A stretch of 64,000 nt of DNA from Phycisphaerales bacterium (lineage in GTDB: Bacteria; Planctomycetota; Phycisphaerae; Phycisphaerales; SM1A02). Made by a program: the position numbers and the translations under genes. Numbering within the stretch: position 1 is the stretch's first letter; every line of letters begins with the position of its first letter. Location: the NCBI GenBank assembly GCA_029245245.1, contig JAQWPT010000034.1:124001-188000 (forward strand), read 5' to 3'. Under the pieces are notes generated by a model that was not told where the DNA came from, searched no databases, and saw nothing but the letters and a program-made list of their open reading frames with translations. Shown in pieces: positions 1 through 64,000 of this stretch.

Positions 1-2
1 GT

Positions 3-575
3 GGTCGCGTGGACGCCATCCTCACCGGCATCGGGACCGTGCTCGCAGACGACCCCCGCCTGACAGCCCGGGATGGTCGACGTCGTCGCACGGCACGGCG
101 GGTCGTCGTCGATCCCGACCTGCGCATCCCACGCGATGCCGCCCTGCTGCAGACTCTCGGTGATGCGCCACTGACCATCGCATGCAGCGATTCTTCGCAT
201 GCAGGCAAGCCGGACCGGGTGACTGAACTGGCCGGGGCCGGTGTCGATGTGCTGCCACTGCCACCCGTCGAGGGCAGGCTTTCGATGGCAAATCTGCTTG
301 TCCACCTTTCCGGCGTACACAACTGCAGTACCGTGCTGGTCGAATCGGGGCCAGGACTGTTTGGATCGCTGATGCAGGAAGGCCTCGTCAACGAAGCCAT
401 GGTCTTCGTGGCGCCGATCCTCCTTGGAGATGGGGAGGCCATGCCCGTGTTGACCGGATTCGCTCCGGGAACGATCGCCGACGGGGACTCGATGACCCTT
501 CGCTCGATGCATCGACGAGATGACGACGTCCTGCTGCGCTACGGCGTTTCGACCGGCGCAGGCACCAGCCCGTAA
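3..575 (+). CDS. ribD: RibD C-terminal part: 5-amino-6-(5-phosphoribosylamino)uracil reductase (5' end outside the window)
   Basis: This is the reductase half of RibD, which reduces the deaminated pyrimidine intermediate with NADPH in riboflavin synthesis in the cytoplasm. The opening stretch DAILTGIGTVLADDPRLTAR is the family's characteristic start of the reductase domain, and a Gly-rich segment with ESGPGLFGSLM follows near residues 115-125. The frame is open to the window edge, so the deaminase domain should lie upstream; the GTG at position 9 is internal, not a start. The gene ends at TAA and overlaps the convergent DUF4340 gene by 37 bp. Family assignment is secure; the missing 5' end cannot be judged. 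Confidence 0.9.
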   Translation, partial: GRVDAILTGIGTVLADDPRLTARDGRRRRTARRVVVDPDLRIPRDAALLQTLGDAPLTIACSDSSHAGKPDRVTELAGAGVDVLPLPPVEGRLSMANLLVHLSGVHNCSTVLVESGPGLFGSLMQEGLVNEAMVFVAPILLGDGEAMPVLTGFAPGTIADGDSMTLRSMHRRDDDVLLRYGVSTGAGTSP

Positions 576-1888
576 TCAACCGGACGCAGGTGCAGCACGA
601 GGAACTCCGGGTGCACCCGCAGCACGTTGTCCCCGTTCTCCATCGCCCATTTACCTGTCTCCGGCTGCTCTCGAAGCAGCCGAACGGTATCCAGTGGCGA
701 TCCGTCGAAGCCGAGAAACGTGACACGGGCCCGCTCAAGTTCGGCCGGGTAGTCGTCCCGTAATTCAATCTCGGTGGCCCGAAGCGTTGTCATGGACTGC
801 AGCAGTTCCTCGACACGTTCCGGGGGCACTTCCTGGTCGTCGTACCCGGGAGCCACCCAGTACTCCAACGATCGCTGAAGACGGAACGTGCCATCGGGCC
901 CCTCGATCTCGATCGTCTTGACGTCGGCAGGTCGCACTCGTGATGCACGGTGATCGATGAGCGTCGCGGGATCGGGAAGGATCGACGCCACGGTCCGTCC
1001 ATCGAGCGACAACACGACCGGCACCCCCTCGATCATCCCGGAACGGTCCTGGCTCGCACTGCCGAGACGATCACCCACGAGCAGAACCTGCGTTTCTCCG
1101 TTGCGTGTGATGGACAGTCGTGCCACGGGAGGGTCGAGTCCGTAGGTGGCAAGGTCTTCAGGTTCATCCATCAGCACATCCGTCCATGCGGCTCGGGCGA
1201 GATTGATCGCATGGGTCCCCATGGCCTCGGCGTCCACCCTCGTCTGGATCGGCTGAACGATCGACCATGTCCGACCCGAACGTTCGAAGACGACCTCGTT
1301 GTCACCCACGGAGCGTTCGATGCGATCGACCTCGATGTCCGCCCCCGGAAAGAGACTGTGCTCGCGCCACCGAACCGAATTGTCCTGGAACACCTTCCTG
1401 GGCAGTGCATCGTCGACGACGAGCACCTCACCACCACCGTCGAGGCGGATGTAGGCTCGTCCACCAAGACCCGACTGCCCCAGTTCGATCTGTATCGTCC
1501 GATCACCAGCTGAGTAGGCGATTGTTGCCCGTGGGGGCTGAAGCGACAGGCGGGCCAGATCTCCCTCCTCGATCTGCTCGATTCGATCGACGATCCGAGT
1601 CGTCAACGCCGCTTCAATCAACTCGAGCATCGACGTGTACTGCGCCGCGTGCCGGAACGGCGCCGTCATCCACCACTGTCCGTTCTCCCGTTGGAACTCA
1701 AGTGGCGTTTCACCCTCCACCCGCAACTCGATGCGATCGACCTCGTCACGTGGCAGCTCCTCGATCGCCACCAGCGGAGTCGACTCGATGCGTCGCCGCC
1801 GATCGGGATCCGATTCGTGGATCCACCATGCCCCGACCACCAGGGCGGCTGCACAAAGCACCAGGATGAGTGTTGCTGTCCAGCGCAT
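539..1888 (-). CDS. DUF4340 domain protein, membrane-anchored
   Basis: A 449-residue protein with one N-terminal membrane helix (about residues 4-22) and a long extracytoplasmic part rich in repeated beta-type segments of the DUF4340 kind. Such proteins commonly sit beside GldG-like and ABC-2 transporter genes; their exact role is unknown. The start is chosen at the ATG that overlaps the stop of the upstream gene as TGATG; a longer reading frame of 25 more codons lies inside the neighbour and is less likely. It is the last gene of a four-gene leftward cassette and overlaps ribD tail to tail. A role in assembly or regulation of the transporter is inference from context. Confidence 0.8.
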   Translation of the reverse strand: MRWTATLILVLCAAALVVGAWWIHESDPDRRRRIESTPLVAIEELPRDEVDRIELRVEGETPLEFQRENGQWWMTAPFRHAAQYTSMLELIEAALTTRIVDRIEQIEEGDLARLSLQPPRATIAYSAGDRTIQIELGQSGLGGRAYIRLDGGGEVLVVDDALPRKVFQDNSVRWREHSLFPGADIEVDRIERSVGDNEVVFERSGRTWSIVQPIQTRVDAEAMGTHAINLARAAWTDVLMDEPEDLATYGLDPPVARLSITRNGETQVLLVGDRLGSASQDRSGMIEGVPVVLSLDGRTVASILPDPATLIDHRASRVRPADVKTIEIEGPDGTFRLQRSLEYWVAPGYDDQEVPPERVEELLQSMTTLRATEIELRDDYPAELERARVTFLGFDGSPLDTVRLLREQPETGKWAMENGDNVLRVHPEFLVLHLRPVDYGLVPAPVETP

Positions 1889-3939
1889 CAGGTTCGCCTC
1901 GCCATCCAGACTCCCACGCCCAGGAGCAGAACGATGCCCGGGAGTACGAGCATCAACAACCACCCCACGACCTGCAGTTCCGTATTCCCGATGCCCCGAA
2001 GCCGCGCGACCTCCTGGGACAGCGGTCCCTGGGCCACCAACTGGTCCTCACCGGCAAGCCACGCTACCGATGACATCATCAACTCGTGGTTTCCAGGATG
2101 AAGCAGACTGATTCGATCACCCCCCGCCGACACCGCAACGTCCGCAACATTCGACAGCATCCAGGGCCCGGACCCCACCACCATCACACGCTGCGGGGAA
2201 TGTGACTCGATATCGCGTTCCACGGCATAGATCACGTTCACCGGGCCAGGAAGCTGCCTGTCTCCGCGACGAACCGGCCCAAGATCGAGCGTCGGCGTCC
2301 ATTGCGTCTCGAGCCACCGATTGTCATCCGGCGCGATGGAGGCCAGAACCTGGAAGTTCCCCGGCGCCCCATCGATCGGTTGCAGCGGTACCGGCAGGGG
2401 CAATGCCAGACTCTGCCCGTTGAGCGCACCGGCCACCGGGTGCGGAGGCGGAAACTCCGTCATTTGCTGGAACATCTGCACCACGACATCTCCGTCGACA
2501 TCCACGGCTTCCTGCAGGAGCACGGCGCCGGTATCGGCTTCAAGTCCAAGTTCCGCTGCAAGCGCCGCCCAGGGGTCCGGTTGTCCGTAGCGAGGAAGAA
2601 AACTCGGGTACAGGCTCAGCAGGACGGATGCCCCCTGGTCCAGCAGGTGCGAGGTGGCTTCCAGCAGTCGCTTCTCCGCGCTGCCGATTTCAAACCCGAT
2701 TCGTTCCGAGGGTGCCAGCACGACCCAGACCACCGGAGTCCCGGCAGGAAACGCGGGCTGGGGGGCCAGCGCGACCGGCCACTGGGAAACGTCGATTCGG
2801 GCCGCTTCCAGCAGAGTGGTGATGCCGGTGACATCCGCCTGTTGTGGGTGGGCATCGAGCCTGGATACCTCGTCGGCATGCACGAAGACGACGGTGGGCA
2901 TGGTCTCCTGCTGCATCGATCGAATCGCCGACGACAACAACTGCTCCCCACGGAACCGTTGATCCATGCGGACCGACCCCACCTCGTCCTGCCGCAGGTT
3001 CGTGGCGAAGAGCTGGGAGGCGGGGATGGCCATGGCGCGATCCGGACCGACGATGATGGCGGCCTCGCCTTCACGAAGACGTCCCGCGATGCGAGCCAGT
3101 TCAAGTGGTTGCAGCCGGGCCAGTCGATCGGCAGCCACGGCCAGGGCCGAGGCTTCCGAAGCCAGGGCGCTCGAGAGCCGGGCGAACTCGGGGGACTGCT
3201 CCGTGGGGAGGTTGTCCATTCGATCCAGCCGGCGTGAGGCCGCCTGCAACTCCATCGACCAGCGTGTGAGCCCCTGTTCGAGTATCGAACGCGCCGTCTC
3301 CAGATCGGGCAGCGGTGCACCATCATCCAGCGTCATCGACTCCTCGACCGCTTCAAGCACGAGGTGCCCCTGCCGACCAAGGAGCCGCAGCGCAGAGGCG
3401 ATCGCCTCCACCTCGCGTCCCGAAGCATCCTCGCCTCCCTGCCGGGCCAGCAGGCGGTCGATCCAGTCGGCGGTCGGCCCCGCGAACGCCACCAGGTTGG
3501 AGAACGCCTCGTGGGCTGCTGCAACACTGTCCTCGAAGGTGACGATCGATTCCGATTCTCGTTCACGGAGTTGCAGCAGCAACTGGTCGTACTCCGTCAA
3601 CGCGCCCGGCTGCGAAGGATCGATTCGGCGGACGTTCATGTCCGGTGCCGCCTCCGCGTAGCGATCGAGCACTTCGTCGATCTGCCGAACCACGGCCGGA
3701 TCGGTATCCGAATCCACCATCACGACCGTGATGCCCCATGGCCCCTCAAGGGTTTCCAGCAACTGCTGGGTTCTGGGACTCAGGGAGTAGGAACGGGACT
3801 TGGTCGCATCGATGCGTACGCGAAGATCCGGTTGCATGAAGATGTCGTTGAGGGCCACCAGCCCGACACCCATCGCGATGGCGAAGATGATGCTGCTCAG
3901 CCAGTGCTGCGCCTTGTTGAGGGATGGATTCATGGTCAT
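1888..3939 (-). CDS. GldG-like ABC transporter auxiliary protein
   Basis: A 683-residue protein with an N-terminal membrane helix (about 10-32), a large periplasmic region and a C-terminal helix (about 655-678) followed by a short Arg-rich tail. The segment SRSYSLSPRTQQLLETL just after the first helix and the overall plan match the ABC-type uncharacterised transport (GldG) family, whose members work with an ABC-2 permease and ATPase. The chosen ATG overlaps the permease stop as ATGA; in-frame upstream codons fall inside the permease gene. In Bacteroidetes such proteins belong to gliding machinery, but in planctomycetes the exported substrate is unknown, so no gliding function is claimed here. 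Confidence 0.8.
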   Translation of the reverse strand: MTMNPSLNKAQHWLSSIIFAIAMGVGLVALNDIFMQPDLRVRIDATKSRSYSLSPRTQQLLETLEGPWGITVVMVDSDTDPAVVRQIDEVLDRYAEAAPDMNVRRIDPSQPGALTEYDQLLLQLRERESESIVTFEDSVAAAHEAFSNLVAFAGPTADWIDRLLARQGGEDASGREVEAIASALRLLGRQGHLVLEAVEESMTLDDGAPLPDLETARSILEQGLTRWSMELQAASRRLDRMDNLPTEQSPEFARLSSALASEASALAVAADRLARLQPLELARIAGRLREGEAAIIVGPDRAMAIPASQLFATNLRQDEVGSVRMDQRFRGEQLLSSAIRSMQQETMPTVVFVHADEVSRLDAHPQQADVTGITTLLEAARIDVSQWPVALAPQPAFPAGTPVVWVVLAPSERIGFEIGSAEKRLLEATSHLLDQGASVLLSLYPSFLPRYGQPDPWAALAAELGLEADTGAVLLQEAVDVDGDVVVQMFQQMTEFPPPHPVAGALNGQSLALPLPVPLQPIDGAPGNFQVLASIAPDDNRWLETQWTPTLDLGPVRRGDRQLPGPVNVIYAVERDIESHSPQRVMVVGSGPWMLSNVADVAVSAGGDRISLLHPGNHELMMSSVAWLAGEDQLVAQGPLSQEVARLRGIGNTELQVVGWLLMLVLPGIVLLLGVGVWMARRT

Positions 3940-4652
3940 GCCCGGCGCTCCGTCTCCACGACGAGAATCGAAACCACCAGGAAGAAGAGTGCCAGGCTTG
4001 GGAAGTAGACCAGGCTCGACGTGTCGATGAGACCGATCGTGAAATCCTGCATCCGCAGGAACGGATCCCACGGTGCCAGGACTCCCCACGCCTCGGGACC
4101 GATCCAGCCCGGCAGAGCCGAGCGGGCAAGTCCCACCAGGATCCAGAAGAAGACCGTCAACAGGTACGCGATCGTCTGTGACGCGGTGACGGTGGACGCC
4201 AGCACCCCACTGGCGAGGTAGACCGCACCCACCAGGAGCAGGCCCAGGTACCCGGCGGCAATTTCTCCAGGGTCGGGTCGACCGTAGAACTCCAGGAGGC
4301 CCACCAGGAACAGTGTTGGCACCAGCAGGACCACCAGGTACCCCATCGAGGCCAGGAACTTTCCGAACACGAAGGCCCCGGTGCCCGCTGGCGATGCCGC
4401 CAGGAGTTCCCAGGTCCCCTGCCGCCGCTCCTCACAGATGGCTCGCATGGTGATGGCCGGACAGAGGAAGAGCAGGATGATCACATCGAAGGAGAACACG
4501 CCGCGGAGAGTGGCTGGCTGGCCGGGGAGGAAAACCCCGGACAGGAAGACGATGCCATTGGCAAGCAGAAACAGGGACCCGACGACATAGCCCGAGGGCA
4601 GCAGGAAGAAGGATCGAAACTCCCGGGCGGCGATGACACCGGTGAAACTCAT
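3936..4652 (-). CDS. ABC-2 type transporter permease
   Basis: A 238-residue integral membrane protein with about six hydrophobic helices. It starts FTGVIAAREFRSFF, a typical ABC-2/NatB-like amphipathic lead-in, and carries the conserved segment MRAICEERRQGTWELLAASP found in gliding-type GldF and copper-exporter NosY-like permeases. It overlaps the ATPase gene upstream and the GldG-like gene downstream, both as ATGA, so the subunits are probably made in coupled translation. With the ATPase it should form the membrane core of an exporter; the substrate cannot be read from sequence. Confidence 0.88.
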   Translation of the reverse strand: MSFTGVIAAREFRSFFLLPSGYVVGSLFLLANGIVFLSGVFLPGQPATLRGVFSFDVIILLFLCPAITMRAICEERRQGTWELLAASPAGTGAFVFGKFLASMGYLVVLLVPTLFLVGLLEFYGRPDPGEIAAGYLGLLLVGAVYLASGVLASTVTASQTIAYLLTVFFWILVGLARSALPGWIGPEAWGVLAPWDPFLRMQDFTIGLIDTSSLVYFPSLALFFLVVSILVVETERRA

Positions 4653-5446
4653 GGGCCGGCCTCCAGAAAGGCCTGTGCCGTCAGTTCCACGAAGACATCC
4701 TCAAGAGAGGCTCCTGCACCTGATTTCGATCGACTCCGCAGGGTCTCGAGGTCTCCCTCGGCGACCACGCGGCCTCGTGCAAAGAGAACAACCCGATCGC
4801 AGATGGTCTCCACCTCGCTGAGCACGTGCGTCGAGAGGAGGATTGTCCGGTCGGACGAGAGTTCCTCGATGAGTTTGCGAACCTCGATGACCTGCAGTGG
4901 ATCCAGGCCGGAAGTGGCCTCGTCCAGCACGAGGACCTCCGGATCATGCAGGATCGCGGCTGCAAGTCCGACCCGCTGGCGGTAGCCTCGGGACAGTTGG
5001 CCGATCAGTCGCGACGACGCGGCCTCCAGTCCACAACGATCCACCGATTTCTCAATCGCGGCCTTGGCATCCTGTACCCCGTAGAGCCGGGCACGGAACC
5101 CCAGGTATTCCCGTACCCGCATTTCGGGATACAGGGGGGAAGACTCCGGCAGGTACCCCACTCGGGCGGCAGCCTGCCGGCGATGGGTCACGATGTCGTA
5201 TCCGGCCACGGTGATCACACCGGCCGTGGGAGGAAGCACTCCACAGATCATCCGCATGGTGGTGGTCTTGCCCGCACCGTTGTGCCCGAGCAGGCCGACG
5301 ATCTCACCGGGCTGGATCTGGAATGATGCAGACTCGACCGCGGTCACCGGACCGAACTGCTTGACCAGGCCCTGGACCTCGATTCCGGCCACACCAGTGG
5401 GTCTGGCAGAGGCCGCTGGGCGATCCTGATTGAAATCAACTTCCAC
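4649..5446 (-). CDS. ABC transporter ATP-binding protein
   Basis: The ATPase of the four-gene export cassette. Walker A (GHNGAGKTT) lies at about residues 54-62, followed by a signature-like LSRGYRQRVGLA and Walker B VLVLDEATSGLD, where the usual Pro after DE is Ala. The predicted start is a GTG at 5446, giving 265 residues, the usual length for the NatA/GldA type; the longer in-frame stretch to 5698 has no family similarity and reaches into the divergent gene. A purine-rich segment lies upstream of this GTG. The stop overlaps the permease start. Start choice is moderately secure, function class is secure. Confidence 0.88.
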   Translation of the reverse strand: MEVDFNQDRPAASARPTGVAGIEVQGLVKQFGPVTAVESASFQIQPGEIVGLLGHNGAGKTTTMRMICGVLPPTAGVITVAGYDIVTHRRQAAARVGYLPESSPLYPEMRVREYLGFRARLYGVQDAKAAIEKSVDRCGLEAASSRLIGQLSRGYRQRVGLAAAILHDPEVLVLDEATSGLDPLQVIEVRKLIEELSSDRTILLSTHVLSEVETICDRVVLFARGRVVAEGDLETLRSRSKSGAGASLEDVFVELTAQAFLEAGP

Positions 5447-5492
5447 GGAATCCACCACTTCCCTGCAGTGCCCAGGCCCACCTCGAGGCGAT

Positions 5493-5512
5493 ACGACGCT
5501 ACGCAGCGTCGT
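5493..5512. promoter_or_regulatory. Perfect inverted repeat in a divergent promoter region
   Basis: Two 8-bp arms, ACGACGCT and AGCGTCGT, flank a 4-bp spacer in the 233-bp region between the divergent ABC cassette and the GAF-receiver gene. The symmetry and place suit an operator or an mRNA hairpin in the leader of either transcript. No known regulator motif is recognised. Confidence 0.4.
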
Positions 5513-5679
5513 GGACTCGACCGGATCACGGGATGCTCCCGATGCGGGGTCATGGAAGATTCCCAGTTGGAGGGTCCTATTGTCAAGCAGGGAAAGCCGG
5601 CAATCCGATGGTGGACGGTTGCTGGGGCGGATTTTCGAATTACGCTTCCTCTGAAAAGCCGGAGGGGGGGTTCGAGACC

Positions 5680-7266
5680 ATGAGTAATCTGCATCCACGT
5701 CTCCTCATCATCGAGGACCTCTCCACCGGGCCACTGGACCCGGCGGGTCTTGCATTGCACTTCGATATCGTGCCGGTTCCGAACCGAACCGCCGCCCTGA
5801 TCCAGTGCGCCAAGGACCCGGATCGCCCCAGTTGGATTCTGACCCCTGGGACCAGTTCCGGCAGCCTCCTCAACAGTTTCGGAGATGCCGTCGTACTCGT
5901 TTCCGAGAAGGGCTCGGTCACCTGGAGGGATGACCGCTTCGCCGCCCTGACTCCCGTAATCCAGGACCAGGCCACGGCCTGGTGCACCCAGGCCCCCCCC
6001 TCGACCCGCCGAACCCAGTTCCATGAGGATGACCGCCATTGGGAGATCCTTCGGGCCCCCTCCACGGAAGGCACCTGGCTGTGCCTGGTTCTCGAGGTCA
6101 CCAACGAACGCCGGCACCAGTTGCGGATCGAGGCCATCACCAGCGCCGGCTCCCAACTGCTGCATCTGGATCGCACGACCATCGCCAGCCTGAACGTCGC
6201 CGAGCGGCTCCGGCTGCTTGAACAGCAGATCGTCCAGCAGGTCCGTGAGGAGCTTCGATTCGACAACTTCGAGATCAGACTGCTTGACCCACGATCACGG
6301 CAACTGGAACTGGTCATCTCCGAGAACATCAACCCCCTCAAACTCGGGGAAGTCATCTACGCCAACGAAGAAGGAAACGGCATCTCGGGCTGGGTGGCGG
6401 CACGAGGCAAGTCCTATACCTGCAAGGATGTGAAGGCCGACCCGCTCTACCGGGAAGGCCTCGACGACGCAGCCAGTTCATTGACCGTGCCGCTGCGCAT
6501 GCATGACGAGATCATCGGCGTCTTCAACATCGAGTCGAACTCACCGGGCACGTTCGATCACCAGGACCAGGAGCTGGCGGAACTCTTCGGAGAATACGTG
6601 GCCATCGCCATGCACATGCTCGACCTGCTGGTGGTTGAACGCTACACCGTCAGCGAGCAGGCCTCCCGCAACCTCCTTGCCGATCTGAACGATCCCCTGG
6701 AAGAGATCACGGAGGTCGCCCGCCAGTTGGAAGATGACCAGGGGGCCAATTCATCACTGACGAGCCGGCTCTCCGCAGCCGTCTCCTCCATGCGAACCCG
6801 CATCGAGGCTTCCGCCGCCGGACCACGTTCGATCCTCGATGCCGAGCAGGCACTGCACAAGATCAAGGTCGACGAAGACGCGGCCGGCAAGCGCATCCTC
6901 GTTGCCGATGACGAGGAATCCATCCGTACGGCCGTGGGACGGATCCTCACCGAACTTGGCTGCACCGTGACACTCTGCGAAAATGGACGGACGGCCCTGG
7001 CCGAGTTCGATCGAAGTGGTGATGTCGGGTTCGACCTGGTCGTCTCGGACATCAAGATGCCGGACCTGACCGGATACGAGATTTTCCAGGAGGCGAGGAA
7101 CCGCTTCAAGGGCATCCCGGTGATCCTGATGACCGGCTTCGGCTACGACCCGAACCACTCGATCGTCCGTGCGTCCCAGGAGGGAATGCAGTCGGTCCTG
7201 TTCAAGCCATTCAAGACCGCCCAGCTCATCGAGGCGGTGAAGTCGGCCCTGACGACCCCGGCCTGA
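5680..7266 (+). CDS. GAF domain and C-terminal response-regulator receiver protein
   Basis: A 528-residue cytoplasmic signalling protein. Residues 1-150 are not assigned; a GAF sensor domain spans about 176-316; a helical stretch at about 325-370 resembles the dimerisation helices of histidine kinases but reads ADLNDPLEEI where the H-box histidine would be; a receiver domain occupies about 402-526. In the receiver the acidic pair D410/D411, acceptor D457, T485 and K509 are all present, so it should be phosphorylatable. No kinase ATPase domain exists. The ATG at 5680 follows a strong purine-rich ribosome site (5661-5670). Its 3' end overlaps convergent prmC by 41 bp. Confidence 0.85.
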   Translation: MSNLHPRLLIIEDLSTGPLDPAGLALHFDIVPVPNRTAALIQCAKDPDRPSWILTPGTSSGSLLNSFGDAVVLVSEKGSVTWRDDRFAALTPVIQDQATAWCTQAPPSTRRTQFHEDDRHWEILRAPSTEGTWLCLVLEVTNERRHQLRIEAITSAGSQLLHLDRTTIASLNVAERLRLLEQQIVQQVREELRFDNFEIRLLDPRSRQLELVISENINPLKLGEVIYANEEGNGISGWVAARGKSYTCKDVKADPLYREGLDDAASSLTVPLRMHDEIIGVFNIESNSPGTFDHQDQELAELFGEYVAIAMHMLDLLVVERYTVSEQASRNLLADLNDPLEEITEVARQLEDDQGANSSLTSRLSAAVSSMRTRIEASAAGPRSILDAEQALHKIKVDEDAAGKRILVADDEESIRTAVGRILTELGCTVTLCENGRTALAEFDRSGDVGFDLVVSDIKMPDLTGYEIFQEARNRFKGIPVILMTGFGYDPNHSIVRASQEGMQSVLFKPFKTAQLIEAVKSALTTPA

Positions 7267-8170
7267 CCGCTCGATCGACGACGAGAATCCGTTCGTCTCC
7301 GTGCATGTCCAGCCCGATACGGGCCGGGACAAGCCCGGCCTGTTCCGCCTTCTCGCGCACCGGGTCGGCCTGATCGTCACCGAACTCCAGGATGAACAAC
7401 CCGTCCTCGGCCAGGAGCGGGCCGACGCTGCCGATGATGGACGCGATGACGTCAAGACCATGCACACCACCGCGCAGGGCCATTGTCGGCTCGTGCTCAC
7501 GTACGCTGGCATCGAGCGTGGACCATGTCGCATCGGCGATGTAGGGCGGGTTGGTCACGACCAGGTCGAATCCCTCCTCGGGACGATTCGATGCCAATGG
7601 AGCACAGGCGTCACCGAGAACGAACTCGATGCGATCGGCTACGCCATGTCGTTCGGCATTGCGACCAGCGACATCCAGGGCATCGGCACTGAGATCGCAG
7701 GCCAGGATCTGGACCTCGGGAAGGTGCAGGGCCAGGGTGATGGCCAGGCATCCTGTGCCGGTCCCGATGTCGGCAACACGCTCGATGGCCGGAACATCAC
7801 CGCCGGCAGCCCCACCACGCTGGCGATCAAGCACGCGCTGGATGATCGCCTCGCTGGCCGAGCGTGGAATCAGGACCGATGGGTCCACCTCGAAGGAGCG
7901 ACCGAGAAATGCGCCTTCTCCAACCAGGTACTGCACCGGCTCATCCGCCGCCGCCCGGCGAACCAGCGGCCGCAAGCGGTCCAGTTCCTCCGAGGACGTG
8001 GGTCGATCCGGATCCGTAAACAGCAGGATGGGCTCCACCTCCAGCACGTGGGACAGCAGCATCTGGGCCATCACCTCGTGGCCCTCGATGTCCCGGGACG
8101 CAAAATGATCCCCCATCCACGTCAACAGTCGACGGGTCGTCCATGGATCCTCGATGGAATGGGTGGCCAC
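7226..8170 (-). CDS. prmC: PrmC (HemK): release factor glutamine methyltransferase
   Basis: This enzyme methylates the glutamine of the GGQ motif of peptide chain release factors using S-adenosylmethionine. The 314-residue protein has the helical N-terminal substrate-binding part with EPVQYLVGEGAFLGR, the SAM-binding segment VADIGTGTGCLAI, and the catalytic NPPY motif in VVTNPPYIADA, all hallmarks of PrmC. The start is GTG at 8170 with AGGAGGAG upstream at good spacing. In many bacteria prmC follows prfA; here prfA lies 49 kb away. The 3' end overlaps the convergent GAF-receiver gene. Confidence 0.92.
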   Translation of the reverse strand: MATHSIEDPWTTRRLLTWMGDHFASRDIEGHEVMAQMLLSHVLEVEPILLFTDPDRPTSSEELDRLRPLVRRAAADEPVQYLVGEGAFLGRSFEVDPSVLIPRSASEAIIQRVLDRQRGGAAGGDVPAIERVADIGTGTGCLAITLALHLPEVQILACDLSADALDVAGRNAERHGVADRIEFVLGDACAPLASNRPEEGFDLVVTNPPYIADATWSTLDASVREHEPTMALRGGVHGLDVIASIIGSVGPLLAEDGLFILEFGDDQADPVREKAEQAGLVPARIGLDMHGDERILVVDRAVRPGSSGPTSPPR

Positions 8171-8287
8171 GGGGTGGCTCCTCCTCTGGTGGGATCCCCA
8201 GCGTACAGTGGCGAAAGCGTACGGTCCATGCGATGGTCATGGACGATGGTGCCCGTCCACGCTACTGTTCCGCGCAGGAGACGCGTG

Positions 8288-9772
8288 ATGAAGATCCTGA
8301 TGCTCGGATGGGAGTTCCCACCCTACATATCCGGCGGCCTGGGAACGGCCTGCTTCGGGCTGACACGCGCCCTGGACAAGCAGGGCGAAACCGTACGCTT
8401 CGTCATGCCCGGAACCGGTGAAACCGACAGCAGCCATGTCGAACTGATCCGCGTGGATGGCTCCATGATCGAGGGGAAGGAAGACCTCGCCCAGTTGCTG
8501 CAACCTCCACGACCGGCGAAACGTGCTCACTCCCCCGCCAGCGATGAACCCGATCAGCCTGACGCCAGCTCGAGCCACATCGCCGACGACGGATTCGATC
8601 ATGCCGAGTTCATCCGCATTCCCTCGACACTGGATGATCCGTACGAGTCCACGATGGACGAGGAACACGTCGAGCACTGGAAGCAGGAACTGCAACGTCA
8701 GCCACTGGATGCCGACACACCGGCTCCCATCGCCGCGCCGCCGACGGACTCCGACAATCGAGCCGCCAGCACCACGCCAGCGTCTGCTGCCACCGGCGAG
8801 CCCGGCGAGCCTGGTGAGCCTGGTGAGTCCAATGAACACTACGGTCAGGACCTCATCGGACAGGTGCGTTCCTATGCCAATGCGGTCCTGCAGACCGTCG
8901 GCGAACTCGACTTCGACGTGATCCATGCCCATGACTGGATGACGTTTCCCGCCGGGCTCCGCCTCGCCCGCGCCACTGGAAAACCCCTGGTGGTCCACGT
9001 GCACTCGACGGAGTTCGATCGCAGCGGCGAGCACACCAACCCGATCATCGAGGCGATCGAGCGTCGAGGTGTCCACGGTGCCCTGAAGGTGATCACCGTC
9101 AGTCGGTTGACCCGGGGCATCGTCACCGGACGCTACGGAGTCGATCCCGACAAGGTCGAGGTGGTCTACAACGGCATCGACCTCGATCCCGATGAACAGG
9201 GCATCGAACCCATCCGTCGCCGCGACAAGATCGTGCTCTACCTTGGACGAATCACCTTCCAGAAGGGCCCGGAATATTTCATCCGCGCCGCGGAGAAGGT
9301 GCTGTCCATCGAGGAGAACGTGAAGTTCGTGGTTGCCGGCAGCGGCGACCTGTACCAGAGCACGATCGAATTGGCCGCGGAACTGGGCATCGGCAACAAG
9401 GTGCTCTTCACGGGGTTCCTCCGTGGAGACGACGTGGACCGTGTCTTCAAACTCGCCGACCTGTACGTGATGCCCTCGGTGTCCGAGCCCTTCGGCATCG
9501 CCCCGCTGGAGGCGATGAGCCACGAGGTCCCGGTGCTCATCTCAAAATCCTCCGGAGTCAGCGAGGTGCTGACCCACGTGCTCAAAGTGGACTTCTGGGA
9601 TGTGGAATCCATGGCCGACAAGATTCTCGCCGTGCTTCGGCACCCCCCCCTGGGCCAGACCCTCCGGGAACATGGCCGCTTTGAAGTCCGGAAGTTGACC
9701 TGGGCCGGGGCGGCACAGCGATGCCGGCAGGTCTACGGGCGGGCGATCTCGGAACTGGCCGCGTTGCACTGA
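8288..9772 (+). CDS. Glycosyltransferase family 4/5-like protein with a long acidic disordered insert
   Basis: A 494-residue GT-B fold glycosyltransferase. The start MKILMLGWEFPPYISGGLG is the glycogen-synthase-like donor loop with its Lys-less GGLG; the core resumes at about 210 with FDVIHAHDWMTFP and ends with a GT4 C-domain containing PSVSEPFGIAPLEAM (the E-x7-E-like region). Between them, about residues 62-182 form an acidic, Pro/Ser/Asp-rich, low-complexity insert ending in GEPGEPGEPGE. The ATG is preceded by AGGAG at 7-nt spacing. Product could be a glycogen-like polymer or another glycan; the acceptor is not readable. Confidence 0.82.
   Translation: MKILMLGWEFPPYISGGLGTACFGLTRALDKQGETVRFVMPGTGETDSSHVELIRVDGSMIEGKEDLAQLLQPPRPAKRAHSPASDEPDQPDASSSHIADDGFDHAEFIRIPSTLDDPYESTMDEEHVEHWKQELQRQPLDADTPAPIAAPPTDSDNRAASTTPASAATGEPGEPGEPGESNEHYGQDLIGQVRSYANAVLQTVGELDFDVIHAHDWMTFPAGLRLARATGKPLVVHVHSTEFDRSGEHTNPIIEAIERRGVHGALKVITVSRLTRGIVTGRYGVDPDKVEVVYNGIDLDPDEQGIEPIRRRDKIVLYLGRITFQKGPEYFIRAAEKVLSIEENVKFVVAGSGDLYQSTIELAAELGIGNKVLFTGFLRGDDVDRVFKLADLYVMPSVSEPFGIAPLEAMSHEVPVLISKSSGVSEVLTHVLKVDFWDVESMADKILAVLRHPPLGQTLREHGRFEVRKLTWAGAAQRCRQVYGRAISELAALH
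8795..8830 (+). repeat. Short tandem repeat coding for Gly-Glu-Pro units
   Basis: Four 9-bp units of the form GGNGAGCCN run in tandem inside the disordered insert of the glycosyltransferase and encode GEP GEP GEP GES. Third-position changes between units show the copies have begun to diverge. Such a tract can change length by slippage without shifting frame. Confidence 0.7.
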
Positions 9773-9807
9773 ACCATGTACCCGCCCGGCTATACTGCCG
9801 GTCCGCC

Positions 9808-12800
9808 ATGGCGATCTTCAGACGAAACAAGAACAAGACAAGTGGACTCGATGCCCCGGCACCGGGTGCTGCCCGTGAGGGGTGGTACGACGCGGCACGC
9901 GAGCAGCGAATTCACGAAGTCGGCACCGAGTTGATCGACTCGATGCGTGGAGCCGAAAAGGGAATGCTGTCGACCTCCTTCTGGTCCGACAAACTCATGG
10001 ACTGGGCCATGCAGGATGAGGCCTTCAAGATCCAGCTCTTCCGGTTCATCGACACCTTCCCCACCCTTCGCACGCCGGCCCAGGTGCACAGTCACCTCGT
10101 GGACTACCTTTCCCAGCCAGGCGTCACACTGCCGTCGGGCATGGGCATCGGCCTCAGCGCCGGCGGCCTGCTCAAGGGCACGATGACCAAGGTGGTCTCC
10201 GGCCGCATCACCGCGATGGCCGAGCGCTTCATCGCCGGAACAGACGCTGCATCCGCCCTCCCGCAACTCAAGAAGATGTGGGACCAGGGCGTGGGCTTCA
10301 CCGTCGACCTGCTCGGTGAAGCATGTGTCAGTGACGACGAAGCACAGATCTACCAGCAACGCTACCTCGACCTGGTGGAAACGTTGCCGAGGTCCGTCGC
10401 CTCGTGGACACCCAATCCCATCCTCGAGTCCGATCACCTCGGACCCATCCCCCGCACGAATGTCTCCATCAAGATCAGTTCACTGTACGCCCGTACGGAC
10501 CCGATCGACCCGGAGGGTTCGCTGGATGGACTGGTGGAGATGATCGGCCCGATCCTCCAGCAAGCCGGAGAACACGGTGTCTTCGTGAACTTCGACATGG
10601 AGCACTACGGCTTGAAGGATCTCACGCTGAGCCTCTTCGAGCGGTGCTGCGAGCAATTCGACTTCAAGGCCGGCCTTGCCCTGCAGGCGTACCTGCGAAG
10701 CGGCGAAGCCGATGCCAACCGCATCATCGACTGGGCGAAACGCACTGGACGACAGGTCTCCGTGCGACTGGTCAAGGGGGCCTACTGGGACGAGGAGATC
10801 ATTCACGCCGACATGCATGGATGGCCGGAGCCGGTCTGGGGCCGCAAGTCGGACACCGACGCGTGCTTCGAGCGCATGGTCGATCTCTTCATCGGCGCCA
10901 CCCCACGCACCAGGGACGAGGCCGGCGTCAAGCTCGCCCTCGGTTCACACAACATCCGGACCCTGGCCTCGGGCCTGGTCGCCCTGGAAGCGGCGGACCT
11001 GCCCCCCAATGCCATGGAGATCCAGATGCTGCGGGGCATGAACGACCAGATGAAGGCCGTCTGCCACGACCGGAAACTTCGCATCCGTGAATACGTTCCC
11101 GTGGGCGAGATGATTCCGGGCATGGCCTACCTCGTGCGGAGACTGCTCGAGAACACGTCCAATGAATCCTGGCTGCGCAGTTCGTCGCTGAGTGAAACGA
11201 CTCCGGACGAACTCCTGCAGACCCCGCACCGCACCTGGGACGAGGATCCCGGCGAAAACCGCATGACCAACCGGGCGGAGATCCACGCACTGAGCATTCC
11301 CGTCGACACCATTGGAGACGGGACTCCGTTCTGCACCGAATCGATGCATGATTTCGCGGTGGCAGATCAACGAACCGCGTTCGCCCGGGCGATCGAAAAG
11401 ACTTCGGTACCGAAGGTCGCCAACGATGCCACGATCAAGGATGCCCAGAAGGCCGTCGCCACGGCCCACGAGGCCTTCCCCGCCTGGCGAGATCGTCCAC
11501 AGCAGGAACGCTCGGACATGCTGATGAAGGCCGCGGCCACGATGCGCCGGCGACGGGATGAACTCTCGGGCGTCATCATCCGTGAGTCCGGCAAGACCTG
11601 GCGTGAAGCGGATGCAGATGTCTGCGAGTCCATCGACTTCTGCGAGTACTACGCCCGCGAGGCATTTCGCTGGACGGACCGCACCCGGCTGGGTCGATAC
11701 GTCGGCGAACTGGACGAGGTCTTCCACGAGGGACGTGGCGTTGCCGTCGTGATCAGCCCATGGAATTTCCCCCTTGCCATCTGCGTCGGAATGACCAGTG
11801 CCGCCCTGGCTACGGGCAACACCGTGGTCGTCAAGCCGGCCGAGCAGACTCCGGCCATCGCCCGCCTCGCGTGCGACATTCTCTGGGATGCGGGCGTCCC
11901 CCGCTCCGTGCTCCACTACCTCGCCGGTGATGGCGAAACGGTCGGAGCCGCCCTGGTCCGCGACGAGCGGATCGCGATGATCGCCTTCACAGGTTCCAAG
12001 GCCGTTGGCCTCGACATCATCCAGGCTGCCGGCATGACTCCCCAGAGCCAGCCCTTCGTCAAGCGGGTGGTCTGTGAGATGGGTGGCAAGAACGCGATCA
12101 TCGTGGACGCGTCCGCGGACCTCGACGAGGCCGTGCTCGGCGTTCGCGACAGTGCCTTCAACTTCCAGGGCCAGAAATGCTCGGCCTGCTCCCGGGTGAT
12201 CGTGGTCGAGTCGGCCCTGGACACCTTCGTGGAGCGACTGGTCGCCTCCACCCGAAGCCTCGTGGTGGGAGATCCTCTCCACCCGAGTACGGACATCGGC
12301 CCGGTCATCGACCAGGAGTCGGCGGATCGCATCACACGGTCCATCTCCATCGGCATGTCGGAAGCCACCCTGGCTCTCGGCGGTGATCCCCCCGGGCACC
12401 TTGATGCCCAGGTAGGCAAGCCCTTCATCATGCCCCACATCTTTACCAACGCCCCCGCCGACGGGCACCTGGCCACCGAGGAGATCTTCGGTCCGGTCCT
12501 GGCGGTGATCACGGCACGTGACTTCGAACATGCCCTGGAACTGGCCAACGCCTCCGACTACAAACTCACAGGCGGCGTCTTCAGTCGCATGCCCAGTCAC
12601 CTCGATCTGGCCCGCCGGGCCTTCCGAGTCGGCAATCTGTACCTGAACCGGGGATGCACCGGGGCCCTCGTGGGCCGACAACCCTTTGGCGGCTTTGGCA
12701 TGTCCGGAGTCGGCTCCAAGGCTGGTGGCAGCGACTACCTGGGCCAATTCCTCGTGCCCCGTGCAATCGCCGAAAACACGATGCGCCGTGGATTCGCTCC

Positions 12801-12810
12801 CGGGCTCTGA
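9808..12810 (+). CDS. putA: Bifunctional proline dehydrogenase / L-glutamate gamma-semialdehyde dehydrogenase
   Basis: A 1000-residue enzyme oxidising proline to glutamate. The N-terminal FAD-dependent proline dehydrogenase half shows VRLVKGAYWDEEI and, near residues 435-450, RRLLENTSNESWLR, the conserved active-site helix. The C-terminal NAD-dependent aldehyde dehydrogenase half has PWNFPLAI, EMGGKNAIIVD and the catalytic cysteine in FQGQKCSACSRV. There is no N-terminal ribbon-helix-helix domain, so it is not a self-regulating PutA repressor. The ATG at 9808 is chosen because family similarity begins there; 29 in-frame upstream codons overlap the previous gene. It lies 35 bp after the glycosyltransferase in the same direction. 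Confidence 0.93.
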   Translation: MAIFRRNKNKTSGLDAPAPGAAREGWYDAAREQRIHEVGTELIDSMRGAEKGMLSTSFWSDKLMDWAMQDEAFKIQLFRFIDTFPTLRTPAQVHSHLVDYLSQPGVTLPSGMGIGLSAGGLLKGTMTKVVSGRITAMAERFIAGTDAASALPQLKKMWDQGVGFTVDLLGEACVSDDEAQIYQQRYLDLVETLPRSVASWTPNPILESDHLGPIPRTNVSIKISSLYARTDPIDPEGSLDGLVEMIGPILQQAGEHGVFVNFDMEHYGLKDLTLSLFERCCEQFDFKAGLALQAYLRSGEADANRIIDWAKRTGRQVSVRLVKGAYWDEEIIHADMHGWPEPVWGRKSDTDACFERMVDLFIGATPRTRDEAGVKLALGSHNIRTLASGLVALEAADLPPNAMEIQMLRGMNDQMKAVCHDRKLRIREYVPVGEMIPGMAYLVRRLLENTSNESWLRSSSLSETTPDELLQTPHRTWDEDPGENRMTNRAEIHALSIPVDTIGDGTPFCTESMHDFAVADQRTAFARAIEKTSVPKVANDATIKDAQKAVATAHEAFPAWRDRPQQERSDMLMKAAATMRRRRDELSGVIIRESGKTWREADADVCESIDFCEYYAREAFRWTDRTRLGRYVGELDEVFHEGRGVAVVISPWNFPLAICVGMTSAALATGNTVVVKPAEQTPAIARLACDILWDAGVPRSVLHYLAGDGETVGAALVRDERIAMIAFTGSKAVGLDIIQAAGMTPQSQPFVKRVVCEMGGKNAIIVDASADLDEAVLGVRDSAFNFQGQKCSACSRVIVVESALDTFVERLVASTRSLVVGDPLHPSTDIGPVIDQESADRITRSISIGMSEATLALGGDPPGHLDAQVGKPFIMPHIFTNAPADGHLATEEIFGPVLAVITARDFEHALELANASDYKLTGGVFSRMPSHLDLARRAFRVGNLYLNRGCTGALVGRQPFGGFGMSGVGSKAGGSDYLGQFLVPRAIAENTMRRGFAPGL

Positions 12811-12870
12811 ACCACTCTTCCGATCGGGTATCCTCTCGACTTCATCACCCACCATGCAACTGGAGTTCCA

Positions 12871-13119
12871 ATGAAGACACTCACCACCATCACCGTCCTT
12901 TCCACCAGCCTGCTCCTGATTGGATGCGGAAGTCATACCGCTGACAACGCCCTCATGGGTGGTGCTGCCGGAGCTGGAGCTGGAGCCCTCATTGGTGGCC
13001 CCGTTGGAGCAGGCGTCGGTGGCGCCGTTGGTGCCGGAACCGGCGCACTCATCGGAAGCCAGCAGGACAAGGAAGATCGAGAGGACGGCGTCGAGTACAA
13101 GAAGCCGTTCCAGGACTGA
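12871..13119 (+). CDS. Small glycine-zipper lipoprotein
   Basis: An 82-residue protein with a lipoprotein signal (LLLIGC, modified Cys about residue 17) and a glycine-zipper segment of alternating GA/GG/GV residues at about 28-65, like YMGG/OmpA-like glycine-zipper proteins that sit in or near membranes. It ends in a charged tail. It stands alone, 60 bp after the proline dehydrogenase gene, and its last codons lie inside an imperfect direct repeat shared with the end of comM. Role unknown; similar proteins are linked to envelope integrity. Confidence 0.75.
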   Translation: MKTLTTITVLSTSLLLIGCGSHTADNALMGGAAGAGAGALIGGPVGAGVGGAVGAGTGALIGSQQDKEDREDGVEYKKPFQD

Positions 13120-13160
13120 ACCCAGTCCGACATTCGATCCAGCAGCCTGAATCGAACCAC
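13084..13160. repeat. Imperfect direct repeat, copy 1 (lipoprotein 3' end)
   Basis: About 61 of 77 positions match the stretch at 13265-13341 without gaps, with a 20-bp identical core (13134-13153). Copy 1 begins in the last codons of the lipoprotein gene (GVEY-KP) and runs into the intergenic space. Read on the minus strand it can encode FRLLDR, as the true end of ComM does. Confidence 0.8.
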
Positions 13161-13264
13161 CACGGCCAGTTCCACATTGGCCCCGCCGCTGTGATTCCAG
13201 CGGGCCAAAGCTGATACTTTTTCAGCATGCAACCAGCAAGCGAGCTAGGTTCTGCTCGTCTGCC

Positions 13265-13341
13265 GATGGCGTCGAGTACTGGAAGCCGTGCGATGACTGG
13301 ATTCAACCGGTCACTCGATCCAGCAGCCTGAATCCAACCGC
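13265..13341. repeat. Imperfect direct repeat, copy 2 (comM 3' end)
   Basis: Second copy, offset by exactly 181 bp from copy 1. Its first half resembles the lipoprotein's last codons on the plus strand (GVEYWKP), and its second half is the true 3' coding end of comM on the minus strand. It therefore joins material from both genes, which suggests an old local duplication. Confidence 0.8.
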
Positions 13342-14817
13342 CTCGGTCACGTGCCCGAGTTCGACCTGGTCGATGTCGTCCAGGTCGGCGATGGTGCGTG
13401 CGACTCGACGCAGCGTGTCCCAGCCTCGTGCACTGAGCCCCAGTTCATCGACCGTTTCCACCAGGAACTGCTCCGCTGCATCGGTCAGAGGCACGAGGGC
13501 GTCGAGCATGGTCCCGGTCAGTTCCGCATTGGGGACCATTCCCTGTCTCGCACGACGGCGATCGATGGCGTTGCGCACCTGCTGACGAATGCAATGTGAA
13601 GATGCCTCCGCAGAGGATGACCGGGATCGAAGGACCCGGACCGGGACCGGCTCCAGCGAAACATGCAGGTCGATTCGATCAACGAGCGGACCGGAAAGTC
13701 GATCGATGTACCCACGATCCCAGGCCCCGCGATTCCGTGCACCCCCCGACGGATTCGCCGCGGCCACGAGCAGGAACCCGGCGGGGAATTGGAGCGTCGC
13801 ACTGACTCGGGCAATGGTGACCACGCGATCCTGCATGGGCTGCCGCAGGGCCTCGAGCGTGGCCTTGGAAAACTCCGGGAGCTCATCCAGAAAGAGTACG
13901 CCATGGTGGGCGAGGCTGACCTCACCCGGACGTGGCACGCTCCCCCCTCCGACGATCGCAGGGCCCGACGCGGTGTGGTGCGGTGCCCGCACCGGCCGTA
14001 CGGTCACCAATCCATCGCTCATTCCCTGTCGCCCTGCACACGAGTAGACCTGCGTCAGTTCAAGCATTGCTTCCCAGGTCAACGGAGGCAGCAGGCCGGG
14101 CAGTGCCATGGCCAGCATCGTCTTCCCGCAACCCGGGGGGCCAACCATCAACAGGTTGTGCCACCCCGCCGCTGCAATGGCCAATGCCCGCTTGGCCACA
14201 ACCTGTCCCTTGATCTCGGAAAGGTCTGGACCGGAACCATGCCCGACGTGTACGCGACTTCGCAGCCGGTTCCCATCGACGGGCTCGAGTCGATCCATCC
14301 CGTTGAGATGTCCCACCACGTCTCCCAGGCAGTTGGCGGGCCAGACATCGACTCCATCAACCATCGCGGCCTCATCGCCGTTGGCTCGTGGAACGATGAG
14401 GTGGCGCCGTCCCGTGCTTCGTGCCAGCAGGGCCAGCGAGACCACTCCACGCACCGACCGAAGTGATCCATCGAGGGCCAGTTCACCCGCCACCATGCAA
14501 CGATCCAGTCGATGCCGCCCCTCCTCGCTGATGACACCACCAGCACTGAGAATCGCCAGTGCAATGGGAAGGTCGTAGACGGGACCCTCCTTGCGCAGAT
14601 CCGCCGGGGCCAGATTGATCGTCACCCGCCCGAATGGATACTCGAAGCCGCTGTTGGTGATCGCAGTGCGAACACGTTCCGATGATTCCCGGACAGCCAT
14701 GTCGGGAAGGCCGACCACCGTTGTCCGCGGGAGTGTCGTATGCGAAACATCCGCTTCGATCACGCAGGGCGTCGCCTCGATGCCCTGGAGTACGAAACTG
14801 GTGATGGTGGTACCCAT
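13303..14817 (-). CDS. comM: YifB/ComM family Mg chelatase-like AAA+ ATPase
   Basis: A 504-residue protein of the ComM family; in naturally competent bacteria ComM is a helicase that promotes branch migration during DNA uptake and integration. It has the N-terminal Lon-protease-like fold domain, Walker A GPPGCGKTMLA at about 215, Walker B LFLDELPEF, and the C-terminal Mg-chelatase-type domain. Length is typical. Its 3' end lies in a local duplication. It is followed in the same direction by nothing; upstream the antiporter gene ends 39 bp away. Whether this organism is competent cannot be told from this gene alone, since it is widespread. Confidence 0.92.
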   Translation of the reverse strand: MGTTITSFVLQGIEATPCVIEADVSHTTLPRTTVVGLPDMAVRESSERVRTAITNSGFEYPFGRVTINLAPADLRKEGPVYDLPIALAILSAGGVISEEGRHRLDRCMVAGELALDGSLRSVRGVVSLALLARSTGRRHLIVPRANGDEAAMVDGVDVWPANCLGDVVGHLNGMDRLEPVDGNRLRSRVHVGHGSGPDLSEIKGQVVAKRALAIAAAGWHNLLMVGPPGCGKTMLAMALPGLLPPLTWEAMLELTQVYSCAGRQGMSDGLVTVRPVRAPHHTASGPAIVGGGSVPRPGEVSLAHHGVLFLDELPEFSKATLEALRQPMQDRVVTIARVSATLQFPAGFLLVAAANPSGGARNRGAWDRGYIDRLSGPLVDRIDLHVSLEPVPVRVLRSRSSSAEASSHCIRQQVRNAIDRRRARQGMVPNAELTGTMLDALVPLTDAAEQFLVETVDELGLSARGWDTLRRVARTIADLDDIDQVELGHVTEAVGFRLLDRVTG

Positions 14818-14856
14818 GCGCCCCGATCCATGAACACGGTGGTCATGGTCGGGGCG

Positions 14857-16527
14857 TTACTCCGCGGAAGCCGATCCCCCGCGCAATCGCTCGATCGTCA
14901 CCTCACCAAGGGCTTCGCCGACGCGGTCCTCCTCGGTGATGATGATGTCCGCCCCGGCCTGTTCCAACAGGTGGTTGTGCACGTTGTACCGGGCGCGTGC
15001 CGCAATCAGCAGATTCGGGGCGAGATTTCTTGCCTGCTCGATGACCGCGACCGAGGACTGGGTATCAGGAAGCGTCACGATCAGCGATTTGGCCTGCTGC
15101 ACACCGGCATGCAGCAGGATGCCGCCTCGGGCCGCGTTGCCCAGCACCACGCGATGTTCGTTGCGGCCCAGTTCCCGGACCGTGCGCGGATTCATCTCGA
15201 TGATCACCGGCTCGCGCCCCTCGGCCCGAAGGCGCTGGAGCACACCTCGGCCGGCTGGACCGGCACCGACAAGAATGACGTGATCACTCAACTCCGAGAG
15301 CGACTCCCCTTCGGGGCCCGATTCCCGCAGCAGGTGCAATCGATTCATCATCCGCACGATCGCACTGGAACAGCCACGGCTGTGGCCCACCAGCAACGGA
15401 ACCAGCAGCAGTGTGATCAGTGAAGACGAAGTCAGGATCTGGAACACCTCGGGGGAGATGAGATCACGCTGGCTCGCAGCGGTACCGATGACGAACGAGA
15501 ACTCGCCGATCTGCGCCAAGCAGAGTGCCGAGGCGATACCGACACGGGCCTGGATTCCAAGCAGACGAAACACCAGGGCGGCCAGGAAGATCTTGCCGAG
15601 AATGATTGCCGCCGAAACGCCCAGCACGATCCAGAGATTGATGCCCGAGAGCAGCCATGGCACGTCAGCCAGCATCCCGATGGAGGCAAAGAACAACGTG
15701 AGAAATACCGCCTTGAACGGGACCACATCGGATCGGATCTGCTGCGCGTAGGGTGAGTCAGCCAGGACCAGGCCGGCACCGAATGCTCCCAGTGCAGGCG
15801 AGAAGCCCAACAGCCAGGCGATCCAGGCCGCCAGCAGACACGTGACGAGCGCCAACACGATGGGAAGATCGCGATTCCCGGTCCGCGCGGTGCTCCCGAA
15901 GATCCGGGGAATGATCAGGAGTCCGACGAGAAAGATGCCGGCGAGGAAGCATGTGAGCCAGAAGGCCCGTCCACCCAGTTCGACCGCCACGTCGTCGAAC
16001 GACGATGAGCTTCCCAGGAAACTGACCATCAGCAGCAACGGCACGATCGCCAGGTCCTGCATGATGAGCACGGACATCGAAACACGACCGTGAAGCGAAT
16101 CCAGCTCCGCCCGCTCGGTCAGGACCCTGGCCACGGAGGCAGTCGAACTGATCGCGACCATCGAGCCGACCACCAGTGCCGTCGCGACGGTTCCTCCCAG
16201 CAGCAGGACCACGCCAGTCGTGACGCCAATGGTCACCACGATCTGGAGCAGGCCACCCTGCACCCCGCGAAGGCCGTAACTGCGAAGTCGACTGCGGGAC
16301 AACTCCAACCCGATCGTAAACAGCAGCAGGGCGACCCCGATCTCAGCGATCTGCTCAATCTGTTCCGGCTCGGTCACAACCGCATGCAGGATGCCCGGTC
16401 CTACGAGCATGCCCGCCACCAGCGAGCCGATGATGGCACTGAGGCCGATTCGCTCGCACAGCATGCCAAGCAGGGATGCTGCACCGAGCAGGATCACGAT
16501 GTCGCCAAGGATGGTGCCGAATTCCAT
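14857..16527 (-). CDS. CPA2-family cation:proton antiporter with TrkA-N domain
   Basis: A 556-residue inner-membrane antiporter. About twelve hydrophobic helices fill residues 1-390, starting with the typical LLGMLCERIGLSAIIGSLVAGMLVGPG segment family pattern, followed by a cytoplasmic TrkA-N (RCK) domain with the nucleotide-binding HVILVGAGPAGRGVLQRL near 415. This resembles KefB/YbaL-type K+ or Na+/H+ exchangers. The RCK fingerprint GAGPAGRG supports NAD(H) binding and redox or nucleotide control. Ion specificity cannot be fixed from sequence. The gene lies 14 bp after plsC in the same direction and may be in one operon with cmk and plsC. Confidence 0.9.
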   Translation of the reverse strand: MEFGTILGDIVILLGAASLLGMLCERIGLSAIIGSLVAGMLVGPGILHAVVTEPEQIEQIAEIGVALLLFTIGLELSRSRLRSYGLRGVQGGLLQIVVTIGVTTGVVLLLGGTVATALVVGSMVAISSTASVARVLTERAELDSLHGRVSMSVLIMQDLAIVPLLLMVSFLGSSSSFDDVAVELGGRAFWLTCFLAGIFLVGLLIIPRIFGSTARTGNRDLPIVLALVTCLLAAWIAWLLGFSPALGAFGAGLVLADSPYAQQIRSDVVPFKAVFLTLFFASIGMLADVPWLLSGINLWIVLGVSAAIILGKIFLAALVFRLLGIQARVGIASALCLAQIGEFSFVIGTAASQRDLISPEVFQILTSSSLITLLLVPLLVGHSRGCSSAIVRMMNRLHLLRESGPEGESLSELSDHVILVGAGPAGRGVLQRLRAEGREPVIIEMNPRTVRELGRNEHRVVLGNAARGGILLHAGVQQAKSLIVTLPDTQSSVAVIEQARNLAPNLLIAARARYNVHNHLLEQAGADIIITEEDRVGEALGEVTIERLRGGSASAE

Positions 16528-16541
16528 TGTGATGGACGCTC

Positions 16542-17309
16542 CTAGCTCGCCACGTCCGGTCCGCCAGATACACGTCCATCCCTGTCACCCGCCCCGGGGC
16601 GGGGCAAGCGGCCGCGACTCTCCTTGCGAATCATCTGACGCAGGTGCAGACGCATGCCCTCGATGATGCCGTAGATGTGGGCCAGTGCATCGTCCGGTCC
16701 CATGGCAATCAGTTCCTCGGCCGGAATCGGCTTGCCGAACATCGTCTTGATCCGTCCACCGAACCGGGGCTTGGGACGTCCAGACGGCCATGCGTCATGA
16801 GCCCCTTCGATCGCAACGGGAATGACAGGTGCCTTCCCCCGCTTGATCAGCAGATAGGCCCCCCGCTTGAACTCCTTGATCGAACCGTCCGGTGTTCGTC
16901 TGCCCTCGGGGTAGATCACGGAGACCCGGCCTTCCTTCAACTCGTTGAGTGCCGCCTTCATGGCACCCGGATCACCCGCCCCCTGCTTGAGCCAGATTGA
17001 ATCGAACGCGGTGCCGATCAACCATCCCCAGAAACGGGAATCGGTCCTGAGCGTCTCCCTCGCAAGTGATCGTGGGCAGCGAAGTGATACGTGGATACCC
17101 ACGAGCACGGGGTCGAAGTGACTCTGGTGATTGCCGATGAAAATGGCTGGACCTGAATCAGGCACGTTACGAACCCCGTACCAGCGTGCCTTCCAGATGA
17201 GCCAGAGCAACGGCCTGCAGATTCCGTATGGAACGATGGTCCACCACACCAGGATGTGGTACCAGGGCAGACGGGTACTGCGGCGTTTGAACTGGTACCA
17301 CCTCAACAT
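16542..17309 (-). CDS. plsC: 1-acyl-sn-glycerol-3-phosphate acyltransferase (PlsC family)
   Basis: A 255-residue membrane-associated acyltransferase that adds the second acyl chain to make phosphatidic acid. The catalytic NHQSHFD motif (NHx4D) lies at about residue 60 and the glycerol-phosphate-binding VIYPEGRRTPDG at about 135. An N-terminal hydrophobic segment with WYHILVWWTIVPYGICRPLLW precedes the domain. The ATG overlaps the end of cmk by 7 bp. The cmk-plsC order recalls the cmk-plsC-lytB type clusters of other bacteria, which supports a role in phospholipid synthesis. Confidence 0.9.
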   Translation of the reverse strand: MLRWYQFKRRSTRLPWYHILVWWTIVPYGICRPLLWLIWKARWYGVRNVPDSGPAIFIGNHQSHFDPVLVGIHVSLRCPRSLARETLRTDSRFWGWLIGTAFDSIWLKQGAGDPGAMKAALNELKEGRVSVIYPEGRRTPDGSIKEFKRGAYLLIKRGKAPVIPVAIEGAHDAWPSGRPKPRFGGRIKTMFGKPIPAEELIAMGPDDALAHIYGIIEGMRLHLRQMIRKESRGRLPRPGAGDRDGRVSGGPDVAS

Positions 17310-18019
17310 CCGGTCATGTCTCCACTGATGCGATCCCGGGCTGCCCGCTCCATCAGGTCGACCACCTCGTCAACCTCCAGTTGCGAGGTATCGATGATGA
17401 TCGCCCCCTCGGGGCAGATCAAGGGGCCATCGCTCCGTGTTGAATCAAGGTGGTCCCGGTGGCGGATGTCCTCGGTCACCTCGCTCACATCGACCTGATG
17501 ACCACTGGACGTCAACTGCCTGACCCGCCGGATGGCCCGTACCCGTGGATCCGCATCGAGGTAGAAGCGGATCAGCGCATTGGGAAAGACCACCGAGCCC
17601 TGGTCACGCCCCTCGCTGACCAGCCTGGGATGCTCCTGTGCGATGCGCCGCTGGGCGCCAACAAGTACGGAACGAACCGGTGGCTGCTTGGCGACTTCAG
17701 AGACCACACCACTGACATCCATCTCGCGGATCCGTTGCGAAATATCCCTTCCGTCCAACTGGAGCTGCGGTGGGCTCTGCTTCCAGTCAAAGCGGAGATC
17801 GATCTGCTGCAGAGCCTCGGCAAGCCTGTCTGCATCGTCCACATGGATTCCCTGCTCGATCGAAACAACGGCCGCTGCACGGTACATCGAACCCGAATCG
17901 AGGTAGTCAAGCCCGAGCCGCTCGGCGAGCAGGTGGGCGACCGTGCTCTTGCCGGTCCCGGCTGGACCATCAATGGTGATGATGACACCTGTCGCTGGCC
18001 CGGTACTGGATGCGGACAT
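17303..18019 (-). CDS. cmk: Cytidylate kinase
   Basis: A 238-residue cytoplasmic kinase phosphorylating CMP and dCMP. It begins ITIDGPAGTGKSTVAHLLAERLGLDYLDSGSMYRA, with the P-loop at about residues 18-26 and the CMP-binding DSGSMYR. The later VVFPNALIRFYLDADPRVRAIRR and the lid-type segments match family length and order. It overlaps plsC downstream and lies 9 bp after the TIM-barrel gene upstream, so the three are probably co-transcribed leftwards. Confidence 0.94.
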   Translation of the reverse strand: MSASSTGPATGVIITIDGPAGTGKSTVAHLLAERLGLDYLDSGSMYRAAAVVSIEQGIHVDDADRLAEALQQIDLRFDWKQSPPQLQLDGRDISQRIREMDVSGVVSEVAKQPPVRSVLVGAQRRIAQEHPRLVSEGRDQGSVVFPNALIRFYLDADPRVRAIRRVRQLTSSGHQVDVSEVTEDIRHRDHLDSTRSDGPLICPEGAIIIDTSQLEVDEVVDLMERAARDRISGDMTGC

Positions 18020-18028
18020 GGGGATGCC

Positions 18029-18835
18029 TCACTCGGCGTCGATGGCGGCCTGCATGGTGTCGCGAGCCGATTGAATATCCTTCGATGGATCGCCGTCACC
18101 GACGTAGTCGATCGTCACGGTATTCATGTAACCAACACGCCGGATGGTTGCGATGCTCTCAGCCAGGTCGAAGCCCTTGTGCTTGCCCTTGCCTGTGAAC
18201 TTCTCCACGCTGACGTGAATCGCTCCTGCGTAGGGAGCCAACTTCCGGAGGCGCTCCATGTCCTCTTCTTCCTTGGATCCGACTCCAAAGATGGGCATGG
18301 CACCAATGCGGAACCCCCCGACCTTCTTGATCAACTCGGTAAGTCGATCCGGATCCGACGTCATGCCATCGGCCTGGGCCAGCAGCAGGTTCAGTTCCAG
18401 GTGCTCGATGCCGGCCATCAGCCCGCGAATGGCTTCCGCGGCTCGCTCCAGCAACTCGTCCTCGGCCGGGCCACCAGTTGCTCCATGGCAACGCAGGGCC
18501 AGGGCATTGCAGCCAAGTCGATGGGCGGCGAATGCCAGTCGCTCCACACGGTCCTTGCACGAAGCCACCGCTTCCTCATCCTCGTCGCCGAATGGCAGCG
18601 GCTCCTCTTCGAACAGGACCAGGCAGGGACAAGCGGCCTTGTCGGCCCGATCCCGAAGCCGGTCGAGGTCTTCGACACCCCACCCGCTGAGCATCGATGC
18701 ATTGATGTTCAAACCACGCAGGTCCAGCGTATTGATCACGTAATCAGGCACGTCCAGGAGGGTCCGAGGCGGATCAGCCTTCGGATCCAGCATGGACTGC
18801 AGTGAAGCGGTTGTCAGTGTCAGGATGAGCGACAT
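18029..18835 (-). CDS. Sugar phosphate isomerase/epimerase-like TIM-barrel protein
   Basis: A 268-residue protein of the xylose isomerase-like TIM-barrel superfamily (AP endonuclease 2 fold). Supporting segments are LLVPDYVINTLDLRGLNINASM-type strand-helix patterning, the repeated acidic and His residues along strands (ELNLLLAQADGM, AIHVSVEKFTGKGKHKGFD) and a C-terminal TVTIDYVGDGDPSKDIQ. Many such genes occur in planctomycetes with unknown substrates. The ATG at 18835 is chosen because similarity begins at MSLILTLTTASL; upstream in-frame codons run into the divergent promoter region. It is probably the first gene of the cmk-plsC operon. Substrate is unknown. Confidence 0.72.
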   Translation of the reverse strand: MSLILTLTTASLQSMLDPKADPPRTLLDVPDYVINTLDLRGLNINASMLSGWGVEDLDRLRDRADKAACPCLVLFEEEPLPFGDEDEEAVASCKDRVERLAFAAHRLGCNALALRCHGATGGPAEDELLERAAEAIRGLMAGIEHLELNLLLAQADGMTSDPDRLTELIKKVGGFRIGAMPIFGVGSKEEEDMERLRKLAPYAGAIHVSVEKFTGKGKHKGFDLAESIATIRRVGYMNTVTIDYVGDGDPSKDIQSARDTMQAAIDAE

Positions 18836-19023
18836 GTGCGATGCAGGACCAGTTCTGGGGGCGAATCCGGGAGCAATCCCCGGGGGAGAAGATGCAGAGT
18901 CTATCCCAATCCTGCCAAGCCTCAAGATCCCGTCCGCCGAGGGAGGAATCGGTGTCCGAAACCCCGCCGAATACCCTTTCATGGTGCTACCATGCCTGCT
19001 CTCAGGCCCCAGGAGACCGATCG

Positions 19024-19404
19024 ATGGCCAGCCCGACCGACTGCCTCTACACCGATTCACACGAGTGGTTCCGCAAGGATGGTGACGTCGTCACCGTCGG
19101 CATCACCCAGTTCGCAACCAATGAACTGACGGATATCACCTACGTAGAGATGAAACCTGCTGGAACCTCCATCAGTTCCGGAGATGCCCTGGGTGAAGTC
19201 GAATCGGTCAAGACCACCAGCGACGTCTACTCCGCCTTCAGCGGCGAGATCGTCGAAGTGAACGATGCCGCCGCCAATGATCCTTCCCTGCTCAACCAGG
19301 ACCCCTATGGGGCCGGGTGGCTCGTGAAACTCAAGTTCAATGGTGACGGCAACTCCGATCTTCTCGATCCAACCGCCTACGATTCCAAGTACCCACTGGA
19401 CTGA
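19024..19404 (+). CDS. gcvH: Glycine cleavage system H protein
   Basis: A 126-residue lipoyl carrier that shuttles the aminomethyl group among the P, T and L proteins of glycine cleavage. The lipoylation site is K63 in ESVKTTSDVYSAFSG, the canonical motif, and the N-terminal YTDSHEW is typical. AGGAG at 19011-19015 sits 8 nt before the ATG. The other gcv genes are not in the window. I looked for a glycine riboswitch in the 188-bp leader and did not find a convincing one. Confidence 0.95.
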   Translation: MASPTDCLYTDSHEWFRKDGDVVTVGITQFATNELTDITYVEMKPAGTSISSGDALGEVESVKTTSDVYSAFSGEIVEVNDAAANDPSLLNQDPYGAGWLVKLKFNGDGNSDLLDPTAYDSKYPLD

Positions 19405-19442
19405 GCTGCCCTGCACCCACCGGGGGCGACCTGGTCCCGACG

Positions 19443-21536
19443 ATGCATCGCCTCATGTCCGCACGATTCCAGTTGACCAGCCCGTACCAGCCCACCGGCG
19501 ACCAGCCGACGGCGATCGATGCGCTGGTCAAGGGTGTGAACCAGGGGCTCGACCAGCAGGTCCTGCTCGGTGCCACTGGAACGGGCAAGACCTTCACGAT
19601 GGCAAACGTGATCCAGTCCACCGGCCGGCCCACGCTCCTGATCAGCCACAACAAGACCCTGGCCGCGCAGTTGTACGAGGAACTCCGTGAACTGTTCCCC
19701 GACAGCGCGGTGTCCTACTTCGTCAGCTACTACGACTACTACCAGCCCGAAGCGTACATCCCCCAGCGTGACATCTACATTGAGAAGGACGCCTCTCGAA
19801 ACGACGACCTCGATCGGCTCCGCCTCGCCACCACCAGCAGCCTCCTGTCGAGGCAGGATGTGATCGTGGTGTCCTCGGTGAGCTGCCTCTTCGGACTTGG
19901 ATCCCCAGTGAACTACGGCGATCGGGTGATTGCGCTGGAGGTCGGCCAGGAGATCGACCGCCGGGAACTCCTGATCAAGTTGACGGACATGCAGTACGGT
20001 CGCAACGAGATCGAGTTCAAACGCGGACAGTTCCGGCTCCGCGGCGAAATCCTCGACGTGTACCCCGCCTATGAACAATACGCGATCCGGGTGGAGTTCT
20101 TCGGCGATGAGATCCAGCGCATCGAGCTGATCCATCCCGTCTCCGGCGAACCGCTGGCCCGGGAAACCCGGGCCTTCATCTTCCCCGCCGTGCACTACGT
20201 TCTGCCCGAGGACCAGTTGGAAGCCGCCGTCACCACGATCAAGGAAGAAGCGGTTCGTCGCTGCGCGCAGTTGAAGAAGGAAGGAAAACTGCTCGAGTCA
20301 CAGCGGCTGATGGCGCGAACCCGCTATGACATGGAAATGATCCAGGAAGTCGGGTACTGCCCGGGCATCGAGAACTACGCCCGGCATCTGGAAGGACGGC
20401 CGGCCGGCTCACGACCATCCACGCTCCTTGATTACTTCAGTCATGTTCCGGGTCTGGATCCCCAGGAGTGGCTCGTCTTCATTGACGAATCCCACGTGAC
20501 GATTCCCCAGATCCGCGCGATGTACAACGGCGATCGGGCTCGCAAGCAGGTGCTCGTGGACCATGGCTTCCGCCTGCCCAGCGCAATGGACAACCGGCCC
20601 CTGAAGTTCGACGAGTTCCTGGATGTCGTCCCACAACTGGTCTACGTCTCAGCCACTCCGGGCCCCTGGGAACTCGAGCAGGCCGATGGTGCCGTTGTGG
20701 AGCAGTTGATCCGCCCCACCGGCCTCCTGGATCCCATTGTCACGGTCCGCCCCGCCTCCAACCAGGTTCAGGACCTGGTTGAAGAATGCCGGATCCGCAT
20801 CGAACGCAATCAACGGGTCCTGGTCACTGTGCTTACGAAGCGGATGGCCGAGGACCTCACCAGTTGGATGGATGAACAATCCCTGCGGGTCCGTTACCTG
20901 CACAGTGACATCGATACGCTCGACCGAATCGAGATTCTCCGCGACCTTCGCAGTGGAGACTTCGATGTCCTGATCGGTGTCAACCTGCTCCGCGAAGGTC
21001 TGGATCTGCCCGAAGTCTCCCTGGTGGGCATTCTCGATGCTGACAAGAGTGGATTTCTCCGCAGTGAAACGAGCCTCGTCCAGACGATTGGTCGAGCCGC
21101 CCGCCACGTCGATGCCGAAGTGATCATGTACGGGGATTCGATCACGCCCCAGATGCGATCCGCCATCGATGAGACCGAACGCCGCCGAACACTCCAGATG
21201 GAACACAACAAGGCCAACGGCATCACCCCGCAGAGCATCACCAAGGCGATTCGGCGTGGAATCGATCGGGAACTCGAGGGGCGGAGAACCGCCCGTGCCG
21301 CCTTCCACAGCGATGGAAGCGAAGTTGAACTCGATCAGGAGGAACTGCTGGAGCACCTGGAACAGGAGATGCTCGAAGCGGCCGAGAAACTCGAGTTCGA
21401 ACAGGCGGCGGCAATCCGGGATCGCATGGAGGCGATCAAGAGCGGCCATGATCACGATCCGGAACGCTCATCGGCGGGGCGCCCGGGTCAGGCTCGATCG
21501 CGTATCGGCATCACGCGACCAAAACGAAAGTCATGA
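19443..21536 (+). CDS. uvrB: Excinuclease ABC subunit B
   Basis: UvrB is the damage-verifying helicase-like subunit of nucleotide excision repair. The 697-residue protein shows Walker A GATGTGKTFT, the beta-hairpin segment YYDYYQPEAYIPQRDIYIEKD region, motif II FIDESHVTIPQ, motif VI QTIGRAARH and a C-terminal UVR domain (LEFEQAAAIRDRMEAI) that contacts UvrC. The first ATG at 19443 and a second at 19455 are both possible; neither has a clear ribosome site. It lies 38 bp after gcvH. No SOS-like box was seen in that gap. Confidence 0.95.
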   Translation: MHRLMSARFQLTSPYQPTGDQPTAIDALVKGVNQGLDQQVLLGATGTGKTFTMANVIQSTGRPTLLISHNKTLAAQLYEELRELFPDSAVSYFVSYYDYYQPEAYIPQRDIYIEKDASRNDDLDRLRLATTSSLLSRQDVIVVSSVSCLFGLGSPVNYGDRVIALEVGQEIDRRELLIKLTDMQYGRNEIEFKRGQFRLRGEILDVYPAYEQYAIRVEFFGDEIQRIELIHPVSGEPLARETRAFIFPAVHYVLPEDQLEAAVTTIKEEAVRRCAQLKKEGKLLESQRLMARTRYDMEMIQEVGYCPGIENYARHLEGRPAGSRPSTLLDYFSHVPGLDPQEWLVFIDESHVTIPQIRAMYNGDRARKQVLVDHGFRLPSAMDNRPLKFDEFLDVVPQLVYVSATPGPWELEQADGAVVEQLIRPTGLLDPIVTVRPASNQVQDLVEECRIRIERNQRVLVTVLTKRMAEDLTSWMDEQSLRVRYLHSDIDTLDRIEILRDLRSGDFDVLIGVNLLREGLDLPEVSLVGILDADKSGFLRSETSLVQTIGRAARHVDAEVIMYGDSITPQMRSAIDETERRRTLQMEHNKANGITPQSITKAIRRGIDRELEGRRTARAAFHSDGSEVELDQEELLEHLEQEMLEAAEKLEFEQAAAIRDRMEAIKSGHDHDPERSSAGRPGQARSRIGITRPKRKS

Positions 21537-21588
21537 TCAGAGCGGATGAGGTGGGCCGGCACGGGCATGCGTCCGGTACACTGTGACG

Positions 21589-23061
21589 ATGCCCAGAGCA
21601 CCCCGAGCCTGTCCTGGATCCTGCAACATCCTTCTCATCGGGGGAGGCGGGCGTGAGCATGCCATTGCCTGGTCACTGTCGAAATCGTCCCGGCTCGGGA
21701 AGCTCTGGATCACCCATGCATCCAACGCAGCCCTTGCCAAACTTGGCACTCCCTGTCCTCACCACTGGGATCCTTCCAAGGTCTTCCAGTTGTCGACCTG
21801 GTGTGACAAGCAGAACATCGACCTGGTGATCGTCGGCCCGGAACAACCACTGGCCGAGGGAATCGCCGATGCACTCTCCACTGAGCATCGCTTCGTGTTC
21901 GGACCCCGCAAGGAAGCGGCACGAATCGAATCAGACAAGGCCTTCGCGAAGACCATCATGCGGCAGGCTTCCGTACCCACTGCTGATGCACGCACCTTCA
22001 CCGACGCCAACTCGGCTCGCCGCTACGTGCTTCGAGGCATCGACCGCGATCTTGAAGCCGCAGGGCTGACCACTGACGCAGCCGAACTTCGCACGTTCCT
22101 CGCATCCAATGACGATCGGGGCATGATTCAGTTCCCCGAACTCACCGACGAGACCCGCACTCAGCTCCAGGCCCACGATGAACCGTGTGTGATCAAGGCT
22201 GCCGGCCTTGCCGCCGGCAAAGGTGTCATCGTCTGCCGCAACACCCTGCAGGCCCTCGACGCCGTCGACCGCATCATGGTGCAGCGGGAGTTCGGCGCCG
22301 CCGGCGACGCCCTGCTCGTCGAGGAGTTTCTCGAGGGACAGGAACTCAGCGTTCTCGCCCTGGTCGACGGCCGGACGATCTGGATGCTGGACCCCTGCCA
22401 GGACCACAAGCAGGTCGGCGAGGGCGATACCGGGCCCAACACCGGTGGTATGGGAGCCTACTGCCCGACACCACTGGTGAACATGGAACTGCTGGACACG
22501 ATTGAACAGGACATCCTGCTGCCGACCATCGACGCATTGCGACGGGAAGGCATCGAATACCGAGGCGTACTCTACGCCGGACTCATGCTTACTCCAGCCG
22601 GACCGAAGGTCCTTGAGTTCAACTGCCGATTCGGCGACCCCGAGTGCCAGCCACTGATGATGCGACTCGAAGGCGATCTTGTTGAAATCCTCTGGGCCTG
22701 CTGCACGGGCCGTCTGCACGATGTCGAACTCGAGTTCAACTCGAAGTCCGCCTGCTGCGTCGTCATGTGCTCCGAGGGCTACCCCGGGGACTATGAGAAG
22801 GGACGCGAGATCACCGGCATCGGCGATGCCTCTGATGGGCGAAATGTCATGGTCTTCCAGTCCGGTACCAACCGGGACGGCAAGGGCGCGATTCGCACCA
22901 ACGGCGGCCGGGTACTCGCTGTCACGGCCCTGGGCACTGATCTGCCCGAAGCCCGCCAACGCGCGAACACTGCCTGTGAGGCGATTCACTTCGACGGAGC
23001 GTTCTGGCGAACGGACATCGGACACCGAGTCCTGTCGCCCTCGACCTCAAAGAAGCGCTGA
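21589..23061 (+). CDS. purD: Phosphoribosylamine-glycine ligase with an ATP-grasp insert
   Basis: PurD makes glycinamide ribonucleotide in purine synthesis. The N-terminal ILLIGGGGREHAIAWSL, the ATP-grasp segment CVIKAAGLAAGKGVIV and NTGGMGAYCP identify it. At 490 residues it is longer than the usual 420-430; about 45 extra residues sit at about 150-197, between the TFTDA stretch and the strand CVIKAAGLAAGKG. The ATG at 21589 is preferred to an in-frame GTG two codons upstream. The gene runs 3' to within 6 bp of a convergent gene. Confidence 0.93.
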   Translation: MPRAPRACPGSCNILLIGGGGREHAIAWSLSKSSRLGKLWITHASNAALAKLGTPCPHHWDPSKVFQLSTWCDKQNIDLVIVGPEQPLAEGIADALSTEHRFVFGPRKEAARIESDKAFAKTIMRQASVPTADARTFTDANSARRYVLRGIDRDLEAAGLTTDAAELRTFLASNDDRGMIQFPELTDETRTQLQAHDEPCVIKAAGLAAGKGVIVCRNTLQALDAVDRIMVQREFGAAGDALLVEEFLEGQELSVLALVDGRTIWMLDPCQDHKQVGEGDTGPNTGGMGAYCPTPLVNMELLDTIEQDILLPTIDALRREGIEYRGVLYAGLMLTPAGPKVLEFNCRFGDPECQPLMMRLEGDLVEILWACCTGRLHDVELEFNSKSACCVVMCSEGYPGDYEKGREITGIGDASDGRNVMVFQSGTNRDGKGAIRTNGGRVLAVTALGTDLPEARQRANTACEAIHFDGAFWRTDIGHRVLSPSTSKKR

Positions 23062-23067
23062 AGCGAC

Positions 23068-23424
23068 TCAAGGGATCTGCGGCGGTCCCTGCGTGACGCT
23101 GATCGCCGCCATCACCATCACCAGCGAATACAGCAGCATCAGCCCCGGACCGATCAACAGCAGGATCGGAGCGATCAGGCGGAGCAGCATGACCACGGCC
23201 GTGCTGGTGTTCGAGAGTGAAACACCGCCCCTGGACAACCGACCGGCAAGCAACAACGCGATCGCTCCCAGAACAAGCAGGACGAACCACGAAACGGGCC
23301 ATACCCACGTGAACTGGACGATGCCGTCAGGTGCAGCGTCCCGAGCTGCCAGGATCCGCCAGTTGGCGATCAGGGCCACCTCAGTCAGCACTCCGATGAT
23401 GAAGGACCACAGCAGAAGCGGCAT
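23068..23424 (-). CDS. Small integral membrane protein of unknown function
   Basis: A 118-residue hydrophobic protein with three likely membrane helices (about 2-22, 42-62 and 80-108) and no recognised motif. GAGAGGGG lies just upstream of the ATG. It follows the class II amidotransferase gene by 14 bp in the same direction, so the two are probably co-transcribed. I do not recognise a family. Confidence 0.6.
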   Translation of the reverse strand: MPLLLWSFIIGVLTEVALIANWRILAARDAAPDGIVQFTWVWPVSWFVLLVLGAIALLLAGRLSRGGVSLSNTSTAVVMLLRLIAPILLLIGPGLMLLYSLVMVMAAISVTQGPPQIP

Positions 23425-23438
23425 GGCGCCCCTCTCCC

Positions 23439-24272
23439 TCAGGAATCAGCGAACAGTGGAGTGCCGAACAGTGGAGTGATCTCCGCGAAACCGGGGCGAA
23501 TTTCCAGTGCGGAGGATGGCGGCACGGCCTTCCAGTGCTCACTGACCCTGTCCAGTGGCTCGGACACGATGAGAACCGACTCCTCGGGCAGCTTGTAGGT
23601 GTCACCGGAGGCTTCCTGCAGCGCCGCCTTGGATGTGCTGTGGTAGAGCGAAGGCGGTTCGCCGAAGCTGGCGTACCGGAATGCGTACAGGGATATGCCA
23701 TTCGACGCCGCGATGGTCATCAAGAACGGCTTCTCGATGCCGGCGGCTTCGCGTTCCTCCTCGACTGCCTTGATCATGCTGCAGATCCCCTTCTTGGGAT
23801 CGTTCATGAACCCGAAGGTCAAGGCGAGTTGGAAGATGGTCTCGGTATCCGTCGCTCCCCGCATCGTGGCGAAGATGGCGGGATCGATTCGGCGAGTCAG
23901 GGCATGTCGGATGTGACCGAAATCGTTGATCTCCCCGTTGTGCTGGAAGATCCAGTTCTCATGCCGGAACGGGTGGCAGTTCGAACGAACGACCTCCGCT
24001 CCCGATGACGCCCGGATATGGCAGAGAAACAAGCTGGAACGGACGTGTGCCGCGATGTCTGAGAAGTTCGTGTCGTTCCAGACCGGCCGGACATCGTGGT
24101 AGACACCCGCCTTTCCCTGGGTTCCATACCAGCCAACGCCGAAGCCATCCGCGTTGATCTCATAGCTTGACTGCTTGGCATGCCGAGACTGGTCGATCAT
24201 CGAGTGCTCAGGCTTGAGCAGCAGTTCATCCATGTAGACAGGTTCACCGATATAGGCCAGCCAACGACACAT
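23439..24272 (-). CDS. Class II glutamine amidotransferase (YafJ/EgtC-like)
   Basis: A 277-residue Ntn-hydrolase domain protein. The nucleophile is Cys2 in MCRWLAYIGEPVYMDELL, and the family features ADGFGVGWYG, LCHIRASSGAEVVRSNCHPF and WIFQHNGEINDF follow in order. Members hydrolyse gamma-glutamyl amides, as in ergothioneine synthesis (EgtC) or glutathione breakdown (DUG3); here no ergothioneine genes are nearby, so the substrate is open. A strong ribosome site (AAAGGAGG) precedes the start. A small membrane protein gene follows. Confidence 0.88.
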   Translation of the reverse strand: MCRWLAYIGEPVYMDELLLKPEHSMIDQSRHAKQSSYEINADGFGVGWYGTQGKAGVYHDVRPVWNDTNFSDIAAHVRSSLFLCHIRASSGAEVVRSNCHPFRHENWIFQHNGEINDFGHIRHALTRRIDPAIFATMRGATDTETIFQLALTFGFMNDPKKGICSMIKAVEEEREAAGIEKPFLMTIAASNGISLYAFRYASFGEPPSLYHSTSKAALQEASGDTYKLPEESVLIVSEPLDRVSEHWKAVPPSSALEIRPGFAEITPLFGTPLFADS

Positions 24273-24359
24273 GTGAGCTCCCTCCTTTGAACAGGGAGCG
24301 CATGATACCGGAGCCCGTGATCCATGTGTCAGTGGAGTGATTTTCCATTGTCAGAACAA

Positions 24360-24387
24360 CCCCTGCCGACAACGGCGTCGACAGGGG
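24360..24387 (-). terminator. Hairpin after the putative lipoprotein gene
   Basis: Arms CCCCTGCCGAC and GTCGACAGGGG (one mismatch) flank a 6-nt loop, 19 bp beyond the stop of the leftward gene ending at 24406. The following U-tract on the minus strand is short, so termination may be partial. Confidence 0.45.
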
Positions 24388-24405
24388 CACGAGAAGAGAG
24401 AACAT

Positions 24406-24987
24406 TCAGTGACTGCCAGCCGAGATGGCCTTTGGCTGCTCTGGTGGTGAACCGGGATTTGGAATCCTGAGCATGGCGATTCGGCGGAGATCACGAAGCA
24501 CTTCGATCGTCCCGGCACGGGGACCACGAGTCAGCATCCAGTCGCAACCATCAATGCGGGCAACTGCGTCGTACAAGCCTTTGGCCGCGAGTTGCTCAAG
24601 AACATCACGGACAGTTCCCTTCAACAGAGTCGTGGGGTGTACCGCATCAGCACAGGGGCCACCGTCGACGCTCAGAACGACATGGTCATCCAGGCCGATG
24701 GGCGTGAACCGTGGTGGCGTGTACACGGTGATGACACCATGGACCAACTCGCTCGGGAGTGTGCCATCTTCCGATGGCACACTCCGGATGAACCTGATCC
24801 GCCCCACGAACTCATTCTCGAAGGGTTGCTCGCATCCCTGGGCAAGCAGGAGCACCACGAGCAGACAGGTCGGGTGCGGGACGGCGACCAAGGGGCTGCT
24901 CGGGCCCCCCGCCCGGCCTGGCATGCCGCCCCCCCCAGCCATGATCCTGAAAAGACGATTGATGGAAGTCATGTCCATCAGGATCAC
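24406..24987 (-). CDS. Putative secreted or lipoprotein of unknown function
   Basis: A reading frame of 193 residues with a hydrophobic segment TCLLVVLLLAQGC near residue 40 that looks like an atypical lipobox, followed by a plausible globular part containing FVGRIRFIRSVPSEDG and TVRDVLEQLAAKGLYDAVARIDGCDWML. The last part mentions a helix-strand pattern but no known family. The exact start is uncertain; an ATG just before the hydrophobic part (GMPGRAGG) may be used. The opposite strand frame is Arg/Ser-rich and looks like a shadow. Moderate confidence that it is a gene. Confidence 0.5.
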   Translation of the reverse strand: MILMDMTSINRLFRIMAGGGGMPGRAGGPSSPLVAVPHPTCLLVVLLLAQGCEQPFENEFVGRIRFIRSVPSEDGTLPSELVHGVITVYTPPRFTPIGLDDHVVLSVDGGPCADAVHPTTLLKGTVRDVLEQLAAKGLYDAVARIDGCDWMLTRGPRAGTIEVLRDLRRIAMLRIPNPGSPPEQPKAISAGSH

Positions 24988-25006
24988 ATCCCAGGGCCTC
25001 AGGAGC

Positions 25007-25026
25007 TGATTTCGTGCCTGAAATCA
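25007..25026. promoter_or_regulatory. Inverted repeat upstream of the HTH-TPR operon
   Basis: Arms TGATTTC and GAAATCA around a 6-bp spacer lie in the 239-bp gap between the putative lipoprotein gene and the divergent HTH-TPR gene. Its place suits an operator for either gene, perhaps for the HTH-TPR regulator itself. No consensus is known. Confidence 0.35.
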
Positions 25027-25226
25027 CAAACCTGCCTTTTCGCCCCCCCCAATCCGAAGGGCCTTAGAGCGGGGAAACGAAGTCAGTCGACTTTTTTCTT
25101 TTCTTGTCCGTTGGCAGCTGGAACCGGTTTAGGTTTCTATCAGAACGTTGTCTGTCCGGTATGGGAGCCGGGAGAAAGAGACGGATGGCGATGTGAAAGC
25201 GAGCGTTCTTGGAGAGGAGTCCCATC

Positions 25227-26480
25227 ATGAATGGAAATGGTAAAAAACGAGAGCGGCTGGAGCGGCTGCTTGATCTTGCGCAGGTCTATCGGAGTTGGAA
25301 TCGGAAGGAGCTGGCGGGGGCGCTCGGACGTGATCCGACCAAACTCGTGCCAGGTTCCGGCAATCCAAAACTCGATCTTGTGATGCACCTTGCGGAAGCA
25401 CTGGACTGGTCCATCGGAGATGTGAGCGAGTGCCTGCTGAATGAAGATGCTCTGGAAGAACGCGTCATACAGATGGAGCACTCCACCATCGACACGTTTG
25501 ATTCCATGGATGCCAAGGCACTTGAAGCACATGAGAACGGGCTCTTCACCGATATGGAGCGGTTCGCCGACATGGCCTACCGCCTTGCCGAATCTCCAAC
25601 CCAGCGAGCTCTGGCCTGCATTCGCAGCTTCGGCGCCTGGGATGGTCTTGGCCGGTACTCCAAGAGCCTTGAGTCTGCACAACGCGGCCTCATGGAATGC
25701 CCCATCGATGATGAAATCCGGCGTGCACTGCAATCCAACCTTGCCAACGCGTACTACACACTCTGGCACCTGGTTGAGGCACGTGCGACATCAGCTGAAC
25801 TCATCGAGAACTACGGATCAAACCCACCGACAACTACATGGGATCGATGCTCCCAGGCGTTTTCGTACTACGTACTCGGCAACACCTACCGACGGCTCAT
25901 CGGAACCGAGCCCGTTCATGCCGCCAAGCATGCAGGCACGACCATTCAGCATCTGGAAGCCTGCCAGGCACTGTGCCGGGAACTGGCCGAGGAAGCTCCC
26001 TATTGGGACGCCGTTGGACGTACCGCCGAGGGCGGCATCATCGAAGCCCAGGTCATCACCGGTCAACGTGATGCTCGTTCGGCCCTTGCCGACATCACCG
26101 ATGCACTCGGCTCAGCCGTGGATCTTGAAGCGTTCGAAAACGCGGATTCCATTGAGAGCCATGGATGGTGGTGCATCTATGGATGCAATATCGCCATCAG
26201 GCATGTCACCGACGAGAAGGATCTCCAGAGGTACATGGCACTGTTCACGAACAAGGCCGATGAGATCGCAAACAAGTTGGACAACTGGTCGATGCGGGAA
26301 CGCGTGTTCTCGATGCAGTACCAGGGACATCGTCGTTTCGTGGGATGGACCGGCCAGGAAATTCCCATGACGATCGATTCCGAAGACATCAAGATGATCA
26401 CCGGGACGATGGGACGGTTCCCTCGGTTCCGAAAGACTGGATGGAACATCCTCCAGTCTGCCAACGTTGTCCAAGCCTGA
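25227..26480 (+). CDS. Helix-turn-helix/TPR-like regulator
   Basis: A 417-residue, Cys-poor cytoplasmic protein. Residues about 15-70 look like a Cro/CI-type HTH: RKELAGALGRDPTKLVPG followed by LDLVMHLAEALDWSIGDV. The rest is alpha-helical with TPR-like pairs (for example IRRALQSNLANAYYTLWHLVEARATSAELI), suited to bind a peptide or protein. The ATG at 25227 follows AGGAG at 8-nt spacing. A small secreted protein gene starts 15 nt downstream, so the two share a transcript. The plan recalls RRNPP regulators of Firmicutes, but a link is inference. Confidence 0.65.
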   Translation: MNGNGKKRERLERLLDLAQVYRSWNRKELAGALGRDPTKLVPGSGNPKLDLVMHLAEALDWSIGDVSECLLNEDALEERVIQMEHSTIDTFDSMDAKALEAHENGLFTDMERFADMAYRLAESPTQRALACIRSFGAWDGLGRYSKSLESAQRGLMECPIDDEIRRALQSNLANAYYTLWHLVEARATSAELIENYGSNPPTTTWDRCSQAFSYYVLGNTYRRLIGTEPVHAAKHAGTTIQHLEACQALCRELAEEAPYWDAVGRTAEGGIIEAQVITGQRDARSALADITDALGSAVDLEAFENADSIESHGWWCIYGCNIAIRHVTDEKDLQRYMALFTNKADEIANKLDNWSMRERVFSMQYQGHRRFVGWTGQEIPMTIDSEDIKMITGTMGRFPRFRKTGWNILQSANVVQA

Positions 26481-26495
26481 GAAAGGAGGCACGTC

Positions 26496-26954
26496 ATGAA
26501 CAAGAAGATTCTTACAATCGGATCATGGTTCGTCGCCTGCCTTGCCCTCGGGCTGCTGGCACCACGAGGCTTGGCTTCTCTCGATGCGGATCCCGGATTC
26601 AGTCTGGGAACCAATCCGACGGTCGTCAGCGATTACCGGGACATCCTTGCCCATTCCAACCAGGGCGGCAAGAAGAAGCAGAAGCTCCTCAAGTACAACC
26701 TTGCCGGCCGATCCATGCCCGGTCCGGTCCCCGGACCAGATGGAGACACGGGTGGTCTTCTGGTCGAGTTCAAGGAACCGACCATGCCGATCATTGGATA
26801 CACCAAGGACATCCAGGTTTTCGCACTGAACCTTACGAGCATGAGTCTTTCCGAAGGCTCCAGCGGAAACAGCGGTGGACTCGTTCCTGCTCCAGGTGGC
26901 CTGCTCCTGCTGGGGCTGGGCGCACTGGGACGCCGCAGGAAACGAAAAGCCTGA
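26496..26954 (+). CDS. Small exported protein with a PEP-CTERM-like (VPAPG) C-terminal sorting signal
   Basis: A 152-residue protein with an N-terminal signal peptide (hydrophobic 6-27, cleavage likely after GLA at about 27), a short unfamiliar body with a GPVPGPDGDTGG turn, and a C-terminal VPAPGGLLLLGLGALGRRR plus basic tail. That last part fits the PEP-CTERM type of signal handled by exosortases: short proline motif, hydrophobic helix, Arg-rich end. Exosortase itself is not in the window. A GAAAGGAGG ribosome site lies in the 15-nt gap after the HTH-TPR gene. The body has no recognised family. Confidence 0.7.
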   Translation: MNKKILTIGSWFVACLALGLLAPRGLASLDADPGFSLGTNPTVVSDYRDILAHSNQGGKKKQKLLKYNLAGRSMPGPVPGPDGDTGGLLVEFKEPTMPIIGYTKDIQVFALNLTSMSLSEGSSGNSGGLVPAPGGLLLLGLGALGRRRKRKA

Positions 26955-26972
26955 TTCACAGGAAACAATGAG

Positions 26973-26991
26973 CCGCTCCACCACGGAGCGG
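26973..26991 (+). terminator. Short hairpin after the VPAPG protein gene
   Basis: Arms CCGCTCC and GGAGCGG enclose a 5-nt loop, 18 bp after the stop codon. There is no U-tract, so it may act with the longer hairpin that follows at 27006-27034. Confidence 0.4.
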
Positions 26992-27005
26992 ACACGAAAC
27001 GCGCA

Positions 27006-27034
27006 CGACCCCGGGCCCAGTGGACCCGGGGTCG
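27006..27034. terminator. Strong hairpin between convergent genes
   Basis: Perfect 10-bp arms CGACCCCGGG and CCCGGGGTCG flank a 9-nt loop between the rightward VPAPG gene and the leftward methyltransferase gene. It could stop transcription from both sides, although neither side has a long U-tract. Confidence 0.55.
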
Positions 27035-27050
27035 CTGCATTCAGGCATGT

Positions 27051-28016
27051 TCATGCCGTACGACGAATCAAGGCCATGTAGAAGCCCGTCAGGCCCCCGC
27101 CCCCACCGGGAAGCAGACGCAGTGAATGGCGCAACGATGCGTCAAACTCCTGCTCCTGCCAACTCGTGAGGCCGGACGTTCCATTCGGGAGCTCCACCGA
27201 CATGGCTTCCAGGCTGTATTGGCCAGCGTGCTTCTTCAGCACACGATCAACAACGTGTTCATTCTCTTCTGGAGCGTAGGTGCACGTCGAGTACATGCAG
27301 CAGCCTCCGACGCGAAGCGTACGAAGAGCCGCGGAAAGCAGGCCCAGTTGCTGCCGGGCGAGCCGCCGAATACGACCTTCACTCCACTGGGCCAGGCCCT
27401 GGGGGTTCGATGCATGCAACATGCCTTCCCCACTGCAAGGCGCATCGACCAGCACCCGGTCAAAGCAATCGACATGCGAGGAACCGAAGGCTGCACCGGG
27501 ATGGCACGTGACTTCCGCGTTTGAGACGCCCAACTGGCGAAGATGAGCCCGCAGTTTGAACAGTCGCTGTCGACTCCGATCGTTTGCAACCAGGATCCCT
27601 GATCCCTGCTGGAGTTGGCTGATCAGCGTCGTCTTGCTCCCTGGCGCTGCGCAGAGATCAAGCACATCATGTCCCGGATCGATCGAGAGTCCAACGACCG
27701 CCGCCATGCTGGACAGGGACTGGATCCAGAGGTGCCCCTTGGCAAAGGCGTTCGTCTCCTGCACGGACGATCGGTCACCGCCATGCAGGCGGAATGCCCA
27801 CGGGTACCACGAAACCACCTCGGGCTCGAACCCACCCGCTTCCAGTTCGACATGCACGGCGTCACGAACCTGTTCGTCACCCTGCACCCGGACCGACAAC
27901 GGCCGAGGGCCGTGGATCGATGACAGCACAGCCCGGCAACCAGCCTCCCCCGCAATCTCATTCAGTCGTTCGGTAAAGGCTTCGGGCAATGATGGAGTCG
28001 AAGCATGTTCGCCCAT
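27051..28016 (-). CDS. NOL1/NOP2/Sun-family RNA (cytosine-5-) methyltransferase
   Basis: A 321-residue SAM-dependent RNA m5C methyltransferase. It has DLCAAPGSKTTLI (SAM motif I), VDAPCSGEGM with the release cysteine of the PCS motif, and YSTCTYAPEENE with the catalytic cysteine of TCT. There is no N-terminal NusB-like domain as in RsmB, so it is nearer to RsmF/YebU or archaeal types; target site unknown. The ATG at 28016 overlaps the kinase stop as TGATG, with an alternative GTG one codon upstream. It is the last gene of the sigma factor-kinase operon. Confidence 0.88.
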   Translation of the reverse strand: MGEHASTPSLPEAFTERLNEIAGEAGCRAVLSSIHGPRPLSVRVQGDEQVRDAVHVELEAGGFEPEVVSWYPWAFRLHGGDRSSVQETNAFAKGHLWIQSLSSMAAVVGLSIDPGHDVLDLCAAPGSKTTLISQLQQGSGILVANDRSRQRLFKLRAHLRQLGVSNAEVTCHPGAAFGSSHVDCFDRVLVDAPCSGEGMLHASNPQGLAQWSEGRIRRLARQQLGLLSAALRTLRVGGCCMYSTCTYAPEENEHVVDRVLKKHAGQYSLEAMSVELPNGTSGLTSWQEQEFDASLRHSLRLLPGGGGGLTGFYMALIRRTA

Positions 28017-30544
28017 CACTTGCCGTCCTGGGCCTGTTCGATGCGTTGGGACCAGAGTGTCATCTGGGTGGTGTCCCCGGTCGCCTCGTAGAGATCACGC
28101 AGGCCGTTCATCGCCCGGAAAGTCTGTCGATGGCCGCTGCCGTACTTGTCGGCAAGGAGGCGATGTCCGTTGATCAGCAGGACCTCCGCTTCCTGATGCT
28201 GTCCCAATCGTGACAACGCCAGGGCCAGACCGACCTCCTGCTCGGCGGCCTGCCAGCTCTCGGGCCCATAGGAACGTCGACAGATGCTCAGCGATCGCTG
28301 GTAGGTATCGCGAGCGGCCTCGTATTGGCCCAGCTTGAACAGGACCTGGCCATACACGTTCGAGGCATTGGCGACGACTGAATGGTTCGGTCCGAAACGG
28401 GACTGGAAGACTTCAATCGCTTCCCGCAGGTGCGGCTCCGCATCGAGGTTCTTGTCCATCTTGTGCAGCACCGATCCAAGACCAAGCAGCGACTTGCCGA
28501 TTTCCGAATGCCCCTCGGGGTAGAACCGGCGACGCTGCGCGAGGGACTCGCGATGAAGCGACTCCGCCTCCTCCAGTCGATCACGCTGCCACATCACGAC
28601 CGCGAGATTGGTCAGGATCGTTGCGCTCATGGGTGACACCGCCTGCCCATTGTCGCGCAGATCCGCCAAGGCCTCCCGGTAGAGTTTCTCAGCCTCGTCA
28701 GATTCCTTGCGCTTGCGATGCAGCCTCGCCATCGTGATCTTGAGTTCGGTGATGTCAATCAGGTCCGGATTCGTATCCTTCATTCGCAGTTGGAGCGACT
28801 CGTTCGCCTGTGCCATCGCCTCATCGATCTTTCCCTCGCTCTCGGCGACCCGCCCCAGGGCGTGCAGAGTCGCAGCACGATCTGACAGATCACCCGGTCC
28901 ATCCCAGATCGCCAGGCATGCCTCGAAGGAACTCCGGGCCTCTTCGATTTCCCCGAGCACCAGGTACAGGTAGCCGAGGTCGTATCGACTCTCGGCCACG
29001 GGCAGGGAATCAACGCCAATCGCATCGATCCGCAACTGGAGCGAGTTCTCCAGGTGCGACCTGGCCTCCGGCAGCTTGTCCAATGCAAGATAGGTGTTGC
29101 CGATCGCTTCCAGGAGCGCCGACTGGACTTCCGGCTCCACGACACTTCGCTGGTCCGCGATGCGAGCCGCCTGGTCGATCATCTCCCGAACCGTCAACTC
29201 CGTTCCAAGCCCATGTTCCGGCTGGAGTGATTCGATGATGTCCGTGTACATGTCGGTCACTTCGCCACGCATCCGGGACTCTCGTTCCACTGCAACCAGA
29301 CGCTCCCCCGCGATCCGCTCGGCCTTGACCGCCCGATACCAGAGTATGGACATGGAAATGGAAACCAGGACAAGGGCCAGGACCACCCCCGTACCGACCA
29401 TCAACGGCAGTCGATAGCGACGCATGACCTTCCCCAGCACGTAGGAGGCATTGTCACGCATCGCCTCGACAGGCTCGCCATCAAGGTAATTCTGCAGGTC
29501 CTGGGCGAAGGCAGCCGCAGACTGGTAGCGATGGTCTGGATCCTTCTCGAGCGACTTGAGGACGATTGCCTGCAAGTCACGCTTGATGCCCGGCTCGTGG
29601 CGGGTCAGCGGCGCCGCTTCGGTGGAAGTGATGTTCTTGATGATGTCCGCCACCGAGCCACGGACTGGATACGGGTGCTCCTCCGTAAGGAGCTCATAGA
29701 GGATGAGGCCCAGTGCGTACACGTCGCTTCGGGTATCGACGGCATCCGCATCACCCTTGACCTGTTCGGGTGACGCATAGGCGAAGGTGCCAACGAACTC
29801 CCCGGTCAGGGTCGCCTCGGTCCCCGATGACGGACCAATGACCTTGGCCACCCCGAAATCAAAGACCTTCGGTGTGCCAGTGCGGTCAACCATGATGTTC
29901 CCGGGCTTCAGATCCCGGTGAATGATGCCACGCTGGTGGGCATACTGGATGGCATGGCAGATCGAAATGAACTGCTGGATTCGGATTCGGAATGAATCCT
30001 CGTGATCATCAGGCAGTGTATCCCGGCCGAAGATGTGGGCACGGGACAGGGGAACACCCTTGATGAATTCCATGACGAAGAAACTGCTGCCGTCTGGAAG
30101 CGAACCACTGTCGTATACGGTCACGATATTTTCGTGACGGAGGGAGGCGATCAGTTCGACTTCCCGCTCGAAGCGCTGGCGGGCCCGCTCACTGGCGAGT
30201 GCACCGCCAAGCATGACCTTGATGGCGACGATGCGCTTGGTGTTTTCCTGGAGTCCCTTGTAAACGACTCCCTGCCCACCACGAAAGACCTCATTGATGA
30301 TCCGGTAGCCCTCGATCTGCTGGCGTGGAGGACCGGACTTGGTGGCGCCGGGCATCGTCGACCATGCGCCGGCAAGTTTTGTCAGGAAGTCGTTTTCCTC
30401 CTGGATGCGAACGACCTCACGCATCAACTCCGTGTTGGATTCGATCTGGCCAACAAGCGTGGGGTCTTCGAGCTCACCCGCTGCATAGGCTTCGATCAGG
30501 TCGCGGGGAAAGGGAAGGGAATCGTCTCGATTCGTGGAACTCAC
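28016..30544 (-). CDS. Membrane Ser/Thr protein kinase with C-terminal TPR-type sensor region
   Basis: An 842-residue protein kinase. After a 75-residue N-terminal segment resembling anti-sigma-like leaders (LIEAYAAGELEDP), the kinase domain (about 80-345) has all key parts: FRGGQGVVYKG loop, K109 in VAIKV, HRDLKPGNI with D211, DFG at 229-231 and ASPEQ. One membrane helix spans about 380-402; the C-terminal 440 residues are helical repeats with TPR features such as ALEAIGNTYLALDKLPEAR. It starts at GTG 30544, overlapping the sigma-factor stop as GTGA. Repeats outside and kinase inside would suit a sensor; topology is inferred. Confidence 0.9.
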   Translation of the reverse strand: MSSTNRDDSLPFPRDLIEAYAAGELEDPTLVGQIESNTELMREVVRIQEENDFLTKLAGAWSTMPGATKSGPPRQQIEGYRIINEVFRGGQGVVYKGLQENTKRIVAIKVMLGGALASERARQRFEREVELIASLRHENIVTVYDSGSLPDGSSFFVMEFIKGVPLSRAHIFGRDTLPDDHEDSFRIRIQQFISICHAIQYAHQRGIIHRDLKPGNIMVDRTGTPKVFDFGVAKVIGPSSGTEATLTGEFVGTFAYASPEQVKGDADAVDTRSDVYALGLILYELLTEEHPYPVRGSVADIIKNITSTEAAPLTRHEPGIKRDLQAIVLKSLEKDPDHRYQSAAAFAQDLQNYLDGEPVEAMRDNASYVLGKVMRRYRLPLMVGTGVVLALVLVSISMSILWYRAVKAERIAGERLVAVERESRMRGEVTDMYTDIIESLQPEHGLGTELTVREMIDQAARIADQRSVVEPEVQSALLEAIGNTYLALDKLPEARSHLENSLQLRIDAIGVDSLPVAESRYDLGYLYLVLGEIEEARSSFEACLAIWDGPGDLSDRAATLHALGRVAESEGKIDEAMAQANESLQLRMKDTNPDLIDITELKITMARLHRKRKESDEAEKLYREALADLRDNGQAVSPMSATILTNLAVVMWQRDRLEEAESLHRESLAQRRRFYPEGHSEIGKSLLGLGSVLHKMDKNLDAEPHLREAIEVFQSRFGPNHSVVANASNVYGQVLFKLGQYEAARDTYQRSLSICRRSYGPESWQAAEQEVGLALALSRLGQHQEAEVLLINGHRLLADKYGSGHRQTFRAMNGLRDLYEATGDTTQMTLWSQRIEQAQDGK

Positions 30545-31158
30545 GAATCCACCTCGTAGAGGTTCTTCAGGCGCTCGACGATTTCACGCAACTTCGTCGT
30601 TACCCGGCTCTTGGCCACGTACACATCGTGTGCCTTCATCTCCAGGATCTCACCCACCGCTTCCACCTCGCGACGATCAAACACGATCATCTCGAAGGCC
30701 CGGATGGATTTCTCAGTGGTTCGCGTGGTTCGGCGGAGTTCCTCGACCGATTGGCGAAGAATCGATCGCTCCATTTCCTGGTCCCAGATGTCCTCCAACG
30801 ACCGCTCGTCGGGTACCTCCATGGCGGATGAATGACCGACCTTCTCCTTGCGTCGGCCCCGGGAACGCTGGAAATCGATCACTCGATGGCGGGCAATACC
30901 GACAACCCAACTTCTCAGCCGACCTCGCTCCCGCGAGTACCGACCCTCTCGGTAGTCTCGGAGGAACTGCAGCAGCGTGTCCTGGGCGACATCATCGGAT
31001 TCACTGTCATTGAGGCCGAGTCGTCGGCAAACTCCGACGATGATGGGACGATAGCGATCGTCGAACACCTGCCAGACGACAGAGTCCTGGACGTCGTACA
31101 GACCTTCAAGGAGGGCTGTCGTCGTCGTGGTCCGCATCAAGTCATCGTGGCGGTCCAT
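30541..31158 (-). CDS. ECF-type RNA polymerase sigma factor
   Basis: A 205-residue sigma-70 family protein of the extracytoplasmic function type. The region 2 segment reads NDSESDDVAQDTLLQFLRDY and RLRSWVVGIARHRVIDFQRSRGR; a region 4 helix-turn-helix-like segment (AVGEILEMKAHDVYVAKSRVTTKLRE) lies near the C-terminus. In planctomycetes such factors are often encoded with Ser/Thr kinases, as here, and control through the kinase is likely. The kinase gene overlaps its stop codon. AAGGA sits right before the ATG; a second ATG seven codons later is an alternative. There is no typical anti-sigma gene. Confidence 0.88.
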   Translation of the reverse strand: MDRHDDLMRTTTTTALLEGLYDVQDSVVWQVFDDRYRPIIVGVCRRLGLNDSESDDVAQDTLLQFLRDYREGRYSRERGRLRSWVVGIARHRVIDFQRSRGRRKEKVGHSSAMEVPDERSLEDIWDQEMERSILRQSVEELRRTTRTTEKSIRAFEMIVFDRREVEAVGEILEMKAHDVYVAKSRVTTKLREIVERLKNLYEVDS

Positions 31159-31220
31159 TCCTTGCTCACTGTATCAGAATCCTCTGGGGGGACACCACTG
31201 ACCAGCAGTGGCGCAAGAAA

Positions 31221-31249
31221 CAGGGCCGGCTCCAATGGAACCGGCCCTG
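31221..31249 (-). terminator. Terminator of the cold-shock gene
   Basis: Arms CAGGGCCGG and CCGGCCCTG, extended by a mispaired C/A and a TCC/GGA segment, form a long hairpin 24 bp after the cold-shock stop. On the minus strand it is followed by TTTCTTG, a usable U-rich tail. Confidence 0.65.
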
Positions 31250-31272
31250 TTGCAAATGTCATCCGCTGATGA

Positions 31273-31479
31273 TCAGCCGTCGATCTCCACGTTGACGGCC
31301 TTGGGACCCTTCTGACCATCCACCACCTCGTAGGTGACGCGCTGGCCCTCGGTGAGGGTGGAGACACCCTCAGTCTTGATTTCAGTGATGTGGACAAATA
31401 GATCCTTCTCGCCTTCGTCCGGCTTGATGAATCCAAATCCCTTTTGATCAAAGTAGCGACCGATTGTTCCAGTAGGCAT
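31273..31479 (-). CDS. csp: Cold-shock domain protein
   Basis: A 68-residue single-stranded nucleic acid chaperone of the CspA family. RNP1 is KGFGFI and RNP2 is LFVHI; the ending VNVEIDG is usual. The ATG at 31479 gives the family length; six more in-frame codons to a TTG are less likely. A leader of about 75 nt is predicted from a TGCTACAAT promoter element at 31563-31571, a common arrangement for regulated cold-shock mRNAs. A hairpin follows the gene. Confidence 0.93.
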   Translation of the reverse strand: MPTGTIGRYFDQKGFGFIKPDEGEKDLFVHITEIKTEGVSTLTEGQRVTYEVVDGQKGPKAVNVEIDG

Positions 31480-31562
31480 CTGTTTCTTCACTTTCAAACT
31501 TTAAGAACTCGGCCTGCTTCCCCCACAGGATACGTACGCTCGGGTTGGCAGGCTCACGCTGT

Positions 31563-31571
31563 ATTGTAGCA
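31563..31571 (-). promoter_or_regulatory. Extended -10 promoter element for the cold-shock gene
   Basis: On the minus strand the sequence reads TGCTACAAT, a TGn extended -10 with TACAAT. The hexamer 17 bp upstream is a poor -35 (TTTCGG), as is usual for extended -10 promoters. It would give a leader of about 75 nt. Confidence 0.45.
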
Positions 31572-31840
31572 GCAGCCATCACCTGCCGAAACCAGGGCAG
31601 ATATGGCCTTGTGGGGCTGGAAACAGCACTTGCAGAGGCTGCCAGTTGGAGCCCCGCCGCTTCAGAGGCAACTCTCCACCCTCCATGCACCATTATCTTG
31701 ATGCCTCGACAAACCGAAATTCGAGCAGGATCAGGATCACCGAAGTGATTCAGCAAGTTGAATCGCAAGCTGCCCCATCATGGAGACACAGTCGTATCCC
31801 TCTCACCTGTGAGCCAGGCGGGCCAGCGATTGACACGCTC

Positions 31841-31871
31841 AAAAATAAAACACCGCCTGTTCCAGGCGGTG
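31841..31871 (-). terminator. Intrinsic terminator of tRNA-Lys
   Basis: Perfect 9-bp arms CACCGCCTG and CAGGCGGTG with a 3-nt loop, followed on the minus strand by TTTTATTTTT. It starts 7 bp after the tRNA 3' end. This is the clearest intrinsic terminator in the window. Confidence 0.88.
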
Positions 31872-31877
31872 CTGCAA

Positions 31878-31950
<73 letters not shown>

Positions 31951-31961
31951 TGAAGGTAAAA

Positions 31962-31990
31962 AGTGTACGAGCCGGGCTCGGTCCTGTCGA
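31962..31990 (-). promoter_or_regulatory. Sigma-70-type promoter of tRNA-Lys
   Basis: On the minus strand TCGACA (31990-31985) and TACACT (31967-31962) are separated by 17 bp, and the -10 ends 11 bp before the mature tRNA start. Both boxes match the standard consensus at five and four of six positions. Confidence 0.6.
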
Positions 31991-32055
31991 GCCAGACCGA
32001 CGGAGACTCAGCCACAGTTGGCGATCAGTTGGATGAGGTCCACGACATTGACCAA

Positions 32056-33273
32056 TCACATTGATGCAGAGCCGGACTCTGCGGCCGGCGGCACGGCCGT
32101 CATGGTCGGAGCGTCCTGCTGCAGTTCCTGTACCACATCGATGACAATCTCCGCACCCCGCTGCAGTTCCGACTGCGTCGTTTCACGGGACATGCTGAAT
32201 CGGACCGCTCCGTAGGGCACGTCCGCCACCTGGCAGGGCTGGCGACCGATCGCCTCGATGACCTTCGAGGGCTTCAACGCCCCGGAGGAACATGCTGATC
32301 CGGACGAGGCACAGACACCGCGTTCAGAAAGCATCAGCAGTACCAACTCCGGTTCCAGTTCTGGAAAGCCAATGCTTGTCGTGGACCACATCCGGGGAAC
32401 GTCACGACCATTGACACAGGCGTCGGGAATTCGGCTCACGATGGACTGTTCGAATGCATCACGCAACGGAGCCATCCGGTCCGGTCCACCCTCTTCGAAC
32501 CAACAGGATGACAATCGGCAGGCCTCACCGAGTCCCACGATCCCCGGGACGTTTTCTGTCCCCCCTCGTCGGGATCGCTCCTGGCCTCCGCCGATTACGA
32601 GCGGGTGGCACGACACCCCGGTGCGAGCGAACAGGACTCCAACACCTTTGGGGCCATGGAACTTGTGCGATGCGAAGCTGATCATGTCAAACGGGATGGT
32701 CGACACATCGGCCGGCATCTTTCCCACCCACTGTGTCGCGTCGCTGTGAAACAGAACTCCATGCTCCTGGCAGAGCGAAGCGATACGATCCACCGGTTCG
32801 ATGACACCGGTCTCGTTGTTGGCCCACATCACCGTCACCAGTGCCACCTCATCGCCCCGTGACCGGAGAATCTCCTCCAGGGAGTCGCAGTCGACGACTC
32901 CACTGGAGTCGTGGGCAAGCATGAGTGTCTCGATCCCGTCACTCTGGAGATCTTCCAGCAATTCATGGACCGCGGAATGTTCGACCTGACTGGTGATCAC
33001 CAGCCGGCGATCAGGGCGACTGCGCAGGGCCGAGCGGATCGCGGTATTGACCGACTCCGTACCGCCACCACTGAATACGATTTCACGCGCCTGGGCTCCG
33101 ATGAAGGAAGCCACCTGTTCTCGAGCCTCGTCGACTCGACGCCTGGCCTGCTGCCCGAGCCGATGAATGCTCGAAGGATTCGCCCACGCATTCGTCAGTA
33201 CCTGGTGCATGGCCTCCAGCACACTGGGGGCGGCTGGGGTGGTCGCATTGTGATCGAGGTAGATCATGTCCAT
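32056..33273 (-). CDS. Cysteine desulfurase (NifS/IscS family)
   Basis: A 405-residue PLP enzyme that takes sulfur from cysteine for Fe-S clusters and tRNA thiolation. It begins MDMIYLDHNATTPAAPSVLEAM, carries SQVEHSAVHE, the PLP lysine in SHKFHGPKG, RGGTENVPGIVG, and the catalytic cysteine in SSGSACSSG. The short Cys loop is of the IscS/NifS class. The ATG at 33273 follows GGAAA; 47 further in-frame codons upstream overlap the tRNA-Leu promoter and are unlikely. No IscU gene lies beside it. It sits between two tRNA genes. Confidence 0.92.
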   Translation of the reverse strand: MDMIYLDHNATTPAAPSVLEAMHQVLTNAWANPSSIHRLGQQARRRVDEAREQVASFIGAQAREIVFSGGGTESVNTAIRSALRSRPDRRLVITSQVEHSAVHELLEDLQSDGIETLMLAHDSSGVVDCDSLEEILRSRGDEVALVTVMWANNETGVIEPVDRIASLCQEHGVLFHSDATQWVGKMPADVSTIPFDMISFASHKFHGPKGVGVLFARTGVSCHPLVIGGGQERSRRGGTENVPGIVGLGEACRLSSCWFEEGGPDRMAPLRDAFEQSIVSRIPDACVNGRDVPRMWSTTSIGFPELEPELVLLMLSERGVCASSGSACSSGALKPSKVIEAIGRQPCQVADVPYGAVRFSMSRETTQSELQRGAEIVIDVVQELQQDAPTMTAVPPAAESGSASM

Positions 33274-33381
33274 GGGTGCGTTTCCAGCATTGGATTGTAC
33301 GAACGGATGGCCACCACCGGAAGGATGAATCACCGTTTCACAGGTCCAAGGACCCCTGCATGGCCTTGAGATCGCACATGA

Positions 33382-33409
33382 TTGAACTTTCCTGCACTGC
33401 AGGTACCAT
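33382..33409 (+). promoter_or_regulatory. Probable promoter of tRNA-Leu
   Basis: TTGAAC and TACCAT are separated by 16 bp, and the -10 ends 18 bp before the mature tRNA. The -35 is a fair match, the -10 a weaker one. Confidence 0.45.
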
Positions 33410-33427
33410 TCCACATCTGCACCCCAC

Positions 33428-33513
33428 GCGGCTGTGGCGGAATTGGCAGACGCGCTAGATTCAGATTCTAGTGGGAGTAATATCCCGTGGAGGTTCGACT
33501 CCTCTCAGCCGCA
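33428..33513 (+). tRNA. tRNA-Leu (anticodon CAG)
   Basis: An 86-nt class II tRNA. The acceptor GCGGCTG pairs with CAGCCGC, the D-arm region contains GGAATTGGCAGACGC, the anticodon arm CTAGA-TTCAGAT-TCTAG gives CAG for CUG codons, a long variable arm follows (GGGAGTAATATCCC), and the T-arm has GGTTCGACTCC. The discriminator is A, as leucine tRNAs require, and CCA is not encoded. Confidence 0.95.
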
Positions 33514-33532
33514 TTCCCCTCCAGGCAGGACA

Positions 33533-33568
33533 ATGCCCGGACCAATGGTTCTCCATCGGCCCGGGCAT
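33533..33568 (-). terminator. Hairpin between tRNA-Leu and the recA stop
   Basis: Arms ATGCCCGG and CCGGGCAT flank a 20-nt loop between the convergent tRNA-Leu and recA genes. U-tracts are weak on both sides, so it is a candidate terminator only. Confidence 0.4.
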
Positions 33569-33600
33569 CAGAACCCTTCTGAATCCTGTTGATGCAAGGA

Positions 33601-34692
33601 TCAACCTGCGGAGATCTGCTCCGCGGGGCCTTCCGCTGCCTCTACTGGTGCCTCTTCTGGTGCCGTGTCAGCACCCTCCGGGGCTTCAGCGAGCCCCTTG
33701 GCAACCATGATGCGATCTCGAACTTCAGCGAAGAGATCCGGGTTGTCGCGGAAGAACTGCTTCGAGTTCTCACGCCCCTGGCCAACTCGAAGATCACCAT
33801 AACTGAACCACGCACCGGCCTTCTTGACGATGTTCTCGGCCACTGCCAGGTCCAGCAGGTCGCCGGAGGTACTGATGCCTTCGTTGAACATGATGTCGAA
33901 CTCGGCATCACGGAACGGCGGAGCGAGCTTGTTCTTGACGACTCGGGCGCGAACCCGGTTACCGATGTTCTGATCGCCATCCTTGATGGCACCGATGCGC
34001 CGGATGTCAATCCGAACGGATGAATAGAACTTGAGTGCGCGACCACCGGGAGTCGTTTCCGGCGATCCGAACATCACTCCGATCTTTTCCCGCAACTGGT
34101 TGATGAAGATCACTGTCACATCGCTCTTGGCGATGGCACCAGTGAGTTTTCGCATGGCCTGGCTCATCAAGCGTGCCTGCAGCCCCACGTGCGTGTCACC
34201 CATCTCGCCCTCGATCTCCGCTCGCGGGATCAGAGCTGCAACGGAGTCGATCACGACCACGCTGACGGCGCCGGATCGAACCAGGAGTTCGCAGATCTCA
34301 AGTGCCTGTTCACCGGTATCGGGTTGCGAAACAAGCAGGCTCTCGAGATCGACACCCAGTCGACGGGCCCATGTCGGATCCAATGCGTGCTCCGCATCAA
34401 TGAACGCAGCCACCCCACCGTCCTTCTGTGCGTGAGCGGCCACTGTCAGTGCCAATGTCGTCTTGCCGGAGGATTCCGGGCCGAAGATCTCGACGATCCG
34501 GCCGCGGGGAATGCCCCGACCACCAAGCGCGATATCCAGACTCAGGCACCCGGTGCCGATTCCTGGAATCGCCCGGTTCCCATCGTTGAGCCGCATGATC
34601 GAGCCTTCTCCGAACATCTGGTCGATCTGACTGATGGCCCGGTCCAGCGCTTGGCCCCTTCCTGCTTCATCCTTGCTGCTTTTCTTGCTCAT
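33601..34692 (-). CDS. recA: Recombinase RecA
   Basis: RecA forms filaments on single-stranded DNA for recombination and for SOS activation. Walker A is GPESSGKTT, followed by [32 protein letters not shown], and the L2-region [22 protein letters not shown]. The chosen ATG at 34692 gives 363 residues and follows AAAGGA; an upstream ATG at 34821 would add 43 Lys/Arg/Ser-rich residues and also has a purine-rich site (AAAGGGG). The C-terminus ends in an acidic Ala/Glu/Pro tail. Four TTCGG boxes lie upstream at 34901-34940 and may control it. Confidence 0.95.
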
Positions 34693-35002
34693 GGCATCCT
34701 TTCCATCCTTGGCAAACGAGCTGGATCGATTCCCCGATCCGGCCTTCACCTTACCACGCGTATTTTTGCTCTCGGCTTCCAGCCGTCCATTCCGCTTTCT
34801 GCGGCTCGTTTGCTTGACCATTGCTTGGCCCCTTTCATCTGGTACTTCGATCCTTGAAGGATGCTCAGGATGCCAGAATGATCGGATTTCGCAAGGTCTG
34901 TTCGGTACATATTCGGTATCTATTTTCGGATCTTGTTCGGGTTCTCCCGAATCGATCCTCCTGACCACACCGAATCACCACCCCTGATGCCCTCAGAGGC
35001 CC
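34693..35002. other. Region upstream of recA
   Basis: About 310 bp between the shorter recA start and the UDP-xylose synthase-like gene. It contains the alternative recA start (34821), a low-complexity basic extension if that start is used, and the array of TTCGG boxes. No other gene or RNA is visible. Confidence 0.6.
34900..34940 (-). promoter_or_regulatory. Four regularly spaced TTCGG boxes upstream of recA (possible SOS operator)
   Basis: TTCGG occurs at 34901, 34912, 34925 and 34936, with start-to-start spacing of 11, 13 and 11 bp. Each outer pair reads as a direct repeat of the form NTTC-N7-NTTC (GTTC-N7-ATTC and TTTC-N7-GTTC), close to the GTTC-N7-GTTC SOS box known from alphaproteobacteria. 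The array is 80-120 bp before the longer recA start. The binding protein is not known. Confidence 0.5.
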
Positions 35003-36001
35003 TCAGTCGGTCAGGGGCGGACCCTGCCAGTACTTGGTGGGCGGAGTCCAGTCCTCCAGATCAAGCCCTCGGAAGGCCTCGATGGTCGCTGAGAGGCCTT
35101 GCTCCAGGTCCACCTTGGGCTCCCAACCGAGGCGATCCTTTGCCAGGGTGATGTCCGGTCGACGCTGGAGAGGGTCATCCGGGGGAAGCGGCTTGGTGAT
35201 CAGCTTCGAGTCCGACTCGATCTGGTCCAGCACCCGCTGGGCGAGATCGAGAATCGTCCGCTCCTGTGGATTGCCGAGATTCACCGGTCCCGCCAGGTCA
35301 TCGGGCCCCTCCATCATCGCAAGGAATCCATCAATCATGTCGTCGACGTAGCAGAAGGACCGGGTCTGCGAGCCATCACCGAAGATGGTGATGTCCTCCC
35401 CGTTGATCGCCTGGCGGATGAAGTTGCTGACCACCCGACCGTCGTACGGGTGCATGCGGGGGCCATAGGTGTTGAAGATCCGAACCACCTTGACCTGGAC
35501 GTCACCACGACGACGAGCATCGAAGAGCAGCGTCTCGGCGGCTCGTTTGCCTTCGTCGTAGCAGGCCCGGGGGCCGATGGGATTCACGTTGCCCCGGTAC
35601 GTTTCCGGCTGCGGGCTGCAGTCCGGATCCCCGTAGACCTCACTCGTGGAACTGTGGAAGATCGGCGCCTGGTTCCTGCGTGCGACTTCCACCATGTTGT
35701 CCACACCGTAGACCGATGTTCGCCACGTATGCATCGGCTCGGCCTGGTAGTGCCCCGGCGCAGCTGGACAAGCGAGGTTGAAGATCGCATCCGTTTCCAG
35801 TTCCAGGGGCTCGATGATGTCATGCTCGATGAGCGTGAATCGGTCGTTCGCCTCGAGGCCGGCGATCGTCCGTCGCTGCGACGTGAGAAAACTGTCGACG
35901 CAGGTGACCTCATGCCCCCTCGCCAGGAGGCGTTCACAGAGATGGGAGCCGAGAAAACCCGCTCCGCCGGTGACCAGTACCCTGTGTCCGATGTCGCCCA
36001 T
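35003..36001 (-). CDS. UDP-glucuronate decarboxylase-like SDR epimerase (UDP-xylose synthase type)
   Basis: A 332-residue extended short-chain dehydrogenase. It has VLVTGGAGFLGSHLCERLL (NAD-binding, residues about 8-26), the HSSTSEVYGDP segment, the catalytic YDEGKR with Tyr and Lys in ACYDEGKRAAE, and RIFNTYGPRM; the YDEGKR form is typical of UXS, which turns UDP-glucuronate to UDP-xylose. The ATG at 36001 is only 38 bp from the divergent anmK start. UDP-xylose would serve extracellular glycan synthesis, which agrees with glycan genes elsewhere in the window. Confidence 0.85.
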   Translation of the reverse strand: MGDIGHRVLVTGGAGFLGSHLCERLLARGHEVTCVDSFLTSQRRTIAGLEANDRFTLIEHDIIEPLELETDAIFNLACPAAPGHYQAEPMHTWRTSVYGVDNMVEVARRNQAPIFHSSTSEVYGDPDCSPQPETYRGNVNPIGPRACYDEGKRAAETLLFDARRRGDVQVKVVRIFNTYGPRMHPYDGRVVSNFIRQAINGEDITIFGDGSQTRSFCYVDDMIDGFLAMMEGPDDLAGPVNLGNPQERTILDLAQRVLDQIESDSKLITKPLPPDDPLQRRPDITLAKDRLGWEPKVDLEQGLSATIEAFRGLDLEDWTPPTKYWQGPPLTD

Positions 36002-36039
36002 TGGTGCGGAGGATACCGCAACGGCTCCATGGAGGCCCC

Positions 36040-37158
36040 GTGACGCTCGACCAGTCAACCCGGATCGCCGTCGGCATCATGACCGGCACCAGCCTCGACG
36101 GCATCGATGCCTGCGCCCTGCGGCTGCAGGGGCGGGGCATGGAACTCCGCGCCGAGCACCTGGGCTTCGCCTCGCTGCCCCTGGATGAACTTGCGGACAC
36201 GCTGCGTCGTCTCTCGATGGGCGAGCCGACATCGGCCCGCTCCATCGCCATGGCCCGGACCCGACTGGGATCCCGCTGCAGCGATGCGGTGGACCAACTG
36301 GGACTGGATCGAATCGACCTGATCGCCGTGCATGGCCAGACGGTCCACCATGATCGCAATGGTTCCTGGCAACTGATCGATCCGACTCCGATCGCCCAGC
36401 GGCATCGTTGTGCCGTGGTCAACGATCTTCGCAGCCTGGATCGTGCCGCCGGCGGCGAAGGCGCGCCCATCACCCCCATGGCGGACTGGATCCTGCACCG
36501 CGGCGGCGGGCCGCGTGCCATCGTGAATCTCGGCGGCTTCATCAACTGCACCCTGCTGCCTGCTGAGCACGACCCCGATCCCTGTTCCACGATCGATGGC
36601 TTCGACGTGTGCCCGTGCAACCACCTGCTGGATGCGATTGCGCGATCCGCCCTGGATCGCCCCTTCGATGAAGACGGTGCCATGGCACGCTCCGGCTCGA
36701 CCTGCATGGAGCAGTTGGCGCCACTGGTGGCGAGGCTGTTGGAGTTCCGGAAGCAGGAACGATCCCTGGGAAGCGGCGACGAGGACCTGGCCCGGATGAA
36801 CTCCCTCGCCGAACACCTCGGCGGGGCCGATGCCGCGGCGACGACCTGCGCCGCCATTGCCACCACCCTGGCACGTTCGCTTCAACCGCATGCCGTGCAC
36901 GAAGTGCTCCTCGCTGGCGGCGGCGCAATGAACCGGGCCCTGGTCGAGGCGATCAACGACGCCATGGGAGAGGATGCCGTGGTGGGCCGCCTTGAACACG
37001 GAACCCAGCGCGAGGCCGCGGCCATGGCGGTCCTCGGCGCCCTGGCATGGGACGGCATTGCCATCACCCTCCCCAGTGTGACCGGACGTGCAGACACCCA
37101 TGCCCGGGACGGGTCATGGGTGCTGCCGATGGAATCGTTGAATGTTCAGACGCCGTAG
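36040..37158 (+). CDS. anmK: Anhydro-N-acetylmuramic acid kinase
   Basis: AnmK converts 1,6-anhydroMurNAc, released from peptidoglycan, to MurNAc-6-phosphate for recycling. The 372-residue protein shows GIMTGTSLDGIDACALRL at the N-terminus, DLIAVHGQTVHH, RAIVNLGGFINCTLL and a C-terminal LLAGGGAMNRAL. Start is GTG at 36040 with GGAGG 4 nt before it. Presence of this gene agrees with planctomycetes having peptidoglycan. Its 3' end overlaps the convergent M32 peptidase gene by 13 bp. Confidence 0.92.
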   Translation: MTLDQSTRIAVGIMTGTSLDGIDACALRLQGRGMELRAEHLGFASLPLDELADTLRRLSMGEPTSARSIAMARTRLGSRCSDAVDQLGLDRIDLIAVHGQTVHHDRNGSWQLIDPTPIAQRHRCAVVNDLRSLDRAAGGEGAPITPMADWILHRGGGPRAIVNLGGFINCTLLPAEHDPDPCSTIDGFDVCPCNHLLDAIARSALDRPFDEDGAMARSGSTCMEQLAPLVARLLEFRKQERSLGSGDEDLARMNSLAEHLGGADAAATTCAAIATTLARSLQPHAVHEVLLAGGGAMNRALVEAINDAMGEDAVVGRLEHGTQREAAAMAVLGALAWDGIAITLPSVTGRADTHARDGSWVLPMESLNVQTP

Positions 37159-38693
37159 AGCGGCCGCAGCTTTGCTTCCAGGTGCCGAAGCAGCGGATCC
37201 GCCGACAACGGCTTGCCGGTGACGACTTCACAGAGTTCCGCAGCCCGGTACCGCTGGCCATGCTCGTGGATGTTGCTGCGAAGCCAGGACAGCAGGGTCC
37301 CGAACTCACCCTGGGCGAACTCGTCGTGCAGGCCGGGGTGATCCTCCATGGCCTTCTCGAAGAACTGCGCGCAGTAGAGGTTGCCCAGCGTGTAGGTCGG
37401 GAAGTACCCCATGGAGGTCATCGACCAGTGGATGTCCTGCAGGCAGCCCTTGGCATCGCTGGGAACATCGAGGCCGAGGTACTCCTTGTATTTCTCATTC
37501 CAGGCTGCCGGGATGTCGTCGACATCGAGATCGCCCGAAAGAATGGCCCGCTCCAACTCGAAGCGGATCATGATGTGCATGTTGTAGGTGGCCTCGTCAG
37601 CCTCGACACGGATGAAGTCGGGCTTGACGATGTTGGCCCCGCCGTAGACGTCGTCGAAGGTGAGCCCCGCCACGTCCTTGCCGAAGCAGGACTTCAACTG
37701 CGGCTCGCACCATCGCCAGAAGGATTCGCTGCGGCCGACCTGGTTCTCCCAAATCCGGCTCTGCGACTCGTGGATGCCCAGCGAGATGGAGTCGCCCATG
37801 GGCGATCCGATGTACTTGGCGAGCAGTCCCTGCTCGTACAGGCCGTGCCCGGTCTCGTGCATGGTCGAGCCCAGGGCATCGTTGATGTTGGCGACGTGGA
37901 AACGGGTCGTCATGCGGATGTCGTTGCAGTGCGAACCACTGCAGAACGGGTGCGTGGACTCATCGAGCCGACCGCGGTTGAAATCGAAGCCGAACTGGGC
38001 TGCGACCATCTTGACAAACCGCTTCTGCTCCTCGATCGGCAGTTCGATCTCGTTGAAGGCGTTGCTCGGCGTCTTCGAGGAACCCATCACGTCGTCGAGC
38101 AGTCCCTGCAACTGCTCGCGAAGCGGGGTGAAGATCGAGGAGACCCAGGATGCAGTGCATCCCTTCTCGTAGTCCTCGGCCAGGGCATCCCAGGGTTCAC
38201 CACCCTCGGCCCAGCCGTAGCACTCTGCCTTGCGGCGGAGCATGTCGATGATCTTCCGGAGGGAGGGAGCGAACATGGAGAAATCGTCCTTGGCCCGCGC
38301 TTCCTTCCAGGCGTGCATGCCCTCACTGGAGAGCTTCGCCTCCTCTTCGACCAGGGCTGCCGGCAACTTCGTCTGTCGATCGAGTGCCCAGCGGAATTCA
38401 CGGATGTTCACCGCCGAGGTGCTCAGCGGATCCCCGGTGAGATCGCCATCGGACTCGCACTCGGCCAGAGCATCTGCAAACGCCGAACTCGTACTCATCT
38501 CGTGGTGCAGTTTCGCCAGCAAGGCGAGTTGGCTGCCGCGGTAGGCGATTCCACCAGCGGGCATGAAGACCTCCTGGTCCCAGCCGAGCATGCTTACGCA
38601 GCCGCCGATGAGTTGCGTCTCGCGTGCGAGGTCCAGCAGACGCTGGTAATGAGCAGGAATGGTGGTGGGTTCGGTCGCGGTCGCAGTCGTCAT
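37146..38693 (-). CDS. M32 family metallocarboxypeptidase
   Basis: A 515-residue cytoplasmic peptidase of the Taq/Pfu carboxypeptidase family that removes C-terminal residues. The zinc motif is HETGH (about residue 260), followed by IGIHESQSRIWENQVGRS, the classic HESQSR segment of M32, and GGANIVKPDFIRVEADEATYN with the expected third ligand region. The ATG at 38693 follows GAGGAG at 8-nt spacing; a GTG three codons upstream is an alternative. It overlaps convergent anmK at the 3' end. Substrate range is broad in the family. Confidence 0.93.
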   Translation of the reverse strand: MTTATATEPTTIPAHYQRLLDLARETQLIGGCVSMLGWDQEVFMPAGGIAYRGSQLALLAKLHHEMSTSSAFADALAECESDGDLTGDPLSTSAVNIREFRWALDRQTKLPAALVEEEAKLSSEGMHAWKEARAKDDFSMFAPSLRKIIDMLRRKAECYGWAEGGEPWDALAEDYEKGCTASWVSSIFTPLREQLQGLLDDVMGSSKTPSNAFNEIELPIEEQKRFVKMVAAQFGFDFNRGRLDESTHPFCSGSHCNDIRMTTRFHVANINDALGSTMHETGHGLYEQGLLAKYIGSPMGDSISLGIHESQSRIWENQVGRSESFWRWCEPQLKSCFGKDVAGLTFDDVYGGANIVKPDFIRVEADEATYNMHIMIRFELERAILSGDLDVDDIPAAWNEKYKEYLGLDVPSDAKGCLQDIHWSMTSMGYFPTYTLGNLYCAQFFEKAMEDHPGLHDEFAQGEFGTLLSWLRSNIHEHGQRYRAAELCEVVTGKPLSADPLLRHLEAKLRPLYGV

Positions 38694-38766
38694 GGCATGC
38701 ACTCCTCAGGGATGTAGTCAATCGAGCCATGGTAGCCGATGCAATCCCCCCATGAGGCAAAATGAA

Positions 38767-38796
38767 CACGACCCCCGCCCAAGGGCGGGGGTCGTG
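38767..38796 (-). terminator. Strong terminator after the DUF1573-ankyrin gene
   Basis: Long perfect arms CACGACCCCCGCCC and GGGCGGGGGTCGTG with almost no loop, 22 bp after the stop. On the minus strand it is followed by TTCATTTTG. Very stable and well placed. Confidence 0.75.
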
Positions 38797-38817
38797 GATA
38801 TCGCGAGTCGGGGGGAG

Positions 38818-40449
38818 TCAATCCTCGGAAGCCGGCATGCGCTTCTCAAGGAGGGCGATGACCTCGGTAGCCTGGGCATCGGTGCGGTTGCGGGCAAGTT
38901 CCAGAGCGTTCCGCCCCGAGTTGTCCTTCGCCGTCAGATCCGAACCGGCCTCGATGAGGACGATGATCTTGTCCGTCGAACCGCTTGAATGTCCGGCGGC
39001 ATTGAGGAAGGCCGACTTGCCGTTGCGATCGCGGGCATTCACATTGGCGCCGGCTTTCACCAGCGTGCGAAGTCCTTCGATCTTTCCGGTGCGGGATGCG
39101 TGCATCAGGGCCGTACCACCATCAACGGTGTCCTTGGCCTCGAGGTTCGCACCCGCGTCGACGAGGATGGGAATCGAACCGGAGTCGCCGAATCCCGAAG
39201 CCCAGATCAACGGGGTGTACCCGGTGGCTGCACCGACGGTTTCAACCTGTGCTCCGGCATCGACGAGGTCCTGCACGGACTCCGCCGATCCAAACCCGGA
39301 TGTCCAGGCGAGCGGCCCACCGATGAAGGTGTCCTTGGCGTTGACATCGGCATCGGATTCAATCAGCAGACGGACGGCGGCGGGATTCTTCGAGGTTCCC
39401 GCGTGCATCAGCGGGGTGCGGCCGACCTGGTCGGCGGCGTCGACATCGGCACCGTTGTCGATCAGGACCGTCATCATCTCGACATTGCCTTCCTTGGACG
39501 CCATGCCCAGGATGCTCATCCCGCTCTTGTCCTTGTAGTTGGCATCGAGCTTCTTCTCCTTGATGCGACTGACGATCTCTTCGGTCCGACCCTGCTTGAC
39601 CAGGATCTTCACCGAGGTGCTGTCATTGCGAACCCCTGGAGGCGGAACGTCGCCCTTCTTGGCGGCCTTCCCCTTCTGGCCGCTTTCACGGATGCGGCGG
39701 TTGATCTCCGCCCGCTGCTCGGGGTTGAGCTTGACCAGGAAATAGTGCTGATTGCACTTGGGATGATCGAAGTAGAAGGTGACCTTCGCATTCTTGGCCT
39801 CATCCCAGTACTGGTCCCAGTTGATCTCGACCTCGTGACGGGCCGCCGCCTCGACAGGCGTGTTCCGGAGTATCGGGGGCTGGACATTGACGATCTTGAA
39901 GGGCTGGCCGTCGATGGCTTCGAGCACGATCTTGCCCTCGGGATTTTCATCCTGGCCGAGTCGATCGGGAGTCATCTTGACGTATGCGATGGAGGTTCCT
40001 TCAACGGGAACCTTCAACTGCGGATACCCCTCCACCGTGAAGGTCACGGTCTTCTTCAGTTCACGCGCAGTGGGACCGCCGCGGAGCCGGATGGTCACAT
40101 CGATGGCCTGTCCTGGATCAAGCACGGTGTTGCGCTGGAAGTCGGAGGTCGTACACCCGCAGGAAGCCTTGGCTGAAACGATTGTGACGGTTTCATTACC
40201 GGTGTTGGTCAGGGTGATCGTGCCAGGCTTGGTTTCACTGGTCGAGAACTCGCCAAGTGCAAGTACCTCGGGTGTCGCCTTGATCACCTGATCCTTGCCC
40301 GGGGCTGGGACGGGTGGCGCTTGCTTTGGGGGCAACTGCCTGATCGGCGGAGCGGGAGAGGCCGGCTTGGCGTTCTGCGCCATGGAGGGAGAAACGATCA
40401 AGAGCCCGGCCACGGTTGCCAGGGCGGTGGTATTCAAACGAAATCTCAT
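38818..40449 (-). CDS. Exported DUF1573 and ankyrin-repeat protein
   Basis: A 543-residue secreted or periplasmic protein. A signal peptide ends after SMAQ at about residue 24; a Pro-rich linker follows; residues about 55-150 match DUF1573, including the ASCGCTTSDF cysteine motif; and the C-terminal 270 residues hold about seven ankyrin repeats (for example GRTPLMHAGTSKNPAAVRLLIESDADVNAKD). The ATG at 40449 is chosen for the signal peptide and an AGAGGG site upstream. Joining DUF1573 to ankyrin repeats is unusual. Function is not known; ankyrin parts bind proteins. Confidence 0.82.
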   Translation of the reverse strand: MRFRLNTTALATVAGLLIVSPSMAQNAKPASPAPPIRQLPPKQAPPVPAPGKDQVIKATPEVLALGEFSTSETKPGTITLTNTGNETVTIVSAKASCGCTTSDFQRNTVLDPGQAIDVTIRLRGGPTARELKKTVTFTVEGYPQLKVPVEGTSIAYVKMTPDRLGQDENPEGKIVLEAIDGQPFKIVNVQPPILRNTPVEAAARHEVEINWDQYWDEAKNAKVTFYFDHPKCNQHYFLVKLNPEQRAEINRRIRESGQKGKAAKKGDVPPPGVRNDSTSVKILVKQGRTEEIVSRIKEKKLDANYKDKSGMSILGMASKEGNVEMMTVLIDNGADVDAADQVGRTPLMHAGTSKNPAAVRLLIESDADVNAKDTFIGGPLAWTSGFGSAESVQDLVDAGAQVETVGAATGYTPLIWASGFGDSGSIPILVDAGANLEAKDTVDGGTALMHASRTGKIEGLRTLVKAGANVNARDRNGKSAFLNAAGHSSGSTDKIIVLIEAGSDLTAKDNSGRNALELARNRTDAQATEVIALLEKRMPASED

Positions 40450-40708
40450 AAGGTCAACCCTCTGGAAATTCACGAACGCACTGTAAAAAAGAGCAAGGCC
40501 ACTCGACCTTGGAACCGGTCATGGTAACCCAAAAACAGCCGCCTGCCCCGGATCATCAAGAATCAAACGTATCAAGCCCGGATGGTATTGCCCCATTTCA
40601 GGGGCTTTCAGGAGGGGGGGCTCAAGGTCGGATTTTCGGGCTATGCTGCCGGACCTCGGTACGCCCGATGCGGGCATAGGTTCATTCTTTTCACCCTGGC
40701 GAGCCTTC

Positions 40709-41902
40709 ATGACAACCTGCCCCGAACATATCAACCAGCCCCACCTCCGCAGAATCCAGCCATTGCCTGTCAAAAACGAACAGCAGCAGGCCATCGCCCT
40801 GCGTGACCCCCTGATGCTCCGTGAGCAGACGATGCTCGTCCCCGCCCAGGTCATGGTGGCGCTCCAGCAATGCAACGGACAGCGGACCCTCGATGAAATC
40901 GCCACCACCGTGAAGCAGGAGCCGGCCGTGGTGCAGCAGTTGATCGAGAAACTTGATGAGTTCGGCCTGGTCTGGGGGCCGACCTTCGAAACACTGGAGC
41001 AGGCCAAGCGCACCGAGTTGCTCTCCAAGGGCGCCTACCCCCCGCGGGCCACCGAGTCCCTGCGGCAGAACGAAGGTGAAGGTCGGGCATTGATCCAGTC
41101 ATGGCTGGAACAGGAAGAGGATCCGGAAGTCGAAATCACCCCCCGAGGGTTGTATGCGCCGCACATGGATTACGGTCAGACATGGCCGATCTTCGCTGGA
41201 TGCTGGCAGGCACTGCGGACAATGGCGCCCCCCGACCGGGTCATTGTCCTGAGCACGAACCACTACGGCATCGGTGACGGTGTCGTCTGCACCCGACTGG
41301 GATTCGAAACACCGCTGGGTCGTTGCGAAGCCGACACCACCCTGCTGGACCCGCTGCTGGAAGCCGTCGGCTACCAGTCACTCGTGGACGAACTTGACCA
41401 CATCGCCAGCACGGGCATCGAAATGCAGTTGCCCTGGGTGCAGGCCTGCTGGGGCAACGTGCCGATCGTAGGCATCCTCGTACCGGATCCCGCCCAGCAA
41501 CTCCTGGAGGATGATGAAGAACGAATCGGACGCACCGAGTTCATCGCAGCCCTGCGCAACACGCTCGACACCGTCGGGGGGCGGACCTTCATCATCGGCA
41601 GTGGTGACCTCAGCCACGTCGGCCCCCAGTTCGGAGAGCCGCGTCCCGTCGACGAGCAGCGGTGCCTCGACGTGGAACAGCAGGATCGGGAACTGCTCGG
41701 GCACATCGTGGGTTGTGATCTCGAGGCCTTCACATCGGCCATGCAATGGAACAAGAATCCCACCCGGTGGTCCTGTGCCGGCACATTCGCTGCCATGCTG
41801 GAACTGCTGGAGCCCTCGAGTGTGGAACTGATCGACTACCGGCAACAGGTCGACGAGCAGAACACCTCACTGGTGTCCTACTGCGGTCTCCTGATGGCAT
41901 GA
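40709..41902 (+). CDS. AmmeMemoRadiSam system protein B (MEMO1-like) with N-terminal winged-helix-like region
   Basis: A 397-residue protein. The C-terminal about 280 residues are MEMO-like: YAPHMDYG, STNHYGI, EMQLPWVQ, GDLSHVG and WSCAGT supply the His, His and Cys expected of the metal site. Before it lies a region (about 40-90) like PqqD or radical-SAM-partner HTH domains (LREQTMLVPAQVMVALQQ, TVKQEPAVVQQLIEKL). MEMO proteins often accompany AMMECR1 and radical SAM partners, which are not nearby. The gene overlaps dtd as ATGA. Reaction unknown. Confidence 0.82.
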   Translation: MTTCPEHINQPHLRRIQPLPVKNEQQQAIALRDPLMLREQTMLVPAQVMVALQQCNGQRTLDEIATTVKQEPAVVQQLIEKLDEFGLVWGPTFETLEQAKRTELLSKGAYPPRATESLRQNEGEGRALIQSWLEQEEDPEVEITPRGLYAPHMDYGQTWPIFAGCWQALRTMAPPDRVIVLSTNHYGIGDGVVCTRLGFETPLGRCEADTTLLDPLLEAVGYQSLVDELDHIASTGIEMQLPWVQACWGNVPIVGILVPDPAQQLLEDDEERIGRTEFIAALRNTLDTVGGRTFIIGSGDLSHVGPQFGEPRPVDEQRCLDVEQQDRELLGHIVGCDLEAFTSAMQWNKNPTRWSCAGTFAAMLELLEPSSVELIDYRQQVDEQNTSLVSYCGLLMA

Positions 41903-42351
41903 TCGCCGTCGTGCAACGGGTCAAGCGGGCCTCGGTCAGCGTGGAAGAGCCTCCGCACCATGCCGGGATCGAGGCTGGCCTGCTCATCCTGCTGGGTGTG
42001 GAGGAAGGCGACACCGAAACCCAGGCGCACTGGATGGCCGGCAAACTCGCGAAGCTGCGCATCTTCCGTGACGACCAGGGACGGATGAACCACTCGGTCC
42101 TCGATATTGGTGGTGAGGCCCTGGTCGTCAGCCAGTTCACGCTCGCCGGCGACTGCTCACGTGGACACCGGCCGAGTTTCGTGCGCGCCGCCGATCCGGA
42201 GGTGGCCGAAACGCTCTACGACCAGGTCGTGCAGCGTCTTCGTGACGACCACGACCTGCCGGTGGGAACCGGGGTGTTTGGTGGCATGATGCAGGTCGAA
42301 CTCGTCAACGATGGCCCGGTGACGATCATTCTTCGCAGCGGTGACGACTGA
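41899..42351 (+). CDS. dtd: D-aminoacyl-tRNA deacylase
   Basis: DTD removes D-amino acids (for example D-Tyr) from tRNA, a proofreading step. The 150-residue protein starts MIAVVQRVKRASVSV, and has LVVSQFTLAGD (the SQFTL motif) and NDGPVT near the C-terminus in place of the usual NxGPVT, both active-site parts. The ATG overlaps the MEMO-like stop codon as ATGA. It ends 9 bp before the convergent DUF2617 gene. Confidence 0.94.
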   Translation: MIAVVQRVKRASVSVEEPPHHAGIEAGLLILLGVEEGDTETQAHWMAGKLAKLRIFRDDQGRMNHSVLDIGGEALVVSQFTLAGDCSRGHRPSFVRAADPEVAETLYDQVVQRLRDDHDLPVGTGVFGGMMQVELVNDGPVTIILRSGDD

Positions 42352-42360
42352 ACCGACCGC

Positions 42361-42933
42361 TCATTCCTCTTCCGCTTCGGCATCTTCATCGACACCGGCC
42401 TGGAAGATGGACTGGGTCCGCAGCACGAGACCGCAGTCGCTGCGCAGGTGGTATCCCTGCACGTGGACCTGGTCCGTGTACCGCTGAATCTCGACGAGCG
42501 AAAGGTTCGACTGACCCGCTTCATTCTGCCAGGTGCCGAGCAGGCAGTCACTGTCTTCACCATGCTTGAGCATCTCGTTGTAGGTGCCCAGGTAGAGGTG
42601 ATCCGACAGCGTCTCGGTCTGGATCGACGTCATGAAGGTGATGCGATCGCCGAAGGTCGCCTCGTGGTCTTTTTCACCTGCACAGGGCATGGTGGTGACC
42701 AGGCCACGCTCAGGCAGGCCGACCAGCGAGGGCGTCACGACTTCCACGAGGCAGATGCCCTCGTGCTCGAAGAGGCAGACGTGCCCCCCGTTGAACTGCC
42801 ATGATTCGAACTCATAGCCGCAATGTTCGATCCGACGTCGATTCTCGATGTCGAAGAACTCGGGGTGAACACCGTTGCGGTACAGCAACATGTGGTAGGT
42901 CTGAAGACTGGATGTACGAGGTGCGAAGCTCAT
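42361..42933 (-). CDS. DUF2617 family protein
   Basis: A 190-residue cytoplasmic protein. The ordered features YRNGVHPEFFDIENRRRIEHCGY, GGHVCLFEHEGICLVEVV, FMTSIQTETLSDHLYL, LVEIQRYTDQVHVQGYHLRS and a C-terminal LRTQSIFQ match what I know of DUF2617, conserved in planctomycetes and actinobacteria. The acidic tail (EDAEAEEE) is extra. The ATG at 42933 starts the similarity. Function unknown. Confidence 0.65.
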   Translation of the reverse strand: MSFAPRTSSLQTYHMLLYRNGVHPEFFDIENRRRIEHCGYEFESWQFNGGHVCLFEHEGICLVEVVTPSLVGLPERGLVTTMPCAGEKDHEATFGDRITFMTSIQTETLSDHLYLGTYNEMLKHGEDSDCLLGTWQNEAGQSNLSLVEIQRYTDQVHVQGYHLRSDCGLVLRTQSIFQAGVDEDAEAEEE

Positions 42934-43130
42934 GGTGGAGGCTCTACTCAAAAGTGGTGTTGATCAAAGAAATCTTGAACGAGCTTCTCCCCTCTTCTTC
43001 TTGCTTCTTCCTCAAAGCAGAAGGCATTGTTGCAACATGCACCTTGAAGGCAACAAAAATATGGTAAGAATGTCGATTCTCAGCCACCGCAGCGACGTTT
43101 TTTGGGCTTCCAACCCGGGACCTCTCCGCC

Positions 43131-43862
43131 ATGAACACCCAAGCCGATGCCCAGCAACGAGTTGCTCTTCAGCACCTGCAGACCGAACAACTCCTTGGGG
43201 TTGACTTCGTGCCCCTGCCCACTGGCGACTCCCGCGAGATACCGGACCCTGTTGGCCTCCAACCCCCTGCCGGCGAGGGCCCAGTGGCGAGATTGGAAGC
43301 CCTACGGCTGCAAGTCGAAGCCGACTTCCCCTTCTGCTCTTCGCTCTCAAGTGCCACCAGGCCGGTGTTCGGAGAAGGGCCGGCCAATGCCCGGCTCATG
43401 TTCGTGGGAGAAGCTCCCGGTGCCCAGGAGGACCAGACCGGTCGACCGTTCGTTGGTGCCGCCGGCCAGAAACTCGAGCAAATCATTGCAGCGATGGGAC
43501 TTGAACGCGATGACGTGTACATCGCCAACATCCTCAAGGCACGACCACCTGACAACCGCACCCCAACCATTGATGAGATTGAGGCATCAGCTCCCTACCT
43601 CAGCAAGCAACTCGACATCATCCAGCCCGAGGTGATCATCACACTTGGCGCCCCCGCGACCAAGTTCATCCTCCAGACCAACGAAGGCATCTCCCGACTT
43701 CGAGGTCGCTGGGGGACATGGGAACACGAGGATCTTCGCATCCCCGTCATGCCGACATTTCACCCTGCCTACCTGCTTCGCAACTACACGCAGGAGACCA
43801 GGAAGCAGGTTTGGAGCGACATTCAAAAAGTCGTTGAACTGCTGGGCCTCCCGTCCGCATGA
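43131..43862 (+). CDS. Family 4 type uracil-DNA glycosylase lacking the iron-sulfur cysteines
   Basis: A 243-residue protein of the uracil-DNA glycosylase superfamily. GEAPGAQEDQTGRPFVGAAG (motif A, residues 94-111) and the C-terminal HPAYLLRN (motif B, 211-218) are those of family 4 and SPO1-type enzymes. Family 4 normally holds a 4Fe-4S cluster with four cysteines; here the positions expected to be Cys are A137 (KARPP) and S153 (EIEASAPYL), and the only cysteine is C69. So the cluster should be absent. The first 60 residues are an extra leader. Role in uracil repair is probable, not certain. Confidence 0.78.
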   Translation: MNTQADAQQRVALQHLQTEQLLGVDFVPLPTGDSREIPDPVGLQPPAGEGPVARLEALRLQVEADFPFCSSLSSATRPVFGEGPANARLMFVGEAPGAQEDQTGRPFVGAAGQKLEQIIAAMGLERDDVYIANILKARPPDNRTPTIDEIEASAPYLSKQLDIIQPEVIITLGAPATKFILQTNEGISRLRGRWGTWEHEDLRIPVMPTFHPAYLLRNYTQETRKQVWSDIQKVVELLGLPSA

Positions 43863-43959
43863 AATAACCATATTTCCGAGATCATGTGGAACCGGAGGAT
43901 CCTTTGCATCGAAGTGATCGATGGAGACACTGTCTCCTCAACCAGCCCCCCCCCACAAG

Positions 43960-43998
43960 GAGCCCGGTTCGTTGTTCGTCAACGACGGGCTCTTTTTT
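43960..43998 (+). terminator. Intrinsic terminator after the glycosylase gene
   Basis: A hairpin with GAGCCCG and CGGGCTC arms, extended by GTTG and CAAC pairs, followed by TTTTTT. It lies about 100 bp after the stop codon; a shorter GGAGACA/TGTCTCC dyad lies upstream at 43923-43937. Confidence 0.8.
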
Positions 43999-44031
43999 CA
44001 TCCCCGCCAAACATTCAAATGTTCATTGAAA

Positions 44032-44058
44032 CAGGCACCCGGAACTGGCGGGTGCCTG
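44032..44058 (-). terminator. Terminator of the membrane protein gene
   Basis: Perfect 10-bp arms CAGGCACCCG and CGGGTGCCTG with a 7-nt loop, 24 bp after the stop of the leftward gene ending at 44083. The minus strand continues with TTTCAATG, a short U-rich tail. Confidence 0.65.
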
Positions 44059-44082
44059 GTCATGTCGATGAAATGCCGCGGG

Positions 44083-45468
44083 TCAATCCGCTTCCAACCT
44101 CTGGTCATCGCCGGAGGGTTCCTGAGCCAGTGTTCCCGGAATCAGTCCCGGCCACCAGATCAATCGTTCATCCTGTCCATCGCAGGCTCGACGCATCAAG
44201 AGGTAGATGCGGGTGCTTGCCGCCATGACGTAGGAGAAGATCCAGCCGGCCACCAGGTACTGGACCAGCATCATCCACCAGGACACGAGTGATCCACCCC
44301 AGCTCACGTACCACATGCTGGTACCGGTCTTCCCATCCGACCCGACCTGGCCGAAGATGCTCGACAAGGTGCCGGCCTCGACGTACGTGTCGTTCATCGT
44401 CCAGGTTCCCACGATCTCCGCGGTCATGTTCACCGTGAACACCGCCACCAACTGCACCACCAGCCAGCCGAGGATCAGTCCCACGAGGGCGACGATCACC
44501 GAGGCGAGCATGTGCAATGGACGATTGAGAATGTACGCGTAGGCCCGCTGCATGGCATCGCCACCCTCGCAGTTCTCGACCGCAACCGCGGGCAGCAACA
44601 TGGTGCCGGAGGCCAGGTAGCCCAGGAGAATGAAGACGAGCAGGAAGCCCAGCAGCAGGACCAGTCCGTAGACCAGGGCCGTCAGGATGTTGAGCAGCGG
44701 AATGCTCATGAAGATGAGACCAATGAGCAGGAGGACTGCGCAGACCACGCCACCGAGCACGATCGGGATGGCCAGGGCGCTGAACGATCGCCACCAGGTC
44801 TCCACGCCGTGCAGCATCGCCTCACGCATGGTCAGCCGCTCGTTGGCGGAGAGCTGGCAGGCCTCCATCCGGCACAGTGCCCCACCGGCAACCGAGAGCA
44901 CGAGCAGGAAGAAGATGCCGTAGATGATCAGGAACCATCCCTGCTCGGCTGACCAGAGATGGGCCGGCAGGTGGTAGACCGTACCGAGGATCGCGGTGTA
45001 GACCGCGGTGGGATGAAAGTGCACCGCGCCCTCGACGAACAGGTTGAAATGAACCTCCAGATACTGGACGGTCGATTCAAACGCCCCTCGAGGTCGGAAC
45101 GAATCGATGCGGCGAATGACTCGATCAAGTTGCTCACGATCCTCGACCGGTACCGAAGACCGTGCGGCCTGCAGCATCGAAAGGACCGACTGCATATCGG
45201 GCGATCCCTCGCTGTCGGTTTCTTCACCCCAGCGGCGCTGCGATCGACGCAGCACGCCTTCCTCCTCGAGGCCGAGGTTGCCATCATGAAGACCCGCCGT
45301 GAGTCCCTCTGGGCTGACCGTCGACGGGGTGACCTCGTCCCAGATCTGACCACCGAGCATGAGCACGGTGATCGCCAACAACGAGATGAGCAGCCTCGAT
45401 GGCTGGAGCGATGTTGCGACGGCCTTCAGGATGCTTCCGAATCGCCGGGCGTTGTCTGCACTGGTCAT
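44083..45468 (-). CDS. Polytopic membrane protein of unknown function
   Basis: A 461-residue protein with one early membrane helix (about 27-47), a soluble part (about 50-165) with an amphipathic AARSSVPVEDREQLDRVIRRI stretch, and five or six helices between about 175 and 440, such as LLLGFLLVFILLGYLASGTMLLP. A short tail ends in RLEAD. The ATG at 45468 follows GGGGAG at 10-nt spacing. Similar predicted proteins are common in planctomycetes, but I do not recognise a named family. It stands downstream of tRNA-Asn and ends in a clear terminator, so it is probably a single transcript. Confidence 0.75.
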   Translation of the reverse strand: MTSADNARRFGSILKAVATSLQPSRLLISLLAITVLMLGGQIWDEVTPSTVSPEGLTAGLHDGNLGLEEEGVLRRSQRRWGEETDSEGSPDMQSVLSMLQAARSSVPVEDREQLDRVIRRIDSFRPRGAFESTVQYLEVHFNLFVEGAVHFHPTAVYTAILGTVYHLPAHLWSAEQGWFLIIYGIFFLLVLSVAGGALCRMEACQLSANERLTMREAMLHGVETWWRSFSALAIPIVLGGVVCAVLLLIGLIFMSIPLLNILTALVYGLVLLLGFLLVFILLGYLASGTMLLPAVAVENCEGGDAMQRAYAYILNRPLHMLASVIVALVGLILGWLVVQLVAVFTVNMTAEIVGTWTMNDTYVEAGTLSSIFGQVGSDGKTGTSMWYVSWGGSLVSWWMMLVQYLVAGWIFSYVMAASTRIYLLMRRACDGQDERLIWWPGLIPGTLAQEPSGDDQRLEAD

Positions 45469-45561
45469 GAGCGTGGTTCTCCCCAGGTCATTCTCACCGC
45501 CGGCATGCGGGCATGTCAACGATGAACCCCGAAAGCCACCCCAGGACCACTCTCAACGCAA

Positions 45562-45584
45562 AACCGCCGCACGAAGCGGCGGTT
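45562..45584 (-). terminator. Terminator of tRNA-Asn
   Basis: Perfect 9-bp arms AACCGCCGC and GCGGCGGTT with a 5-nt loop, 9 bp after the tRNA 3' end, followed on the minus strand by TTTTGCG. Confidence 0.75.
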
Positions 45585-45592
45585 GCGGGCAA

Positions 45593-45665
45593 CTCCCCCG
45601 GCTGGACTCGAACCAGCAACCTAGCGGTTAACAGCCGCTCGCTCTACCAATTGAGCTACAGGGGA
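45593..45665 (-). tRNA. tRNA-Asn (anticodon GTT)
   Basis: A 73-nt cloverleaf. The acceptor TCCCCTG pairs with CGGGGGA (one G-T pair), the D-region is AGCTCAATTGGTAGAGC, the anticodon arm AGCGG-CTGTTAA-CCGCT gives GTT, and the T-arm has GGTTCGAGTCC. The discriminator is G, usual for tRNA-Asn. CCA is not encoded, as for the other two tRNA genes in the window. Confidence 0.95.
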
Positions 45666-45867
45666 TCGACGCAGCAGAATACCGTTTTTCGGTTCATGGA
45701 GCCATCCGCTCCAATGAAATCAAGCAGGACCCCTCCACCCTTGATCCCACTACCCCCCCGCGGTGCCTGCTTGGCCAAGGCTTGCAATTGGAGGAGGGCC
45801 ACCTACCATGTGTGGCTTCGATGACTCCGGAAGAGTCCTCACAACCCCGGAACTGGACGAGGCGACC

Positions 45868-46092
45868 ATGAAAGACGGCATCCATCCCGAGTACCACCAC
45901 GAGGCGAAGGTCTTTTTCCGTGGCGAAGAGGTCATGACCGTCGGTGCGACCGTACCCGAGTTGAGCGTCGAAATCTGGTCGGGCTCGCACCCCTTCTTCA
46001 CCGGCAAGTCCTCGTTCGTGGACACCGCCGGCCGGGTCGAGAAGTTCCAGAAGAAGTTCCAGGGCAACTACTTCAAACCCAAGAAGAAATAA
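45868..46092 (+). CDS. rpmE: Ribosomal protein bL31, zinc-free form
   Basis: A 74-residue ribosomal protein of the large subunit. The pattern MKDGIHPEYH at the start, SVEIWSGSHPFFTGKSSFVDTAGRVEKFQKKF and a basic C-terminal end are bL31. It has no cysteine at all, so it is the C-minus form that does not bind zinc, often used under zinc shortage. The start is fixed by family similarity. It stands alone with a terminator after it; a 200-bp region upstream toward tRNA-Asn should hold its promoter. Confidence 0.92.
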   Translation: MKDGIHPEYHHEAKVFFRGEEVMTVGATVPELSVEIWSGSHPFFTGKSSFVDTAGRVEKFQKKFQGNYFKPKKK

Positions 46093-46115
46093 GCCCTCAC
46101 CCCATCGCAGCATTC

Positions 46116-46142
46116 ACCGCCCCGGCCACTGGTCGGGGCGGT
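46116..46142 (+). terminator. Terminator of rpmE
   Basis: Arms ACCGCCCCG and CGGGGCGGT with a 9-nt loop, followed by TTTCGTT. It lies between rpmE and the convergent DUF1501 gene and may serve both. Confidence 0.7.
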
Positions 46143-46147
46143 TTCGT

Positions 46148-47653
<1,506 letters not shown>

Positions 47654-47660
47654 CTGGTGT

Positions 47661-50600
47661 TCAATCCTTCACGATGGCGGCGTCGGAGGACAGCACCGCA
47701 TTGGCAAGCATCGTCCAGGCAGCCAGTTCATCCATGGCCATGCCCTCGGGCATGGAGGAGTCCCCGATCATGACCAGGGCCTGGGCCGCGTCCTCGTCAC
47801 CACGGTACCGTTCCGTGAAGCGGGCGAGGGTGTCCTGCATCAGGATGGTGATCTCCTTGCTGGGACGGGTCCCGGTGCATCGACGGTAGAGGTCCACGAT
47901 GCGATCCGGCTCCGGTGTCTCCACCAGGACCCGCGCCGCGGTGGCCCGGGCTGCTTCCACGAACTGCTCGTCGTTCCACAGTACGAGGGCCTGGAGCGGA
48001 GTGTTCGTGGTCAATCGGCGGGTCGCGCAGTATTCACGGGTGGGTGCGTCGAGGGTCAGCATCGCCGGGGGAGGTGCAGCTCGTTTCCAGTAGGTGTAGA
48101 GGCTCCGTCGCCACAACGAGTCTCCGCTGTCACGCTCGAAGACCCTCGTATTCGACTGGGGCATTGCAACCTCGCTCCAGAGGCCCAGCGGCTGGTACGG
48201 CTTGACGCTGGGACCGCCAAATCGCTCCACGAGCAGGCCCGAGACATGCAGCGCCTGGTCCCGGATCTGTTCCGCGGTCAAGCGCTGGCGTGGGTACCTG
48301 GCGTACAGGGTGGCGTCGACGGGGGCGGCACCCTCCGAGGACTGTCGATAGGTGCTGCTGTGCACGATGGTGCGGATCGAATCACGCACGTCCCAGCCAC
48401 GATCACGGAACGAGGCCGCCAGCCAGTCCAGCAGGACCGGATGGCTGGGCCAACTGCCCTGGAACCCGAAGTCCTCGACGGTTTCCGACAGCCCCTGACC
48501 GAAGAACATCGCCCACATGCGATTCGCGGTGACACGGGCCGTCAGCGGGTTCTCGTCCCCCACAAGCCAGCGAGCAAGGTCGATTCGTGTCGGAGTCCCC
48601 TCGACATCCAGCGAACCAATCGCCACGGGAATGGCGCGGGCGACGCCGCGTTCCTCATCCGGTGCGTCGTAGAGGCCTCGCATCATGACATGGGTGGGTC
48701 GCACCTCTGACCGTTCCTGCATCACCATCGTCATGGGCAGCGTGTCCTGGTATTCGTCACGCTCCTTCGTGGTCGAATCGATGGTCTCCGTCAACTCCAG
48801 CCAGCGGGGAGAGTGTGATGTCCGCCAGGCGAGGCGGGCTCGTTCGGCCAGGCGTTCACCAGCGGCATCCGGCAGGGCCCATGCCAGCATGTCCGGCGCA
48901 AGTTCGCCGGCAGGAATGGTCTCCTTGTAGTACATGGCCGCCGGGCCGCCGGTGTTGACGATCTTGGTGACGTAGGTGCTGCGCCCCGTCGGCAGGTCGA
49001 TGGTGATTCGATCCTGGTCTGCAGCGACGCCACGATCGATCCGGTTTTCGTGCACGAGCGATCCATCGAGGTAGACGAGAATGCCGTCATCACTGCCAAG
49101 GGAAAGTTCCACGGTCCGCGGACCGGGGGCGTAGAACTCCCGGGCGATGTACTCGGCTCCAACTCCCTGGGCGAGAGCGACGTTCTGCCCCTCAAGCACC
49201 AGTGGTGCGTACCGCCATGCCTGCCCCTCGTAGGCCCTGGTGAAGTCCAGCGGACCTGCTTCCTCGGGCCCGAAGGCGGTGTCGTAGCTTTCCTGGGAGG
49301 TACCGGGCGAGAACGGCCCCGTGATGTACCAGTTCGTGTGGGCAAGGGGCAGGCGGGCAAGCGCCGGCTCGCCGACACTGCCAAGGTGCAATCGCACATT
49401 GCCGAAACTGTGCTGCGCGTAGACGGAGTGGAAGTTGAGCGTGACGACGACGGTGCTCCCCCCCTCGTATCCGAACGGCGCTGCGGCCAGGAAAAGTGCA
49501 ACCCGGTCGTCAGGATCCTGGTGGGCATTGATCGCCCACACACGCCCATCGTCCGGCCGCAGGGCATTGACCACACGGAAGTCGGCGTTGGGCTGCTCGA
49601 TGTCGGCCCAGGCCCAGGCCAGTTCCACGTCCCGCCGCTGGGCGGGGTCGTTCCTGGAAATCACCTCCACCGTGATCCCGCTCAATACGGCGTTGCCGTT
49701 GGGAGCACGCCCGGCCCGTCCCTGCGGCATGGATTCGTGCTGCAGAACATCCAGAGCAATCGCCCGCAGGTCGGTGCGATCGGTCTCCAGCAGGATCGTG
49801 TAATCGTCGTCCGTGGGTGCCTCCGATGTCGCAAGCACCGATCCGTCGTCCTGGATCTCCAGCACGCTCCCGTTGCTGCTGACGGCGGCGAGAACCGGTG
49901 GAAGCGACCAGCGCCACCCGTCATCACGGACGTCGGCTTCGGATGCCGCGATCTGCTCGTCCTCCAGCGGGTCCGGCGCATCACGTTTGGCTTCCAGTTC
50001 CTGGAGGCGAGTCGTCAACGCGTCGATTCGCTCCTGATCGCCCGCCGTGGTGATCGTGTAGCTGGGCTCCAGGGCTCGATTCGGGTTTGGAGACTGGTTG
50101 TAGAGCCCGGGCTCCTCGTTGTTGTTGAAGAACGCCAGCAACCCGTAGTAGTCCTCCATGGACACCGGGTCGAACTTGTGGTCGTGGCACTGTGCACAGT
50201 TGATGGTCAGCCCGAGGAAGACGCTCCCGAGGGTGTTCGTACGCTCCACGGCGTATTCGAAGAGGGCCTCGTCATTGATGGAGCCTCCCTCGTCGGTCGT
50301 CACGTGGCAGCGGTTGAACCCGCTGGCAACCAGTTGCTCACTGGTGCGATCGGGCAGGAGGTCCCCCGCCAACTGCTCGACGACGAACTCATCGAACGGC
50401 TTGTTGTCCTTGTAGGCCCGGAGCACCCAGTCGCGATAGGGCCAGATCGTCCGGCCTGCGTCCATGTGGATCCCGCTGGTGTCGGCGAAGCGGGCCAGGT
50501 CCAGCCACGGAGTGGCCATGCGTTCGGCGTGCCGGGTCGCGTAGGGTTCCTCGGTGAGCAGTTGCTCGACGAGTTGCTCGTAAGCATCGGGAGATTCATC

Positions 50601-51197
50601 GGATACGTAGGCATCGATCTCACCTGGAGTGGGTGCCAGACCGGTCAGGTCCAGGTACAGCCTCCTGGCCAGGGTGGCCCGATCCGCCTCGGGCGAGGGC
50701 TGCAGCCCGTTCTTGCGCAGGTGAGCCAGCACGAACTGGTCGATCTCGTTGCGGATCCACGGGTCGTCGATTTCCGGAACTGCCGGCGCGACGAGCGACT
50801 GCATGGACCAGTGATCCTCGTACGCAGCCCCCTGCTTGATCCACTGGAAGACAAGGTGGCGTTCCGCCTCGCTGAGTTGCGGCCTGCCACTGTCCAGTGG
50901 CGGCATGACGTCGTCCGGATGGCTCGCAGTCAATCGCTGCCAGAGCAGTGACGCGTCGGGGTCACCGGGGACAATCGCTGCACCCGCGCGGCGCATCTCC
51001 GTGGACGCCTCGAAACTGTCCAGGCGAAGTCCAGCCTGCTGCTGGGCTCGATCCGGACCATGACAGAGAAAGCAGCGGTCCGAAAGGATCGGCCTGACAT
51101 CGCGCCCGTAACGGATCTCCTCGGCGGCGACGGCGGGGCACGACAACCAGAGTGCCATGGCCACGACGCACATCGATTGCTGGGACGAACCCTTCAT
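47661..51197 (-). CDS. Planctomycete cytochrome C/DUF1549/DUF1553 protein, cassette A
   Basis: An 1178-residue exported protein. A signal peptide ends near residue 24; the first domain has the heme-type motif CFLCHGP at about 41 and a DVRPILSDRC lead; DUF1549 follows with YLDLTGLAPTPGEID and a second CxxCH motif, CAQCHDHKFDP, at about 330; a middle PA14-like part (RTVELSLGSDDGILVYLDGSLV) comes next; and DUF1553 ends with TRRLTTNTPLQALVLWND. ATG at 51197 follows GAGG; a GTG one codon earlier is possible. It pairs with the DUF1501 gene. Heme attachment is inferred from motifs. Confidence 0.9.
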   Translation of the reverse strand: MKGSSQQSMCVVAMALWLSCPAVAAEEIRYGRDVRPILSDRCFLCHGPDRAQQQAGLRLDSFEASTEMRRAGAAIVPGDPDASLLWQRLTASHPDDVMPPLDSGRPQLSEAERHLVFQWIKQGAAYEDHWSMQSLVAPAVPEIDDPWIRNEIDQFVLAHLRKNGLQPSPEADRATLARRLYLDLTGLAPTPGEIDAYVSDESPDAYEQLVEQLLTEEPYATRHAERMATPWLDLARFADTSGIHMDAGRTIWPYRDWVLRAYKDNKPFDEFVVEQLAGDLLPDRTSEQLVASGFNRCHVTTDEGGSINDEALFEYAVERTNTLGSVFLGLTINCAQCHDHKFDPVSMEDYYGLLAFFNNNEEPGLYNQSPNPNRALEPSYTITTAGDQERIDALTTRLQELEAKRDAPDPLEDEQIAASEADVRDDGWRWSLPPVLAAVSSNGSVLEIQDDGSVLATSEAPTDDDYTILLETDRTDLRAIALDVLQHESMPQGRAGRAPNGNAVLSGITVEVISRNDPAQRRDVELAWAWADIEQPNADFRVVNALRPDDGRVWAINAHQDPDDRVALFLAAAPFGYEGGSTVVVTLNFHSVYAQHSFGNVRLHLGSVGEPALARLPLAHTNWYITGPFSPGTSQESYDTAFGPEEAGPLDFTRAYEGQAWRYAPLVLEGQNVALAQGVGAEYIAREFYAPGPRTVELSLGSDDGILVYLDGSLVHENRIDRGVAADQDRITIDLPTGRSTYVTKIVNTGGPAAMYYKETIPAGELAPDMLAWALPDAAGERLAERARLAWRTSHSPRWLELTETIDSTTKERDEYQDTLPMTMVMQERSEVRPTHVMMRGLYDAPDEERGVARAIPVAIGSLDVEGTPTRIDLARWLVGDENPLTARVTANRMWAMFFGQGLSETVEDFGFQGSWPSHPVLLDWLAASFRDRGWDVRDSIRTIVHSSTYRQSSEGAAPVDATLYARYPRQRLTAEQIRDQALHVSGLLVERFGGPSVKPYQPLGLWSEVAMPQSNTRVFERDSGDSLWRRSLYTYWKRAAPPPAMLTLDAPTREYCATRRLTTNTPLQALVLWNDEQFVEAARATAARVLVETPEPDRIVDLYRRCTGTRPSKEITILMQDTLARFTERYRGDEDAAQALVMIGDSSMPEGMAMDELAAWTMLANAVLSSDAAIVKD

Positions 51198-51639
51198 CAC
51201 CTCACCATATCAGGATGGAATCCGCGCTCAACACCTATTCGTTCGCACTGACCAGGCCCCTGTTTCAAGAGCCTCTCCACCGTGTTGAACGCTGCCATGG
51301 GACCGTCCAGAGCCGCTATCCGAGCACGCGAAGGCCAACCCCGGAGGCCCACACGATCCCCAGGCATTGCGGAAGGCTCGTCCATCCCGAGCAACTGATG
51401 CGGAGAGCCCGGCTCAAACCAAATACCCACCACTGGAATCGTGTCCACATTCGTAAGAGCCAAGGAACTCGCCATCAGTGGGCCAGAGAGCCCAAAAAAC
51501 AAGGCATAGAGTGCTTGTCAGACTGGCTTTGCCGAGTTATCCACATCTTCTGCACGTTCGGCCGCAAACTGCGATGAAGGGTCCGTGAGCCATTATCAGC
51601 CCCCGAGGAGCATTCGAATCAATACGAGAATGACCGCCC
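51198..51639. other. Region between cassette A and asd, with a doubtful short frame
   Basis: About 440 bp with no clear gene. A leftward 101-codon frame (51502-51197) ends exactly on the cytochrome gene start as TGATG, like true overlaps in this genome, but its codons are unlike its neighbours (ATA, AGG, TCT and CCT are used) and it matches no family I know. It may be a decayed gene. The asd stop lies on the far side; no terminator was seen. Confidence 0.3.
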
Positions 51640-52671
51640 TCAGCCGCCCTTCAGGCGGTCTGCCACCTGGAGGGCATTCAAGGCAGCACCCTTGCGAAGT
51701 TGATCCATGGTGCAGAGCAGTTCGAATCGATTCCCTCGACCATCAGCATCGATCGTTGCATCCGCAGCCATTCGGATGCGACCCACCAGCACGAGATCTC
51801 CATCGCACGCCTTCAGCGGCGTCGGGAAGTCATTGGCGGCGCGATCATCAACCAGCGCAACACCCGGGAACTCCGCGATGGCCGAACGCAACGTTTCCAC
51901 TGATGCTGCTGATTCAAGTTCAACGTGAATCGACTGGGTGTGCGATCGAAGCACGGGAACACGCACGCACGTTGCGCTGACGAGTACGTCGGTTCCCCAG
52001 ATCCGCTTCGTCTCCTGCAGCATCTTCTGCTCCTCCTGGTTTCGCCCAGTCACCTCGTCGACCGGCGAATCATGGCTGAAGACGTTGAAGGCGCACGGCT
52101 CATCAAAGCAGTCACTGTCCAGTGGCTGCCCGTCGAGCACCGCCCTGCTCTGTCGGCGCAACGCCTCCATCGCCTGGGAGCCGGCTCCCGAGACCGCCTG
52201 GTAGGTGCTGACGATGATGCGGCCGCACCCGAATACCTGCTGCAGCGGAGTCAGTGCCATCAGCAGCAGGATCGTCGAGCAGTTTGGATTCGCCACCAGT
52301 CGAGGCGATGCTCCCAACCGATCCAGCACTGCTCCGTTGACCTCGGGAATGACGAGTGGAACACCAGGATCCATCCGGTAGGCCGACGAGGTGTCGATGA
52401 CATCACACCCCGCTTCAAGAGCGATCGGAACCCAGGTGCGTGCTGCCTCGGCTCCCGCGGCCATGAAGGCCAGGCACGCTTCGTGAAAGGCCTCCGCCTC
52501 AACCGGTTCCACCGGGATCATGGCCTCTCCGTAGGCCACCATCGTGCCGCCAGAGGATGCCAGGGGCCGGATGCGTTCTTCCGGAACCCCACGGGCATGA
52601 AGCAGCCGGAGCAACTCGCTCCCGACCGCCCCCGTGGCCCCCAGTACCGCGATTGAACCTGCCTCGATCAC
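51640..52671 (-). CDS. asd: Aspartate-semialdehyde dehydrogenase
   Basis: Asd reduces aspartyl phosphate to the semialdehyde on the way to lysine, diaminopimelate, threonine and methionine. The 343-residue protein begins IAVLGATGAVGSELLRLL (NADP-binding), and has SSAYRMDPGVPLVIPEVNG, the catalytic cysteine in ANPNCSTI, and SGAGSQAMEAL; length is normal. Start is GTG at 52671, with GGAG upstream at wide spacing. It stands between the two cytochrome/DUF1501 cassettes and has no obvious link with them. Confidence 0.94.
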   Translation of the reverse strand: MIEAGSIAVLGATGAVGSELLRLLHARGVPEERIRPLASSGGTMVAYGEAMIPVEPVEAEAFHEACLAFMAAGAEAARTWVPIALEAGCDVIDTSSAYRMDPGVPLVIPEVNGAVLDRLGASPRLVANPNCSTILLLMALTPLQQVFGCGRIIVSTYQAVSGAGSQAMEALRRQSRAVLDGQPLDSDCFDEPCAFNVFSHDSPVDEVTGRNQEEQKMLQETKRIWGTDVLVSATCVRVPVLRSHTQSIHVELESAASVETLRSAIAEFPGVALVDDRAANDFPTPLKACDGDLVLVGRIRMAADATIDADGRGNRFELLCTMDQLRKGAALNALQVADRLKGG

Positions 52672-52793
52672 CCGTCACGCCACTCCTTCAAAGCCCGGTA
52701 GCTCGACCACAGGGGATTGTACGCATGGATGGCGTGGCTTGAATCCATGATTGGAGGCTTGTGAACCTACCCGGTGGCACCTAGGTTGAAGGT

Positions 52794-55700
52794 GTGCACC
52801 CTTGCTCCCCGTGGATCCTGGTTCTGGCCGTTTCGGCAACCGCACCCTCGGCCACCCTGCTGGCTGCCGAGAGGGTCGACTTCAACCGTGACGTGCTGCC
52901 GATCCTTTCCAACAACTGCTTCGCATGCCATGGCCCGGATGCCGCGGCTCGACAGGCGAACCTTCGGCTGGATACGCGCCGCGGCGCGCTGGCTCCACGA
53001 CGTGGTGGACCCGCCATCGTTCCGGGGCAACCGGAAGCCAGTCGACTGGTCGCGAGGATCCACGCCGAAGGCGAAGATCGAATGCCTCCGCTGGATTCCA
53101 ATCGGGAACTCACTCCACGTGAGATCGACGTACTCGAGACCTGGATCCAGCAGGACGCCGACTGGAGTACGCACTGGGCCTTCGTCGCTCCGAACTCCCC
53201 CGAGATCCCCGAGGACACGGGTGAGCACTGGTCTCGAACCTCCATCGATCGATTCATCAATGCTCGCCTCGCAAGCGCGGGACTGGCACCCAGTGGCGAG
53301 GCGGAACGACGCATCCTCATTCGTCGCGTGACACTCGATCTCACCGGACTGCCCCCGACGCCGATGGAGATCGACGACTTCCTTGCCGACACGGAACCCG
53401 CCGCGTACGAGCGGGTCGTCGATCGACTGCTGGCGGACCCCGCCTACGGCGAACACATGGCGCGACCCTGGCTCGATCTCGCCCGCTACGCCGACAGCCA
53501 GGGGTTCGAGAAGGACAACCCCCGCACCATGTGGAGGTACCGGGACTGGGTAATCGACGCGTTCAATGCCGACATGCCTTTCGATGAGTTCACCCGTCAG
53601 CAGCTGGCCGGCGATCTCCTTGATGAGCCGGCTCTGGCCGAGCTGATTGCCACGGGATTCCATCGCAACACGCAGACGAACACCGAGGGTGGAACCGACA
53701 ACGAGGAATTTCGATCCGCAGCGGTGATCGATCGCGTCAACACCACCATGTCGGGATGGATGGGACTGACCATGGGCTGCGCCCAGTGCCATACCCACAA
53801 GTACGACCCCATCGAGCACCACGAGTACTACGCCCTCTATGCATTCTTCAACCAGACGGAGGATGCCGACCTCGACGACGATCGCCCCTTCATCAAGGCT
53901 CCGACCGCCGAGCAGGCCGTGCGGCTCGATGAACTCGATCAGGCGGTGGCCACCTTCAACCAGCGGCTGGCTCCGCCGGACGAGGATGTTCAGGCTGCCG
54001 TCGAAGCCTGGATTGCCGCCGGAACCGATGCCGTCGACTGGGAGATTCTCCCGCCGACGACAGCGGGCACCACGACGGACCAGGTCCTCGACTGCGATCC
54101 GGACGGCATCCTCACCGCCGCGGGTGCTATCCCCGCAACGGACATCTACACCCTCGTGCTGCACCCCGAACGTCGGCGCATCGGTTCCCTTCGACTGGAA
54201 GTTCTCCCGGGGGCCGACCAGCCAGGGCCGGGCCGGGCCGGCAACGGGAACTTCGTGATCAACGATGTCGAGGTGCGAACCACCGCACCGGATGCGCCGC
54301 GGATCGATCTCGATCGGGCCGAGGCGACCTTCAACCAGGCCCAGTACCACGTGAACTCGGCCATCAACGGCGACCTCCAGCCCACCTCCGGGTGGGCGAT
54401 CATGGGTGGCACGCAGCAGGCGCAGCAGGCGGTGTTTCGCCTGAGCGATACCGTGGAACTGGAACCCGGCGAAGGGATCGTGGTGACGCTTCACCAGACC
54501 CACGGCACCAGGCACGTACTCCACCGGTTCCGCCTGGCTGCAAGCGATCGACGCGAAGCCGGGATTCCCATGCCCACGGACATCTCGTCGATCATCGCCA
54601 CCCCCAGGGCGCAACGCAGTGATCACCAGTCCGAAGCCCTGGCTCGCCATGTTCTGCCACGCAGCGAGTCGATGGCCACACTCAACGAGCAACTGGAAAC
54701 CACGGTTGGTGATCGGGACGCCTACCGCGACACCATCCAGTCGACCCTGGTGATGCATGAACTCCCACCCGATGGACAACGGCGCACCCACCTGTTTCTC
54801 GGAGGCAGTTTCCTGAACCCGGATCTCGACGGTGGTGAGATCGCCCCGGACACCCCGGCCATGCTCCATGCATTTCCACCGGCGGCGCCCCGGAACCGGC
54901 TCGGGCTTGCCCACTGGCTGCTCCAACGCGACAACCCGCTGACCGCCCGCGTCCAGGTAAATCGAGCCTGGTCGATCTTCTTCGGGACGGGCCTGGTCTC
55001 GACCCTCGATGACTTCGGTATCCAGGGCGAGCGGCCCTCGCACCCGGAACTTCTGGACTGGCTTGCCCTGCAGTACGCCGGGGAACTCGACTGGTCCATG
55101 AAGCGACTGGTTCGACTGATCGTCACCAGCGCGGTCTACCGGCAGTCTGCGAAACGCACGGACCAGGCCCGGGCGATTGATCCGGACAACCGGCTGCTGA
55201 GCCACGCCCCTCGGCTTCGACTCAGTGCGGAGCAGCTGCGCGACCAGGCCCTGTTCGTCTCGGGCCTGCTGGTGACGGATCGACTGGGTGGCCCCTCGGT
55301 GATGCCCCACCTGCCCGACGGCATGCTTCCCCAGGCCTTCACGACGCTGGTCCTCCCCGAGAGTTCCGGTGATGACCTGCATCGACGCGGGCTCTACACC
55401 ACGTGGCGTCGTACGGGGCACTACCCGAGCTTCGCCACCTTCGATGCACCCTCACGCGAATACTGCACCGTGCAGCGGACTCGATCGAATACCCCTCTGC
55501 AGGCGCTCGTGCTGCTCAACGATCCGGTCTTCATTGAAGCCGCCCAGGCCCTGGCCCGGCGCAGCATGCTCGAAGCCGGGCAGGACATCGACGATCGCCT
55601 GGATCTCCTGTTTGCGTACACCCTCGGCCGTGAACCACGGGCCCGGGAACGGGATGTGCTGCGAACACTCTACGATGCCGCCCTCGAGCATGCCCACCGT

Positions 55701-55838
55701 GATTCCGAAGCAGCCCACGCCTTGGCGACGAATCCATGCGGTCCGCTTCCGGAAGCGATGCCACCCGATGATGCCGCGGCCATGACCACCGTCTGCAATG
55801 CGATGCTCAACCTGGATGAGGTACTGAATCGCCCATGA
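52794..55838 (+). CDS. Planctomycete cytochrome C/DUF1549/DUF1553 protein, cassette B
   Basis: A 1014-residue exported protein, paralogous to the cassette A protein. It has a signal peptide ending near residue 25, CFACHGPD (CxxCH at about 42), DUF1549 with LDLTGLPPTPMEIDDFL, a second CAQCHTHKYDP motif, and DUF1553 ending with TRSNTPLQALVLLND. It lacks the PA14-like middle part of the A protein. Start is GTG at 52794 with a weak AAGG site. Its stop overlaps the DUF1501 start as ATGA, so the pair is translationally coupled. Confidence 0.9.
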   Translation: MHPCSPWILVLAVSATAPSATLLAAERVDFNRDVLPILSNNCFACHGPDAAARQANLRLDTRRGALAPRRGGPAIVPGQPEASRLVARIHAEGEDRMPPLDSNRELTPREIDVLETWIQQDADWSTHWAFVAPNSPEIPEDTGEHWSRTSIDRFINARLASAGLAPSGEAERRILIRRVTLDLTGLPPTPMEIDDFLADTEPAAYERVVDRLLADPAYGEHMARPWLDLARYADSQGFEKDNPRTMWRYRDWVIDAFNADMPFDEFTRQQLAGDLLDEPALAELIATGFHRNTQTNTEGGTDNEEFRSAAVIDRVNTTMSGWMGLTMGCAQCHTHKYDPIEHHEYYALYAFFNQTEDADLDDDRPFIKAPTAEQAVRLDELDQAVATFNQRLAPPDEDVQAAVEAWIAAGTDAVDWEILPPTTAGTTTDQVLDCDPDGILTAAGAIPATDIYTLVLHPERRRIGSLRLEVLPGADQPGPGRAGNGNFVINDVEVRTTAPDAPRIDLDRAEATFNQAQYHVNSAINGDLQPTSGWAIMGGTQQAQQAVFRLSDTVELEPGEGIVVTLHQTHGTRHVLHRFRLAASDRREAGIPMPTDISSIIATPRAQRSDHQSEALARHVLPRSESMATLNEQLETTVGDRDAYRDTIQSTLVMHELPPDGQRRTHLFLGGSFLNPDLDGGEIAPDTPAMLHAFPPAAPRNRLGLAHWLLQRDNPLTARVQVNRAWSIFFGTGLVSTLDDFGIQGERPSHPELLDWLALQYAGELDWSMKRLVRLIVTSAVYRQSAKRTDQARAIDPDNRLLSHAPRLRLSAEQLRDQALFVSGLLVTDRLGGPSVMPHLPDGMLPQAFTTLVLPESSGDDLHRRGLYTTWRRTGHYPSFATFDAPSREYCTVQRTRSNTPLQALVLLNDPVFIEAAQALARRSMLEAGQDIDDRLDLLFAYTLGREPRARERDVLRTLYDAALEHAHRDSEAAHALATNPCGPLPEAMPPDDAAAMTTVCNAMLNLDEVLNRP

Positions 55839-57292
55839 CCAGTCGCCCTCCCCATCACACGCTGCAGGCCGCCGGCATCGAAGCGATGACCCGGCGCCAT
55901 TTCCTGGGCCGCACCACCTGCAGTTTCGGAGCCGCCGCCCTGGCGGGCCTCCTCAGCGAGCAGGCCTGGAGCACCGCACCGGCTGCCGACGCAAGCTTGC
56001 TCCCGCACATTGCTCCCCGGGCCAAGCGGGTGATCTACCTCCACATGGCGGGTTCGCCACCCCACCACGACATGCTCGACTACAAGCCCCTGCTGAACAA
56101 GCGCCATGGCGAGACCGCTCCGGCGGACTGCTACGCCGATCGTTCCGCCTTCGTAGGCCCCAACGAGAAGGTGCTCGGGTCGCCGTACGCCTTTGAACAG
56201 GTTGGATCCAACGGCGCCTGGGTGAGTGAACTGCTGCCGCACTTCAAGCAGATCGTCGATGACGTCTGCATCGTCCGCTCGATGCACACCGACCAGTTCA
56301 ACCACGCACCGGCCCAGTTGATGCTGCAGACGGGGCACATGCTGCAGGGACGACCGTCCATGGGGTCCTGGCTCTCCTGGGGCCTCGGCAGTGAGAACGA
56401 CGACCTGCCCTCCTTCCTGGTACTCGTCTCCGGCGGCAAGAAACCCTCTGCCGGTACGGCAGCCTGGGACAGCGGCTTCCTTCCTACGGTGCACACCGGA
56501 GTCCAGTGCCGCAGTGGAGGTGATCCCATTCTGGCCGTCAGTGATCCCGCGGGAATGGATCGTGACCTGCGTGGCGACACCATCGACGCGATCAACCAGT
56601 TGAACCGGATGCAGGCTGATGCCTTCGGTGACCCGGAGATTCTTGCACGGATCCAGCAGTACGAACTGGCCTATCGCATGCAGACCGCGGTTCCGGATGT
56701 GATGGACATCTCCAGGGAATCCCCGGAGACACTGGAACTCTATGGAGCGGATCCGGGAGCGAGTTCGTTCGCCAACAACTGCCTGTTGGCGCGGCGGCTC
56801 TCCGAATCGGGCGTGCGCTTCGTCCAGCTCTTCGACTGGGGCTGGGATGTACACGGAACGAATCCCAGCGACGACCTGATGACCCAGCTGCCGTTGAAGT
56901 GCCGGCAGACGGACCAGGCTGCGGCGGCGTTGATCCACGATCTGAAACGACGCGGCCTGCTGGAGGAGACCCTCGTGATCTGGTCCGGCGAATTCGGCCG
57001 CACCGTCATGAACGAGCGACGCAACGGCAGTACCTTCCTGGGACGGGACCACCACCCCGGGTGCTTCACCATCTGGATGGCCGGCGGGGGCATTCGGCAG
57101 GGAGCCGTGATCGGCGCCACCGACGAATGGGGCGCCCACGTGGCGGAGAATCCCGTCAGCATCCACGATCTGCAGGCGACCATGCTGCACACCCTGGGCA
57201 TCGATCATGAACGGCTGACCTACCGGCATCAGGGACGTGACTTCCGTCTCACCGACGTCCACGGTACGGTGCGGACCGAACTGCTGGCGTAG
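55835..57292 (+). CDS. DUF1501 protein (Tat-exported), cassette B
   Basis: A 485-residue DUF1501 protein. The Tat motif MTRRHFLGRTT lies at about residue 18, followed by a hydrophobic part. It shows AKRVIYLHMAGSPPHHDMLDYKP, SMHTDQFNHAP, GEFGRT, RDHHPGCFTIWMAGGG and RHQGRDFRLTDVHG, mirroring cassette A with clear divergence. The ATG at 55835 overlaps the cytochrome gene stop. prfA follows after 34 bp. Confidence 0.9.
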   Translation: MTSRPPHHTLQAAGIEAMTRRHFLGRTTCSFGAAALAGLLSEQAWSTAPAADASLLPHIAPRAKRVIYLHMAGSPPHHDMLDYKPLLNKRHGETAPADCYADRSAFVGPNEKVLGSPYAFEQVGSNGAWVSELLPHFKQIVDDVCIVRSMHTDQFNHAPAQLMLQTGHMLQGRPSMGSWLSWGLGSENDDLPSFLVLVSGGKKPSAGTAAWDSGFLPTVHTGVQCRSGGDPILAVSDPAGMDRDLRGDTIDAINQLNRMQADAFGDPEILARIQQYELAYRMQTAVPDVMDISRESPETLELYGADPGASSFANNCLLARRLSESGVRFVQLFDWGWDVHGTNPSDDLMTQLPLKCRQTDQAAAALIHDLKRRGLLEETLVIWSGEFGRTVMNERRNGSTFLGRDHHPGCFTIWMAGGGIRQGAVIGATDEWGAHVAENPVSIHDLQATMLHTLGIDHERLTYRHQGRDFRLTDVHGTVRTELLA

Positions 57293-57326
57293 ACCGTCCA
57301 TCCCCGTCCCCTGGTCCCCTCATCGC

Positions 57327-58409
57327 ATGTCCACCCTCGCCGACAACCTGATGTGCAAACTTCGCGAACTCGATGCCCAGTACGGGGATCTCGAGGCACA
57401 GTTGCTCGACCCCGATGTACTCGTGGATCATCGACGGGTCCGAACCCTGTCGATCAAGAAGTCGGCGCTGCACCCGATCGTGGATCGGTTCCGGCGTTTG
57501 AACCAGAGTGAAACACGGCAGGACGAAGCATGCCAGGTGATCGCGTCGGAATCCGAAGCGGAACTGGTCGACCTGGCCCGCGGCGAACTGGAATCGGCCC
57601 GCGGTGAAGCCGAACAACTCGCGGAGGAACTTCGCGGTCTCCTGGTCACCGCGGAGGACCGGTCCATCTCGGCCCTGATCCTCGAAATCCGCGCCGGTGT
57701 CGGTGGTGACGAAGCCGCGCTCTGGGCCGGCGACCTGCTGGAAGCGTACCGACGCTATGCAGCGGACCGCGGGTGGACATTCAACGTGCTCGATCATGCC
57801 GCCGGCGATGTCGGTGGATGCAAGGCATGCATCATCGAAGTCGAGGGCGAGGGAGCCTGGTCCAACCTCTGCTTTGAAGGCGGCACCCACCAGGTCAAAC
57901 GCGTGCCGGCCACCGAGGCCCAGGGCCGGATCCACACGTCGACGGCGACGGTGGCCGTGCTGCCTCAGCCCGAGGAGGTGGAAGTGGACCTCGACCCCAA
58001 CGACGTCAAGGAGATGATCACCACCTCCACCGGCCCGGGTGGACAGAACGTCAACAAGGTCGCCACCGCCGTGCACCTCATCCACGGGCCCACCGGCATC
58101 GAAGTGCGGATGCAGGACACCAAGAGCCAGGCCCAGAACCGCCAGAAGGCATGGCAGCTGCTTCGTGCCCGGCTGTACGAACAGCAGAAGGCAGCTGCGG
58201 ATGCCGAGCGGGCCGAAGTACGCAACAGCATGATCGGCTCCGGTTCCCGTGCCGAGAAGATCCGGACCTACCGTGCCAAGGACAACCTCGCCGTCGACCA
58301 CCGTCTTGGCAGCTCGTTCAACCTCGACCGGGTTCTCGCCGGCGACATGCAGCCGATGATCGATGAACTGGTCGAACTGGAAACCGCCCGTCGACTGCAG
58401 GCTCTGTGA
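57327..58409 (+). CDS. prfA: Peptide chain release factor 1
   Basis: RF1 ends translation at UAA and UAG. The GGQ motif is in GPGGQNVNK, and the codon-reading tripeptide is PAT in RVPATEAQGRIHTSTATVAVLP, which sets it apart from RF2 (SPF). 360 residues, normal. The methylated Gln is the target of PrmC, whose gene lies at 7.2-8.2 kb. There is no clear ribosome site before the ATG at 57327; the leader is C/T-rich. The protein is soluble and acts on the ribosome. Confidence 0.95.
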   Translation: MSTLADNLMCKLRELDAQYGDLEAQLLDPDVLVDHRRVRTLSIKKSALHPIVDRFRRLNQSETRQDEACQVIASESEAELVDLARGELESARGEAEQLAEELRGLLVTAEDRSISALILEIRAGVGGDEAALWAGDLLEAYRRYAADRGWTFNVLDHAAGDVGGCKACIIEVEGEGAWSNLCFEGGTHQVKRVPATEAQGRIHTSTATVAVLPQPEEVEVDLDPNDVKEMITTSTGPGGQNVNKVATAVHLIHGPTGIEVRMQDTKSQAQNRQKAWQLLRARLYEQQKAAADAERAEVRNSMIGSGSRAEKIRTYRAKDNLAVDHRLGSSFNLDRVLAGDMQPMIDELVELETARRLQAL

Positions 58410-58487
58410 ACCGCCTCGAGCAATGCACTGGTCCCCGGCGGGCTTCCATGCCGATCTGACTGGTGGCCACACCATGAGGACCCCACC

Positions 58488-58958
58488 GTGAGCACATCCC
58501 CCTTCAATCCCGACATCGCTCCCGCACCCCATCGCCTGCTCCCGATCGTCGTCGGAGCCGGCCCTCGCAGCGAATTGTCCGATCGTCCCCTGGCGAATCG
58601 CATCGCAGACGCCATCCGGGCCGACGAAGACTTCGCCGCTGCGGATCTGCACTCCCTGGTCGTCACCGACCTCTGGTACCTCAACGACCGCGACCTGATG
58701 CTCCAGCCGACGATCTCCCTGGGCGATCCCGAGCAGAACGCCGCATCGGCCTTCTACGGCAGTCGATTGCCGACGATGCTCATGGTCGAAGGCCAGTACC
58801 GGGTCCTGCTGGACCAGGATGCCGGGATCGGGCATGCCTGCCTGTGGGGCACGAACCACGCCGCCACCGAAACGGCAGTTGAAGCGTTCATTGAACGGGC
58901 CCTGGGCCCATTTCTGCACCGAGCAGCCCTCCGGGCCTCCGCCGCAGGTGGTTCGTGA
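58488..58958 (+). CDS. Conserved protein of unknown function
   Basis: A 156-residue soluble protein with strand-helix pattern in AIRADEDFAAADLHSLVVTDLWYLNDRDLMLQPTISLG-type segments and no signal peptide, no cysteine cluster and no recognised motif. Start is GTG at 58488 with GAGGA at 7-nt spacing. It follows prfA by 78 bp and may be cotranscribed. I do not recognise a family. Confidence 0.6.
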   Translation: MSTSPFNPDIAPAPHRLLPIVVGAGPRSELSDRPLANRIADAIRADEDFAAADLHSLVVTDLWYLNDRDLMLQPTISLGDPEQNAASAFYGSRLPTMLMVEGQYRVLLDQDAGIGHACLWGTNHAATETAVEAFIERALGPFLHRAALRASAAGGS

Positions 58959-59057
58959 CCACACCACGCGGTTTTTTCGCCACCCCGCTGGATCCGGCCC
59001 CGGATCCAGTTACACTTTTGAAGGCAGCGGACATGCGGAACGGGAAAGAGCACTGAA

Positions 59058-59078
59058 CCGAGTGGATTGTCCACTCGG
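59058..59078. promoter_or_regulatory. Inverted repeat before the prepilin-like gene
   Basis: Perfect 9-bp arms CCGAGTGGA and TCCACTCGG with a 3-bp spacer, 30 bp before the preferred start at 59109. It could be an operator or a leader hairpin. Confidence 0.4.
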
Positions 59079-59108
59079 AAGTCGATGTCGTACCTGGATC
59101 CGATTTTC

Positions 59109-60206
59109 ATGAACCGCATGCACCGACAACACACCCCTCGTCATTCTGCCTTCACCCTTGTGGAACTGCTGGTGGTCATCAGCATCATCGCCGTTCTGGC
59201 GGGCATCCTCCTGACCGCCCTCAGCAGCGCCACCAAGTCCGCCACGCGGAGCCAGACCGGCGCGACTCTCACATCCTTCGCCGCCGCCATCGACGCCTTC
59301 GCACAGGAACACGGCCGATACCCGGGTGTCGTCCCGACCCACGTACTGGGAGACGGCGAGGAACTCACCGCCACCCAGAACGCCCTGCTTCACCTGATGG
59401 GCGGCTACCGGACGCGAACGTCGGATGAATCAGCCAACAACCCCAACTTCCTGGAGTACGAGCGATTCAAGAACGCCGCCCGTGATCCTGTTGAAATCTC
59501 CCTCCAGGATCCCAACAACACGTCCCGTACCTGGCAGGTCATCGTCGATCGCACCCGCATCAGCGAGGGACCGTACATCGACGGAAAGCCTCACGCTCCC
59601 TACTTCGCCCCCAAGGCCTCCGAACTGATCAACCGCTGGCTGGTGTCTTCCGACCCCTCCGACAGCGTGGCCAGGCAGCAGGGATTCAACCAGTTGCCCG
59701 ATCTCTACGACGCCTGGGGCACCCCGGTGATCTATCTGAAGCGCGATCGCAAGGGCGGTCCCCTCATCGAGGGCCCCTCCTGTCCCGACAGCAGCACCTA
59801 CGAGCGAGGACAGTTCTCACCAAAGGGACTCGGCCTCTACGTCGAAGCCACCGCCATCGGCACCGACCGGATCCGGCAGAAGCAATACACCTTCGCCGAC
59901 AGCAACTCGATCACCGGCAGCAGGCTCGCCGGTGCAAACGGCGATGGAGACCCCGAGGAACAGCGGCAGTGGCTGACAAGCCTCGTGGCCCACCCCGCGT
60001 TCTACGACTCCGACGGCCAATGTGAGAAGTTGTTCGGCACCGCCGTGGGCAACTACGTGCTGGTCTCCGCCGGAGCGGACGGCGTCTACCTCTCCCACCA
60101 GGACGGTCCCGTCAACGAAGACGGCGGCTACGTCCAGGAGTGGGACGAGGCCCACCCCGATCAACTCGAAGATTTCGATGATGTCGTCCGCACTGGCGGT
60201 GGTTGA
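59109..60206 (+). CDS. Type IV prepilin-like (pseudopilin) protein
   Basis: A 365-residue protein with a prepilin N-terminus: a basic leader ends at HSA and the cleavage/methylation segment is FTLVELLVVISIIAVLAGILL, with E at +5. The residue before the cleavage site is Ala instead of Gly, which prepilin peptidase can accept. The rest is a large soluble domain with NQLPDLYDAWGTPVIYLKR and SAGADGVYLS, GspG-like in the latter. ATG at 59109 is preferred over one at 59085. Planctomycetes have many such proteins; the role may be secretion or pilus-like structure. Confidence 0.8.
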   Translation: MNRMHRQHTPRHSAFTLVELLVVISIIAVLAGILLTALSSATKSATRSQTGATLTSFAAAIDAFAQEHGRYPGVVPTHVLGDGEELTATQNALLHLMGGYRTRTSDESANNPNFLEYERFKNAARDPVEISLQDPNNTSRTWQVIVDRTRISEGPYIDGKPHAPYFAPKASELINRWLVSSDPSDSVARQQGFNQLPDLYDAWGTPVIYLKRDRKGGPLIEGPSCPDSSTYERGQFSPKGLGLYVEATAIGTDRIRQKQYTFADSNSITGSRLAGANGDGDPEEQRQWLTSLVAHPAFYDSDGQCEKLFGTAVGNYVLVSAGADGVYLSHQDGPVNEDGGYVQEWDEAHPDQLEDFDDVVRTGGG

Positions 60207-60240
60207 TCCGCGACCCGCATGACGATCAGAGCAAACGAAA

Positions 60241-60264
60241 ACAGGGCCCCTTGCGGGGCCCTGT
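60241..60264 (-). terminator. Terminator of cysC
   Basis: Perfect 10-bp arms ACAGGGCCCC and GGGGCCCTGT with a 4-nt loop, 23 bp after the cysC stop and followed on the minus strand by TTTCGTTTGC. It may also block transcription from the prepilin-like gene. Confidence 0.75.
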
Positions 60265-60287
60265 CTCATGAATCGTCATCGGGAAAC

Positions 60288-60905
60288 TCAGCCCTTGAGC
60301 AGGCCTCGCTCCTGAAGGCAGTCCAGCACGGCCTTGACCGACTCTTCGAGTGAGAGCTGGTCAGTGCGGATGTGCAGTTCCGCTTTTTCGGGAGCCTCGT
60401 AGGGATCATCGATGCCGGTGAATCCCTTGATCTCGCCGGCACGGGCCTTCTTGTAGAGGCCCTTGGGATCGCGCTCCTCAGCGACGTCGAGGGGGCAATC
60501 CACGAAGCACTCGATGAAATCGATCTCGCCATCGACGTGCAGTTGGCGGGCAAGGTCCCGGTCTTCGCGATAGGGACTGATGAAACTCGAAAGCGTGATC
60601 ACACAGCCGTCTGCGAACAACTTGCAGACTTCGCCGATGCGTCGGATGTTCTCAGCACGATCCTCAGCCGAGAAGCCGAGGTTCTTGTTGAGTCCCATGC
60701 GGACGTTGTCGCCATCGAGTCGATAGGCGACGTGCCCCCGCTGGAAGAGGACCTGCTCCAGCGCGACGGCGATCGTACTCTTGCCGCTGCCGGACAGTCC
60801 GGTGAACCAGACCGTGGCACCCTTCTGCTTGAGGACGTCCTGTCGTTCCTGGCGGGTGACGGTACCGTCGTGCCAGGTAATGTTCGTTGCAACCTGTTCA
60901 GCCAT
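60288..60905 (-). CDS. cysC: Adenylylsulfate kinase
   Basis: CysC phosphorylates APS to PAPS, the sulfate donor for sulfotransferases and for sulfate reduction. The 205-residue protein has the P-loop [30 protein letters not shown] and the conserved [25 protein letters not shown]-type segment. The start at 60905 (MAEQVATN) is chosen because the family begins there; 24 in-frame codons upstream fall in the intergenic space before sat. It lies 35 bp after sat in the same direction, so the two enzymes for PAPS are made together. Confidence 0.93.
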
Positions 60906-60940
60906 TGTTCTGGTCTCGCTTCCGTTCTGGTGTAGATGGA

Positions 60941-62134
60941 TCAGGCGGTGGGAGCGGCGGCTTCGTTCGTCGCCCACTCGATCAGGACATCGGCGACCTC
61001 GGGTCGGGAGAACTCGACCGGGGGACGTTCGCCCTGGGCCAGCAGTTCACGAACCTTCGTGCCGCTGAGGAAGACCTGATCTTTCTCGTACTTCGGGAAT
61101 GTCTTGCTCGACACCATGCCCTGCGCCTTGTGGCTCCAGGCGGCATGCTCGAACTTCAGGGGAATGACGTCGATGTCGCCCTCGTCGAACTCGTTGAAGA
61201 TGTTCTGGGCGTCGTAGGTTCCGTAGTAGTCACCGACACCGGCATGGTCGCGGCCGACGATGAAGTGCGTGACACCGTAGTTCTGCCGCACCAGTGCGTG
61301 CAGAACGGCTTCACGGGGACCGGCGTACCGCATGGCGGCCGGCATGACCGTGAGCAGGGTGCGTTCGTCGACGAAGTAGTGCTCGATGATGGTCTCGTAG
61401 CAGTTCATCCGGACATCCGCGGGGATGTCGCCGGGCTTCGTCTCGCCTACGAGGGGGTGAATCAACAGCCCGTCGCAGATCTCCTGGGAACACTTGCAGA
61501 GGTACTCGTGAGCACGGTGAATCGGGTTCCGGGTCTGGAACGCCGCCACGGTGCTCCAACCGCGTTCGGAGAATGTGGCTCGTGTCTGGGCGGGTGCCAG
61601 GCGATGCTCGGTAAACTGTTCACCGGGTTCGTTCTCGGGCGTGACGGTCAGTACGTGGATCGGTCCACCTACGCACCAGTCGCCCTCATCCATGACGGCC
61701 TTGACGCCGGGGTGGGCTTCGTCCTCGGTCCGGAAGACGCTGGGAATCTCGAGTGCCTTGTCGTGGGCATAGATCGACTTGACGTCGATGACGGCCATGA
61801 GCGTTCCATCACGGTGGTACAGGGCAGCCTGCCCGCCCTCGGAGAGCGTGGCCTTGACATCATCATCAACGGAGAGGGTGATGGGAATCGGCCAGGGCGT
61901 TCCGCCCGCGGTCTTCATCGTCTTGCAGATGGACGTGAAGTCCTCTGGACCGACGAACCCTTCCAAGGGGCTGAAGGCACCGATGGCGATCATCTCCAGG
62001 TCACAGGCCTGCTTGTCGGTCATGGTGATTGAAGGCATCGATCCAGCGGCATCGGCCAAGGCCTTGGCCTGGTCACCGTGGACCATTCGATCGACGAGGG
62101 TGCCACCGTTGGGTCTGATCAGTTCGTTGGACAT
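60941..62134 (-). CDS. sat: Sulfate adenylyltransferase (ATP sulfurylase)
   Basis: Sat makes APS from ATP and sulfate. The 397-residue protein shows [13 protein letters not shown] (with the HxxH motif), [22 protein letters not shown] and a C-terminal [13 protein letters not shown], typical of homo-oligomeric Sat. Two starts, ATG at 62140 and 62134, follow AGGAG; the second has the better spacing. cysC follows. The pair is of the assimilatory/PAPS-making kind; no APS reductase is next to it. A 254-bp gap separates sat from the glycosyltransferase gene upstream. Confidence 0.94.
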
Positions 62135-62154
62135 GAACATCGCTCCTGCGGAAT

Positions 62155-62174
62155 CCTCCGAACAAACTCGGAGG
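62155..62174 (-). promoter_or_regulatory. Hairpin just upstream of the sat ribosome site
   Basis: Arms CCTCCGA and TCGGAGG with a 6-nt loop lie about 7 nt before the AGGAG in the sat leader. A hairpin this close could affect ribosome access. It does not fit a riboswitch class I know. Confidence 0.35.
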
Positions 62175-62388
62175 CATGAAAAAGGTCATGGAGATCAAGC
62201 ACGGAAGGTCGAGGTGGAGCCCGAAAGGTGCCCCGGAAGACCTCGGAAATCCCCTTCAATGGGGAAAGAACCGTGAAAAGAGGCGATGGTAGCGATCTCG
62301 CACTCACGAATCAACGCTTCCTCGCTGTCTTTGTCGAAATCGTGCGTCCCCCCGCTGTTTGCAGGCACTGAGGGGGGGGCATCGACGA

Positions 62389-63543
62389 TTACATGACTCG
62401 CTCGTAGATGCCCACGAGATCCTCGACGAGGTGGGACCAGTTCCAGCGACACGCCATGTCCTTCCGAGCCGCCTCACCCATCCGGAGTGTTCCTTCCGGA
62501 TCGGCAAGCAGTGCATCCAGGGCCCTGATGAGATCTTCGGCGTCCCCGGTACGCACCAACCGCCCCGTGACCCCGTCCTGGACGAGTTCACGATTGGAAT
62601 CGAGATCGGATGCCACCGTGGCAATGCCGGCCACGAGGCTTTCGGCGATGACCAGTTGGGGATTGATCGACAAGTGGCGCATTGGCTGAAGCACGCAGAT
62701 CGATTCCAGCAGCAGGCCCGGAAGCGTGGTGCCTTCGGGGTACGGGAACCGGTGGACATGGACGTTCTGAAACTCCGATTCAAGTTCATCGATGCCCGGT
62801 ACCTGGTCCCAATGCGGACGAATCGCGAAGTCGAAATCGATGTCGGGATACTTCGGGGCCAATACGCGATAGGCGGTCACGGTGAGATCCGCACCGTTTT
62901 CTACCGAAGGATCCCGCCAGAAGAGCACCCGCTTGCGAGGTCCGACGGGCTGACCACCGTGTTCCGCAAGCGGGTCACGAATGATTCCGTGCCGGAACCG
63001 GTCGACGTGGATGCCCTCGCGGCCGAAATGCTCCACGACGCAATCGGTTCCCGCCACGACGGCGTCGAGCCGCTTCCAGAGGCGCCGCGTCACCAATGAA
63101 AATCGTTCCGGGAAGTACGCGGCGAACACGGTGCAGACCGCGGGACAGGACAGGCCGAGCATGCGCAGTCCTCCACCGAGGTGCGCGGTGCGGTTGTATC
63201 CGTGCAGGTGCAGAACATCGAACTGCTGCTCCCGGCAGATCCGCTTGATCTGGGCGACCTGGCGACGGAGGTCGCCGAGCCGAGTGCCACGCCCCTGGTC
63301 CGCGTCGCGGGTAAGAATGCCGCCGCGTTTCCGAGAATCGGTGACGTGGTGCACCGGGATGCCTGGATCGAGGCAATTCGGGAGGCTTCGACCCTCCCCG
63401 TACTCATTGGTGATCAGGTGCACATCGTGTCCGGCATGCTTCAGGTGGGCCATGCCCTCGAGGGGGACCTGGATGTGCCCGGACACGTTGTTCTCGAATC
63501 CCATCTCACCCGCGACCACCGAGATGAAGTTGCCGATCTTCAT
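62389..63543 (-). CDS. Glycosyltransferase family 4 protein
   Basis: A 384-residue GT-B glycosyltransferase. The N-domain begins IGNFISVVAGEMGFENNVSGH, and the C-domain has the segment LESICVLQPMRHLSINPQLVIAESLVAGIATVASDLDSNRELVQDG, with the nucleotide-sugar-binding E-x7-E-like pattern (ELV...AES). The start is the ATG at 63543, overlapping the sulfotransferase stop as ATGA; a TTG three codons upstream is unlikely. With the sulfotransferase, sat and cysC it points to a sulfated glycan. Sugar donor unknown. Confidence 0.85.
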   Translation of the reverse strand: MKIGNFISVVAGEMGFENNVSGHIQVPLEGMAHLKHAGHDVHLITNEYGEGRSLPNCLDPGIPVHHVTDSRKRGGILTRDADQGRGTRLGDLRRQVAQIKRICREQQFDVLHLHGYNRTAHLGGGLRMLGLSCPAVCTVFAAYFPERFSLVTRRLWKRLDAVVAGTDCVVEHFGREGIHVDRFRHGIIRDPLAEHGGQPVGPRKRVLFWRDPSVENGADLTVTAYRVLAPKYPDIDFDFAIRPHWDQVPGIDELESEFQNVHVHRFPYPEGTTLPGLLLESICVLQPMRHLSINPQLVIAESLVAGIATVASDLDSNRELVQDGVTGRLVRTGDAEDLIRALDALLADPEGTLRMGEAARKDMACRWNWSHLVEDLVGIYERVM

Positions 63544-64000
63544 TGGTTCCAATGATCCAGGTTCCGGCCGGTCAACTCGGCCAGCCGCTTGTTGTGGGGA
63601 CGGAACTCGTCGAGCAATCGCTGCCGGAGCGCAGGCTTCATCGTCGCATATCCTCGTTTGCCGGACTGTTTCTTGACCCGACGCACCGTGTTCCCGATGG
63701 CACTGCGACTGAGTCGATCAAGGACCGGCCGCAGGCCCAGTGCGGTGAACGTACGCCGAACCCGCGGAAACATCGCCGAGTTCTTGATCTGGCCGAACTG
63801 CCTGGTCTCGATGTCGGCATCCACGCCGAGAAACCCACAGATATCCTGGAAGTAGGATCGATCATCGCGGGCCAGGTCCTCCTGGAAGAAGACCTTCACC
63901 TGCTCACGGGGCCAGTACTCAAGCAGCGCATCCAGCTGCTCGGCGTATCGGCTCCGTGCCAGCAAATCGGAATCGGCCTCCATCGCCTGCTCGAGCGAGG
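63540..64000 (-). CDS. Sulfotransferase, C-terminal part (gene continues beyond the window)
   Basis: The end of a sulfotransferase that moves sulfate from PAPS to an acceptor. The visible 150 or so residues have YAEQLDALLEYWPREQVKVFFQEDL, a helix-strand pattern typical of the family where VFFQEDLARDD meets the 3'-phosphate-binding region, FLGVDADIETRQFGQIKNSAM and LRQRLLDEFRPHNKRLAELTGRNLDHW near the end. The reading frame is open at the right edge, so the PAPS P-loop-like part is outside. The stop overlaps the GT4 start. An extracellular polysaccharide acceptor is inferred. Confidence 0.82.
   Translation of the reverse strand, partial: SLEQAMEADSDLLARSRYAEQLDALLEYWPREQVKVFFQEDLARDDRSYFQDICGFLGVDADIETRQFGQIKNSAMFPRVRRTFTALGLRPVLDRLSRSAIGNTVRRVKKQSGKRGYATMKPALRQRLLDEFRPHNKRLAELTGRNLDHWNQ

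Follow-up and report, generated by a model that had tools for sequence, protein, structure and literature searches.

The window, the whole 64,000-nucleotide stretch of DNA analysed here, comes from a planctomycete of the order Phycisphaerales and contains an HTH-TPR regulator gene followed on the same strand by a gene for a smaller exported protein (Table 1). According to the ORF list and the sequence, 15 nt separate the stop of the regulator from the start of its partner, and inspection of the sequence found good ribosome-binding sites for both genes. The two reading frames, their lengths, the gap and the VPAPG tail of the partner agree with the original prediction, which had described the genes as a possible peptide-sensing pair. 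Two neighbouring genes are also kept in G002, G006, G378 and G036, the relatives in which this was checked, indicating that the synteny there is partly inherited chromosomal context. An 842-aa protein encoded at 28016-30544 on the reverse strand resembles, by eye, a Ser/Thr kinase bearing TPR-like repeats and a transmembrane segment.

Table 1. Features of the gene pair and of the DNA upstream of it, in window positions
Feature	Position	Strand	Evidence or remark
Divergent gene, 193 aa	24406-24987	-	Starts at 24987, borders the palindrome region
Perfect inverted repeat TGATTTC-N6-GAAATCA, candidate operator, in the divergent intergenic region	25007-25026		Lies 201-220 nt ahead of the regulator start
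Another conserved footprint upstream, AACGAAGTCAGTCGACTTTTTTCTTTTC, with a short stem and a T-run; candidate promoter or attenuator	25076-25103	+	1 of 28 positions changed relative to G002
Regulator of 417 aa with HTH and TPR parts, putative receptor for a peptide	25227-26480	+	Ribosome-binding site GGAGAGGAG at 25211-25219
XRE-like HTH domain, residues ~8-72, recognition-helix region shortened by 3 residues	25248-25442	+	hhalign; helix order in the AlphaFold2 model
TPR superhelix, residues 91-411, putative peptide-binding domain	25497-26459	+	AlphaFold2 model, TPR profile match, fold matches
Exported partner, 152 aa, putative signal precursor	26496-26954	+	Ribosome-binding site AGGAGG at 26484-26489
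Predicted Sec-type signal peptide, ending near residue 28	26496-26579	+	Sequence by eye and in-house rule
Short conserved motif HSNQG (residues 53-57), candidate mature-peptide core	26652-26666	+	Motif scans, comparison with relatives
PEP-CTERM-like sorting tail VPAPGG...RRRKRKA, residues 130-152	26883-26951	+	PF07589, below cut-off

Other identities of the locus were set aside. An anti-phage system was discarded, with no PADLOC match on it. A phage origin was rejected because the only PHROGs match had an E value of 0.071 and a tblastn scan of viral contigs found no relatives, and a known RNA element because Rfam gave no match in the locus.

The N-terminal profile of the regulator was compared with 23 XRE HTH segments taken from its own family and order. 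Hhalign returned a probability of 95 (E = 3.8e-8), and six TPR-region slices compared with the same segments as a negative control reached at most 1.7. The alignment places a 3-residue deletion in the recognition-helix region of the regulator relative to the XRE proteins. The Pfam and NCBIfam searches of the window regulator found neither HTH nor TPR above the cut-offs. A PDB sequence search with the HTH region as a single sequence gave no match; with the HTH profile, weak matches (E 0.15 and worse) were obtained, XRE proteins among them. Of the residues that are invariant or nearly so in the family alignment, many fall within the N-terminal region and near the C terminus. An HTH-like fold of the first 70 residues had been set in advance as a point on which the idea could fail, and it was upheld by the hhalign match and the helical N-terminal domain of the structural model. 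The N terminus of the regulator is XRE-like and is predicted to bind DNA.

The AlphaFold2 model of the regulator (pLDDT 91.6, pTM 0.79) has this N-terminal helical domain and then paired helices up to residue 411. The Pfam TPR_2 model reached an E value of only 0.053 on the single window sequence, and the regulator family profile matched TPR consensus chains at 4.7e-16. In a Foldseek search with the model, LGN ranked 1, PlcR-PapR-DNA 19 and Rap-CSF 23. The VIA-align Z scores were 22.1 for TSK, 19.4 for LGN, 19.2 for MalT domain III, 18.7 for Rap-CSF and 18.4 for NprR-NprX. The TPR-like body proposed earlier is backed by a confident superhelix model, by fold matches and by a profile match. Because the scores of LGN, TSK and MalT equal or exceed those of the RRNPP proteins, the superhelix is compatible with RRNPP receptors and not specific for them; as modelled, the body resembles Rap, NprR and PlcR and also unrelated TPR proteins. 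No RRNPP receptor family model was matched in Pfam (57 members) or in NCBIfam (window protein only).

The partner tail scored 16.8 bits against Pfam PF07589 (E = 0.0074; cut-off 20.7 bits) and 20.2 bits in a genome-wide search. Searching the genome with PF07589 up to E 10 yielded 14 matches, one of them above the cut-off. The genome encodes one exosortase, of the EpsH type (155.8 bits), and one OppA-type binding protein. Partners in the relatives vary from 60 to 554 aa. By eye, many have PEP-CTERM-like tails, others are tail-less proteins of 60-160 aa, and still others recall propellers, beta-helices or peptidases, in some cases ending in a dockerin-like part. Two partners in family code f19 are of only 60 aa, that is, a signal peptide plus about 32 residues. 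The exosortase-type tail stressed by the original prediction is not the element held constant, being absent from many partners. Outside the window, three similar PEP-CTERM-type proteins lie close together on one strand of G000 contig C10 (210252-212630).

The search for relatives gave 199 ORFs with a regulator match. After 7 partial matches and 1 at a contig end were dropped, clustering at 90% identity left 130 non-redundant complete regulators. An ORF with a signal peptide that started no more than 150 nt from the regulator stop was called a partner by an in-house rule (not SignalP). This rule was positive for 119 of the 130, and 38 of these 119 partners start at -4 relative to the regulator stop. 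Six were judged false by eye (L155, L156, L064, L049, L069 and the second copy of L137), leaving 113; L072, overlooked by the rule, was added by hand, giving 114. The gapped-pair scan and the identity comparison use the 113, and the motif counts use all 119. After curation, an exported protein lies directly downstream of 114 of the 130 regulators, another family regulator follows in 3, and 13 have no credible partner. As a control, the uncurated rule was applied to other long ORFs of the same loci, of which 128 of 498 passed (26%) and 4 carried the motif pattern described below. Adjacency in relatives, the other test set beforehand, was thus borne out. Dispersed paralogues within single genomes retain the pair, and so do members of further families and orders in the class. 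The regulators L155 and L156 (genus code g53) have no exported partner and are followed by a gene whose product looks, by eye, like a membrane protein for cation efflux; they are possible orphan receptors. In G001, from the genus of the window, the regulator homologue L067 is split over frames near N runs at a contig end, which may reflect an assembly gap or decay.

Homologues were found in 31 of 61 genomes in the first search. With a 57-row profile, they were found in 162 of 400 genomes of the order, a sample of a larger group. The class sample gave 52 of 397 genomes; outside the order, full-length relatives occurred only in family codes f19 and f22, and three other genomes had nothing beyond partial matches. 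The phylum sample gave 20 of 392 genomes, 11 of which lie outside the class and had only partial matches to the TPR region (E 7e-7 to 9e-5). Among the sampled genomes, full-length relatives are restricted to Phycisphaerae, with class assigned by record titles. From GTDB, 190 related stretches were obtained and 80 kept, nearly all named Phycisphaerales, Phycisphaerae or other Planctomycetota, with few other names.

The partners have a short motif in common. H-[STN]-x-Q-[DEG] was found in 73 of the 119 rule-positive partners, compared with a mean of 0.40 and a maximum of 3 in within-protein shuffles, and the same 73 motif bearers are among the 113 curated partners; two or more copies occur in 9 partners. 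The discovery set contributed 25 of 56, and the loci outside that set 48 of 63 (shuffle mean 0.25). The N at position 2 was added after part of the second set had been seen; H[ST]xQ[DEG], as originally noted, was found in 42 of these 63, against 0.14. In an unbiased scan of gapped residue pairs, HxxQ ranked top, with 78 of the 113 curated partners against 11.7 in shuffles. The motif is absent from 46 of the 119, including the partners of G028 and of the examined G016 loci. Its carriers also include unrelated-looking proteins, among them some of 340-554 aa. Of six motif-bearing loci in one later set, three (L296, L299 and L297) coincide with L190, L195 and L191 and so are not independent.

Of 12 other PEP-CTERM-like proteins in the genome, none contains H[STN]xQ, indicating that the motif tracks the regulator rather than surface anchoring. 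L253 was excluded from this comparison set because by eye it is not PEP-CTERM-like; the motif is absent there too. A DNA pattern for HSNQ[DEG] and its neighbours matched 8 places in the genome, and by eye only the one in the window lies in a signal-peptide protein.

Sequence conservation is concentrated at the motif. When 64 motif-bearing partners were each compared with the nearest relative, unselected for the motif, identity was 77% over the motif and two neighbours and 37% across the remaining mature sequence, in rows that are not mutually independent. Motif identity was the higher in 62 of the 64 comparisons, and the relative also bore the motif in 63. An earlier comparison of 443 pairs had required the motif in both members, which inflated the motif identity (0.73 versus 0.29). 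Relative to G002, the AHSNQGGKK segment of the window partner shows 4 synonymous and 0 amino-acid changes. At the level of sequence, a short motif common to such diverse partners provides strong circumstantial support for peptide sensing.

A second partner type carries HTMQEE, HTVQEE or HSMQE in a Trp-rich module closer to the C terminus, and HNEQG and GHIDIPEI-like variants occur in family code f2. G028 has 17 regulator-like frames (L031-L044), some of them truncated, and 15 have exported partners, most of which have another C-terminal module in common and lack the motif. Paralogues within one genome differ in their motifs in G022 (HTNQD, HTGQG and HTEQG), G021 (HTNQD and HSEQG), G490 (HSNQG and HSDQD) and G693 (HTNQD and HSNQD); both paralogues of G020 have HTNQD and so show no difference. 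In the two tandem cassettes on contig C10 of G016 (L047), about 117 nt of upstream DNA and the HTH region are near-identical, as is the C-terminal part of the partners. The TPR region and the N-terminal part of the partners have diverged to about 30-77% DNA identity. This pattern suggests gene conversion or cassette exchange. It would fit a common operator combined with distinct sensors, and other gene-conversion histories would fit too.

The inverted repeat upstream of the regulator, reported in the original prediction, is exact. In the 2.69-Mb assembly, the window's copy is the only one with 0 or 1 mismatch; every further site within the limit of the search has 2 mismatches. The 6-bp arms of the palindrome are retained at a similar distance in the nearest intact relative, G002, where the surrounding DNA has diverged. 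The alignment of the two intergenic regions shows two main conserved islands, the palindrome, placed in this comparison 213-219 nt ahead of the regulator start, and the second footprint. The divergent 193-aa gene has homologues in place in G001 and G002, from the same genus, and none was found in the G006, G378 and G036 loci. Given the start of this gene next to the palindrome and its homologue in G002, the palindrome could serve either side. Exact inverted repeats with 7-bp arms occur in 40 of 120 upstream regions, compared with a mean of 16.4 in mononucleotide shuffles, and terminators of upstream genes may contribute to this count. A family-wide operator was set aside, since the 120 regions yielded no common consensus. 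Of the operator proposal, the part that stands is a repeat kept between two species; no operator common to the family was found.

In a tethered single-chain fold of the regulator and its partner, the motif was not docked on the receptor. The pLDDT was below 50 for residues 446-575, with block means of 29-36 beyond residue 450. Because the other alignment rows were regulators only, this result is weak evidence against binding. Co-variation of receptor and motif was examined on a 76-row tree, where the trait chosen offered no more than 4-6 independent pairs, which gives the test too little power. The proposal of peptide sensing gained a conserved motif in diverse partners, and the missing RRNPP model match and the tethered fold without docking count against it.

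We give about an even chance to the reading in which the pair is an autoregulated operon for a receptor and its precursor, of an RRNPP-like kind. The exported protein would leave the cytoplasm via Sec, and the segment around H-[STN]-x-Q-[DEG] (AHSNQGGKK in the window) would be freed by proteolysis. The freed peptide would re-enter the cell through an oligopeptide importer and would sit in the groove of the TPR superhelix. Its binding would alter the contact of the XRE-like HTH with a palindrome ahead of its own operon, and possibly with further targets. The adjacency of the genes and its conservation, the shared motif and its conservation at the amino-acid level, the HTH-plus-TPR architecture, and the OppA-type and exosortase genes were all computed. 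Co-transcription, actual export of the window partner by the cell, peptide release and import, its binding to the receptor and the effect on regulation are inferred.

The PEP-CTERM-like tails of many partners and the exosortase in the genome also fit a surface-protein operon, in which the regulator controls a cell-surface protein, HxxQ has an extracellular role in binding, processing or assembly instead of being the regulator's ligand, and the TPR domain responds to some other input. The internal position of the motif, the tethered fold and the beta-helix, propeller or peptidase appearance (by eye) of some long partners point the same way. However, the carriers look structurally unrelated and some have only 60 aa, with the regulator gene still adjacent, and the motif is missing from the 12 other PEP-CTERM-like proteins encoded in the genome. 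We consider this explanation rather unlikely. Improbable, in our view, is a secretion-coupled feedback in which the TPR domain binds the motif in the unexported precursor and lagging export changes transcription of the operon. Neither release nor import would then be needed, and the tight linkage of the reading frames, with the frequent start at -4, would suit such a feedback, as would large precursors whose motif is internal and whose mature region is modelled with low confidence and probably disordered. The differing motif variants within single genomes and the 60-aa partners suit a secreted signal equally or better, and the lack of docking in the tethered model speaks against this feedback as well.

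That the genes are chance or hitchhiking neighbours with no functional link is hardly credible. Although the two adjacent genes are also conserved in G002, G006, G378 and G036, the pair persists among scattered paralogues of single genomes and in further families and orders, against the control rate of 26%, and its partners have a common motif. The peptide-signalling reading may be carried further, to a class-wide planctomycete family, for which we see somewhat less than an even chance. The signal (core HTNQD/HSNQG, with variants) would be cut from exported, often surface-anchored proteins, and such a protein may be both envelope component and precursor. One genome would hold about 15 pairs, and motif and receptor would have diversified in several genomes.

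PMC10075063 describes RRNPP systems from Gram-positive Firmicutes and their mobile elements. It characterises them by a Sec-secreted propeptide of 10-100 aa, a receptor of 250-500 aa with TPRs, and adjacent genes. Four of these five properties were found here: a predicted signal peptide (in-house rule, by eye), a receptor of 417 aa, TPRs (model, fold matches, profile) and adjacency (15-nt gap; 114 of 130 relatives). The fifth, propeptide size, was not, as the window precursor has 152 aa; in relatives some have 60-101 aa and many are larger. Because the propeptide exceeds the size limit and no RRNPP family model was matched, the pair was filed as RRNPP-like and not as a member. Like Rap-Phr, PlcR-PapR, NprR-NprX, Rgg-SHP and AimR-AimP, the window pair places a cytosolic TPR receptor beside the gene for a Sec-exported precursor. 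The DNA-binding members combine HTH and TPR, as the window regulator does, and the TPR fold is similar. The differences lie in the precursor (up to 554 aa in relatives, compared with 10-100 aa in the cited text), in the internal motif and in the sorting tail of many partners. The window regulator also differs in being unmatched by the Pfam and NCBIfam RRNPP models, the host is a planctomycete and not one of the Firmicutes, and peptide binding is putative here.

To our knowledge, the nearest described case is AloR-AloP of Paenibacillus. PMC7425212 reports 16 Alo loci in one strain and more than 25 pairs in some species, with AloP precursors of 32-50 aa whose secretion and processing were demonstrated by mass spectrometry. 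As portrayed there, an HTH-TPR receptor is directly followed by a short exported ORF, many paralogous pairs occur per genome, most receptors are too diverged for default TPR detection, and some copies have no peptide gene, all of which is similar here. In contrast to that system, precursors of the window family are mostly larger, and their secretion and processing are putative. PEP-CTERM/exosortase surface proteins are another likeness, since the window partner has VPAPGG, a hydrophobic stretch and RRRKRK, and an exosortase is encoded in the genome. They differ in that the window tail scores under the Pfam cut-off, many family partners are tail-less, and the 12 others are without the motif.

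Among the open-access papers listed by the literature searches, none concerns such a planctomycete system, judged by title and abstract start; most subscription papers lie outside this scope, and a description elsewhere is possible. The recurrence of the pair across one planctomycete class suggests a peptide-signalling system of a type so far known from other bacteria. The regulator profile together with HxxQ provides a sequence marker for finding more pairs. Candidate peptides that can be synthesized are given (HSNQG, HTNQD, HTMQE and others), making communication in mostly uncultured planctomycetes directly testable. If the reading is true, peptide signalling with the logic of RRNPP would extend to another phylum and would be conserved across Phycisphaerae.
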